Assembly: GCA_002869895.2 (NCBI GenBank)
Contig: NEWP02000014.1
Location: 27,129 to 68,077 of the forward strand
Direction of reading: 5' to 3'
Source: Nitrospira sp. CG24E
GTDB lineage: Bacteria > Nitrospirota > Nitrospiria > Nitrospirales > Nitrospiraceae
Length of the DNA: 40,949 nt
A program made the position numbers and the translations under genes. The notes below the pieces were generated by a model. It was given only the letters and a program-made list of their open reading frames with translations. It made no database searches and was not told where the DNA came from. Shown one piece after another: positions 1 through 40,949 of this stretch (its first letter is position 1; every line of letters begins with the position of its first letter).

Positions 1-94
1 AATCTGGCGCCGGGGGTCTCCGACGCCAAGCGGATACATCGACTGATAAGAAATGATGATGTGCATGATAAGGCAGACTGTATGCGCAGCACAG

Positions 95-111
95 ATCCCC
101 TGTACGGGGAT
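95..111. promoter_or_regulatory. Perfect inverted repeat upstream of the Spy/DUF2726 gene
   Basis: ATCCCCTGTACGGGGAT is a perfect 6-bp inverted repeat with a 5-nt centre, about 80 nt upstream of the ATG at 192. It could be an operator for a dimeric regulator or a small hairpin. No regulator is identified, and the role is inferred only from symmetry and position. Confidence 0.3.
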
Positions 112-191
112 AACGTGCAGGTAGGAGTTATTGGGGCGTTCATCATTGTAAAGTCAGACGTCTTCATTCGGTTCAACCTAAGGAGGCAAGT

Positions 192-959
192 ATGAAGCAG
201 GGAACACGAACCCTCGTGACGCTGAGCGTCACATCGGTATTCGCGCTGACCGTCGGGATGTCTACGGCCTGGGCCAATGAGCCAGGCTACTACGGCAAAG
301 AAGGACACGGAGGCGGCGGGCATAGTTCGATGGGCGGACATGGCGCGGACATGATGCACAACAGCACGGGCCATTTGATCCGGCATCTGCTCAAGCATGA
401 AAAAGACATCGGGCTCACCGCGGAGCAGGTCACGAAACTCAAAGACATGCAGCTTAATCTGGACAAGACCCGTATCAAGACTGAGGCCGATATCCAGGTT
501 GCGGAGCGCGAGTTGAAAGCCCTCACCGAGGATGAGAAATCCGATCTGGCCGCAATCGAAGCCAAGTTGCTCCGTCCCCAGCCTCTTCTGACCGACGCAG
601 ATCTTCTCCTCTATAATCTCATCCGTTTGGCCGTGGAAGACCACTATCTGGTTTTTGCGAGGGTTCCGCTCTGGTCTCTTGTCAGCGTCGAGGCGGATGG
701 AAAGGTTCGGTTGCAGGTGTTGCGACAGATCGCGCTGAAGCAACTCGATTTTGTGTTGGTCCACCCAGGAACGAAGGTTGCCGAGCAGGTTGTGCTGCTT
801 GAGGACGGTTTCCCTCCTCAGCCTCATGAGATCTCACGGAGACAGGATATCCAATCTGTCCTACAGGCAGCCGGCATCACATTGACCATCTTGAAGCCCC
901 ATACCTCCTATACGGTGCTTCAACTGGCTCAGTTGCTTGGCGTCGGTGAGGACGAGTGA
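192..959 (+). CDS. Secreted Spy-like / DUF2726 chimeric protein
   Basis: 255 aa. Residues 1-28 form a Sec signal peptide (cleavage after AWA, before NE). A Gly/His/Met-rich stretch (about 33-60, possible metal binding) and a Spy/CpxP/ZraP-type helical segment with an LTAEQ motif (75-79) follow. At about residue 126 the Spy similarity stops in mid-helix. From LRPQPLLTDAD onward the protein resembles DUF2726, a nuclease-fold-like domain usually seen in cytoplasmic proteins (LDFVLV core near residues 188-193, then a degenerate ELDD/H region and R..D). The start is certain: AGGAGG lies at 181-186, just upstream of the ATG. DUF2726 behind a signal peptide is odd. The junction near base 570 could be a real recombination fusion or an assembly join. 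The function of the fusion is unknown. Confidence 0.8.
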   Translation: MKQGTRTLVTLSVTSVFALTVGMSTAWANEPGYYGKEGHGGGGHSSMGGHGADMMHNSTGHLIRHLLKHEKDIGLTAEQVTKLKDMQLNLDKTRIKTEADIQVAERELKALTEDEKSDLAAIEAKLLRPQPLLTDADLLLYNLIRLAVEDHYLVFARVPLWSLVSVEADGKVRLQVLRQIALKQLDFVLVHPGTKVAEQVVLLEDGFPPQPHEISRRQDIQSVLQAAGITLTILKPHTSYTVLQLAQLLGVGEDE

Positions 960-1007
960 CTGCTCCTGCATATTGCCGACGCGTTGTTTGGCGATAATGA
1001 AATAACG

Positions 1008-1520
1008 CTAGTCGGAAGAGCTGTTGCCGGTTAGTTGGGGGGTCGGCTCCGTATCTCGCATCGGCGCCGCGTCGAGGGCCTTTCTTGCCAGCTCTGCTTC
1101 AGGGCTTTCAGGATATTCATCGATCACTCGTTCGAACATCGTCCGGGCCTTCTCGTGATCCTTCAGTCTGGAGTAACTTTGCCCGATCTTCAAGGTCGAG
1201 GCGGCAAGCTTCGGGCTGAGAGGGTAGTAGGACACAACGTGGTAGAAAGACTTCAGGGCGTCCTTGTATCGCCCTAATCGGTACTGACATTCTCCCATCC
1301 AATATTGTGCGTTGGCTGCCAGCGAAGATTGCCCGTGGAGTTCGAGGAAGAATCGAAAACCAGCCAGCGCTGCCTCGTAGTCCTTGTGTTTGTACTCCTC
1401 CATCACTCGTTCATAGAGGTGCCGAGTGGAATCCTGTTTGTTGGGGGGAGAAGCCAGGGCTAGATTGAGAGAGAACAGGATCGCTACCACTCCTGAGAGC
1501 AGGGTCATCAGCGTCTTCAT
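1008..1520 (-). CDS. YbgF/CpoB-like periplasmic TPR protein
   Basis: About 170 aa. An N-terminal signal peptide (hydrophobic to ALASPP) is followed by three tetratricopeptide-like units: HLYERVMEEYKHKDYEAAL, AQYWMGECQYRLGRYKDAL and LKIGQSYSRLKDHEKAR. This arrangement matches the C-terminal TPR domain of YbgF/CpoB of the Tol-Pal system. The trimerising coiled coil of full CpoB is missing, so it may be a generic periplasmic TPR protein. The GGAGGT Shine-Dalgarno (complement of 1527-1532) touches the first ATG (1526) but sits 7 nt before the second ATG (1520), so the second ATG is taken as the start. No tol or pal genes lie nearby, so the pathway is unconfirmed. Confidence 0.8.
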   Translation of the reverse strand: MKTLMTLLSGVVAILFSLNLALASPPNKQDSTRHLYERVMEEYKHKDYEAALAGFRFFLELHGQSSLAANAQYWMGECQYRLGRYKDALKSFYHVVSYYPLSPKLAASTLKIGQSYSRLKDHEKARTMFERVIDEYPESPEAELARKALDAAPMRDTEPTPQLTGNSSSD

Positions 1521-1532
1521 GGTCATACCTCC

Positions 1533-1865
1533 GTACTGCTCGGCAAGGTCTCGGCACTTTTTCTCTTAATGGGTAAGGCAATCGCCGTGCCACCATGCGA
1601 TGATCCGATACAGCTAAAACCCATGTGAATCCATGAGCTTGGCGCCATTCGAGGTCAGTAGATGTCTCGCACTGTCGCCTGCCTGTCCCCAAGTGAGCGA
1701 CAGATTTGTACGATCTGTGCCGGTGTTTTCCCGCTTGACAGAATGGAGGAGGTAGCTCGTACAGTGGCTTGAGTAAACGGTTTGTGGCCAACGTGACTTG
1801 TATGCGAGCAAATAATGCTGCCCGGTAGCTCAGATCAGGTTCTCCAGAAGAGAACGGTACGGTGA
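1533..1865. other. Gene-free intergenic stretch
   Basis: About 330 bp between the divergent TPR and beta-helix genes. Open frames here have no family resemblance. A TTGACA at 1735-1740 with TACAGT at 1760-1765 has a 19-nt spacer, too long for a convincing sigma-70 promoter. Promoters for both flanking genes must lie here, but none stands out. Confidence 0.4.
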
Positions 1866-1877
1866 ATGGAGTTGGAC

Positions 1878-2666
1878 ATGATGACTGATCCTCCCGCTAG
1901 CCCACTCGGCGGAAAGACCCTGATCGTCGACGCGAAGGACGGTGATTCGTACCCGCGACCCAGCGCAGCATTACTCGATGCAGGCGAATATGACCAAGTC
2001 TTTGTCTGCCCTGGAACCTATGAGGACAAAGTGTTTATCACGGGGCGACCGATTCATTTGGTGGGGGCTGGTCGAGATGCGGTGCAGATTTTTTCCCGTC
2101 GTGGGGGGCCTCTCTATCTCCAGCAGGTTCCGAGTGGTCGCATCTCCGGTATTACGTTTCGATACGTCGGCAGCGATCAGCATTCAGCGATGAACCTGCT
2201 CGACTCTTCTTGTGCGGTGACACAGTGCCGTGCCATGGAGGGAATTTTGTCCGGCGTCGTGATTTATGGTCCGCAATCACGATTGACATTTGTCGAGAAC
2301 GAAGTCTGTGGCAACCGCGAATCGGGGGTCTTTGTGTTTGCCGGGGCACAGCCGAGGATCGCCGATAATGTCTGCAGGGCCAACCATCATTTTGGTATTG
2401 CAGTGCGCGACTCTGGGAGCCATCCGGAACTCGTACGGAACCAGTGCCGAGAGAATATGTTGAGCGGGATTCTGCTTTTTCATCACGCGGCAGGACTTCT
2501 TGTCGACAATAGATGCAGCGGGAATCAGCATTGGGGGTTGGTGATGACTCCTGACTGTAGCCCTATTCCCGATCGTGAGGGGCTCGATACTTCAAACATT
2601 CTGGTCCCTAATCCACGCGGGCCTCTGATTGTGACGGATCAGCCGCTGGGGGACATCGGACGATGA
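1878..2666 (+). CDS. Right-handed beta-helix repeat protein
   Basis: About 262 aa. The middle of the protein repeats the N-x-(C)-x-x-N-x-x-x-G-(I/V) pattern typical of parallel beta-helix (NosD/CASH/PbH1) folds, in four or more rungs from about residue 120 to 225 (for example VENEVCGNRESGVFVF, IADNVCRANHHFGIAV, VRNQCRENMLSGILL, VDNRCSGNQHWGLVM). The N-terminus (TLIVDAKDGDSYPRPSAAL) resembles the opening of pectate-lyase-like, NosD-like or F-box-11-like helices. No signal peptide is visible, so it is probably cytoplasmic. GGAG at 1868-1871 is 6 nt before the ATG at 1878, which favours this start over the ATG at 1866. Enzyme activity cannot be assigned, and no partner gene is apparent. Confidence 0.75.
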   Translation: MMTDPPASPLGGKTLIVDAKDGDSYPRPSAALLDAGEYDQVFVCPGTYEDKVFITGRPIHLVGAGRDAVQIFSRRGGPLYLQQVPSGRISGITFRYVGSDQHSAMNLLDSSCAVTQCRAMEGILSGVVIYGPQSRLTFVENEVCGNRESGVFVFAGAQPRIADNVCRANHHFGIAVRDSGSHPELVRNQCRENMLSGILLFHHAAGLLVDNRCSGNQHWGLVMTPDCSPIPDREGLDTSNILVPNPRGPLIVTDQPLGDIGR

Positions 2667-2782
2667 GCAGATAGATTATCGATGACAGAGGGGATCAGTT
2701 CAGCAAGCACAAAGGCTGAGTCCGAGAGGAGTGCGACCGTGCGACGTAGTTTGCTATCGACCTCGGCCGCGGTATCCGCGCA

Positions 2783-3706
2783 TTATGGAAGCGGATTGGT
2801 CGAGTGAGTTTCTGATACCTGGTGAAGGTGAAATGCGCTGCCGCCTTGCTGCTTCGCTCGATACATAGCTGTGTCTGCATGTTTCAATAACTCGTCGACC
2901 GGGTGATCGTCCTGAGGATAAATCGTAACTCCAATGCTGATGCCAATGGAGATGTGCTGCATCTTCAATTCAAAGGGCGTGGCAATGGATTCCGTGATGC
3001 GGGTTGCCACCATCAGAATATTCTGTTCGGACGTGACTCCCTCAAGAATGATCGTAAACTCGTCTCCACCCATTCGGGCTACGGTATCGACTTCCCTTAC
3101 ACAGGCTTTCAGTCGTTCGGAGACGGTCTTGAGTAGTTCGTCGCCCATATCGTGCCCGAAGGTATCGTTCACCGCCTTGAATCGATCCAGATCGAGGAGC
3201 ATGAGACCCATCGGTTGGTTCAAACGCTTGCTCCGAGCCATCGCTTGAACCAGTCGATCGCGGAAAAGGCTGCGGTTTACTAGACCGGTCAAGTGATCGT
3301 ATTGTGCCAGGTAGGTGAGGTGCTCTTCAGAACGTTTCCGTTCAATGGCATAACGGACTGAACGAGCCAACAGCTCAGGATGGCCTTGACCTTTGACGAG
3401 GTAATCCTGCGCTCCCTGCTGGACCGCCTGAAGAGCCAGACTTTGATCGCTCACGCCGCTCAGGACGACGACGGGGATCGTCGGGCTAGTGGCATGGACC
3501 TGCCTGACTGTCGGGAGACCGAATGCATCCGGTAGTGACAGGTCCAACAGTACGGCATCGAATCGCTCACGGCTCAGAAGTGCGAGCCCTTCTCCCAACG
3601 TTTTCGTCCGTGTAATCTTGAACTCATCGATGCTCCATTCAGTGAGGAGATCCTGTGTGAGCTGAGCGTCGACGTCGTTGTCTTCAACAAGAAGCACGTT
3701 GATCAT
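2783..3706 (-). CDS. Response regulator diguanylate cyclase (REC-GGDEF)
   Basis: 307 aa. The N-terminal receiver has the acidic pair E8/D9, phospho-acceptor D55 (VLLDLSLPD), S83 and K105. A linker helix (about 120-140) precedes a GGDEF domain with D172 (LDLDRFK) and intact GGDEF at 213-217, so it should make cyclic di-GMP from two GTP. The allosteric I-site RxxD (REVD, 204-207) sits five residues before GGDEF, implying product inhibition. No membrane segment or histidine kinase is present, so the cognate kinase must be encoded elsewhere. The type IV pilus genes in the same window are a plausible c-di-GMP-responsive output, but that link is inference. Confidence 0.92.
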   Translation of the reverse strand: MINVLLVEDNDVDAQLTQDLLTEWSIDEFKITRTKTLGEGLALLSRERFDAVLLDLSLPDAFGLPTVRQVHATSPTIPVVVLSGVSDQSLALQAVQQGAQDYLVKGQGHPELLARSVRYAIERKRSEEHLTYLAQYDHLTGLVNRSLFRDRLVQAMARSKRLNQPMGLMLLDLDRFKAVNDTFGHDMGDELLKTVSERLKACVREVDTVARMGGDEFTIILEGVTSEQNILMVATRITESIATPFELKMQHISIGISIGVTIYPQDDHPVDELLKHADTAMYRAKQQGGSAFHLHQVSETHSTNPLP

Positions 3707-3965
3707 CTGACACCCTGGGTCTCGCGTGAGTTTTTGGTCCAGTTCATCGTTGCTAGCCCGGACGACTCGTCTGCGACAAGGCCGTCACTATGAGGAATCG
3801 ATTATAGCTAGGACGCAGGGGAGGATATACAAAATGCGAAAATACGGCTAGGGCCGTTCTTTCCCGGCAAAATACTGACCGCCCCTTGTAAGGACCTGCA
3901 CCAATGAAACTACGCAGGGCGGTCAGAAGAATCACTGCACCACCTGGAATGAAGGCGGCGTGGTT

Positions 3966-4343
3966 TTACCCTACATGGAGTGCTTCAGCCCGTCGACGAA
4001 CTTCTTCGGCCTTTTGAGATTGTCCGAGGTTATCGTAAAGTGAGGCAATATTCGCATGCAAGTGGGACAGGAGCTGTCCCAGCTGTGCTTCCTGTGCGAT
4101 CACGTTCGCTTCCAGCGCCAGTTTCTTTTCCTCACTCCGTCGGAATCGTTCCTCAAGCCGCTGTACAAGCTGGACCCAGCCCTTGACCTTGCCGGAATCC
4201 AAGTCCGGTATGGTCGGCAATGCTTCGGCGCGATCGAGAGATTTTTCGGCTTGATTCATCCAATTAATGAAGATCAAAAAATCACCAAGCGTAATTTTTA
4301 GTGCGGACGAGGCGCCTTCTTCTTCGATAACCAGATCTTCCAT
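3966..4343 (-). CDS. Hypothetical coiled-coil protein
   Basis: 125 aa, family not recognised. The N-terminus is acidic (MEDLVIEEEG). The rest is predicted helical: a segment around FLIFINWMNQAEKSLDRAEALP, then a heptad-like, charge-rich stretch (RLEERFRRSEEKKLALEANVIAQEA) and a C-terminal TPR-like helix pair (HANIASLYDNLGQSQKAEEVRRRAEAL). No signal peptide or membrane segment is visible. The start is well supported by AAGGAG (complement of 4349-4354), 5 nt before the ATG. It stands alone between noncoding stretches. A scaffold or adaptor role is possible but unsupported. Confidence 0.7.
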   Translation of the reverse strand: MEDLVIEEEGASSALKITLGDFLIFINWMNQAEKSLDRAEALPTIPDLDSGKVKGWVQLVQRLEERFRRSEEKKLALEANVIAQEAQLGQLLSHLHANIASLYDNLGQSQKAEEVRRRAEALHVG

Positions 4344-4360
4344 TACAACTCCTTGTGCAG

Positions 4361-4670
4361 GACATTATTCTTAATAGTGGGTGTCAGCTATACGAAATAC
4401 TTCCGCCAAGTCGCCAGCGAACTGCTCTACTGCCGGACGTGAAAAGCGAGCAAGAAAACGAGCCACCTCCTTTCTTGTCTGGTCTTTGGCAGGAAACGGC
4501 AAGCAGGTTCAAGAGTTGGTAACCTATGGGCTACATCATATGGGGTTGGCGAAGTAATACTGTGCCAACAGTGGTATTGTCAAGAGATCCCTAGAGGCAT
4601 TGATACGCAGAGATCTTTTCCAAACTATTCACTGTGGCCGAACTCAAGAGGCAGGGAAAGGAAGCGACAA
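4361..4670. other. Gene-free stretch
   Basis: About 310 bp between the coiled-coil gene and the small lipoprotein gene. No convincing gene, RNA or repeat was seen. Confidence 0.4.
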
Positions 4671-4991
4671 CTATCCTTGAGGAGACAGGGGTGGCACGTT
4701 TGGATAGGCTCCGCGTGGCAGACGTTGAGGACCGATTATTCCTTCGCAGGCATACCCTGGTTCGAAAGGCCAGAGGAGGGATCGACCCTGCCAAGAACCC
4801 CTTACCCGGATCGTGCCGACCGACACTCCAAGCCGGGCTGCTTCTTCGCCTATTGTGGAGAGGCAGCCTTCGTAGGTATATGCGCGGCGACCAAGCATGA
4901 TCGGCTGGCCTGTCTGGCTATGGAACACAGTGTAGGGCTCGGCGCAACCTACCACGAGCAGTGTCATGCTAAGCAGTAGAACTCTCGTCAT
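4671..4991 (-). CDS. Small lipoprotein, unknown function
   Basis: 106 aa. The first 15 residues are a type II signal peptide ending in a lipobox (V13-V14-G15-C16), so the mature protein should be lipidated at C16. The acidic/polar residues E-P after the Cys do not suggest inner-membrane retention. The mature part has two further Cys (in YEGCLS and YACEG) that could form a disulfide, and a proline-rich tail. No known domain is recognised. It is divergent from, and about 500 bp from, the downstream transglycosylase gene. Confidence 0.65.
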   Translation of the reverse strand: MTRVLLLSMTLLVVGCAEPYTVFHSQTGQPIMLGRRAYTYEGCLSTIGEEAARLGVSVGTIRVRGSWQGRSLLWPFEPGYACEGIIGPQRLPRGAYPNVPPLSPQG

Positions 4992-5496
4992 CCGTCCGCT
5001 CGTTTACTAGGGATAGACACGTTGAATACGGTTCCCTCTCCCACGTAAGTCTCACCGGCAAAGATAACAGGGAAATCTGTGTGGACCCGTTCGCAGTATC
5101 TCAGTTTCACCATGATGCCTGCTCTTTCTCGGTCAGACGGGCGGGAGGCCAAAGGTACCATATCCTTTCCCCAGCACGCGAGGGGGCCCCTCGTTTGGGG
5201 GCTTGGGATAGGGGATATTGGGAACCTCCAACAGCATTCTTAACATCCTTCAGCAAACTGCAAAGTGCGGCAAGAGGAACCAAAAAAAGGACCACTCCAC
5301 TCTCATCCCCCTACGAAAGTTGGGATCGACAGGTAATCTTAAGTTATTGAAATTGTGGAGCATGATGTTATGTTTCATTTTCTGTCAGTCGGCATGGAAC
5401 CTGCGCTTACAGCGTCATAGTACGAGCGAAATTTTCGAAGAATCTAAACGGTGCGCCGCTGGGGTACAGAGGTCTTGGCAGAGGGAGGAAGCAAAG
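4992..5496 (+). promoter_or_regulatory. Long leader/intergenic region with candidate promoter
   Basis: About 500 bp without a credible gene. A long open frame begins at 5218, but its N-terminal 93 codons look non-coding and lack a ribosome site. A candidate sigma-70 promoter is TTGAAA (5347-5352), 16 nt, TATGTT (5369-5374), leaving a leader of about 120 nt before the transglycosylase ATG at 5497. Confidence 0.3.
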
Positions 5497-6198
5497 ATGA
5501 AAAGGGTCGAGATTCAAACCGAACGATATAGAGAAGAAGCACAGCTCCTGACCGTTGGCTTTAAGGGCTTCTCCATGCTCCTCATGTCCCTGATTGTGAT
5601 GCCGATGGCGCTTTCAGTACCCTTTGCGCAAGCTGGTACACCGGCCTCTGGATACGATGGCCCTAAGGATCTGGGAAGCCGAATAGATGTGACAACAGGC
5701 AAGTCTGTCGCAGCAGTCCGCCACAAGGCACGGTATCACCGTGGTTTGGCAGATCTAGAGCTTGAGCATGCGGTCAATCGTGCGGCTCAATTGCACCATG
5801 TTCAACCGGCCTTGCTCCTTGCGGTGATCAAGGCTGAGTCTTCCTTTAATCCGATCGCGATTTCGAAGGCAGGAGCGGTAGGGCTTATGCAGTTGATTCC
5901 GGAAACCGCTATCCGGCACGGTGTGCGCAACCTCTACGATACGAATGATAACATCGCTGGTGGGGCCAAGCACCTGCGCTATCTCCTAGACCGGTTCCAC
6001 GGAAACACCCGATTAGCCTTGGCAGCCTATAACGCGGGTGAACGCAAGGTGGATCACTATGGACAGATCCCACCCTATAAAGAGACACAGGATTATGTAA
6101 AAAAGGTGCTTGTATACTACCGCAGCTACAAGAAGGATGGTTGGATCATGCCGGTGGTGATGCCTGCCTCCTCTATACACGCAGGCCGTCCGTACTAA
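5497..6198 (+). CDS. Lytic transglycosylase (SLT domain)
   Basis: 233 aa. This enzyme class cleaves the MurNAc-GlcNAc bond of peptidoglycan with 1,6-anhydro product formation in the periplasm. An unusually long charged n-region precedes a signal peptide (hydrophobic core about 25-43, cleavage after AQA near 46). The SLT domain spans about 86-210 with catalytic Glu114 (IKAESSFNP), GLMQLIPETA (129-138), the substrate-groove motif AAYNAGE (176-182) and an ETQDYVKKVLVYY end. The ATG at 5497 follows GAGGGAGG at a normal distance and directly precedes the signal peptide, so the 93 upstream in-frame codons are rejected. It belongs to the family 1 group (Slt70/MltC/MltE-like); which member cannot be told. 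Confidence 0.92.
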   Translation: MKRVEIQTERYREEAQLLTVGFKGFSMLLMSLIVMPMALSVPFAQAGTPASGYDGPKDLGSRIDVTTGKSVAAVRHKARYHRGLADLELEHAVNRAAQLHHVQPALLLAVIKAESSFNPIAISKAGAVGLMQLIPETAIRHGVRNLYDTNDNIAGGAKHLRYLLDRFHGNTRLALAAYNAGERKVDHYGQIPPYKETQDYVKKVLVYYRSYKKDGWIMPVVMPASSIHAGRPY

Positions 6199-6279
6199 TC
6201 GATTGCTCCGTGGGTGTCGGAAGAACGAAGCAGGTGGATAGTCAGGCATCTGCTATCAGACGGATCTCCGAGTGGGCGC

Positions 6280-6642
6280 TTACCGAGGTGTCTCAAGAAC
6301 GGCAATCAGTGCCCGGTAGGTCAGCTCACGAGTTCTGGCCTTCGACAATGGCAGGTCACTGCTGTTTATATCCAACCACACACGTTCTGTTACCTGGGCA
6401 CGAGCGTCGTTACACAGTCCCCACATCTGATGGAGAAACCCGTCCGGCAATCCAACTTGCATCCCTTCGGATTCGATGCGATCGTCCAGAATGGCCAACA
6501 AGTCGGACAGGGCCTGATCCGACCGATAGGGTGTTGCGGAAAAGCCGAAGGAGGCATGGGCCGCCATCTCTTGTTCCGCTTGCACGACCAGATCGCTCAT
6601 GTATTCTTTGAGTAGGCCTACTACATGACCGGATAACGCCAT
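6280..6642 (-). CDS. Hypothetical protein
   Basis: 120 aa starting MALSGHVVGLLKEYMSDLV. No family is recognised. It appears all-helical and soluble, with no signal peptide. AAGGAG lies 6 nt before the ATG at 6642, which decides the start over the longer in-frame alternative at 6690. It is convergent with the transglycosylase gene, 81 bp away, with no obvious terminator between them. The palindrome at 6741-6756 lies about 100 nt upstream and could regulate it. Confidence 0.65.
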   Translation of the reverse strand: MALSGHVVGLLKEYMSDLVVQAEQEMAAHASFGFSATPYRSDQALSDLLAILDDRIESEGMQVGLPDGFLHQMWGLCNDARAQVTERVWLDINSSDLPLSKARTRELTYRALIAVLETPR

Positions 6643-6729
6643 GCGGTTCTCCTTCCCTCGCATTATGCGGATCTGTGGGATAGGGAGCAAGAATCGTCGC
6701 GAAGTTAAGACGAGTAAAGCAACTCACTA

Positions 6730-6756
6730 TTGACAACCTTCCTATAGTTCTATAGG
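6730..6756. promoter_or_regulatory. TTGACA box plus palindromic operator-like site
   Basis: TTGACA (6730-6735) is followed by the perfect palindrome CCTATAGTTCTATAGG (6741-6756: 7-bp arms, 2-nt centre). The last six bases, TATAGG, could act as a -10 with a short 15-nt spacer, so a bound dimer would cover the promoter. The site could serve the riboswitch-like leader on the plus strand or the divergent gene ending at 6280. The regulator is unknown. Confidence 0.4.
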
Positions 6757-6863
6757 CTTTTGCCATTGCTGGTTCTCTGAGTTTTTTCAGAGAGAAACAG
6801 AATCATCCGAGAATTCTAGACTGTATACGCAGTTGTAGTAAAAACGATTCCACAATACTCATT

Positions 6864-6946
6864 GGTGCTTCGGATCTGAGGAATGGTGGAGAGTAGGAAC
6901 TCGGCGAAGGCCGAAGTGCTTGCAAGCCCGAAGACCTGCCAGCATT
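6864..6946 (+). promoter_or_regulatory. Cobalamin-riboswitch-like element, apparently shortened
   Basis: Positions 6924-6941 contain AGCCCGAAGACCTGCCA, which fits the conserved B12-box that closes cobalamin riboswitches. GGTGCT (6864-6869) can pair with AGCATT (6941-6946) as the enclosing stem. AGGAATGGTGGAGAG resembles the GGGAA...GGTGnAA core strand, and GAAGTGCTTGC just before the box is also typical. The conserved CCCGCaACtGT core expected between GGAACT and GGCGAAGGCC is missing, so the element may be a decayed remnant. No B12 transport or synthesis gene follows; the next gene is the desaturase, about 470 nt away. Confidence 0.5.
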
Positions 6947-7415
6947 CGGTTTGGGGGAAACATCCGGAGCTGGTTCGACCTATGAACCCTTGCAAGAGGC
7001 CGATAGATCTGAGCTGCCTCGGATTCTAATCCCCCAATTCTGTGCCCGTTCTGGATTCACGACCGACCCTCCCGCATGGCTGTTCTGTTACCCGTGGGGG
7101 TAAAAGTTGGTCCGAGATTCACTCATGTATCTAGGCGCATCTCGGCTGACAACTTCTCCTCGCGGTCTATGCACATGGTGATCTCTTTTGGACAATCAAT
7201 GACGGAGGAGGACTTGCATATTCGGCAAACCTGCCGGAGGAGTCAACCGCCTCATAGTCCTGCCGGAGACAGTTCCACCCGACGACACCATCCGACGAAC
7301 GCCCTCAGAGCGATCCTCAATTCGATACTAGCATGGAGATGACTGCTTGGGTGCTCATCGTGGGTAAGGAGTCGATACAGGTCATCGTGTATCCGGAAGG
7401 AACGAGAGTTTCAGT
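6947..7415 (+). other. Gene-free leader region ahead of the lipid operon
   Basis: About 470 bp with no recognisable gene. A 28-codon frame, ATG at 7333 to TGA at 7417-7419 (MEMTAWVLIVGKESIQVIVY...), ends with an ATGA overlap on the desaturase start codon. It could be a translationally coupled leader peptide, but no ribosome site precedes it. The rest may be remains of a gene once controlled by the riboswitch-like element. Confidence 0.3.
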
Positions 7416-8312
7416 ATGAGCTCTGTCGCGTATCGCCCCGATGGGCCCGCCCAAGATAATGCTTGGAAGGAAGTATTTCAGCAGTGGGACAATATCCCAT
7501 TTCTGACCGTTCATGTCATGTGTCTTGGGGCTTTCCTGACCGGATTTCAACCGGAGTGGCTTCTGTTAGCCATCGGCAGCTATTATCTAAGAATGGTTGG
7601 CGTTACGGCCGGCTACCACCGCTATTTCTCCCATAGGTCGTACAAGACCAGCCGGGTATTTCAGTTTCTGCTGGCGTTTCTGGCCATGACCTCTGCCCAA
7701 AAGGGTGTGCTCTGGTGGGCGGCGCACCACCGGCACCATCACAGATATTCAGACCGGCAAGAAGACTTCCATTCCCCGCTGCAGCGGGGATTCTGGTTCT
7801 CTCACGTCGGCTGGACCCTGTCAGAAAAATATATGCAGGCAGATTTGAGTCTCGTAAAGGACTTCGCCCAATACCCTGAAATTTCCTTTCTCAACCGGTT
7901 TTACTTTATCCCGCCGGCTCTCTATGGCCTGCTGATCTATATGATCTGGGGGTTCCCGGGCTTGATCTGGGGCTTTTTTATTTCAACGACCGCACTGTAT
8001 CATTGCACGTTCTTCATCAATTCCCTGACGCACATGGTCGGCCGGATCAGGTATCGGTCCGGCGACGGCAGTCGAAATAGTTTTATTCTCGCGATTCTCT
8101 GCTGCGGAGAAGGCTGGCATAACAACCACCATTACTATCAATCGGCTGTCAATCAAGGCTGGTTCTGGTGGGAAATAGACTTTACCTATTACACATTAGT
8201 CGTCCTTTCATGGCTTGGGATCGTATGGGATTTGAGAGCCCCTCCTGAACACATCAAAGCCGGCACTATTGTCGCAGAGAGTGCCAATACGACCAATACG
8301 ATAGGACAGTAG
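7416..8312 (+). CDS. Acyl-lipid/acyl-CoA fatty acid desaturase
   Basis: 298 aa integral-membrane di-iron desaturase of the delta-9/stearoyl-CoA type. It introduces a cis double bond into a saturated acyl chain using O2 and two electrons. All three histidine boxes are present: HRYFSH (68-73), HRHHH (105-109) and GEGWHNNHH (231-239). Four or so hydrophobic spans flank them (about 30-55, 82-96, 165-200, 255-275). It heads a same-strand group with the Cfa-type methyltransferase (37 bp downstream) and the FAD enzyme (5 bp after that). A desaturase is what such a group would need to supply the monoene substrate. Regiospecificity cannot be read from the sequence. The ribosome site is weak, and the start overlaps the stop of a 28-codon upstream frame. 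Confidence 0.93.
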   Translation: MSSVAYRPDGPAQDNAWKEVFQQWDNIPFLTVHVMCLGAFLTGFQPEWLLLAIGSYYLRMVGVTAGYHRYFSHRSYKTSRVFQFLLAFLAMTSAQKGVLWWAAHHRHHHRYSDRQEDFHSPLQRGFWFSHVGWTLSEKYMQADLSLVKDFAQYPEISFLNRFYFIPPALYGLLIYMIWGFPGLIWGFFISTTALYHCTFFINSLTHMVGRIRYRSGDGSRNSFILAILCCGEGWHNNHHYYQSAVNQGWFWWEIDFTYYTLVVLSWLGIVWDLRAPPEHIKAGTIVAESANTTNTIGQ

Positions 8313-8349
8313 TTCATCGGTCGGGCCATCAGGAAGGCACGGTTTCAGA

Positions 8350-9498
8350 ATGCAGGCACAACTTCAGTCAACAAGGACGATCCTTCCCATGAAACAGAAA
8401 CAGGTCATTCAGCAATTGCTCGATAAGGCGGTGGTGCAAATCGACGGCAGCCAGCCTGGGGATATCCAGGTCCACAACGATGGACTCTACAACCGTGTCT
8501 TGACCGAGGGTTCATTGGGACTGGGCGAGTCCTATATGGACGGATGGTGGGATTCGGTGCAGCTCGATGAGTTCTTTTCAAAAATTCACAGCGCCAATCT
8601 CGACGATACGGTCGTCGACAAGCGCCTGATTTACAATGCGCTCAAAGCCCGTGTTTTCAATATGCAAAACAAGCGGCTGTCCAAGAGAGTGGCGCATGAG
8701 CACTACGATTTGGATACGGAGTTTTATGAGAAAATGCTGGGCCCAAGCATGCAATACACCTGTGCCTACTGGAAACGGGCGCAGACGCTGACCGAGGCAC
8801 AGGAGCACAAGCTCGACCTGGTCTGTCAAAAACTGCAACTTCGTAAGGGCGAACGTGTACTCGAACTTGGATGTGGATGGGGAGGCTTTGCCCGCCACGC
8901 AGCCACTAAGTACGGCTGTTCAGTGGTGGCCTATAATATTTCCTCCCAGCAGGTCGCATACGCACGTCGCTGGAATGCCGGCCTTCCTGTCGAAATCATT
9001 CAGGACGACTACCGGACGGCTACAGGTGAATTCGATAAGGTGGCGGCGATCGGTCTGTGCGAGCATGTGGGGTACAAGAACTATCGCACGCTTATGGAAA
9101 CCGTTCACCGCACGTTGAAGCGGCGAGGTCTGTTTTTGCTCCATACGATCGGCAACAATAAATCGGTGCTGACGTCCGATCCCTGGTTCGACAAATATAT
9201 TTTCCCAGGCGGCATGCTTCCCTCGGTTGCGCAACTCAGTACTTCGATGGACGGACTGTTCGTGCTGGAAGACTGGCACAATTTCGGCCCCGATTATGAC
9301 AGAACTCTCATGGCCTGGTACCACAACGTGAATCTTCATTGGGATGAATTCAAGTCCAAGTTCGACGAGCGCTTCCATCGGGCCTGGCACTACTATCTCC
9401 AGTCTCTCGCCGGAGCATTCCGAGCCAGAAGAATCCATCTATGGCAAGTGGTGATGTCCAAAGATGGCATCTTGGGCGGCTATGAGCCGGTTCGATAG
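8350..9498 (+). CDS. cfa: Cyclopropane-fatty-acyl-phospholipid synthase-type methyltransferase
   Basis: 382 aa, the same length as E. coli Cfa and co-linear with it. It transfers a methylene/methyl carbon from S-adenosylmethionine to the double bond of a phospholipid acyl chain. Visible motifs are MQYTCAYW (134-141, active-site Cys), SAM motif VLELGCGWGGFA (170-181), LCEHVGYKNY (236-245), LLHTIG (263-268), YIFPGG.LPS (283-292) and EDWHNFGPDYDRTLMAWY. Its position between a desaturase and a DHCR24-like oxidoreductase suggests that the product could be a methylene/methyl-branched chain rather than, or as well as, a cyclopropane. An alternative ATG at 8389 is possible; neither start has a strong ribosome site. 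Confidence 0.93.
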   Translation: MQAQLQSTRTILPMKQKQVIQQLLDKAVVQIDGSQPGDIQVHNDGLYNRVLTEGSLGLGESYMDGWWDSVQLDEFFSKIHSANLDDTVVDKRLIYNALKARVFNMQNKRLSKRVAHEHYDLDTEFYEKMLGPSMQYTCAYWKRAQTLTEAQEHKLDLVCQKLQLRKGERVLELGCGWGGFARHAATKYGCSVVAYNISSQQVAYARRWNAGLPVEIIQDDYRTATGEFDKVAAIGLCEHVGYKNYRTLMETVHRTLKRRGLFLLHTIGNNKSVLTSDPWFDKYIFPGGMLPSVAQLSTSMDGLFVLEDWHNFGPDYDRTLMAWYHNVNLHWDEFKSKFDERFHRAWHYYLQSLAGAFRARRIHLWQVVMSKDGILGGYEPVR

Positions 9499-9503
9499 AC
9501 CAC

Positions 9504-10847
9504 ATGATTTCTGTTGAAGAGTACGCCGGTAAACGCGCACATGTGCTCAGGTCCCTCCCTGGGACCGGCGCAACCGAGCCCCTCGCCCTTGCCAAATCGT
9601 CGTCCAACCTGTTTCGGCACCGTGCGCAGAAGTGCGTGCATCAGCTGGATCTGCGCGCGTTCAACCATGTGCTGCACATCAACGAAGAGGAACGGTATGC
9701 GGAAGTCGAAGGTCTGACGACCTATGAGGAACTGGTTCGGGAAACGCTCGCCTTCAATTTGATGCCGGCCGTCGTGCCTCAGCTCAAGACCATCACCATC
9801 GGTGGGGCCATTGCCGGAATCGGAATCGAGTCCTCATCCTTTAAATATGGTTTTGTGCATGAGACGATGCAGGAACTCGAGGTATTGTTTCCCGATGGAG
9901 AGGTCGTGGTGGCCACCCGTGAGAATGAACACCGGGACCTATTTTTTGGCTTTCCCAACTCCTACGGCACACTCGGCTATGCACTGCGGGTCAAGATTGC
10001 CCTCATCCCTGTCAAGCCGTTCGTCAAGCTGACGCATCACCGGTACACGGACCTGGAATCCTGCTTTCAGGCGATGGCACGCCTATGCAAAGACGGGACT
10101 GTGGATTTCGTAGACGGGACGATGTTTCACGGCCAAGAACTCTACATTACGACCGGCCAATTTGTTGACCGTGCGGAATGGCTCAGCGACTATACCTATC
10201 TGCAGATCTATTACCAATCGATTCCGAGCAGAACGACGGACTATCTGACGATCCACGATTACATTTGGCGTTGGGATACCGATTGGTTCTGGTGTTCCAA
10301 ACATTTTCTCCTGCAATATCCGCTGATGCGGCGCATGTGGGGAAAGGAACGGCTGCGTTCGTCTGTGTATTGGAAGCTCTGGAAACGATTTAATGCATGT
10401 CCCGTCACCAATCTCATGGCCAGGGCGATCGAAGGACGACAAGAGTCTGTCATCCAGGATGTCGAAGTGCCGATTGAACAGGCCCCTCGGTTCGCACAGT
10501 TCTTCAATGAGCAGATCGGAATCAAGCCCGTCTGGATCTGTCCGGTGGCCCCATTTGATCCATCTGCGGCCTATGCGTTGTATCCGATGAATCCCCAGAA
10601 GCTCTATGTCAATTTTGGCTTTTGGGACTCGGTGAAGACGACACACGACGATGGCCATTTCAATAAGATGATAGAGGCCAAGGTGAGTGAGCTTGGCGGC
10701 CATAAGTCGCTCTATTCAAACTCGTACTATTCGAAAGAAGAATTTGGACGATTGTACAGTGCAAGCGAGTACCTCCGATTAAAGGCCAGATATGACCCCA
10801 AGGGTAAACTCAAACATCTCTATGAAAAGTGCGTGCTCAAACAGTGA
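9504..10847 (+). CDS. FAD-binding oxidoreductase, DHCR24-like
   Basis: 447 aa. The N-terminal PCMH/VAO-type FAD domain carries TIGGAIAGIGIESSSFKYG (98-116), VLFPDGEVV and PNSYGTLGY (151-159), closely resembling delta-24 sterol reductase (DHCR24). The C-terminal half has aromatic-rich, DHCR24-like sequence (WRWDTDWFWCSKHF, GKERLRSS, YVNFGFWDSV). DHCR24 reduces an isolated C=C with NADPH/FAD. The actinobacterial BfaA/TmsA relatives reduce 10-methylene fatty acyl chains made by a Cfa-like methyltransferase. It begins 5 nt after the methyltransferase stop, implying translational coupling and a joint pathway. Sterol reduction is an unlikely alternative, as no sterol genes are nearby. Confidence 0.85.
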   Translation: MISVEEYAGKRAHVLRSLPGTGATEPLALAKSSSNLFRHRAQKCVHQLDLRAFNHVLHINEEERYAEVEGLTTYEELVRETLAFNLMPAVVPQLKTITIGGAIAGIGIESSSFKYGFVHETMQELEVLFPDGEVVVATRENEHRDLFFGFPNSYGTLGYALRVKIALIPVKPFVKLTHHRYTDLESCFQAMARLCKDGTVDFVDGTMFHGQELYITTGQFVDRAEWLSDYTYLQIYYQSIPSRTTDYLTIHDYIWRWDTDWFWCSKHFLLQYPLMRRMWGKERLRSSVYWKLWKRFNACPVTNLMARAIEGRQESVIQDVEVPIEQAPRFAQFFNEQIGIKPVWICPVAPFDPSAAYALYPMNPQKLYVNFGFWDSVKTTHDDGHFNKMIEAKVSELGGHKSLYSNSYYSKEEFGRLYSASEYLRLKARYDPKGKLKHLYEKCVLKQ

Positions 10848-11085
10848 TGTCTAATCCGATTCCTTCCTCGCCCCATCGTAACGTGCTTCCGCTTTTGTAG
10901 ATCTCAGCGTAGACTGTCGAAAGTTTCCCTGCGGCAGTATCTCCTCGACGGGGGGAATGTACAATCGCACCTCAGATCGCGCCGCTTTGTCTGGCGCGGC
11001 TATTCGTCAGAAAGGTGTGTTTGACCAGGCAATCAACGGTTCTCTATGATGCCGACGAGAAAAAGACGTGAGGAGAAGTTGTGCG

Positions 11086-11880
11086 ATGATCGAACGATTT
11101 GAGGTAGCGCTGAACACACCCGCTGGACGGCTGACTACGGCCATCGATGTGCCGACAGGGTTTATCCCAATCACCTCGATCGTCCCGGTCTCACGCCGTC
11201 TCGGGGATGAAGCGGCACAGCTGGAAGTCCAGCAGGCCACCGCGGCAGGCCAGACAGTTTCTTGCAGAATCGGCTGTGCTGCCTGTTGTCGCATGCTGGT
11301 TCCACTTTCCGCGCCGGAAACATTTGCGCTGCGAGACTATGTGGATCAGTTGCCGGCGGATCGACGGGTGAGTCTGCTTCATCGTCTCAGCGATACGAAG
11401 GATCGTCTGAAGCAATCGGATCTGTGGGACCGGATGAACGACGTGGCAGAGGCTTCCAAACAGGTGCCGGATGAAGAGCTTGATCCGATCAACCAGTCCT
11501 ACTATGCGCTGCGGATCCCCTGCTCCTATTTGGAAAATGAAACCTGTTCGATCTACGAGGCGCGTCCGGCTGCATGCCGAGAGCTTCTCGTCACCACACC
11601 GGCGGAACTCTGTCAGGATCTGGTGCAGAATCCGGTTACGCCCCTGCCGGTCTCAATGCGCATCAGCTCGATACTCGGACTCGTTTGGGGCACATTGACC
11701 GATTCGCCTCCTCGACTGATTCCGCTTCCGATGGCCTTGGAGTGGGCCGGGCGACATGAAGAGGAAGCCAGGAGAACCTGGCCTGGGTCATCTCTCTTGG
11801 ACCAGGTCCTCGACAACATGTGGCGGTTTCTGAGCCAGGAGTTCACGAACAGGGGTAGAGCAGACGGTAAGGATCGATAG
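11086..11880 (+). CDS. YkgJ-family cysteine-cluster protein
   Basis: 264 aa. Two cysteine groups, C60-x3-C64-x2-C67-C68 and C146...C154...C164 (IPCSYLENETCSIYEARPAACREL), match the YkgJ/UPF0153 family, thought to bind zinc or an iron-sulfur cluster; its biochemical role is unknown. The N-terminal 55 residues and the helical C-terminus are family-variable. AGGAG at 11071-11075 lies 10 nt before the ATG at 11086, preferred over the GTG at 11068 that overlaps the ribosome site. It is 45 bp upstream of thrH on the same strand and may be co-transcribed. Confidence 0.82.
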   Translation: MIERFEVALNTPAGRLTTAIDVPTGFIPITSIVPVSRRLGDEAAQLEVQQATAAGQTVSCRIGCAACCRMLVPLSAPETFALRDYVDQLPADRRVSLLHRLSDTKDRLKQSDLWDRMNDVAEASKQVPDEELDPINQSYYALRIPCSYLENETCSIYEARPAACRELLVTTPAELCQDLVQNPVTPLPVSMRISSILGLVWGTLTDSPPRLIPLPMALEWAGRHEEEARRTWPGSSLLDQVLDNMWRFLSQEFTNRGRADGKDR

Positions 11881-11925
11881 TTTATCAGCAAGCCGATTGT
11901 CTATCTGAGAAGGAGGAGCGAAGAG

Positions 11926-12543
11926 ATGAAGAGTCCCGTCATCGTCTGTTTAGACTTGGAAGGTGTACTGGTGCCGGAGATCTGGATCAACGTCGCGCTC
12001 AAGACCGGCATCGAGGAATTGAAAATCACCACTCGCGAAATGCCGGATTACAATGCCTTGATGAAACGACGGCTGGCCATTCTGGATCAGCACAGGCTCA
12101 CCATTCACGACATCCAGGCGGTCATCGATAAGATGGGTCCATTGGAAGGCGCGGTCGATTTTGTCTCTTGGCTCCGCGAGCGATGCCAGGTGATCATTTT
12201 GTCAGATACCTTCTATCAGTTTGCCCAACCGTTGATGCGGCAACTGGGATTCCCGACGCTTTTCTGCAATCAGCTGGAGATCGACCAAGTAGGCCGTATC
12301 GTCAATTTCCACATGCGGATGCAGAACCAAAAGAAACACTCAGTGGCTTCGCTCAAATCGCTCAACTTTCACGTCCTGGCTGCCGGCGATGCCTACAATG
12401 ACACTGCCATGTTAGGGGAGGCCCACGCGGGATTCTTCTTCTGCCCTCCGGAGCATCTCCCCAAGGAGTTTCCTCAGTTCCCCGTGACGAAGACCTATGG
12501 GGAACTGCAAGCGCGTTTTGCAGAGGCAGGGAATCTGAAATAG
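11926..12543 (+). CDS. thrH: ThrH phosphoserine phosphatase / homoserine phosphotransferase
   Basis: 205 aa, the same length as Pseudomonas ThrH and alignable along its length. HAD-superfamily motif I is CLDLEGVLVPEIW (nucleophile D10, acid E12), motif II ILSDTF (S93), then a Lys region (QNQKKHS) and AAGDAYNDTAML for Mg2+ binding. ThrH hydrolyses phosphoserine to serine and can transfer the phosphate to homoserine, linking serine and threonine synthesis. AAGGAGGAG upstream supports the start. Its stop codon TAG (12541-12543) is also the first three bases of the inverted-repeat element that follows, so the original 3' context has been replaced by the repeat. Confidence 0.95.
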   Translation: MKSPVIVCLDLEGVLVPEIWINVALKTGIEELKITTREMPDYNALMKRRLAILDQHRLTIHDIQAVIDKMGPLEGAVDFVSWLRERCQVIILSDTFYQFAQPLMRQLGFPTLFCNQLEIDQVGRIVNFHMRMQNQKKHSVASLKSLNFHVLAAGDAYNDTAMLGEAHAGFFFCPPEHLPKEFPQFPVTKTYGELQARFAEAGNLK

Positions 12544-12966
12544 CTTTCAGCCGTCAGCGATCAGCTTTCAGCTTAAGCGGAAACCACATACAGATGCGAG
12601 ACTTCAGGCGACTCAAGGTTTGGGAGAAGGCTCACGAGTTAAGTTTGGCGATCTACAAAGCTACGGCGACTTTTTCCCAACAGGAACTGTTTGGCCTAAC
12701 CAGTCAGCTAAGACGTGCCGCAGTGTCGATACCAGCGAACATTGCGGAGGGTTGTGGAAGGAGCGGCGAACCAGAGTTGGCTCGATTTTTAAGAATTGTG
12801 CTTGGATCGGCAAGCGAACGTGAATACCATATTATTCTGTCAACCGACCTATGTTACCTCAATAAATCCGTTAGCCAACACCTCCTGAAGCAAGTGACAG
12901 ACGTGAAACGCATGCTGGCCTCGCTCGTTCAGAAGCTGACGGCTGAACGCTGATGGCTGATAGCTA
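12541..12966. mobile_element. IVS-like element: four-helix-bundle ORF between inverted repeats
   Basis: The left end reads TAGCTTTCAGCCGTCAGCG and continues. The reverse complement of the right end reads TAGCTATCAGCCATCAGCG and continues, giving about 30 bp of inverted repeat with a few mismatches. The 426-bp unit encloses one ORF (12594-12953). Its outer three bases on the left are the thrH stop and on the right the recQ stop. The layout, a four-helix-bundle gene inside a long potential stem, recalls intervening sequences of bacterial 23S rRNA, but here it sits between convergent protein genes. Confidence 0.7.
12594..12953 (+). CDS. Four helix bundle protein (S23/IVP family)
   Basis: 119 aa. 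The opening MRDFRRLKVWEKAHELSLAIY and the signature LRRAAVSIPANIAEGCGR are characteristic of the four-helix-bundle proteins encoded in 23S rRNA intervening sequences (family TIGR02436/S23) and related to the DGR accessory protein Avd. The protein is basic and probably binds nucleic acid; its molecular role is not established. The stop TGA lies inside the right inverted repeat, so the last residues (LTAER) are repeat-encoded. It has no visible ribosome site. No reverse transcriptase is nearby, so a DGR role is unlikely here. Confidence 0.88.
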   Translation: MRDFRRLKVWEKAHELSLAIYKATATFSQQELFGLTSQLRRAAVSIPANIAEGCGRSGEPELARFLRIVLGSASEREYHIILSTDLCYLNKSVSQHLLKQVTDVKRMLASLVQKLTAER

Positions 12967-14904
12967 TCGCTCTCCGTTGACCACCTGCAGTACACGTCTG
13001 CCATACCGTTCCGCCTTCAGGGGACCGATGCCAGGAACCTCCAATAGCGCAGCGGATGTCACAGGCCTGTAGCCGGCAATGGCCTTCAATGTTTTATCGT
13101 GAAAGATCAAAAACGGCGCAACGTCTTCCTCTTCGGCCAGCTCCGTGCGGAGTTGCCGGAGCCGCTCAAAGAGCTGCGGGTCTGCGGGCGAGACAAGCGG
13201 AGCAGCGACAGGCGCGGCCTTCTCGCGGAGTTGCGGTTTCACAGGAAAATCAGGCTGAGTCTCCTCTGTCTGCTTCAATGCCACTGCGCCGATCCCTTGC
13301 AAGATCTCTTGTCCTTTGCCGGTTACATCGAGAGTAGGATACTCCGTGCCTTCAACCTGCAGATGCCCTGAGTCAATCAGAGCCTTTACCAGGCTTGTCA
13401 CAGCCTGCTTGGTCTGTGTCCGGCAGGTTCCGTATGTCGGACAGTCTTCCGCGCTATAGGTCAGCATCGCTTTCGAACGGCTCCCGCGGAGAATCTCCAC
13501 GATCCGACTCACGCCGAACCGCCCCCTGCACCAGGACACAGTCTCCAAGATGGCCCTTGAGGATGCGACGTCATCAAGGGGAACCTCTCTGCTCAATTTT
13601 CGTGGCGGCGCCGTACAGCGATCGCAGAGGCCGCAGGGGCCCAAGGCCCGCTCATCTTCATCGCTGAAGTATTCAAGAATCGCGAGTTGCCGGCAGGTCT
13701 GCACCGAGACGTACCCTAGCATTTCTTGGAGCAGCGTTTTCATCCGTACGGCGCGATCAGCACCTTCGGGATCGTTCGACGCCTGCTGAATGAAATATTC
13801 CTGCGTGGCCAGATCCCGTTCGTGGAACAGCAGCACGCAGGCAGCGGGCCGTCCGTCACGCCCGGCCCGCCCGACCTCCTGGTAATAGGCCTCCACACTG
13901 CCAGGAATGTCGAAATGGACGACCAACCGGACGTCAGATTTATCGATGCCCATGCCGAAGGCGTTCGTCGCAGCAAGAATTCTCAGCGTCCCCCGTCGAA
14001 ATTCGTCATGCACGAGCCGCCGTTCCTCATCGGAGAGACCTGCATGGTAATAGCCGACCGACTGGTGAGACTGTCCCAGCCATTCCGCTACCTCTTCCAC
14101 CCCACGCCGTGTGGCGCAATAAATCAGGATCGTGCCTTTCTCCGTCTCACGAACCAGACGCTCCAACGTCGCCAGTTTTTCCTGGCGCGACTGGCAGAGA
14201 CGGACAGATAAGGCAAGATTGGCTCGACGGAACCCTGCGACCAATTTGAACGGATCGCGGAGCGATAATCGTTTGCACAGATCCGTTTGCACGCGGGCCG
14301 TGGCTGTCGCGGTCAGAGCCAGGCAGGGAGGATTGGTCAATTCCTGGCGCAAGCGGCCGATCTTGAGATAGTCGGGCCTGAAGTCGTGGCCCCACTGAGA
14401 AATACAGTGCGCTTCGTCGACTACCAGTAATGAGACCCAGAGCGAACGCAAGAGCTGAAGAAATCCCTCATGCTGCATTCGTTCCGGCGCCAGATAGAGC
14501 AACTGAAGGCGCTTCTGATGGAGATCCTGAGTCACGCGGCTCTTTTCAAGTCCGGTCAGACCCGAATGAAACGCCGCCGCTGCGATGTTCCGCTGCTTCA
14601 TGGCGGCTACTTGATCTTGCATCAAAGCGATGAGCGGAGAAATGACCAGAGTCAGCCCTGGTAACAGGGTTGCAGGAAATTGATAACAGAGCGATTTCCC
14701 CTGCCCGGTCGGCATGACCGCCATCGCATCGCGCCCAGCCAACACCGCGCGAATGACCTCCTCCTGGCCAGGTCGAAACTTTTCGAAGCCGAACTGGTCG
14801 TTGAGTTGTCTGGTCAGATCATCCACGGTGAGATCATAGAAACGATGGACGGTTGGAGAGCATGGACGCGAAGGGAGTATAGAGGACCGACTCACCGTGG
14901 GCAA
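12964..14904 (-). CDS. recQ: RecQ ATP-dependent DNA helicase
   Basis: About 646 aa by the longest frame. 3'-5' superfamily 2 helicase for recombination and replication-fork repair. Seen in order: FRPGQEEVI, Walker A MPTGQGKS (64-71), DEAH (163-166), ALTATAT, helicase-C motifs (IYCATRRGVEEVA, GMGIDKSDVR, YYQEVGRAGRDG), the RecQ zinc-binding cysteines (CRQLAILEYF...GPCGLCDRC), a winged-helix RQC segment and a C-terminal HRDC domain (LFERLRQLRTELAEEEDVAPF...VPGIGPLKAERYG). The start is uncertain: the longest frame begins with TTG, no ribosome site is visible, and the true start may be up to 25 codons in (RecQ proteins usually begin about 25 residues before FRPGQ). The stop TAG lies on the border of the four-helix-bundle element. 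Confidence 0.95.
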   Translation of the reverse strand: MPTVSRSSILPSRPCSPTVHRFYDLTVDDLTRQLNDQFGFEKFRPGQEEVIRAVLAGRDAMAVMPTGQGKSLCYQFPATLLPGLTLVISPLIALMQDQVAAMKQRNIAAAAFHSGLTGLEKSRVTQDLHQKRLQLLYLAPERMQHEGFLQLLRSLWVSLLVVDEAHCISQWGHDFRPDYLKIGRLRQELTNPPCLALTATATARVQTDLCKRLSLRDPFKLVAGFRRANLALSVRLCQSRQEKLATLERLVRETEKGTILIYCATRRGVEEVAEWLGQSHQSVGYYHAGLSDEERRLVHDEFRRGTLRILAATNAFGMGIDKSDVRLVVHFDIPGSVEAYYQEVGRAGRDGRPAACVLLFHERDLATQEYFIQQASNDPEGADRAVRMKTLLQEMLGYVSVQTCRQLAILEYFSDEDERALGPCGLCDRCTAPPRKLSREVPLDDVASSRAILETVSWCRGRFGVSRIVEILRGSRSKAMLTYSAEDCPTYGTCRTQTKQAVTSLVKALIDSGHLQVEGTEYPTLDVTGKGQEILQGIGAVALKQTEETQPDFPVKPQLREKAAPVAAPLVSPADPQLFERLRQLRTELAEEEDVAPFLIFHDKTLKAIAGYRPVTSAALLEVPGIGPLKAERYGRRVLQVVNGER

Positions 14905-14943
14905 GTCGAACGAGCCGAGATGGGAAGATCAACTCTCAACCCT

Positions 14944-15070
14944 TAGCCCGCCTTATTCATGAACACTTCTGCTGCAATCGCGGATTCGCTGCTGCGACGC
15001 GCCTTCGGCTGGCAGGCTCGCCACGCGACTGCGCGATTTCGCGATGAACTGTCATGAATAATGCGGGCTA
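14944..15070. repeat. 127-bp palindromic repeat, family R1 (complete copy)
   Basis: Bounded by TAGCCCGCCTTATTCATGA on the left and TCATGAATAATGCGGGCTA on the right, an imperfect terminal inverted repeat, with a further short palindrome inside. A second, interrupted copy is at 19467-19641. No ORF is present. It is MITE-like or a REP-like hairpin. It lies about 40 bp upstream of recQ. Confidence 0.75.
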
Positions 15071-15407
15071 GGTTCGTCTCAGAGAGAGATGGTTGGGGGA
15101 CAGGCCAGTCGCAGGACAAGCGGTTTAGGAATGTGAGTAAGACGTTTTTAAAAAGGCTCGGTGTTTCAAATGGTTTCCCCGTTTTTTATTGATATTCACA
15201 CGACATCCGATCTCAGAATGACCCACTGTGATCCGCGAAGACCCTTAATGACAGGCTCTCAGGATATGTCAAATTCCTTGAGAAATCGACCATGGTTTGG
15301 AAGGTCTTTAGCGGGCTACCGAACACTGTATGCACACCGAGGTTGCACTGGTCTGTACGCTTCAGATACCACGCAGGATAATGGAGCGCGACAGGCTAGG
15401 CCCGTGA
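15071..15407. other. Gene-free stretch between repeats
   Basis: About 340 bp between repeat families R1 and C. The only notable open frame here (15161-15562) runs on through the downstream repeats and resembles nothing known. No RNA gene was seen. Confidence 0.4.
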
Positions 15408-15476
15408 GACCAGTTGATCTGGTTCATCTGGTTTGTTTTGTTCGTCTGCTTAGACTCGCTCAACCAAATAAACCAA
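15408..15476. repeat. T/G-rich palindromic repeat, family C, copy 1
   Basis: Left side GACCAGTTGATCTGGTTCAT continuing with TTTGTTTTGTT; right side CAACCAAATAAACCAAG pairs with it imperfectly. Homologous to the palindromes at 21434-21526 and 26930-27005. It directly adjoins the family B repeat. Confidence 0.65.
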
Positions 15477-15477
15477 G

Positions 15478-15608
15478 CAGTATGCTCAAAAAAGCTGTCA
15501 GCAAGGCCGCAGCGAGCGAAGAGGAGAGGAGAGGCGTACGCTTCAGTACGTTGAGCCTCTAAGCGATGCGAGAACGCCGCTGGCAGATTTTTTCAGCATC
15601 CTGCTAGA
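15478..15608. repeat. Palindromic repeat, family B, copy 1
   Basis: About 130 bp, highly similar to 28541-28665: a shared core CAGCAAGGCCGCAGC, GTACGTTGAGCCTCT, GCGAGAACG and ends TTTCAGCATCCTG / TATGCTCAAA. The ends are inverted, and an internal GAGGC...GCCTC stem is present. It lies within about 6 nt of the stop of the minus-strand methyltransferase gene, in the same relative orientation as the phoH copy. Confidence 0.8.
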
Positions 15609-15612
15609 AGAA

Positions 15613-17097
15613 TCAGCGGGGTCGAACAAAGGCGTGGAAGTAATCCACTGGGCTTGGCGGTGCAGTCAGGGGAATCATGAATGATTCAGGCTCGTAGCCA
15701 ATGTCTTCGAGGTCTTTCGAGGCTAATGTCAGCTCTTCCTCCGTGAGATAGGAGACCGTGTCCGGAACGCCTGTCGGCGCGAGTGAACGCACAAGAGCCT
15801 GGAGCGTTTCACGTTCCTCCGGCGGCATCTCCAACGGAAGGGGGAAGTCCAGAAGGCGGGCATAGGGACTCCGATAAGTCTGGTTCAATGCACGGAGGGT
15901 CTTGAGCATCAAACGATCCTGCTCCCACTGCGTCATTCTCGTACCGACGGAGGGATGGGTCGCGATGAGATCCATGAGGGTCACAACGTTGGTTCCCAAG
16001 CTTTGCCCCACGAACTCACGCTGGCTCTCCAGTGTCATCGTGCCGGCCTCCAATTGCTTCGTGACCGTTTCAGCCAATGCGAAGTTGACCATGAAGCTCT
16101 GTTGCCCCCCGAATTGCCCGTAACAGGGCTTTCCCGGATCGTTGAGCACCTTCATATCCGCTGTGCCGGCGTCGAAACTGCTGAACCCGATCGCATCGGG
16201 AGCCAAGAGACGCTTGGCCTCTTTAATCGTGGCATAGGCCCCCAGATTGACGGGCACCACCACCTGTTCATCGATGCGTTTGAGAAATTCCGTGATCGTC
16301 TTGCGGTAGGGAACCTCTTTCCATTCGACAGTCCGATATTCACGCTCCCAGACCAGGTCGTCGAGGAAGGGGGGAAAGCGCTTGAGCGCCTCCACGTCCA
16401 TGGCATCGAACGATCGGACAAAAGAGGCCCAGTCAGAAATTTTCGCATGAGCGACTTCGCTCAGGTTCGGACGGAGATATTCTTCTTCGACCTCGTTCGC
16501 CTGACGCGACATCAATTTCGTCGGGAGATCGTTCCACAATTCGTTACAGATGATGCGATCGACGCTACCGTCCGCCATCGCATCGAGCTGACCTACTGTC
16601 CCACAATAGGTCTCGACCAAGTCGCGATGGGACGAGAGTTCCGGGTGAGCCAGAGCCGCATCGAGCACCGCTTGCTCCCAATCGACCAACAGATAGTGGA
16701 TGCGGGGATAGACCACTCCATCCCTATCGAGGGTCTTGAGATGGCTCAAGAAACAGGCTGCGAGATTGCCGTTGCCGGGACCCCATTCCATGACAGTAAG
16801 GGGCGACGGAGGGGATAGGGGGGTAGCCGGGGTATCGGTATCACCGGATTTTGTGCTACCGCGCTGTCCCATTACCCCTTTACCCCGAGCCTTCTCACGT
16901 TTCACCACCTTTTCAAAGTAGTCCGCCGCAAGAGCATGGGCAAGGCGATAGTCGGCTGAGGCAAACGTTTGATAGAAGCTGCGAATCTGATCGCCCCGGA
17001 AGCGATAGAAGAGGGTATTGATATGGACTTGCCACTGATCGACCGGCTTATAGTCGCCGATGAGCTGGGGTAGAGCGTCTGCGTCCTGTAACATCAC
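15613..17097 (-). CDS. MidA/NDUFAF7-type SAM-dependent methyltransferase
   Basis: 494 aa. Motif I is VMEWGPGNGNLA (about 103-113), and ICNELWNDLP matches the NEL.D..P motif of COG1565/MidA-NDUFAF7 proteins, protein-arginine methyltransferases of complex I assembly in mitochondria. Sequence beyond these motifs diverges (a long C-terminal region with FSSFDAGTADMK and YGQFGGQQSFMVNF), so the substrate is unknown. Residues about 70-98, between FEKVVKREK and PLTVMEWGPG, are Gly/Ser/Thr/Pro-rich and encoded by an in-frame palindrome (16808-16892) that looks like an inserted repeat. Its placement before motif I should form a surface loop. No SD is evident at the start. Confidence 0.72.
   Translation of the reverse strand: MMLQDADALPQLIGDYKPVDQWQVHINTLFYRFRGDQIRSFYQTFASADYRLAHALAADYFEKVVKREKARGKGVMGQRGSTKSGDTDTPATPLSPPSPLTVMEWGPGNGNLAACFLSHLKTLDRDGVVYPRIHYLLVDWEQAVLDAALAHPELSSHRDLVETYCGTVGQLDAMADGSVDRIICNELWNDLPTKLMSRQANEVEEEYLRPNLSEVAHAKISDWASFVRSFDAMDVEALKRFPPFLDDLVWEREYRTVEWKEVPYRKTITEFLKRIDEQVVVPVNLGAYATIKEAKRLLAPDAIGFSSFDAGTADMKVLNDPGKPCYGQFGGQQSFMVNFALAETVTKQLEAGTMTLESQREFVGQSLGTNVVTLMDLIATHPSVGTRMTQWEQDRLMLKTLRALNQTYRSPYARLLDFPLPLEMPPEERETLQALVRSLAPTGVPDTVSYLTEEELTLASKDLEDIGYEPESFMIPLTAPPSPVDYFHAFVRPR
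16808..16892. repeat. Palindromic insertion inside the methyltransferase coding sequence
   Basis: Left arm GGAGGGGATAGGGGGGTAG and right arm CATTACCCCTTTACCCCGA are imperfect inverted repeats about 40 bp apart. The stretch of about 85 bp keeps the reading frame and encodes a low-complexity loop of roughly 28 residues with no counterpart expected in the family. Confidence 0.55.
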
Positions 17098-17285
17098 ACA
17101 ATCCTGGGAGAACCCTTGCGTCTCACTCGTCCCGCCGTCTTGACGTCTCGTTTCAAAGCTGTTGGATGTTAGCAGATGGCGGGAAACAGCCGCAACGGGC
17201 CATCCTCCAGCTAGCAGCCGTCAACTCTCGGCCATCAGTTTCCTATATCCTTGACAGTCCCGGCCGGTCAGTGTACCAAGACTCT

Positions 17286-17861
17286 ATGGCAGCAGGCACG
17301 AGACGAGCGGGGCGAAGGGCGACCGCAACGGTCATGTTCAGCCTCCTATCTGCCTGGTCGATACTCGTCGCCGCAGAGTTACCGGTCACCAAGAATTCTT
17401 CGATCTCTGATTTTCAGAACCGTTCTGAAGACGTCACTCCTTACAATTTTGACGCCCCGCCGCAGGGCCTATTCCGCACCATTACGATGGCAGAAGGATT
17501 CGATGAAGAACTGGGCTTTCAGCGTACACACCAAATTGTACCGGTGAAACCGACCGACCGGTTCCGTCCCGATACCCCTGCTGTCTTCATCGTGTTTCAA
17601 CTCCATCAGCACTATCAGGGGTTCCAGGTGTTTGGACGCTGCTACCCGGAAGCAGTAGCCGGCCTCGATCCCGCTGCAATCGTCGGGCAAGATGCCATGC
17701 TTATTGCGCTGGAGGATGACAGCGGCTACCTCACGCTCTCCCCTCCACAGAACGTATGGAAACCAGGTCGATACAAAGTTGAAATCCACGTGGGAGAACA
17801 GGTGAACGAGATGACCATGATGGGTACGATGCGCTTCACGATTGCCGAGCCGGGGACGTGA
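17286..17861 (+). CDS. Secreted hypothetical protein
   Basis: About 191 aa from the ATG at 17286. An Arg-rich n-region (TRRAGRRATATV) and hydrophobic core (MFSLLSAWSILVAAEL) form a signal peptide or anchor, then about 165 residues of predicted beta-rich sequence (TPAVFIVFQLHQHYQGFQVFGRCYPEAV...WKPGRYKVEIHVGEQ) resembling an Ig-like or jelly-roll domain. No family is recognised. The in-frame frame extends 40 codons upstream (17166) but that part overlaps a repeat-like stretch and lacks a ribosome site. The stop TGA (17859-17861) is within the first bases of a palindrome. Confidence 0.6.
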   Translation: MAAGTRRAGRRATATVMFSLLSAWSILVAAELPVTKNSSISDFQNRSEDVTPYNFDAPPQGLFRTITMAEGFDEELGFQRTHQIVPVKPTDRFRPDTPAVFIVFQLHQHYQGFQVFGRCYPEAVAGLDPAAIVGQDAMLIALEDDSGYLTLSPPQNVWKPGRYKVEIHVGEQVNEMTMMGTMRFTIAEPGT

Positions 17862-17935
17862 TGGGTGATCGGTGATGCGTGATGAGGAAAGACCAAATAT
17901 TTCCCTCTCATCACTGTTCACTCATCACCCATCAC
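17858..17935. repeat. GTGATGGGTGAT-type palindrome at a gene 3' end
   Basis: Left arm GTGATGGGTGATCGGTGATG continues to GTGATGAGG. The right arm, read in reverse complement, is GTGATGGGTGATGAGTGAAC continuing to AGTGATGAGAGG. This gives an imperfect stem of about 30 bp with a short A/T loop. It contains the stop codon of the upstream gene and could act as a 3' hairpin. Confidence 0.65.
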
Positions 17936-18022
17936 TTCCGTCGTTTGACGCTCCCTCCGCTGTTCTGTAGAATGCCGAGGGAATGTGCGATTCCCCTTCT
18001 GCCTTAGGAATATCTGCTCCGC

Positions 18023-18778
18023 ATGACCGTGCCATCCCATCCATGGGCTTCCGTCGTCATCCCCATCAAGGATGAACGGGACAATCTCGCTCCACTGACT
18101 GAGGGGCTCCTAAAGGTCATGGACTCCCACGAGACGTCACGGACACGCCCCTATGAGATTATCTTTGTGGACGACGGCAGCAGCGATGGCAGCAGCGAGA
18201 TCATGGATCGGCTGGCCGCGCAATACCCCCAGGTTTCCACGTTTCATCTCGACCGAAATTACGGAAAGACCTGCGCACTCGACGCGGGCTTTAAACAGTC
18301 GACCGGAGAATTGATCGTCGCAATCGACGGCGATCTTCAGCAGGACAGCGAAGACATCTTGAAACTTATGGCCTACACAGACACCTACGATGTCGTGTGC
18401 GGGTGGCGACTCACCAGAGAGGATGGCCTGGTCAAAATGCTCTCGTCGCGCATCGCTAATCGTGTGCGGAATTTCTATACACACGACGGCATCCACGATA
18501 CCGGCTGCCCGCTCAAAATATTCCGGCGTCCAGTGTTGGAACGCATCACGCTCTTCGAGGGCATGCATCGGTTCTTCCCGGCGCTTGCGCTCATGCATGG
18601 GTTTACTGTCACAGAGGTGCCGGTCCGGCATTACCCCCGTATCCACGGCGTCTCGAAATACGGCATGGGTAACCGGCTGTTTAAATCGCTCTACGATTTG
18701 ATTGCCGTACGGTGGATGCAGACCAGAGTGCTGCGGTACGACTTCAGGAAGGGCGAGGGGCCAGTGGCTCGAGGCTAG
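18023..18778 (+). CDS. Family 2 glycosyltransferase (DPM1/ArnC-like)
   Basis: 251 aa, GT-A fold. VVIPIKDERDN (12-21), VDDGSSDGS (49-57), DRNYGKTCALDAGF and the metal-binding DGDLQQD (102-108) are typical of polyprenyl-phosphate sugar transferases. HDTGCPLKIFRR and RHYPRIHGVSKYG complete the active site. It lacks the C-terminal membrane pair of ArnC/GtrB, so it is a soluble or peripheral DPM1-type enzyme, expected to make undecaprenyl-phosphate-sugar from a nucleotide sugar. The downstream LAB_N protein and ArnT-like transferase fit a flip-and-transfer pathway to an outer lipid. The last residues (EGPVARG) and the stop TAG come from the inverted repeat of the next element. Confidence 0.88.
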   Translation: MTVPSHPWASVVIPIKDERDNLAPLTEGLLKVMDSHETSRTRPYEIIFVDDGSSDGSSEIMDRLAAQYPQVSTFHLDRNYGKTCALDAGFKQSTGELIVAIDGDLQQDSEDILKLMAYTDTYDVVCGWRLTREDGLVKMLSSRIANRVRNFYTHDGIHDTGCPLKIFRRPVLERITLFEGMHRFFPALALMHGFTVTEVPVRHYPRIHGVSKYGMGNRLFKSLYDLIAVRWMQTRVLRYDFRKGEGPVARG

Positions 18779-19168
18779 AGGTGGGCAACAAGGGCTTTAA
18801 AGTGCTGTCTGGCAGAAGGCAAAAGATCTTGCCGTGCTGATTTACAGAGCAGCCAATAGCGAGATGAAGGACGTTGACTTCGGCCTAAGAGACCAAATGC
18901 GACGCAGCGCGGTGAGTGTTGCGAGCAATCTTGCCGAAGGAGACGAACGTGATACCGACAAGGAATCGGTTAGGTATTTCTTTATTGCCAAAGGCTCAGT
19001 CGCTGAATTACGCACCCAGCTTCAAATTGCGCATGAATCAGGCCGCCTCGACAAAACCATTTACGAGACACTCGAAACAGAATATGCCACACTGGGCAAA
19101 AGAATCGGCAAGCTCATCCAGGCAAGACGCGCAGCCCCTCGCCTCTAGCCCCTCACCTCTGGCCTGTC
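18751..19168. mobile_element. Second IVS-like element with four-helix-bundle ORF
   Basis: Left arm (18751-18786) and right arm (19132-19168) are imperfect inverted repeats sharing GGCCAG-GG and GGCTAGAGG blocks. Between them lies a four-helix-bundle ORF. The left arm contains the GT2 stop; the right arm ends one base before the LAB_N start codon at 19170. The arms differ in sequence from the element at 12541-12966 but the architecture is the same. Confidence 0.6.
18834..19148 (+). CDS. Four helix bundle protein, 5' end probably frameshifted
   Basis: 104 aa from a GTG start. RRSAVSVASNLAEGDERD is the family signature, and the body matches S23/IVP four-helix-bundle proteins. The frame continues upstream to 18801 with VWQKAKDLAVLIYRAAN, the usual first-helix sequence. 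The expected start, encoding VGNKGFK from GTG at 18781, lies in another frame, and a TAA at 18798-18800 blocks the correct one. A single-base indel near 18800 would restore a full gene, so this copy is probably inactivated or starts internally. It has been left between two glycolipid genes. The stop TAG lies in the right inverted repeat. Confidence 0.7.
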   Translation: MLIYRAANSEMKDVDFGLRDQMRRSAVSVASNLAEGDERDTDKESVRYFFIAKGSVAELRTQLQIAHESGRLDKTIYETLETEYATLGKRIGKLIQARRAAPRL

Positions 19169-19169
19169 C

Positions 19170-19469
19170 ATGAGCATCGAAACTATCTGGCTTGGCATCG
19201 GATTCTTCGGCCAAGCGCTGTTTTTTGGCCGCTGGGTCGTCCAATGGATTGCTTCTGAAAAAAAATCGGAGAGCCAGGTGCCTGTCTCGTTCTGGTACAT
19301 GAGCCTGATCGGTGGACTTATCACGCTCGCCTATGCAATCTATCGAGTCGATCCGGTATTCATTGCGGGGCAGAGTATTGGGTCGTTCGTCTATATTCGC
19401 AATCTGATGCTGATCTCTCGCGCGAGCCAGGCGAACCATCCGGCCGGCCCCCCCTCTCCACGAACCTAG
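19170..19469 (+). CDS. LAB_N (lipid A biosynthesis N-terminal) domain membrane protein
   Basis: 99 aa. Signature residues GFFGQALFFGRWVVQWIASEKKSES.VP..FWY.SL.GG (11-50) and DPVFIAGQ.IGSFVYIRNL (61-79) define the LAB_N domain, here as a stand-alone protein with three membrane helices. Such small proteins commonly sit with a GT2 and an ArnT-type transferase and may help flip the lipid-linked sugar, as the similarly small ArnE/ArnF do; that role is inference. The C-terminus (ANHPAGPPSPRT) is atypical, and the stop TAG (19467-19469) is the first triplet of an R1 repeat. Confidence 0.9.
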   Translation: MSIETIWLGIGFFGQALFFGRWVVQWIASEKKSESQVPVSFWYMSLIGGLITLAYAIYRVDPVFIAGQSIGSFVYIRNLMLISRASQANHPAGPPSPRT

Positions 19470-19641
19470 CCCCCATTACGCATGAACACTTCTGCTGCAA
19501 TCGAGGATGTTCAGGCGAGAGGCACGGGGCCAGAGGCTAGGGGTACTCAGAAGGAATGTCTTTCCTCTCGCCCCGTGCCCCTCGCCCTTCACCTGACTTC
19601 TATGCGATTTCGCGACGAACTGTCATGCATAATGCAGGCTA
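19467..19641. repeat. R1 palindromic repeat interrupted by a second palindrome
   Basis: The outer parts match the R1 copy at 14944-15070 (ATGAACACTTCTGCTGCAAT and GCGATTTCGCGA.GAACTGTC). The centre is replaced by a different palindrome: GGCGAGAGGCACGGGGC (19514-19530) against GCCCCGTGCCCCTCGCC (19570-19586), 16 of 17 matching. This is a nested insertion. The first triplet is the LAB_N stop codon. Confidence 0.7.
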
Positions 19642-19669
19642 ACTCTTTGGAACCAAATATATTCAACGT

Positions 19670-21436
19670 ATGCAGCCATTAAACAATCAGACCGATTCCA
19701 TGACCACGACCGACCGTTCTCAGCAGGCGCTGATCCTCCTGGCCCTCCTTCTGCTGTCGGGGCTGTTGTTCTTCGTGGGACTCGGGGACATGGGCCTGAC
19801 CGACCAGGACGAGGGACGAAACGCCGAGGCAGGGCGCGAGATGTTCGAGTCTGGGGATCGCCTGACACCGACATTCAACGGTGAACTACGAGTCGCAAAA
19901 CCGGTCTTTATCTATTGGTTCATGGACCAGTCGTACCGCCTGTTCGGAGTCAATGCATTCGCCGCACGATTCCCCTCAGCCCTCTTCGGCGTGGGCTTGA
20001 TCCTCATCCATTATCTATTCCTTGTGCACCAACGCAATCGAACGGTCGCTCTCTTCGGCGGCTTGATACTCTTGCTCAATCTGGAAATCCTTGGACTCGG
20101 ACGTATGGCGCTGACGGACAGTGTCCTGATCTTCTTCACCACCGCGTCGCTGTACGGATTCTGGCTCGGGCTGCATGGAGAAGGCAGTGTGCGCCGCTGG
20201 ATCTGGATGTTTTATATCGGTATGGCCATCGCCACGCTGACGAAGGGACCGGTCGGATTCGCCGTACCCCTTCTCGCAGGGGCACTCTATCTCACCTGGA
20301 CCCGTCGCTGGCCCGAATATTGGGAAAAGGGATTTCCCCTTGCAGGCATGCTACTGTTCATTCTGCTCGCCGCACCCTGGTATGCAGCCATGTTCATCGT
20401 ACATGGCGATGCCTATGCCTCCGGCGCGAAGGTCCATACGATCGGTCGATTCCTCAGCCCGATGGAAGGACATTATGGGACCATCCTCTTCTATTTTCCT
20501 GTCTTGCTCATCGGCTTCTTCCCTTGGAGCGCGCTGCTGCCTGTTCCGCTCTATCAGACCCTCAAAGAATGGTACCTGATACGCCGTGCACAAACACCGA
20601 TAGGTCCCGCAGGAACGTCCGAACTCGACCTCTTTGTGACCCTCTGGGTTGTGGGCGTATTCCTATTCTTCACCGCATCTTCGACCCGTCTGCCTCATTA
20701 CATTGGCCCCTTGTTTCCTGCCGCCGCCATATTGGCAGCCTCGTACTGGTCGCGATGCCTCCAAGATCCGACGACAAAAGGCATTCGAGGCTCTATCCAC
20801 CTGATGATGGGGGTGGGATATCTCCTGGCAATCGGACTTGCCTGCCTTCCCACAATCTATACAACCTACGCCTCAAAAATGGTGAAGGAATTTCCCCTGG
20901 CCGGGCAGGTCGATCTTGGCAACGGGCCCTATCTGGCTGCGACTCTGCTGTTAATCGGGATGGCGCTGGTGGGATACCTTGGCTTGAACGAGGAACGGCG
21001 TGGAGGAGCATTCTGGGCGGCAGGGGCAAGCTTAGCCGGCCTGGTTCTGATCGTCATTATCATCGTCATCCCCCAGATCAACCGTTATATGATCGCGCCT
21101 CCGCAGGAACTGGCTTATGCAGCAGGACTGAACCTCACTCCCCAGGATCAATTCATCGCCTATGGCACCACGAGAGCATCCTCCGTCTTTTACTCAAGAC
21201 GCAAAACGCTTTTCGTGCACAGGGGGGAAGAGGATAGGATACGGACCGCCCTGAAAGAGTCCAAGAGAGTCATAATTCTATTGCCGGAGCGCGAACAGTC
21301 GAAATTGCCGGCAGAGGCAGTTACCCTGGTTCCTATTCTCAAACGCTACGGCTACGTGCTGCTGGCGAACCAATCGATGGTCACAGTGCCGGAGGACACA
21401 ACCCAGTCTCCTCCGCCCACTATTCTCGGCCATTGA
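19670..21436 (+). CDS. ArnT/PMT-like glycosyltransferase (GT39/GT83 type)
   Basis: 588 aa. About 12 membrane spans. The periplasmic loop motif LTDQDEGRNAEAGREMF (43-59), with D45, D47/E48 and R50, and RVAKPVFIYW match ArnT-type transferases that move a sugar from undecaprenyl phosphate to lipid A or another surface lipid. LTKGPVGF and SSTRLPHYIGPLFPAAAIL are also family-typical. A soluble C-terminal domain (about 490-588) follows. It completes the GT2-LAB_N-ArnT module; the acceptor and sugar are not known. Starts at 19670 or 19700, neither with a clear ribosome site. The stop TGA (21434-21436) is the first triplet of the palindrome shared with the convergent PAP2 gene. Confidence 0.9.
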   Translation: MQPLNNQTDSMTTTDRSQQALILLALLLLSGLLFFVGLGDMGLTDQDEGRNAEAGREMFESGDRLTPTFNGELRVAKPVFIYWFMDQSYRLFGVNAFAARFPSALFGVGLILIHYLFLVHQRNRTVALFGGLILLLNLEILGLGRMALTDSVLIFFTTASLYGFWLGLHGEGSVRRWIWMFYIGMAIATLTKGPVGFAVPLLAGALYLTWTRRWPEYWEKGFPLAGMLLFILLAAPWYAAMFIVHGDAYASGAKVHTIGRFLSPMEGHYGTILFYFPVLLIGFFPWSALLPVPLYQTLKEWYLIRRAQTPIGPAGTSELDLFVTLWVVGVFLFFTASSTRLPHYIGPLFPAAAILAASYWSRCLQDPTTKGIRGSIHLMMGVGYLLAIGLACLPTIYTTYASKMVKEFPLAGQVDLGNGPYLAATLLLIGMALVGYLGLNEERRGGAFWAAGASLAGLVLIVIIIVIPQINRYMIAPPQELAYAAGLNLTPQDQFIAYGTTRASSVFYSRRKTLFVHRGEEDRIRTALKESKRVIILLPEREQSKLPAEAVTLVPILKRYGYVLLANQSMVTVPEDTTQSPPPTILGH

Positions 21437-21526
21437 TCTGGTCTATCTGGTCTGTTCAGTCGGTCTTGTCTGTCTGGTTCAACCAAATAGACGAGATAGA
21501 CCAGACAGACCAAAGAAACCAGACTA
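21434..21526. repeat. Family C palindrome between convergent genes, copy 2
   Basis: The left side begins TGATCTGGTCTATCTGGTC and the right side, in reverse complement, begins TAGTCTGGTTTCTTTGGTC. The first triplets are the stop codons of the ArnT-like gene and of the PAP2 gene respectively. The 93-bp inverted repeat could be a two-way transcription terminator or end-protecting hairpin. No U-tract is present. Confidence 0.75.
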
Positions 21527-22615
21527 CATCGGCACGATGCCCTTCAGGGCGTAGCTCGCCCCCAGCACCAACAATGTAGCCGCAACGAACAGACCCTCTG
21601 CCATGGCTGCCCATACCCCTCCATGTCCCTCCTCAGCCGTGGACTCAACCGGACCAGGCAGATCATCCAACCACTGTGCAGCACAGACGAGCAACACAGT
21701 TGTCGTGATAAACAGGGAACCGGTCGTCATTCCTAAACCCAGCCACACGACACTACGAGCCAACGATCCGGACAACCAAGGCGGGCAACATGCCCAGCGC
21801 ACTGTCCACACAACATGCCCCACGAGCCCCGCGAGAGTCAGGACCAGACCGATCCAAAACAACTGTTGGAATGGCCAAGCCTCAGAAGGGAGATGCACGA
21901 TCGTCCAGACGAGGGCGAGGGTGGCCACAAAGAAGGGTGTTATACGGCGGAGAGCCATTCCTGTCGATGCCAGCCATTCACGCCAGGGATGGGTAACGAT
22001 CACTCCCACAATGCAACCGAGAGCTGCTCCTCCTGCTACGTCTGTCAGATAGTGAGAGCCACGGAAAACCCGACTGGCGGCAACGGCCACTGCAAGAGCA
22101 AGCATGGGCCAGCTCGCTCTCGGAAACTTGACGGCCAGCACAGTCGCAACCGTCAACGATGCCGCCGCATGCCCGGATGGAAATGAGTCCCAGCCACTAC
22201 CGGTAACTGGGGAAAACTCGAGGTTGCCCGCATGCATAAACTTGGGCCGTGGACGACCAATAATATGCTTTAAAATATTGGCACTCAACGCAGTAAGACC
22301 GTGTGCGATGAGACTCTGCCAACCTGCGTCTTTCCACTGGGGACGTTTCAATCCATATCCAACTGCCAATAATCCGAGGCTCAGGATTACCAACGACTCT
22401 CCCTTCCCCAGGCGGTCGCCGAGATCGCTGAACTGAACCAACCATGGGTTTGGGAGAGAACCGACCGGGGGATAGAGGGAGCGGACGAACCGAGTCAGCG
22501 GCACATCCCACTCAAACAGGCCAAGGAATACGAGGGTGAGCGCGCCGATAGAGAGGAGAACGGCTGCAACAGACTTGTACCGTGAATCCTCACTCGTCAA
22601 TCGCGGGAGAGCCAT
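21524..22615 (-). CDS. PAP2-superfamily membrane phosphatase
   Basis: 363 aa. All three phosphatase signature motifs are intact: K116-x6-R123-P124 (KHIIGRPRP), PSGH (146-149) and S181-R-x5-H188-x3-D192 (SRVFRGSHYLTD). The first half has about six membrane spans typical of PAP2 (undecaprenyl-pyrophosphate phosphatase BacA-like PgpB, or LpxE-like lipid phosphatases). A C-terminal extension of about 140 residues adds three or more membrane spans. It is 34 bp downstream of the TolB-like gene on the same strand. The convergent ArnT-like gene uses polyprenyl-phosphate lipids, so a shared lipid substrate is possible but unproven. Confidence 0.9.
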   Translation of the reverse strand: MALPRLTSEDSRYKSVAAVLLSIGALTLVFLGLFEWDVPLTRFVRSLYPPVGSLPNPWLVQFSDLGDRLGKGESLVILSLGLLAVGYGLKRPQWKDAGWQSLIAHGLTALSANILKHIIGRPRPKFMHAGNLEFSPVTGSGWDSFPSGHAAASLTVATVLAVKFPRASWPMLALAVAVAASRVFRGSHYLTDVAGGAALGCIVGVIVTHPWREWLASTGMALRRITPFFVATLALVWTIVHLPSEAWPFQQLFWIGLVLTLAGLVGHVVWTVRWACCPPWLSGSLARSVVWLGLGMTTGSLFITTTVLLVCAAQWLDDLPGPVESTAEEGHGGVWAAMAEGLFVAATLLVLGASYALKGIVPM

Positions 22616-22649
22616 GAGAGTCGGTCTAGCGGTTCAACGATGCACAGCG

Positions 22650-23777
22650 TCAAGGAACCCAGTCGGCGAGAAAGACGTTGAACTCGCCGGGAGACTTGGC
22701 CAGTCGATCCGACACCCACACTAATCGTGTGCCGTCCGGCGAGAACATGGGAAAACTGTTGAACTGGCCGTCGAAGGTCAGTCGTTCGAGGCCTTGGCCG
22801 TCCTCACCGATCGCGTAGAGATGGAAACTCGGCCGGCCTCCTGCGCCCTTTGTTTCGATATTCGATGAGAAAATGATCCTCTGGCCATCGGGAAAGTAGA
22901 AGGGCGAAAAATTCGAGGCCCCGTTCGATGTGACCGGCCGCTGGCCACTTCCATCCGCATTCATCACGAAAATTTCCAGTTGCCCGGGCTCCACAAGGCC
23001 CTGCTTGAGCAGGGCCTTGTACTTGTCGATCTCTGCCTGATCGGTGGGATGAGCGGCCCGGTAGACGATGTGCGTACTATCAGGAGAAAAGAATGCTCCT
23101 CCGTCGTAGCCGGGCGTGCTCGTGAGCCGGCGGGGCTTCGAGCCATCGCTATTCATGGCATAGAGATCCAAGTCTCCGTCTTTTACAGAGGTCCAAACGA
23201 TCGTCTTGCCGTCAGGTGACAGGGTCGCTTCCGCATCGTAGCCTGGAGTAGAAGTCAGCCTCTGCATCTCTTGACCATCAATACGCACGGCGTAAATATC
23301 GTAGTCGTCCAAGGCCCAACGGTAGGCCCCATCTCGCTTCGGCTTCGGCGGACAATTCGGGCCAGATGCATGGGTCGACGAATAGAGTACACGGCGATCA
23401 CCCGGGAAAAAGTATCCGCAGGTCGTGGCGCCCATGCCGGTGCTCACCAGCCGAACGGTGTCGCTGTCCAGGTCCATCACGTACATCTGATAACAGCCCA
23501 GCCCGGTATCGGCCGGTTTCAGCGTGGCTGCGTAGGTATCTTTCATCCAATTGTTCGTGGATTGAAAAATCAATTTGTTCCCACTGAAGGAAAAGTAGGC
23601 TTCGGCATTTTGCCTACCCACAGTGAGCTGGCGAATGTTCTTCAGATGCCGCTCTGCCTGGTGAACGGAGACCGCCTGGGCCTTCGACAGAGAGTCCTCG
23701 GCCTGTCCCGACTGTTCACCCAGCAGCAGACAGACAAGTCCAATCAAACAACACTTACCGAATGGGATCGCGCTCAT
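22650..23777 (-). CDS. TolB-like beta-propeller (PD40) periplasmic protein
   Basis: About 375 aa. A signal peptide (CCLIGLVCLLLGEQSGQAED) is followed by at least five PD40/TolB-type repeats: EAYFSFSGNKLIFQS, ATLSPDGKTIVWTSVKDGDLDLYAMNSDGS, GAFFSPDSTHIVYRA, SPFYFPDGQRIIFSS, FPMFSPDGTRLVWVSDR. The strongest start is the ATG at 23777, nine bases after GGAGG, giving a 23-bp overlap with the end of the upstream peptidase gene (translational coupling). The longer frame to 23921 is rejected. TolB-like propellers pair with peptidases in many genomes. No tol genes are present, so it is probably not TolB itself. Confidence 0.85.
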   Translation of the reverse strand: MSAIPFGKCCLIGLVCLLLGEQSGQAEDSLSKAQAVSVHQAERHLKNIRQLTVGRQNAEAYFSFSGNKLIFQSTNNWMKDTYAATLKPADTGLGCYQMYVMDLDSDTVRLVSTGMGATTCGYFFPGDRRVLYSSTHASGPNCPPKPKRDGAYRWALDDYDIYAVRIDGQEMQRLTSTPGYDAEATLSPDGKTIVWTSVKDGDLDLYAMNSDGSKPRRLTSTPGYDGGAFFSPDSTHIVYRAAHPTDQAEIDKYKALLKQGLVEPGQLEIFVMNADGSGQRPVTSNGASNFSPFYFPDGQRIIFSSNIETKGAGGRPSFHLYAIGEDGQGLERLTFDGQFNSFPMFSPDGTRLVWVSDRLAKSPGEFNVFLADWVP

Positions 23778-26013
23778 CGAGATGCACCTCCGTACGATCA
23801 TTTGCAAGTGACCATTCCCCGCGGGTAACCACCGCTCCATCCTTGAATAACACGAAACTATTCCACCCGTAATAAAAGAGCAGCCGCGCCACCTTCGCCA
23901 CGGCCTGTGGTGTAGCAGCATACAAAACTGTCACTACGCTGCCAGGACGATCGACCCGATGACAACTGACCAGCAGGGCCAGGCCAGGCCCTGCGTGCTC
24001 CGTGCCCAGCACAGTAGCGCCTCGATCGTTCAGCGTCGCGCGCTCACCGCAGTGATCGGCCAGGATCGATTGGATCGCCGAGCGGTATTCCGGGCCGCCC
24101 AATACTAACACCGAACCCTCCTGAGGCAACAGACCACCCTCGGTGACCGAGACCATCGCCGTGCGCTCGCCGATCGGTTTCTGCTGCTCCTGGGCTTGGA
24201 TACGGGCGACCACGTCACGGAATGGCGAGGGTTTTCCCGGCTCATCCCTAAAGGCAGTCAGAACCGATCGCCGGCGATCGGTGACATAGTGATTGAGGAC
24301 CGGCGCCAACGATCGCCTGGCGATTCGTCGAAAGGCCATGAACTCTGGATCGAGATCGATCGCAATCGGCCGAGCAGGCAGAGTCACAGAGACCCTCTCC
24401 CGCATCGAGCGCAGCGGCAGAGTCAGACGATGCTCATTGCCACCATCCATGCGAATCAGTAACTGAAGGGGAAGCCGAAAGGGCTTACTTGATTGGACGA
24501 TCGTGGCCTCCAGCTGAAAGGCCTGGGCTAGTTCCCCCGTTACCGGACGGACGACTGCTTCCGCCAACGACAGGACCGGCGCTCCATCCTGTTCTACCCA
24601 TTGCGCAAAAAACCATCGAAGATCCTGGCGGCTCTCGGATGCAAAGACCCGTTCAAGATCGCGCCATTCCGCATACCTGCCGTGATATTGGCTAACCAGG
24701 CTCTTCAGCGCCCGCCAGAAAGTCTCTTCTCCTACCTCCTGGCGCAACAGATGAAACAGCATGGCGCCCTTTTGATAGCCGATGGCATTATCGTGCTCAT
24801 CTTCCTTCTGCGTGAATTGCGCAACCGGATAGTCCCGCTCAAGAGGCACATGCAGATTGTAGCCCTGCACCATTAGACGCCGTTGGTCCCGCGCCTGCGC
24901 ATGATCTTCCATCAGCTCGTGCCAGTAATAATTGGCCAAATACGTCGTCAGGCCCTCCACCCAATTCCCACGATCGGCGTGATTGAAGACATCGTTACCG
25001 ATCCATGAATGCACGATCTCGTGGCCGAGCGCGTAGGGCTGCACATAATGCCGTTTGATGATGCCGCTGCCGAGCAGCGTGAACGAAGGCATACCGAGCC
25101 CGCTCGCAAAGAAATTCTCCACCACGGCAAACTTTTCGAACGGATAGGGACCCAGCAGAGGGATATAGGCGTCCAGGTAACGGGCGGTGGCATCGAGGTA
25201 TTCCTCGGCCAGATGCGCATCATCAGGGAAAAGATAGGTCGAGAGCTGAATCTTCTGGCCGGTCTTGGTAATCCAATTGCGGGACGAAGTGACAAATGTG
25301 TTGGCCACGAGCGTCAGGGCCTCGCTCGGCTGCGTCACAATCCATTCCGTCATCACCATCTGCTCGCTGCGGCAGAGCCCGGCGAGACAGGGGCGCGATT
25401 CGCCGGACTTCCCCTGTGTCACGACGGTCCACCCCCTTGGCACGGCCACCGATAATTCGTAGGTACTGAGTGATTCCGGAATATCGGGATACCAGTGGCT
25501 CTCGCTGCTCACATAGACGCCTTCCGGCCCGATATGTCCGGCAGTTTCACTGGGGGTCACAAAACGAAGATGGCGGGGATCTTGCGGAGGATCGTTAATG
25601 ACACCATGGTACTGCACATCCAGCGTCATTGGTCCAGCAGCTACGAACTGTGAATCAATCTTAACCAATTGTGCCGACTCCGACTGGGAACCATGCTCTA
25701 CTTCAAAAGGCACATCCTGAATCGAGACCTCTGCCCCGGCAGATCTGCGCACGAGTGCAATGTGGTCGATCTGGAGCGTGGGAGCGAGAGAGAAGCGCAC
25801 AGGGATCTTGGACTGCGGCACATCGAGGGTCAGCCGGTCCTTTACGAAGAGGCCATGCTCCTCGGGAACGATCTGTACGAATAGTTCGTGATGCCGAATG
25901 GCAATGGGCGACGGGAATGGCTCAGCTGCGCAGGCGATACTGAAGGCCCCGCAACTGAGAAACACGAGGGAAAAACAACAGAGAAAAAAGACTGGCTTGC
26001 TTCCGATCGGCAT
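23755..26013 (-). CDS. M1-like zinc metallopeptidase, secreted
   Basis: 752 aa from ATG 26013, preferred over a TTG 12 codons upstream. The signal peptide ends near SIACAAE. HEIVHSW (331-337) provides the HExxH zinc ligands, and E353 in NWVEGLTTY is the third ligand, 17 residues after the second His; classic M1 enzymes have 18. The GAMEN exopeptidase motif is replaced by GLGMPSF, so aminopeptidase activity is doubtful. A C-terminal region (about 560-752), with VLVLGGPEY and LLFYYGWNSFVLFKDG, is outside the usual M1 domains. It sits in an operon with a receiver protein upstream (10 bp) and a TolB-like propeller downstream. Confidence 0.85.
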   Translation of the reverse strand: MPIGSKPVFFLCCFSLVFLSCGAFSIACAAEPFPSPIAIRHHELFVQIVPEEHGLFVKDRLTLDVPQSKIPVRFSLAPTLQIDHIALVRRSAGAEVSIQDVPFEVEHGSQSESAQLVKIDSQFVAAGPMTLDVQYHGVINDPPQDPRHLRFVTPSETAGHIGPEGVYVSSESHWYPDIPESLSTYELSVAVPRGWTVVTQGKSGESRPCLAGLCRSEQMVMTEWIVTQPSEALTLVANTFVTSSRNWITKTGQKIQLSTYLFPDDAHLAEEYLDATARYLDAYIPLLGPYPFEKFAVVENFFASGLGMPSFTLLGSGIIKRHYVQPYALGHEIVHSWIGNDVFNHADRGNWVEGLTTYLANYYWHELMEDHAQARDQRRLMVQGYNLHVPLERDYPVAQFTQKEDEHDNAIGYQKGAMLFHLLRQEVGEETFWRALKSLVSQYHGRYAEWRDLERVFASESRQDLRWFFAQWVEQDGAPVLSLAEAVVRPVTGELAQAFQLEATIVQSSKPFRLPLQLLIRMDGGNEHRLTLPLRSMRERVSVTLPARPIAIDLDPEFMAFRRIARRSLAPVLNHYVTDRRRSVLTAFRDEPGKPSPFRDVVARIQAQEQQKPIGERTAMVSVTEGGLLPQEGSVLVLGGPEYRSAIQSILADHCGERATLNDRGATVLGTEHAGPGLALLVSCHRVDRPGSVVTVLYAATPQAVAKVARLLFYYGWNSFVLFKDGAVVTRGEWSLANDRTEVHLDERDPIR

Positions 26014-26023
26014 CGGAAGAGTT

Positions 26024-26797
26024 TTAGCATTCGCGACAGACGAGCACAAGCTGAATGGACATCAGTAACTGGTCCAAATCGATCGGCTTCCCGATGACTT
26101 CTTGCGGCTCCAAGGCCCAGGCTTGCTCTTTGCCGTGACTTCCGGTGATGATGATCACCTCCCCGGCGTATCCGCGTTGGCGGAGTTGCCGGAGCACCTC
26201 GACGCCGTCCATGCCGGGCATGAACAGATCGAGAAGAATCAGGTCAGGAGGCGCTTGCTTCACTATCGAGAGAGCTTCGGGGCCGTCTTTTACGCCGAGC
26301 GCCCGATAGCCGCGGAGGCTGAGAAACTGAACGAGCAGATCGCGGACCAAGGGCTCATCGTCGACGACGAGGATCGTTTCCCCCGTATCGGCCACAGCTG
26401 CGCTGCCTGCCACCGGAGGAGCGGGAAGGGACTTGGCCGGTAGCTGCACCACCCGGCCGACACATTCGACCAGCACATCAAGCGACAGACCCTTTCGGAT
26501 AAAATCGGTGACACGCAATCCCCGTGCTTGATTTTCCTGCTCCTCGGTCGCTCCACCGCCCAGGATAATCACCGGCGCATGGGGATCGTATGCGCGGATT
26601 TCTTTGAGGACGGTCAGCCCATCCATTTCAGGCATGTGAAGATCAAGAATCGTGACTCGCGGAGCCTGCTGACGGAAGAGCGTCAGACCTTCAACCCCAC
26701 TCGTCGCAGACAGCACCTGATACCCATGGCGAGTAAGAACGGACTGAATCAACTCGCAATTCATACGGTCGTTGTCGATAACCAGAACCTTGATCAT
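26024..26797 (-). CDS. Double receiver-domain response regulator
   Basis: 257 aa, two REC domains and no output domain. REC1 has D8/D10 (VIDNDR), phospho-acceptor D52 (ILDLHMPEMDG) and K102, but the switch Thr/Ser is Gly (VIILGGG). REC2 is canonical: VVDDEP, D190 (LLDLFMPGMDG), T218 (IITGS), K237 (IGKP). The linker (about 120-140) is Ala/Pro-rich. It presumably acts by protein-protein contact. It ends 10 bp before the M1-like peptidase start, so it probably heads that operon. A partner kinase is not in the window. Confidence 0.88.
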   Translation of the reverse strand: MIKVLVIDNDRMNCELIQSVLTRHGYQVLSATSGVEGLTLFRQQAPRVTILDLHMPEMDGLTVLKEIRAYDPHAPVIILGGGATEEQENQARGLRVTDFIRKGLSLDVLVECVGRVVQLPAKSLPAPPVAGSAAVADTGETILVVDDEPLVRDLLVQFLSLRGYRALGVKDGPEALSIVKQAPPDLILLDLFMPGMDGVEVLRQLRQRGYAGEVIIITGSHGKEQAWALEPQEVIGKPIDLDQLLMSIQLVLVCREC

Positions 26798-26929
26798 CTT
26801 ACCGCCTTAGGACGGGAATGCATGGAACGTTGCACCAACTGAATTCGCAAATTAGCCTAACACAGGGGACGCCGACGGAGAAGAGAATGACAGGATCTTA
26901 CCGGGTCTACTCAGGGGTAAAAGGGCGGG

Positions 26930-27005
26930 CAAGGTTCATTTGGTTTGTTTTGTTTGCTTGGGTGAACAAGACGAACCAGACCAACAAAACCAACCAGTCA
27001 ACCAA
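26930..27005. repeat. Family C palindrome after ftsY, copy 3
   Basis: TTCATTTGGTTTGTTTTGTT on the left and AACCAGACCAACAAAACCAACCAG on the right form an imperfect inverted repeat like those at 15408 and 21434. It abuts the ftsY stop (TAA, complement of 27006-27008), and could be a 3' hairpin. Confidence 0.7.
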
Positions 27006-27944
27006 TTAAGAGGAGGGCGGCGCCGATGTCCCGATAAGCGCATCCACGAAAGCGGTGCTATCAAAATCTTGCAGATCCTCAACCGACTCTCCGACTCCGA
27101 TCAGCCTCACAGGCAACTTCAGCTCCTCGGCGATCGCAACGACAATCCCTCCGCGAGCGGTGCCGTCGAGCTTCGTCAAGACCAAGCCTGTGACACCGAC
27201 AGCTTGATGGAATTGGCGAGCCTGGGCCAGAGCATTTTGCCCAACCGTGGCGTCCAGCACCAGAAGCGCTTCGTGCGGCGCGCCGGGACATTCCCCTGCA
27301 ATCACACGCGTAATCTTGCGGAGTTCATCCATGAGATTCGATTTCGTGTGCAGCCGACCAGCCGTATCGATCAGGACCACGTCCACCTTCCGCGCTTTCG
27401 CGGCAGCAACTCCGTCGAATGCGACGGCGGCTGGATCAGCTCCATGGCGGTGGCGGATCACACCGACGCCGACTCGATCGGCCCAGACTTGCAGCTGATC
27501 GATCGCCGCCGCACGAAAGGTATCAGCAGCCACCAGCAACGGCACCTTTCCCGCTTGCACGAGTCGTTGCGCGATTTTGGCAATTGTAGTCGTCTTACCG
27601 ACACCATTTACCCCCACGACCAGAATGACGAAGGGCTTTGGACCGTTGGCGAGCAGGGATTCCAATGGCAGCCCTTGCGCAGGCGTCAGCACTTCGATCA
27701 GGGTGTCCCGCAATACCCTATGCACCAGACCGGTCTGCGAGCCATCGGCCCCTTGAAGCTGTTTCTTGAGACGCTCCATCACGCGATCCACTACGCGGAC
27801 GCCTAGATCAGAGGCGATAAGAGCCGATTCAAACTCCTCCAGGACGGCTGGATCCGCTGCACGGCCACGCAATCGATCTAAAGATCCACGAACGACATCG
27901 CGCGTTTTGGTGAGTCCATCACTGAGTCGCTGCAACCATCCCAT
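27006..27944 (-). CDS. ftsY: Signal recognition particle receptor FtsY
   Basis: 312 aa. SRP-type GTPase: an N domain (1-90), then a G domain with Walker A GVNGVGKTT (111-119), DTFRAAAIDQL, DTAGR, TKLDGTARGG and GVGESVEDLQDF. The long acidic A domain of E. coli FtsY is absent, so membrane association would rely on the basic N-terminal helix (GWLQRLSDGLTKTR). TTAGGAG lies 7 nt before the ATG. It is 10 bp downstream of ybeY and part of the phoH-ybeY-ftsY group. A family C palindrome follows the stop directly. Confidence 0.96.
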   Translation of the reverse strand: MGWLQRLSDGLTKTRDVVRGSLDRLRGRAADPAVLEEFESALIASDLGVRVVDRVMERLKKQLQGADGSQTGLVHRVLRDTLIEVLTPAQGLPLESLLANGPKPFVILVVGVNGVGKTTTIAKIAQRLVQAGKVPLLVAADTFRAAAIDQLQVWADRVGVGVIRHRHGADPAAVAFDGVAAAKARKVDVVLIDTAGRLHTKSNLMDELRKITRVIAGECPGAPHEALLVLDATVGQNALAQARQFHQAVGVTGLVLTKLDGTARGGIVVAIAEELKLPVRLIGVGESVEDLQDFDSTAFVDALIGTSAPPSS

Positions 27945-27954
27945 CGATCTACTC

Positions 27955-28461
27955 CTAACGCGTGACTTGTCTCGCTTTTCTCACACGTCTCGCCGTCTCG
28001 GCTAGTTTCGGCCACCCTGCGAGCGACCGCAAGATCATCCGTTCACGGCGATGCATCCGACGCGCTTCTTTCTCATTTTGTTCATGATCGTAGCCGCAAA
28101 GGTGCAGAATACCGTGGACCAAGAGCACCGTCAGCTCTTCGTCCAGCGATCTATGACCCTGTTTAGCTTGACGGACTGCCGTCGGGACAGCAATCACTAC
28201 GTCACCGAGCAGTACCGGCACGAGGGGTGATGAGGGGTGAGGGGCGCTGGAGTCCCGCATGGCAAAAGCCAACACATCGGTCGTACGATCCTTGCCCCGA
28301 TACCGACGGTTGAGACCCCTCATTCGCTGATCCCCCACGAGCACGATGCCCAGTTCCGCCGACTCTGCGCCGACATCGGACAGAATCGCCCGTGCCTGTC
28401 GATCCAGACGCACCTGGTCAAACGTCACCCGGCGAACATGGCTCTGCATATGGACCGGCAT
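27955..28461 (-). CDS. ybeY: Endoribonuclease/rRNA maturation factor YbeY
   Basis: About 168 aa from the ATG at 28461. The zinc motif HGILHLCGYDH and TDVLAFAMRD...LGDVVI identify YbeY, the rRNA-processing and quality-control RNase. The segment SSAPHPSSPLVPV between AFAMRD and LLGDVV is longer than in E. coli YbeY and encoded by GAGGGGTGATGAGGGGTGAG-type repetitive DNA (around 28218-28240). The start is uncertain; ATGs at 28512, 28491, 28461 and 28449 are in frame and none has a ribosome site. The shorter ones match the usual YbeY N-terminus. It overlaps a phoH-ftsY operon context; the family B palindrome separates it from phoH. Confidence 0.92.
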   Translation of the reverse strand: MPVHMQSHVRRVTFDQVRLDRQARAILSDVGAESAELGIVLVGDQRMRGLNRRYRGKDRTTDVLAFAMRDSSAPHPSSPLVPVLLGDVVIAVPTAVRQAKQGHRSLDEELTVLLVHGILHLCGYDHEQNEKEARRMHRRERMILRSLAGWPKLAETARRVRKARQVTR

Positions 28462-28540
28462 TAGCAGGTTACGGAAAAATGATTGTGGCATGCAGAAAGC
28501 CCCATGCCCCACATTTCATGGACAACAAATGAACAACCCC

Positions 28541-28665
28541 CAGGATGCTCAAACAGACCGTGCAGCAAGGCCGCAGCACGCGAAGGGGCGAGGCGCACGT
28601 TTCGGTACGTTGAGCCTCTGAGCGCGGCGAGAACGATGCTGGCGGGCTGTTTCAGCATCCTGTTA
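28541..28665. repeat. Palindromic repeat, family B, copy 2
   Basis: CAGGATGCTCAAACAGACCG on the left. The right end, in reverse complement, reads TAACAGGATGCTGAAACAGC, giving about 25 bp of terminal inverted repeat. It has an internal stem of GAGGC...GCCTC and is about 125 bp long. The three bases TAA at the right border are the phoH stop codon. Homologous to 15478-15608. Confidence 0.8.
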
Positions 28666-29733
28666 ATGAGACTGGCCCCAAGGGTCCGTGAGCGGTGAAG
28701 ACGGGGTGACAGGCTTCGGTTGTTTATTGTGCGGCGCCAGCGCCGGCCGGCGGCGCGTCGCGCCCGATTGAGGGCCGGAAGGCTGAGTGGGGTTCAGGTG
28801 CTGATCGTAGGCTTTGATAATGTCCTGCACCAACTTGTGCCGGACTACGTCCTTCTCGTCGAAATAGACAAATTCGATACCCTCAATGTCCCGTAAAATC
28901 TCCCGCACTTCGATGAGCCCGGAAACCCGTTCCGGCGGGAGGTCCACCTGAGTAATATCGCCGGTGACGACCACCTTGGAATGGAAACCAAGCCGCGTGA
29001 GAAACATCTTCATTTGCTCCGCCGTGGCATTCTGCGCTTCGTCCAGAATGACGAACGAATCGTTCAATGTACGGCCTCGCATAAATCCGAGCGGCGCGAT
29101 TTCAATGTCACCCCGCTCGATCGCGCGCGTCGCCCGCTCCATATCCATCATGTCAAATAGCGCATCGTAGAGGGGACGGAGATAGGGATTGACCTTCGCG
29201 ATCATGTCACCGGGCAAGAAGCCGAGCTTCTCGCCCGCTTCAACAGCCGGCCGCGCAAGAATGATGCGGCTCACTTCTTTCTTCATCAACGCGCTCACCG
29301 CCATCGCCATGGCCAGATAGGTTTTGCCAGTTCCAGCCGGGCCGATACCGATCACGATGTCGTGCGTTTCGATGGCTTCGATATAGACTTTTTGCGTCGG
29401 CGTTTTTGGCGCGACGAATCGTTTCTTGGTGACAATAGTCGCCGCATTCGAAAGGAGTTCTTTAATCGGAATCTCGGGACTCTGCCGGAGCGCGCTCAAG
29501 GCATGGGTAATGTCGTCAGGTTGGAGGATCATCCCGTCGTTGGCGAGAATAGCAAGTTCTGTGAGGATACGTTCCGCGTGGCGAATGGCTTCGGGAGCGC
29601 CGTCGAGTGTGAGTTCCTCTCCGCGCGCCGAGAGGCGCACACCGAGGTCTTCTTCGATCAGCTTGAGGTGCCGGTCGTGGTGACCGAACAGAACGGCGGT
29701 ATTGGTGCCTTCTCGTAGTTTGAGTTTACGCAC
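28663..29733 (-). CDS. phoH: PhoH-family ATPase
   Basis: 356 aa. An N-terminal KH-like/extended region (1-90) precedes the PhoH NTPase domain with Walker A GPAGTGKT (131-138), ARPAVEAGEKLGFLPGD, Walker B-like FVILDEAQN and VVVTGDITQVDLP. The proline-rich C-terminal tail (about 325-356, TQPSGPQSG.. to DPWGQSH) varies and is unlikely to be essential. A GTG start is used (complement of 29731-29733); GGGAGGG lies 18 nt upstream, farther than ideal. PhoH clusters with ybeY in most bacteria and is linked to RNA metabolism. The stop codon is provided by the repeat border. Confidence 0.93.
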   Translation of the reverse strand: MRKLKLREGTNTAVLFGHHDRHLKLIEEDLGVRLSARGEELTLDGAPEAIRHAERILTELAILANDGMILQPDDITHALSALRQSPEIPIKELLSNAATIVTKKRFVAPKTPTQKVYIEAIETHDIVIGIGPAGTGKTYLAMAMAVSALMKKEVSRIILARPAVEAGEKLGFLPGDMIAKVNPYLRPLYDALFDMMDMERATRAIERGDIEIAPLGFMRGRTLNDSFVILDEAQNATAEQMKMFLTRLGFHSKVVVTGDITQVDLPPERVSGLIEVREILRDIEGIEFVYFDEKDVVRHKLVQDIIKAYDQHLNPTQPSGPQSGATRRRPALAPHNKQPKPVTPSSPLTDPWGQSH

Positions 29734-29837
29734 AAGCGCTAAGGTATGCTCCCTCCCTGCAGCGATCGCGGGATGATTCTAGCAAACCGTTGATTGGCGT
29801 GACAAGCAGAAGAAATGGCCGAACTACGCGGACACAT

Positions 29838-30809
29838 TCACGTACCTTCTGGTTTCGCAGGCTTGCTGGAAGGAGGAAGTGTGAAATCGAATTCCTGAAA
29901 GGCTTTTCCCCCTTGTCCATCTTCAGCAACGATACGAACCCGATGGCTGCCGAGTTGCTCCAGGGGAATCTGCCAGACGAGCTGCCCTGTTTCTTTGTCG
30001 ATCATCATCCCTGGTGGCGCCACTTCCAGTTGAAAACTGAGGGGATCGCCGTCACCATCGACAGCCTTTACCCGATACTCGTACCGTTCACGGCCGATAA
30101 GATCCGCGGGGGCAGAAACGATCTTCGGAGGACTATTACCGACATACATCGATTCAGAACGAACCGCCTTGCCGACAGACGATCTGTCCCTTGGGGTCAC
30201 TTCCACCTCAAGAGTATCTTTGGCCTGAAAGCCTGTCGTATCCAAGATTTCTTCCGACCCCTGTTTCACAACCTTGCCGTTACGCGACCAACGGAAGTCG
30301 AACTGCATCTCGTCCCGATCAGCATCGGAAGCATCCATCTTCGCAAGGACAGGAGCATGAGGATCAGCCGGCCGCTCGATGGAAAGGTTGGTGACGACGG
30401 GGGGAGTATTGCCGACTACCACTGGAACAGTTTGGTAATGAGGTCCTTGAACCATACCTCTTGTCGGCACCAGATCGACCGTCACACGATCGCCGCGCTG
30501 CAACATGCTCGGCGTCGGCGTCAGTGTCGGTCCAGTCTGATCGCGCAGGGGATAACCATTAGCCATCCATTGATACCGGAATCCAGCGGGGTCAGAATGA
30601 CCGTCATGGGTCTCGATCATCACCTTGATCGTCTCATTCAACGTAATGGGGTCCGGGGTAATCGTCGCTAAACTGATGGTCGGAGGGTTCAGTGAGGAGA
30701 CATCACTTGGAGAAGAAGCCCCGTTGCTTGGGGTAGAATTCTGATTGCACCCGATGAGCAGGAGCGGACCAATGACACAAAGGGATGAAAAGAATCTTAT
30801 GTACAACAC
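29838..30809 (-). CDS. Ig-like-domain lipoprotein
   Basis: 323 aa. Lipobox LLIGC (C21) marks it as lipidated. Several beta-sandwich units follow: a domain with LATITPDPITLNETIKVMIETHDG (about 45-130), a second with VVTNLSIERPADPHAPVLAKMDASDADRDEMQFDFRWSRNG (about 135-220), and a third with the dystroglycan/He_PIG pattern GERYEYRV-type ending PPGMMIDKETGQLVWQIPLEQLGSHRVRIVAEDGQGG (about 235-310). He_PIG and cadherin-like folds bind carbohydrates or proteins. It lies 102 bp downstream of pilY1 and might act with it at the cell surface or in pilus function. No ligand is identifiable. Confidence 0.78.
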   Translation of the reverse strand: MLYIRFFSSLCVIGPLLLIGCNQNSTPSNGASSPSDVSSLNPPTISLATITPDPITLNETIKVMIETHDGHSDPAGFRYQWMANGYPLRDQTGPTLTPTPSMLQRGDRVTVDLVPTRGMVQGPHYQTVPVVVGNTPPVVTNLSIERPADPHAPVLAKMDASDADRDEMQFDFRWSRNGKVVKQGSEEILDTTGFQAKDTLEVEVTPRDRSSVGKAVRSESMYVGNSPPKIVSAPADLIGRERYEYRVKAVDGDGDPLSFQLEVAPPGMMIDKETGQLVWQIPLEQLGSHRVRIVAEDGQGGKAFQEFDFTLPPSSKPAKPEGT

Positions 30810-30911
30810 TTGTTATTGACGATCTCGTTCGTTGCTGGAAGTGACTCGCTCTGCTGCTTCAGCCGGGAGGAACCAGAGATCTGTTTCCTCCTGGCCATTT
30901 TTAACCTTCAC

Positions 30912-33900
30912 TCACTTTCGATCACGCTCCCAAGACATATACCGACTCCAGGGAGAATTCGGCCCATAGAAAGATGTACACTCGCTGCTCCCCGTACTCG
31001 CCTGATTACACACAGTGCCCGGATCTTTCTTCTTAGCACAGTTTCCTCCGGTACAAGTGCCTCCCGTCCCGGCGATATGGACAGCGACTTGCGAGGCCAC
31101 CCCCTCGCCAATGCCAATTCTAGTATTGTTGTTCGTATTCGCGCCGGAGGCGCTGGTCCCGATGATCGGAGACGAGTAGGCCGAACCGGTTTTGTAATAC
31201 AACGCGTAGAGATAGCTCGTCCCGGTGGAGGAACAGAAGTCGTTCGTGGGAACGAGGGTCGGAAAGAATACCGCTCCAGCAAACACGACAGGGCTGGACA
31301 CCGACCGCTCTGCCGCCATGCCGGCCGCAGTCACCAGCTTGACGTACCATCCATCCTTGCTTTGGATCAACCCCACCATCGAGTTGGCTCCCGTGGTGAC
31401 GCTCGTGAGCGTCGGATTGTTGGAATCCGTCATTTGGTTTGTCCCAGGAGCGCAGACGACACAGACCACCGCATTCGTGGTATTCACCAGATCGACGGTG
31501 TTGCAATTGGTGGTGTCTGTCTGGGTACATCCCCCATTCATCACGCTGTCTTTAATTCCGAACAAATACTGTTGCGTGGTATCGGTCTTGTCGGAGTTAC
31601 TCAAATAGCGGCCAGTTCCGAAGAAGACCCAGACCTTATTGGCATCATCAATGGTCACCGATGGCCCGGTCGTCATCGGCCCCATTTCCACCGTGGTTCC
31701 GCCCCCTGCATTGTAGTCATAGAAGTCGTCGATCATTTCCGTGGGTGATCGACTGCCTCCGTTGGCGACACCCCAGGTCGCGGTGCTGCAAGGAGCGTTC
31801 GTACAACCGCTGGTGGTCAGCCGATACATCTTGCCCCTCCAGGGCAAGGATCCGTCGTGGATCGTGCGACCGAAATAGGCGACATCGTGCCGGTAATCGA
31901 AATTCCTATCTATCGCCACGATGTTACCGAGAAAGGATCTCCAGGAACCGATTGGCATCGTGGTCACCTGCGAATTCCCGGCCCCAGGCCCGACTTTCAA
32001 ATCCACAGCATACAGCTTGGCTGATTGCGCCGGAGCGGCCGGCAAGTCTGCCGCATAGCCATTGGGCCCAGAACCGAACAAGACCATCCACTTTGCATTC
32101 GTGTTATCAGTCTTCGCATCCGCTGTGGGACTCACGCGTATCACCGCCGGAATGCCGGCTGTAAGCCCCAACCCGGCATCGCTGAAGCTCCAGAGGAGTT
32201 TGGGGTTGACATCCGGATTGGTGATATCGAGCACAAAGTACGCGCTGTAGAACGTGCGGGGCCCCCCGCCGATAGTGACCGTCATCGGAGGAGCGCCCGT
32301 GCCGGACGCACAGTTTCCACAGCTTCCTCCCATGCGAAATCCCCCGATCAGAATTGTCCCCCAGCCGTTCGGATGGTCTGCGTCCGGCGTGAAGATCCGC
32401 ACATCCGCCACGGTGGGTTTGAGATCCACATAGTAGACATGGGTGTAATCAGCCCTGGTCAACCACTGCAGCTGCGGCAGGAGTTGATAGGGAATGAACC
32501 CCCAGAGCTCGTCTCCGAGCGGGCGGCCGCTGCTGTTGTCAGTGGGATTCTTCGTGTACCATCCATGCTCAACCACGGTGGTGGTGGTCACATCGTCGCT
32601 CTTGTGGTAGTACCCGCCGTTAAAGGCGTGCAACATTCCGTCGTTCGCGCCGACATAGATGACTTCACGGCGATTTTTGTACTGCAGAGAAAACGCCGTG
32701 TAGGAAGTATCTCCATACGTGAGATCGTAGTTGGCACGCGGCGCAGCCACAATGGTGGGCGTCGAGTGGATGGGGTCGCCCAATTTCCACACCTTGTAGG
32801 TGCCGCTGCCGATCGGCACTTCCAGCATGCGGGTACGGAGCCCTGCGATTTCGTCCCCACGGATGAAGTTGATGATGTTATCCGCCGTATAGGGAGCGGC
32901 GCCGGCCCTCAGATATGGGCTCAACGTCGGCGAATTCGCGGTACTGAGCTGCATCTCCTCGCCGACATCCACCAACCCATCATTGTCGATATCCACCCAG
33001 GTCAACAGATTTCTCGCCGAGGAGGCAAGGGTGGCCAACTGTGTGCCTCCCTCCCAGAAGGGACGAATATCTTTTAGTTCCAGGCCAGGGATTGTCGGTG
33101 TCGTACTGTCGGCGGCCCCATCGCCGTTGGAATCCCCGTACTTGTCGACCAGCACTTTCCCATAGGTAGGACTGGAGATAACATTGTCGTATTTGGTCTT
33201 GATGATGTAATCGTTTTCGTAGACTAATTTTCCGTCCTGATCCGTATCTTCTCGGAAATTCCCGATGTGATCGATGAACAGCCCCTGGGCATACCCGGTC
33301 CATTTCACATTGGCTCCACCCTGCCCGACGGTGCTGGTGTAGAAGTAGGCCTGATAGACGCTCCCTTCACCGGTAGCAGAGGTGGCCAACACAGAAATAG
33401 CCGTTCCGGACGAACTCTTCCGCAAGATCGCCGTAATGGTGGCCATCAATCTATCCTGTAAGTCGTCTACGTTGGAGGACTCGAAGTAGTTATCGGGAAT
33501 TCCGTCGGTCCCTGGCGCACCGGTCGCATTGATGACCTTGTCCCACTCAGTCACCAGGTCAGGAAGATTGTTGTTGTTGCTGTCTTCAAACCCTCCCAAT
33601 TGGGCGGTGTGCATCAAGATTTCTCTGCCGGCGATGTTGCCGAAGGCAAAAAACGTGTAGACTGAAATGTTTTGGAACCCCTCCAAACAGTGCCCAGTTA
33701 CGCCAAGCACGGCAATGGTCCCATCCGTAAGGGCTGGGGCGGTTCCGTTGCAGGGCCGGAGATCATTCGTGTGGGCCCAATAGGCCACGTCATCCAGATA
33801 GTGGTTCCCACTGCTCGCATAGTCCGTCTTGTGCTCGCCTGAGGTTCCAGTGGCGGCGGGACTTGTGCCGATCAGATAGGGAGCGGTCGTGGCCGCGTTG

Positions 33901-35312
33901 GCGTTACACGTGCCATTAATGGGAGCCGTAGGACTGCTCACATCCACTCCCGTACAGTGAACCCCATGATGTCCGTGCCCGTAATCCTGAATCCCTGCTG
34001 GAATATTGGTATCCTGGGTCGGTTCCCCATCCGTCACGAGGATGACGAACGTTTTGCAGCAGCGGACCTGCGTAGGTGTCGTGGCCCAAGCAGGCGTGTG
34101 ATTGCTTCCAAAAAAGTACGGATCCCGTCCGCAGGCGTTGGTGATATAGCCGGCCCCAGCCGGGCAGGTCTCCGCGCCGGTCAGGGCACTGATTTCAGAC
34201 GCTCCTATTGAACCCACCCCCGATGCCCCAAAGGCCACGCCGTTTGAAATGCCTCCGGCAAAGGCAATGGGATAGACATAGGAACCGGGGACGTACGTGG
34301 AATTGATCTGGGCAATATAGCGGGCCGTTTCATACAGAGACTCAGCCAGAGGTGTCCAGGTCGAGGGAAACGACTCCTGGACTGCATCCACCATGGCCGC
34401 CGTATTCGTATTGAAGGTTTCCACGGTCGATCCTGAAAAGTCGATCGATTGGCGAGAACCGAGGCCCACGAGCATTCTGGCTCCATCGCCGGCCGGTTTG
34501 AATTCAAACAGCCCGAATCGAGCCTGGGGGCCAATCTGTTGAATGACCCCGATCGGCTCAGTACTGTATCCGATCTTGAGATGATACTTTCTTTGACTGT
34601 ACCCATCTCCGCAGTCGGTATTGAACGAGTTGTCATTATCGACACAGAAGTAGGCGCTGGCGACACCGATCCAGAGCTGTGCCGGGCTACCTCCCCTGTC
34701 TGCCAGTGGAATTCTTCCCACGTAGGTTGTAGCTCCTGCCCCGCCTGCATAGTCTGTATCGACTAATTCGACATTCACTCCTGTCGCCTGTGCCCGCACC
34801 GTCCTCAATGCCGGAGTTCCATTCGTCGGACAGGTTCCATCTGCAGCCCGCGCGACAAAACAGTCGCCCCCGATCATCGACTTCTTGAGGGCATCGAACC
34901 GCCGGAAGGTCGCAAAATTCAAGAAGTTTCCATCCCACTCTGTGTCAGAACAGGGCGTCGCCAAACCCGCCTTTACTGTCGCTGGCTCGAAACGCGCATC
35001 GGCGCCGCTGTCGTAGGTGTAACAGAGGAGAGGGTCAAAGTAGCCGGAGAAACTGAACGTGTTGTTGAACGGCCTATCGCCTGCATCGCTGCAATCTCCG
35101 TCGGCAGGGTTTGAGAGGTCGCAAGCCAGACCGCTCATGCTGCCGGAGTTGTCCAGCAACAGGATGATATTCGGCGCGACCTGGTCGCTGACGAAGGGCG
35201 GCACTGCATAATACTGGTCCATCGTTTGGGCCTGCAGCACACCGGGCCCGATTAGGCAACAAATCAACGAAAGCATGACGGTTCCACGAGTGGCAATACT
35301 CCGGCTCTTCAT
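30912..35312 (-). CDS. pilY1: PilY1-type pilus biogenesis/adhesion protein
   Basis: 1466 aa from the ATG at 35312 (GGAGGG lies 4 nt before it, so the ATG 13 codons upstream is rejected). A Sec signal peptide ends near VLQA. A VWA domain follows with the MIDAS DNSGS motif (54-58), then a long Cys-containing region with FVILVTDGEPTQDT. The C-terminal part resembles the PilY1 beta-propeller: GDPIHSTPTIVAAP, REVIYVGANDGMLHAFNGG, and Asp-rich loops (DTDQDGKLVYEND, DSNGDGAADS, DIDNDGLVDVGEE) that likely bind Ca2+. PilY1 sits at the pilus tip, controls extension/retraction and can mediate adhesion. The order pilX, PilY2-like, pilY1 follows the minor-pilin operon. Confidence 0.93.
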   Translation of the reverse strand: MKSRSIATRGTVMLSLICCLIGPGVLQAQTMDQYYAVPPFVSDQVAPNIILLLDNSGSMSGLACDLSNPADGDCSDAGDRPFNNTFSFSGYFDPLLCYTYDSGADARFEPATVKAGLATPCSDTEWDGNFLNFATFRRFDALKKSMIGGDCFVARAADGTCPTNGTPALRTVRAQATGVNVELVDTDYAGGAGATTYVGRIPLADRGGSPAQLWIGVASAYFCVDNDNSFNTDCGDGYSQRKYHLKIGYSTEPIGVIQQIGPQARFGLFEFKPAGDGARMLVGLGSRQSIDFSGSTVETFNTNTAAMVDAVQESFPSTWTPLAESLYETARYIAQINSTYVPGSYVYPIAFAGGISNGVAFGASGVGSIGASEISALTGAETCPAGAGYITNACGRDPYFFGSNHTPAWATTPTQVRCCKTFVILVTDGEPTQDTNIPAGIQDYGHGHHGVHCTGVDVSSPTAPINGTCNANAATTAPYLIGTSPAATGTSGEHKTDYASSGNHYLDDVAYWAHTNDLRPCNGTAPALTDGTIAVLGVTGHCLEGFQNISVYTFFAFGNIAGREILMHTAQLGGFEDSNNNNLPDLVTEWDKVINATGAPGTDGIPDNYFESSNVDDLQDRLMATITAILRKSSSGTAISVLATSATGEGSVYQAYFYTSTVGQGGANVKWTGYAQGLFIDHIGNFREDTDQDGKLVYENDYIIKTKYDNVISSPTYGKVLVDKYGDSNGDGAADSTTPTIPGLELKDIRPFWEGGTQLATLASSARNLLTWVDIDNDGLVDVGEEMQLSTANSPTLSPYLRAGAAPYTADNIINFIRGDEIAGLRTRMLEVPIGSGTYKVWKLGDPIHSTPTIVAAPRANYDLTYGDTSYTAFSLQYKNRREVIYVGANDGMLHAFNGGYYHKSDDVTTTTVVEHGWYTKNPTDNSSGRPLGDELWGFIPYQLLPQLQWLTRADYTHVYYVDLKPTVADVRIFTPDADHPNGWGTILIGGFRMGGSCGNCASGTGAPPMTVTIGGGPRTFYSAYFVLDITNPDVNPKLLWSFSDAGLGLTAGIPAVIRVSPTADAKTDNTNAKWMVLFGSGPNGYAADLPAAPAQSAKLYAVDLKVGPGAGNSQVTTMPIGSWRSFLGNIVAIDRNFDYRHDVAYFGRTIHDGSLPWRGKMYRLTTSGCTNAPCSTATWGVANGGSRSPTEMIDDFYDYNAGGGTTVEMGPMTTGPSVTIDDANKVWVFFGTGRYLSNSDKTDTTQQYLFGIKDSVMNGGCTQTDTTNCNTVDLVNTTNAVVCVVCAPGTNQMTDSNNPTLTSVTTGANSMVGLIQSKDGWYVKLVTAAGMAAERSVSSPVVFAGAVFFPTLVPTNDFCSSTGTSYLYALYYKTGSAYSSPIIGTSASGANTNNNTRIGIGEGVASQVAVHIAGTGGTCTGGNCAKKKDPGTVCNQASTGSSECTSFYGPNSPWSRYMSWERDRK

Positions 35313-35361
35313 GGCACCCTCCGTTCTTGTTGCACTACACATCCTACCCACCGTTTCTCTA

Positions 35362-35754
35362 TTAAAATGGGAGCGTCACGATCATCTGGTCGATCATGTT
35401 GCTTTGCTCTTTCTTGACGTGAAACTTTACTTCGGCACTCACTATGAGGCGACCTGGTTCGATCGCTTCTCCATGTTGATCCAGCATGACGACATCCGGC
35501 ACAACCGCATAGGTCCGCCCATCGATGTCGAGCGTCTTCTCATGGATGGCGGTAATTGTGCCGTTCTGATAACCGACCGCCACAGTGGGGGCAGGTTGAT
35601 CGTCGGCCTGCGTGACGCCGATAGCCGTGACGGAAAGGACTGTCACAGCCAACAGCATAATGCCCGCACGCACGCATAACCGACTCTGCCCATTCATCTG
35701 GTGCCCTCGCTTGAGGTTCTTCATCTTTTCCTCTGTGTGAGCGTCGGCTATCAT
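35362..35754 (-). CDS. PilY2-like secreted protein
   Basis: 130 aa from the ATG at 35754; AGGAGG is 6 nt upstream, better than the other in-frame ATGs. A signal sequence or anchor (CVRAGIMLLAVTVLSVTAIGVTQA) is followed by a small beta-barrel-like unit, GTITAIHEKTLDIDGRTYAVVPDVVMLDQHGEAIEPGRLIVSAEVKFHV. The pattern GxIxxI...L.IDGR.Y...PD...G..PG resembles PilY2 and related small proteins near minor pilin genes. The assignment rests on weak pattern likeness plus position between pilX and pilY1. Confidence 0.6.
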   Translation of the reverse strand: MIADAHTEEKMKNLKRGHQMNGQSRLCVRAGIMLLAVTVLSVTAIGVTQADDQPAPTVAVGYQNGTITAIHEKTLDIDGRTYAVVPDVVMLDQHGEAIEPGRLIVSAEVKFHVKKEQSNMIDQMIVTLPF

Positions 35755-35795
35755 GATGATCCTCCTCATCGAGCTTAATCTCAGCGGCCGCAGGT

Positions 35796-36398
35796 CTAGT
35801 ATTGTCTCCGCTGACAAAAAGAACCGTTGTGGTTGCAAACGTACACCGCTCCGACTTGACTGGTGAGCCCCGTAGTCACGTTTGTCGCCACACAGGTGAT
35901 TTGATAAAAGTAATCCTGCAGCGAGGCCCCGCCGGTAGCGGGGTCAAACTGGCTTCCGAATGCAGGATTCACATACAGTCGGTCAATGTCGCCGAACACC
36001 TGGTAGTTATTCACTGTCATCGCTAGGTTTGGTACAGAGCCCGCTCCGACCGGAAAGTCCAGGTTGCCTCCATCAATGAATAGCTCACTGTTCAACACGG
36101 CGAGATTTGTGAACGGCACCGGCCCGGGCGGAGCCGCGTTGGAGAGCAATGCTGCCGGCACGGCCGTGTTTTCGAGAAACTGAATGAGCACATTCGCGCC
36201 GGTGCTCACACAAGACTCCGCCGCGTTTGTTGAGGCTTCGCTGGCACTGACGGAACCGGCAATTTGCCGCTCAGATCCTGTGACAGCAAGTATGGAGATC
36301 CCCATCAGGGTCATGATGAGGACCACCATCATAACGGTGATAAGACTAATCCCCCGTTCGTTCCTTATCAGTGGCCCATCATTATGCCGCTCGCTCAT
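35796..36398 (-). CDS. pilX: Minor type IV pilin PilX-like
   Basis: 200 aa from the ATG at 36398 (GAGAGGA 8 nt upstream). The leader MSERHNDGPLIRNERG is followed by the hydrophobic helix ISLITVMMVVLIMTLMGISIL and VTGSERQIAGSVSASEASTNAAES, the pattern of PilX proteins; the usual Glu5 is missing, as in other PilX. Four Cys in the C-terminal region could form disulfides. PilX helps prime pilus assembly and contributes to surface contact. It begins just after the pilW stop (20 bp). Confidence 0.82.
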   Translation of the reverse strand: MSERHNDGPLIRNERGISLITVMMVVLIMTLMGISILAVTGSERQIAGSVSASEASTNAAESCVSTGANVLIQFLENTAVPAALLSNAAPPGPVPFTNLAVLNSELFIDGGNLDFPVGAGSVPNLAMTVNNYQVFGDIDRLYVNPAFGSQFDPATGGASLQDYFYQITCVATNVTTGLTSQVGAVYVCNHNGSFCQRRQY

Positions 36399-36417
36399 CG
36401 TCGTCTTCCTCTCCAGT

Positions 36418-37641
36418 TCAGGACCAGGGTCTCGCATTTCTCGTTTCCACAGTTCTGGTTACCACCCGTCGGCGTACCGATGCATAGGGAGGAATCTGGG
36501 CCGCCGCATCGCCTGCCACGAAGACTCCGCCTGCATGGGGATGGTCGTCAACCGTAAGAAAGGTAGTAGACAGGGCTCCCGGCCCAGCCTGTGAATTTCC
36601 CTCTCCAAGCCCATTATCGATCGATTGTTGCCGGGCAACGATCGACACTTGCACCATCTTGATGGCGGACGGCGTCATGGGTGGATTGTTCCAAATCTGG
36701 TTCGAGATGTAATCCCCTTGATCGAAAATCAGGTTCGCGTTCATATCGTCAATCAGACCTTCTGGCAGGATGGGAGGAAGCGCTAATAGACAGCCATCGC
36801 AGGCATAGGAAAACTGCATATCCTCGATCCCATTGACGATCGGCAGACAGGGGCTGTTCAGAACATTACAGTTCGGCAGGACGCGACCAAAGGAAGCAAC
36901 TACGGCATTGGCAATCCCGCGAACCAGGCAGGGGGCATTGCCGCCACAGACATTGTTGATGTCTGCACCGGGAGTGCCACCGGCTTGCTGCGGAATGACT
37001 TGATAGGTGATGCACTGAATGATAGATATTTGCGTCCCCGTCGGAATGACTGTGTTTGGTCCAGGCTCTGGAACCGTTAATAGGATCGGAGCCGCCGCCC
37101 CCTGCACCTGATACATGACGGCGCCGCCGAGCGAAATAAATGAGTTGGCACCGAACCCCGCCGCAGTCATTGCGGGAAGGATGGCTGGGTTGATTGCCAC
37201 ATTTACAAAGCCCGCTCCACCTAGACCAAGTGGAGCGGTGGTCTGCCACCCCAAAACACCCGGCGCGGCATAAACCGTGAGTGGCACCATGAGCGAGATT
37301 TGATCCGGTCCCGTATCAGGAACCCCGACGGTCGGATTGTTATCCCCTGGAAGAATCGGTACGGGAGTTACGCCGACGCCACAATTACCGACCGGGAGTG
37401 GATTCTTTGAGGGGTCAATTTGAGGCCCAAAGCCCGCCATCTTGATGTCGTGAGTGATCATTTCCATGGCAATGCGCGCATTCAGCTGGGCATCGGAGAT
37501 TTGCTCATTGGCCCGTACGGACTTGCCGGTTATCGTCAGCGCGGACATGCCGGCTAGCACGATCACAGAGGTCACCACAGTCGCCACCATGATCTCGACC
37601 AACGTGAATCCCTGCTCCTCTAGTTTGTCCTGCAATCTCAT
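36418..37641 (-). CDS. pilW: Minor type IV pilin PilW-like
   Basis: 407 aa. Short leader MRLQDKLEEQG then FTLVEIMVATVVTSVIVLAGM with Glu5, the prepilin peptidase site and helix. LNARIAMEMITHDIKMAGFG is diagnostic of PilW-type minor pilins. The large globular domain carries seven or more Cys (NVCGGNAPC, NSPC, CDGC), so disulfides are likely. It is 35 bp downstream of pilV and 20 bp from pilX. Confidence 0.88.
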   Translation of the reverse strand: MRLQDKLEEQGFTLVEIMVATVVTSVIVLAGMSALTITGKSVRANEQISDAQLNARIAMEMITHDIKMAGFGPQIDPSKNPLPVGNCGVGVTPVPILPGDNNPTVGVPDTGPDQISLMVPLTVYAAPGVLGWQTTAPLGLGGAGFVNVAINPAILPAMTAAGFGANSFISLGGAVMYQVQGAAAPILLTVPEPGPNTVIPTGTQISIIQCITYQVIPQQAGGTPGADINNVCGGNAPCLVRGIANAVVASFGRVLPNCNVLNSPCLPIVNGIEDMQFSYACDGCLLALPPILPEGLIDDMNANLIFDQGDYISNQIWNNPPMTPSAIKMVQVSIVARQQSIDNGLGEGNSQAGPGALSTTFLTVDDHPHAGGVFVAGDAAAQIPPYASVRRRVVTRTVETRNARPWS

Positions 37642-37675
37642 TTCCTGCGCCCGCCCCTTTCCCTATGCCGGCTTG

Positions 37676-38305
37676 TCATGGATTGTCTGGCGCAATCATC
37701 GTGTTTAACGTGACTGCTTTGGTCCCTGCTACCCAATCTGCCGACCCACCGGCAATGGTGTTTCGGCTCGATCCAATCCAAACGACGTTTACGGCAATGG
37801 CGTTTTGATTGAGCGTCGGCGGCCCCACCGGCGGCCACGGCGCCGGTGGCCACGCCCCCGCCGGCCACGGCGCTGGCCACACCGGCGGCGGCGGCGCCAC
37901 AGCAGTTACCTGTACCACAGCAACTCTCGCAGTGACCCCTACCAATCCCGATGCAAAGAGGCGAGTTTGCCATTGCAGACAATCTCCTCTCGCTACCGGC
38001 TGCGTCAAAGCATTCTGGGCACAGAGTGCGGGATTCGCTGAGGTTAGATTGATTCCGTTATAGCCATTTACAAGGTTCCGTCGATTGAACTGCATCCGCT
38101 CAACAAGCTCCGTGGCAAGGTTCGTGGCAACCGTCATTTCATTTCCGTCGCTGTTGCGCGTGAAGGACAATGTCGTCATCGCTGCCAGCCCGAGTAGTCC
38201 GATGGCGAGAATGGTCGACGAGACCATGGCTTCGAGGAGCCCGAACCCCTGCTCTCGTCGAATCCTGTTTGTCATCATGTTGCTATCCTGTCCGTTGTCG
38301 CTCAT
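37676..38305 (-). CDS. pilV: Minor type IV pilin PilV-like, with WP-rich insertion
   Basis: 209 aa. Leader MSDNGQDSNMMTNRIRREQG, then FGLLEAMVSSTILAIGLLGLA with Glu5. ATELVERMQFNRR is typical PilV. The globular domain has two Cys (C95, C109). Residues about 138-163 are a Pro/Trp/Ala-rich run encoded by imperfect tandem GGCCACGGCG-type repeats (37817-37899); such runs are uncommon in this family and may vary in length. The upstream stretch GTGAGGGGGTGAGGGG supplies both the stop of the preceding pilin and the ribosome site. Confidence 0.88.
   Translation of the reverse strand: MSDNGQDSNMMTNRIRREQGFGLLEAMVSSTILAIGLLGLAAMTTLSFTRNSDGNEMTVATNLATELVERMQFNRRNLVNGYNGINLTSANPALCAQNALTQPVARGDCLQWQTRLFASGLVGVTARVAVVQVTAVAPPPPVWPAPWPAGAWPPAPWPPVGPPTLNQNAIAVNVVWIGSSRNTIAGGSADWVAGTKAVTLNTMIAPDNP
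37817..37899. repeat. GC-rich tandem repeat inside pilV
   Basis: Imperfect units built on GGCCACGGCG/GGTGGCCACG, with flanking GGCGG runs, about 80 bp. In frame in pilV, encoding the WP-rich stretch. Candidate site of repeat-number variation. Confidence 0.6.
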
Positions 38306-38317
38306 GGCCGAAACCCC

Positions 38318-38845
38318 TCACCCCCTCACAAGCCCACTGGTTCCGCTCGGCGCGATGTTCACACGATATTGTGCCGTTGGAACCCCTCCGAGAGTCCCTC
38401 CAACCGTAATCGTCTGCACTCCCGTACCAGGCACACTCGTTCTTATCCCATAGGAGTTGAACTGGACCACTCCCCCATTTACAATGGCGCCGTTGTTGAA
38501 AACCAATGGAGTCATATGTCCCGCATCAATCGTGGTCACACCTTGAAGAGCTGGAGCGCCGGCGAGATTGGCGGTGTTCATTTGGACCACCCCATTCACA
38601 AGCACGATTTGGACGTTCAAAGTCTGGTTCGTTGTCATCGCTCTCGTACGAACCAGCACAAGGTGGCGGGTGATCTCTGAAGCCGTGACCCTCGCTTCAT
38701 AGTCCATATACATCCGCGTGAAATTCGGTATGGCTATCGCAGCCATAAGCCCGACTATCGCCACGGCGACCATGACCTCGATCAACGTAAATCCTGTCTG
38801 CCGAGACAGGATCCTATAGCGCTGTGTCTGCATACATACACCCAT
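38318..38845 (-). CDS. FimT/GspH-type minor pilin
   Basis: About 175 aa from the ATG at 38845 (or 171 from 38833). The leader ends RQTG, then FTLIEVMVAVAIVGLMAAIAIP with Glu5, and TASEITRHLVLVRTRAMTTNQ, a GspH/FimT hallmark. The rest is a small beta-rich globular domain rich in Asn/Thr/Val. It is first in the minor pilin operon, as fimT/fimU is in Pseudomonas. Upstream is a perfect palindrome (38854-38871) that overlaps the longer open frame, so starts before it are rejected. Confidence 0.85.
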   Translation of the reverse strand: MGVCMQTQRYRILSRQTGFTLIEVMVAVAIVGLMAAIAIPNFTRMYMDYEARVTASEITRHLVLVRTRAMTTNQTLNVQIVLVNGVVQMNTANLAGAPALQGVTTIDAGHMTPLVFNNGAIVNGGVVQFNSYGIRTSVPGTGVQTITVGGTLGGVPTAQYRVNIAPSGTSGLVRG

Positions 38846-38853
38846 AGCTGGCT

Positions 38854-38871
38854 GCCAATTGAGCAATTGGC
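38854..38871. promoter_or_regulatory. Perfect palindrome just upstream of the minor pilin operon
   Basis: GCCAATTGAGCAATTGGC has 8-bp arms and a 2-nt centre, ending 8 bp before the likely start of the first pilin gene. It is a candidate operator or 5'-UTR hairpin; the regulator is unknown. Confidence 0.4.
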
Positions 38872-38996
38872 ATGCCGACAATTTTGCATGTGCATGGATC
38901 TCTAACTTGTTGTTTTTCAGCCTATCATCTGCTCTGTTGTACGGCCGAAACTGAGCAGGTTTCGGATAGAGATCGACAAATTACGGCACAGCAAGC

Positions 38997-39011
38997 GCAC
39001 ATTTTGTGCCG
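38997..39011 (-). promoter_or_regulatory. Candidate sigma-54 promoter element
   Basis: On the minus strand CGGCACAAAATGTGC shows GG and GC dinucleotides 10 bases apart, close to the -24/-12 consensus TGGCAC-N5-TTGC, about 150 nt upstream of the first minor pilin gene. Pilin genes often use sigma-54. It also reads as a palindrome (GCACA-AAA-TGTGC), so an activator site is an alternative. Confidence 0.3.
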
Positions 39012-39079
39012 CTCTGCCAAGGGGTAAGCCGCCTATAGAGATCATAGGAAGCAGTCGGTAGGGCGTCGGAATTTCTCCC

Positions 39080-40912
39080 CTACTTCATCGCCACGGCTCT
39101 GACTTGGCGATAGGTGGTGAGTCCCTGTAGCGCCTTTCGGATACCGTCTTGGATCAATGTGGCCATGCCCTCCTCCATCGCAAGAGTCAGAATTTCGGCG
39201 GTTCGCGATCGAGTCTGGATGAGCTGTTTTATATCTTCCGAGGGAAGCAACAATTCATGGAGAGGCACTCGCCCCTTGAATCCCGTTCGATTGCAGACTT
39301 CGCAGCCCCTTCCACGGTACAGACTCCATTCGGCACAGTACTCGGTACCGATGGTGGGCCCGTACTTTTGACCATACCCCTGCACCAATTCGTCGTATTC
39401 CTGTCGGCTCGGATGATAGGATTCTTTGCATTGGGCGCAGATTCTTTTGCACAGACGCTGGGCGAGTACTCCCAACATGGCATCGGCAAAGTTGAAGGGG
39501 TCGCAGCCAAGATCCAACAAGCGGGTCACCGTTTCGACCGCGCTGTTCGTATGGAGAGTACTGAGCAGCAAGTGGCCTGTGAGCGAGGCTTCGATGGCGA
39601 TGTCGGCCGTTTCTTTGTCCCGCATCTCGCCGATCATGATGACGTCTGGGTCGGCACGCAGAAACGCCCGCATTGCAGTCGCGAAGGTGAGCCCGATCTT
39701 CGGATGGATCTGGACTTGGCGGAGACCGTCCTGAGTAATTTCAATCGGGTCTTCGGCAGTCCAAATTTTTCGTTCGTCTGTATTGATCTGTTTGAGAATC
39801 GCGTGCAGGGTCGTCGTTTTTCCTGACCCGGTCGGTCCGACACAGAGGATAATTCCATAGGGTTTCTCTGCCATGGTTTGAATGGCCTGCAACGTATCCG
39901 GGTGAAATTCCATCGCCTCAAGCGGCATCGGTTGCTTAGCCGTCAGGAGCCGCAATACGACATCTTCGTCCTGTCCAGAAGTAGGCAGGGTTGCGACGCG
40001 CAATTCGATCTCTCGATCCTTCGCCAACCGATACCGGATCTTGCCGTCTTGTGGTTTGCGTCGTTCGGCGATGTCGAGATTGGCCATGATTTTGATGCGT
40101 GAGACGACGGCACGCCGGTAGGCAGCGGGAATCCCCATATAGGTGAAGCACGTACCGTCGATGCGCAGGCGAACAGCCGTGTCTTTACGATCTTCATAGG
40201 GCTCGATGTGAATGTCGGACGCGCCGAGACGGTCGGCTTCGGCAATCACCTGGTTGGTCAGCCGAACAATGGCTGAGTCGTTCTCGTCAATCGCACCGGA
40301 TACGGAATCGCTGGCAGGTTCAAGATGGATGTCATTGATCAACTCACCGAGGATAGCGCCGATGGACCCACTGGTTCCCTGCCCCCTGGCCAGATGGAGA
40401 AACTGCTCGATGTCCCGGCGAAGACCTACGGCATAGCGAATGGTGACGCCGGGAAATGAGCGCCGCACGTCCCAGCCCTTGTCGAGATCGTGCGGATCGC
40501 TGGTAAGCACGTCGATGAGTGAGCCTCGACGGGCGATCGGCAACCATAGATTCTTCTGCAGGTAGTCGAGGTTGAGGGTCTTCAATAGATCTGCATCGAT
40601 GACCGTTCGTTCATCGTACGGCAGATAGGGACATTGATAAAAATCGCTCAAGGCAGACCCTAGGGCCTGCTTCGGAACATGATAACGGTCGAGGAGCAGC
40701 GTTTCGAGATCGAGGTTGGAAGCCTTTGAATCGTCAACCGCTGCCAGCACGTCGGCCTGACTGATGATTTCACGGTAGACCAGCGCATCCAGCACATTCT
40801 GTTCAATCGTGCGAGACGGTTTCGACCCACGGGCTCCTTTTTTAGACGAACCCTCACTCCCCTCCGTCTTGCCCGGCGTCCCACCAATCAGAATGCCGGT
40901 CTCGACGGTCAT
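39080..40912 (-). CDS. pilB: Type IV pilus assembly ATPase PilB / GspE family
   Basis: 610 aa. An N-terminal GspE/MshE-type domain (about 80-180) may bind c-di-GMP in relatives. The ATPase core has Walker A GPTGSGKTTT (359-368), Asp box EDPIEI, Walker B DVIMIGEMRD, His box TGHLLLSTLHTN and a tetra-Cys zinc site (C492/C495 and C537/C540). It powers pilus extension. N-terminal disordered Lys/Gly/Ser stretch (about 10-35). It precedes the minor pilin group on the same strand but with a gap of about 235 bp. Pilus retraction ATPase and major pilin are not in the window. The start has no strong ribosome site. Confidence 0.94.
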   Translation of the reverse strand: MTVETGILIGGTPGKTEGSEGSSKKGARGSKPSRTIEQNVLDALVYREIISQADVLAAVDDSKASNLDLETLLLDRYHVPKQALGSALSDFYQCPYLPYDERTVIDADLLKTLNLDYLQKNLWLPIARRGSLIDVLTSDPHDLDKGWDVRRSFPGVTIRYAVGLRRDIEQFLHLARGQGTSGSIGAILGELINDIHLEPASDSVSGAIDENDSAIVRLTNQVIAEADRLGASDIHIEPYEDRKDTAVRLRIDGTCFTYMGIPAAYRRAVVSRIKIMANLDIAERRKPQDGKIRYRLAKDREIELRVATLPTSGQDEDVVLRLLTAKQPMPLEAMEFHPDTLQAIQTMAEKPYGIILCVGPTGSGKTTTLHAILKQINTDERKIWTAEDPIEITQDGLRQVQIHPKIGLTFATAMRAFLRADPDVIMIGEMRDKETADIAIEASLTGHLLLSTLHTNSAVETVTRLLDLGCDPFNFADAMLGVLAQRLCKRICAQCKESYHPSRQEYDELVQGYGQKYGPTIGTEYCAEWSLYRGRGCEVCNRTGFKGRVPLHELLLPSEDIKQLIQTRSRTAEILTLAMEEGMATLIQDGIRKALQGLTTYRQVRAVAMK

Positions 40913-40949
40913 GTCCGGTGACTCATCTCAATTCCTAACCTTTAGGCGG

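Follow-up and report, generated by a model that had tools for sequence, protein, structure and literature searches.

Methyl-branched fatty acids serve as biomarkers of Nitrospira lineages, and three adjacent genes in the genome of one such organism, encoding a desaturase, a methyltransferase of the cyclopropane fatty acid synthase (Cfa) type and an FAD-dependent oxidoreductase, raise the question of whether they make such branched chains or cyclopropane lipids. The reading preferred here, to which we assign a probability of roughly three in four, is that the trio makes mid-chain methyl-branched membrane fatty acids by desaturation, the action of a methylene-forming Cfa of the E. coli lineage and reduction by an enzyme of the BfaA family. 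The genes lie within a window of 40,949 nucleotides (the whole stretch of DNA that was analysed), all on one strand, with 37 bp between the desaturase and Cfa genes and 5 bp between the Cfa and FAD genes, and the features needed for the argument are the following:

7416..8312, + strand: membrane fatty acid desaturase, first gene (298 aa; PF00487, FA_desaturase, 55.5 bits)
8350..9498, + strand: E. coli-type Cfa-family SAM methyltransferase (382 aa; Pfam CMAS, 252.5 bits; PRK11705, 535 bits)
9055..9060, + strand: codons of Leu236-Cys237, immediately ahead of the catalytic Glu238 of the window Cfa (from alignments)
9504..10847, + strand: BfaA-family FAD-binding oxidoreductase (447 aa; PF01565, FAD_binding_4, 55.9 bits)

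These limits coincide exactly with those of the first-pass annotation, which had placed the three genes side by side at 7416-10847. Pfam confirms a desaturase, a Cfa-type methyltransferase and an FAD-binding protein, and NCBIfam the second of these. The desaturase has all three histidine boxes (H68RYFSH, H104HRHHH and H235NNHH). A scan for promoters and terminators at the operon gave signals no better than those in shuffled sequences and so sets no ends to the predicted operon. Contig C58 of the host genome (Nitrospiraceae, G000; 3.45 Mb, 98% complete) holds amoB and a fragment of amoA, which makes the source, a Nitrospira as the first-pass annotation had allowed for, a complete ammonia oxidiser (comammox).

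The FAD protein had been labelled DHCR24-like in the first-pass annotation. Its predicted model (pLDDT 86) has a VAO-type fold, the nearest solved structures being cytokinin dehydrogenase and DprE1. When the genome collection was searched with a profile of the family, at least 587 confirmed relatives were returned, and among the best 80 of these many are actinobacterial (49–54% identity), most of them with a Cfa-type gene directly downstream. A homologue is present in 195 of 201 genomes of the family of Actinomadura (with Streptosporangiaceae), at up to 56% identity; Streptosporangiaceae and Actinomadura homologues are 50–56% identical to the window protein, which falls in one tree with the homologues of Tsukamurella, Streptosporangiaceae and Actinomadura. 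The Tsukamurella homologue (46% identical to the window protein) is encoded in the order recR-ybaB-amidase-SRPBCC-FAD oxidoreductase-SAM methyltransferase-dnaX (DNA polymerase III gamma/tau), which agrees with the neighbourhood described for bfaAB (Machida 2017, Figure 2 legend; PMC5660069). In E. coli, bfaAB yields 10-methylstearate (PMC5660069; PMC7791843), and BfaA reduces the 10-methylene double bond (PMC7791843). The activity expected of a BfaA is an NADPH-dependent conversion of methylene to methyl. Homology, together with the bfaAB-type locus of the Tsukamurella relative, thus assigns the window protein to the BfaA family, and a corresponding activity would be predicted for it. The likeness to BfaA/TmsA that had been proposed earlier is borne out by full-length homology to a protein of a bfaAB locus, as is the pairing with a Cfa-type enzyme, given that the gene adjoins one for a Cfa-superfamily SAM methyltransferase.

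The association of the two genes is not peculiar to this genome. In a set of 175 genomes of Nitrospiraceae, the FAD gene and a Cfa of the window type occur together in 25, the FAD gene alone in one, the Cfa alone in one and neither of them in 148, an association far beyond chance (Fisher p about 5e-28, with no correction for relatedness). Both exceptions are assembly effects: the FAD-only genome (G141) has a run of N at the expected Cfa site, and the Cfa-only locus (G123) lies at a contig end. The complete trio, with the desaturase orthologue directly upstream of cfa, is found in 23 of the 175, and the spacing between the Cfa and FAD matches is 7–18 bp in all ten Nitrospiraceae loci measured. 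The genomes with the trio include those of Nitrospira sp. KM1 (G048, 4,509,223 bp) and N. japonica NJ1 (G046, 4,084,817 bp), the lengths given for these strains, as is 4,589,485 for N. moscoviensis, in PMC7522533 (Table 2). Two genomes (G063 and G122) have the cfa-FAD pair without an adjacent desaturase, which indicates that the desaturase is not invariably part of the unit. In two others only remnants are left, namely the desaturase followed by about the final 86 codons of the FAD gene (G133), and the desaturase with the terminal 22 codons of the FAD gene and a small part of a Cfa gene (G054); both loci give the impression that the same operon was once there and was partly deleted.

The methyltransferase, taken by itself, could be read differently. 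It scores 535 bits against the NCBIfam equivalog PRK11705 (cyclopropane fatty acyl phospholipid synthase), well over the cut-off of 400, it matches E. coli Cfa (6bqc) at 404 bits and 50% identity, and its predicted model has E. coli Cfa as its closest fold (TM 0.86/0.95). The bicarbonate ligands, which in E. coli Cfa are Glu239, His266 and Tyr317 (PMC11387697), are kept as E238, H265 and Y316, and C138 corresponds to Cys139. All of this would suit an ordinary cyclopropane synthase, with the FAD enzyme acting on some other lipid or isoprenoid double bond and cyclopropane lipids as the only product. We consider this explanation unlikely on account of the enzymes with which BfaA homologues are paired, the position of the paired Cfas in the tree and the residues beside their catalytic glutamate.

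A tree of 51 proteins of the Cfa superfamily places the partners of BfaA homologues in three lineages, namely the actinobacterial BfaB (branch support 100/100), a proteobacterial group (97/81) and an E. coli type (100/99). The window Cfa lies inside the E. coli Cfa clade and is 30–34% identical to BfaB, which forms a separate clade (100/100); the earlier likening of this gene to BfaB/TmsB is therefore not upheld. Within the E. coli type, the paired enzymes form a clade apart from the sampled canonical Cfas (E. coli, Halomonas, Leptolyngbya and others; 100/98), and its members come from Nitrospira and Acidobacteria, from a myxococcal MAG and from two MAGs that are recorded under the names Magasanikbacteria and Woesearchaeota. 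The reductase tree does not track the type of partner, and reductases with E. coli-type partners are scattered over several places in it, from which it follows that the methyltransferase partner has been exchanged. The occurrence of BfaA homologues beside three separately branching Cfa lineages, one of them that of BfaB, for which methylene formation is proven, implies that the reductase is the constant element rather than the shared descent of the pair, and it argues against a cyclopropane product alone. Judged from these trees, the window methyltransferase derives from the lineage of E. coli Cfa and has an origin separate from that of BfaB. The combination of a BfaA-type reductase with an E. 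coli-type methyltransferase would accordingly be a new variant of the bfa system.

The paired enzymes also differ from canonical Cfas at the two residues that precede the catalytic glutamate (E. coli numbering is used from here on). Met-Phe (237-238) precedes Glu239 in the solved Cfa structures of E. coli, A. aeolicus and L. acidophilus, and Ala-Phe does so in PcaA and MmaA2, while the window Cfa has Leu236-Cys237 (in its own numbering) at this site. The E. coli-type paired enzymes have Leu/Ile/Val-Cys, with a few Leu-Thr; BfaB has Leu-Thr; the proteobacterial paired enzymes have Thr/Val-Leu, with one Met-Leu; and those of Patescibacteria have Val/Met-Met. Cys139, Glu239, His266 and Tyr317 are kept in the paired enzymes. 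Counted over 61 sequences less than 80% identical to one another (36 BfaA-paired and 25 unpaired, with one N. moscoviensis protein counted as unpaired), Phe238 occurs in none of the 36 paired enzymes versus 16 of the 25 unpaired ones, and Met237 in three of the 36 versus all 25; Fisher values for these counts carry no correction for relatedness. The supported branches of the tree force at least four independent changes at position 237. The E. coli-type and proteobacterial partners share further replacements, with Ala for Gly116, Asn for Thr197, Val at residue 203 and Lys for Arg231. It is plausible from these alignments that an altered Met-Phe marks methylene-forming, as opposed to ring-forming, Cfa enzymes, and the changes in the paired enzymes may alter the outcome of the reaction. 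A broader proposal, for which we see even odds, is that the BfaA family has built mid-chain methyl-branching pathways with at least three Cfa lineages of separate descent (in actinobacteria, in proteobacteria and in Nitrospira/acidobacteria), and that a change of Met-Phe switched the product each time from cyclopropane to methylene.

For the window operon, the preferred route to methyl-branched chains would run as follows. The desaturase would put a cis double bond into a C16 or C18 acyl chain, and the Cfa-type enzyme would move the methyl group of SAM onto the double bond of the phospholipid-bound chain. A proton would then be lost from the added methyl without ring closure, leaving an exocyclic methylene; the bicarbonate that acts as base in ring closure could serve for this loss too. 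The flavoenzyme, given the function of its family, would finally turn the methylene into a methyl branch by reduction. Methylation by BfaB and reduction by BfaA are known steps (PMC7791843). The reductase presumably acts on the product of the neighbouring Cfa, the pairing by itself being no proof of this, and both methylene formation and the position of the branch in this operon are predicted by analogy. The sequence of desaturation, methylation and reduction that had been suggested earlier is thus well supported by homology as a type of pathway, but neither with a BfaB as its second enzyme nor as the source of the N. moscoviensis lipid discussed below.

Another way of reaching a methyl branch would be through the ring itself, the FAD enzyme reducing or opening a cyclopropane made by the Cfa. 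This would account for a BfaA-type partner beside a Cfa of the E. coli type, but we know of no precedent for the flavin reduction of an unactivated cyclopropane, and the changes in the Cfa residues would be left unexplained. The substrate of the known BfaA, moreover, is a 10-methylene double bond (PMC7791843), and a route by way of the ring is considered very improbable.

The operon is close to several described systems but differs from each of them. The actinobacterial bfaAB (tmsAB) likewise has a FAD oxidoreductase of the same family adjoining a Cfa-superfamily SAM methyltransferase that keeps the bicarbonate ligands (PMC5660069; PMC7791843). It differs from the window in the clade of the methyltransferase, as described above, in the gene order, which is FAD-methyltransferase in bfaAB and methyltransferase-FAD here, and in that the window unit includes a desaturase gene. 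The order methyltransferase then flavoprotein is shared with tmpBA of Desulfobacter, Marinobacter and Thiohalospira, in which the Cfa-type enzyme forms a methylene (PMC7791843), a likeness drawn from the published description of TmpB. TmpA, however, resembles geranylgeranyl reductase and is no BfaA homologue, whereas the second enzyme of the window is a FAD_binding_4 protein of the BfaA family. E. coli Cfa is like the window enzyme in identity, fold and bicarbonate ligands, but it has Met237-Phe238 where the latter has Leu-Cys, it belongs to a different subclade, and the window Cfa is paired with a BfaA-family reductase.

The UfaM/UfaD/UfaO pathway also combines a Cfa-type methylase with a flavoprotein and acts on phospholipid acyl chains (PMC7380195), and a conjugated or furan fatty acid made in the same manner could be imagined for the trio. 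In that pathway UfaM works with UfaD, which belongs to the phytoene-desaturase type of NAD-FAD proteins (PMC7380195), unlike the FAD_binding_4 protein of the window, and the product of the pathway is a different one. By Pfam content, no candidate for UfaD or UfaO is found in the operon or its neighbours, and a furan pathway was rejected for the operon on this gene content; it is the least probable of the explanations considered. It is N. defluvii, which we take to be the genome of 4,317,083 bp in our set (G017), that has a gene of the amine-oxidase type near a Cfa. The Cfa of N. defluvii has Gln in place of His266.

If the trio does make branched chains, comammox and some lineage II Nitrospira would make them from genes whose present annotation is cyclopropane synthesis, and genomes could then be used to read the lipid-based tracing of nitrifiers. 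If the residue signature separates methylene-forming from ring-forming Cfas, many annotations would be corrected and new enzymes for the engineering of branched oils would become available, and if the repeated change of Met-Phe did switch the product, a two-residue reading would predict what is made by many genes annotated as cyclopropane synthases. Within the literature searched, no report of bfa genes in Nitrospira was found, nor any lipid profile of a comammox strain, of KM1 or of N. japonica.

The lipids of cultured species bear on one further idea, that the operon could explain the 11-methylhexadecanoate of N. moscoviensis. This fatty acid (11-methyl-16:0) makes up more than 20% of the fatty acids of N. 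moscoviensis (PMC3660363, Table 3). It also exceeds 20% in N. bockiana and N. calida, amounts to 0.8% in N. marina and is unlisted for N. defluvii (PMC3660363). The complete genome of N. moscoviensis (G055, 4,589,485 bp) has no BfaA homologue by the FAD family profile (E 0.001), no window-type Cfa (relatives are at best 34–35% identical) and no desaturase orthologue (best match about 50%). The trio is thus absent from a species with more than 20% 11-methyl-16:0, and the operon is ruled out as the source in that organism. The expected chemistry points the same way: BfaB converts a Delta-9 chain to the 10-methylene, at the distal carbon (PMC7791843), so that from a Delta-11 chain one would expect a 12-methyl product, which is no simple fit to 11-methyl. 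The conversion of Delta-11 to 11-methyl is the outcome of UfaM (PMC7380195).

N. moscoviensis does have a cluster of its own, composed of desaturase, methyltransferase and Cfa genes (G055:C1, about 4,143.6–4,147.0 kb), which is named here as a new candidate, and as a candidate only, for the genes behind its 11-methyl-16:0. None of the other 174 Nitrospiraceae genomes has a close match to the 301-residue methyltransferase of this cluster, and in the Cfa of the cluster position 238 is Cys.

The N. moscoviensis genome carries a cluster of a desaturase, a methyltransferase and a Cfa, which is a candidate source of that organism's 11-methyl-16:0. The desaturase is of the HDAGH type (354 aa), the CMAS-like methyltransferase (301 aa) lacks Cys139 (E. 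coli Cfa numbering, as throughout), and the Cfa has Cys238. The 301-aa gene has no match elsewhere among 175 Nitrospiraceae genomes (E 1e-40).

Loci compared (own coordinates)
L247 9674-13029 (G055:C1, about 4,143.6-4,147.0 kb): N. moscoviensis desaturase-methyltransferase-Cfa cluster
L201 3584-4718 (G133): desaturase orthologue, then FAD-gene fragment of 86 codons
L199 2768-3981 (G054): desaturase orthologue, then 22-codon FAD-gene fragment and short Cfa piece
L068 7214-8023 and L093 7293-8093: desaturases immediately downstream of Amycolatopsis bfaAB
L293 2437-5134: Streptomyces virginiae plasmid; E. coli-type Cfa directly after a desaturase gene and one for a nitroreductase/quinone-reductase family protein
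L291 1061-5095: Leptolyngbya plasmid; amine oxidase and another FAD oxidoreductase, then E. coli-type Cfa
L248 6408-10520: N. defluvii; Cfa-type gene, with SDR, NTF2-like protein and amine-oxidase-type flavoprotein nearby
L250 (G000:C58) 641-6665: region with amoB and the second Cfa-type gene of the window genome
L250 (G000:C58) 5388-6665, minus strand: that second Cfa-type gene

The gene remnants in L201 and L199 look like deletion scars of the desaturase-Cfa-FAD operon. The Amycolatopsis loci are a second case of a desaturase associated with bfa genes (desaturase identity 32-34%), and the flanks retrieved for seven BfaA-family loci of gammaproteobacterial MAGs (L041, L044, L053, L057, L058, L067, L070) contain no Cfa-type gene.

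The layout of the S. virginiae plasmid locus is like that of the window operon, but its reductase is of a different kind; its Cfa has Met237-Phe238. The N. defluvii locus, whose Cfa-type protein has Gln in place of the bicarbonate ligand His266, is similar in make-up to UfaM/UfaD-type clusters.

Many genomes of the genus have relatives of the same kind as the second Cfa-type gene of the window genome, 37-41% identical to the window Cfa. In this comammox genome, amoB lies about 3.5 kb from that second gene.
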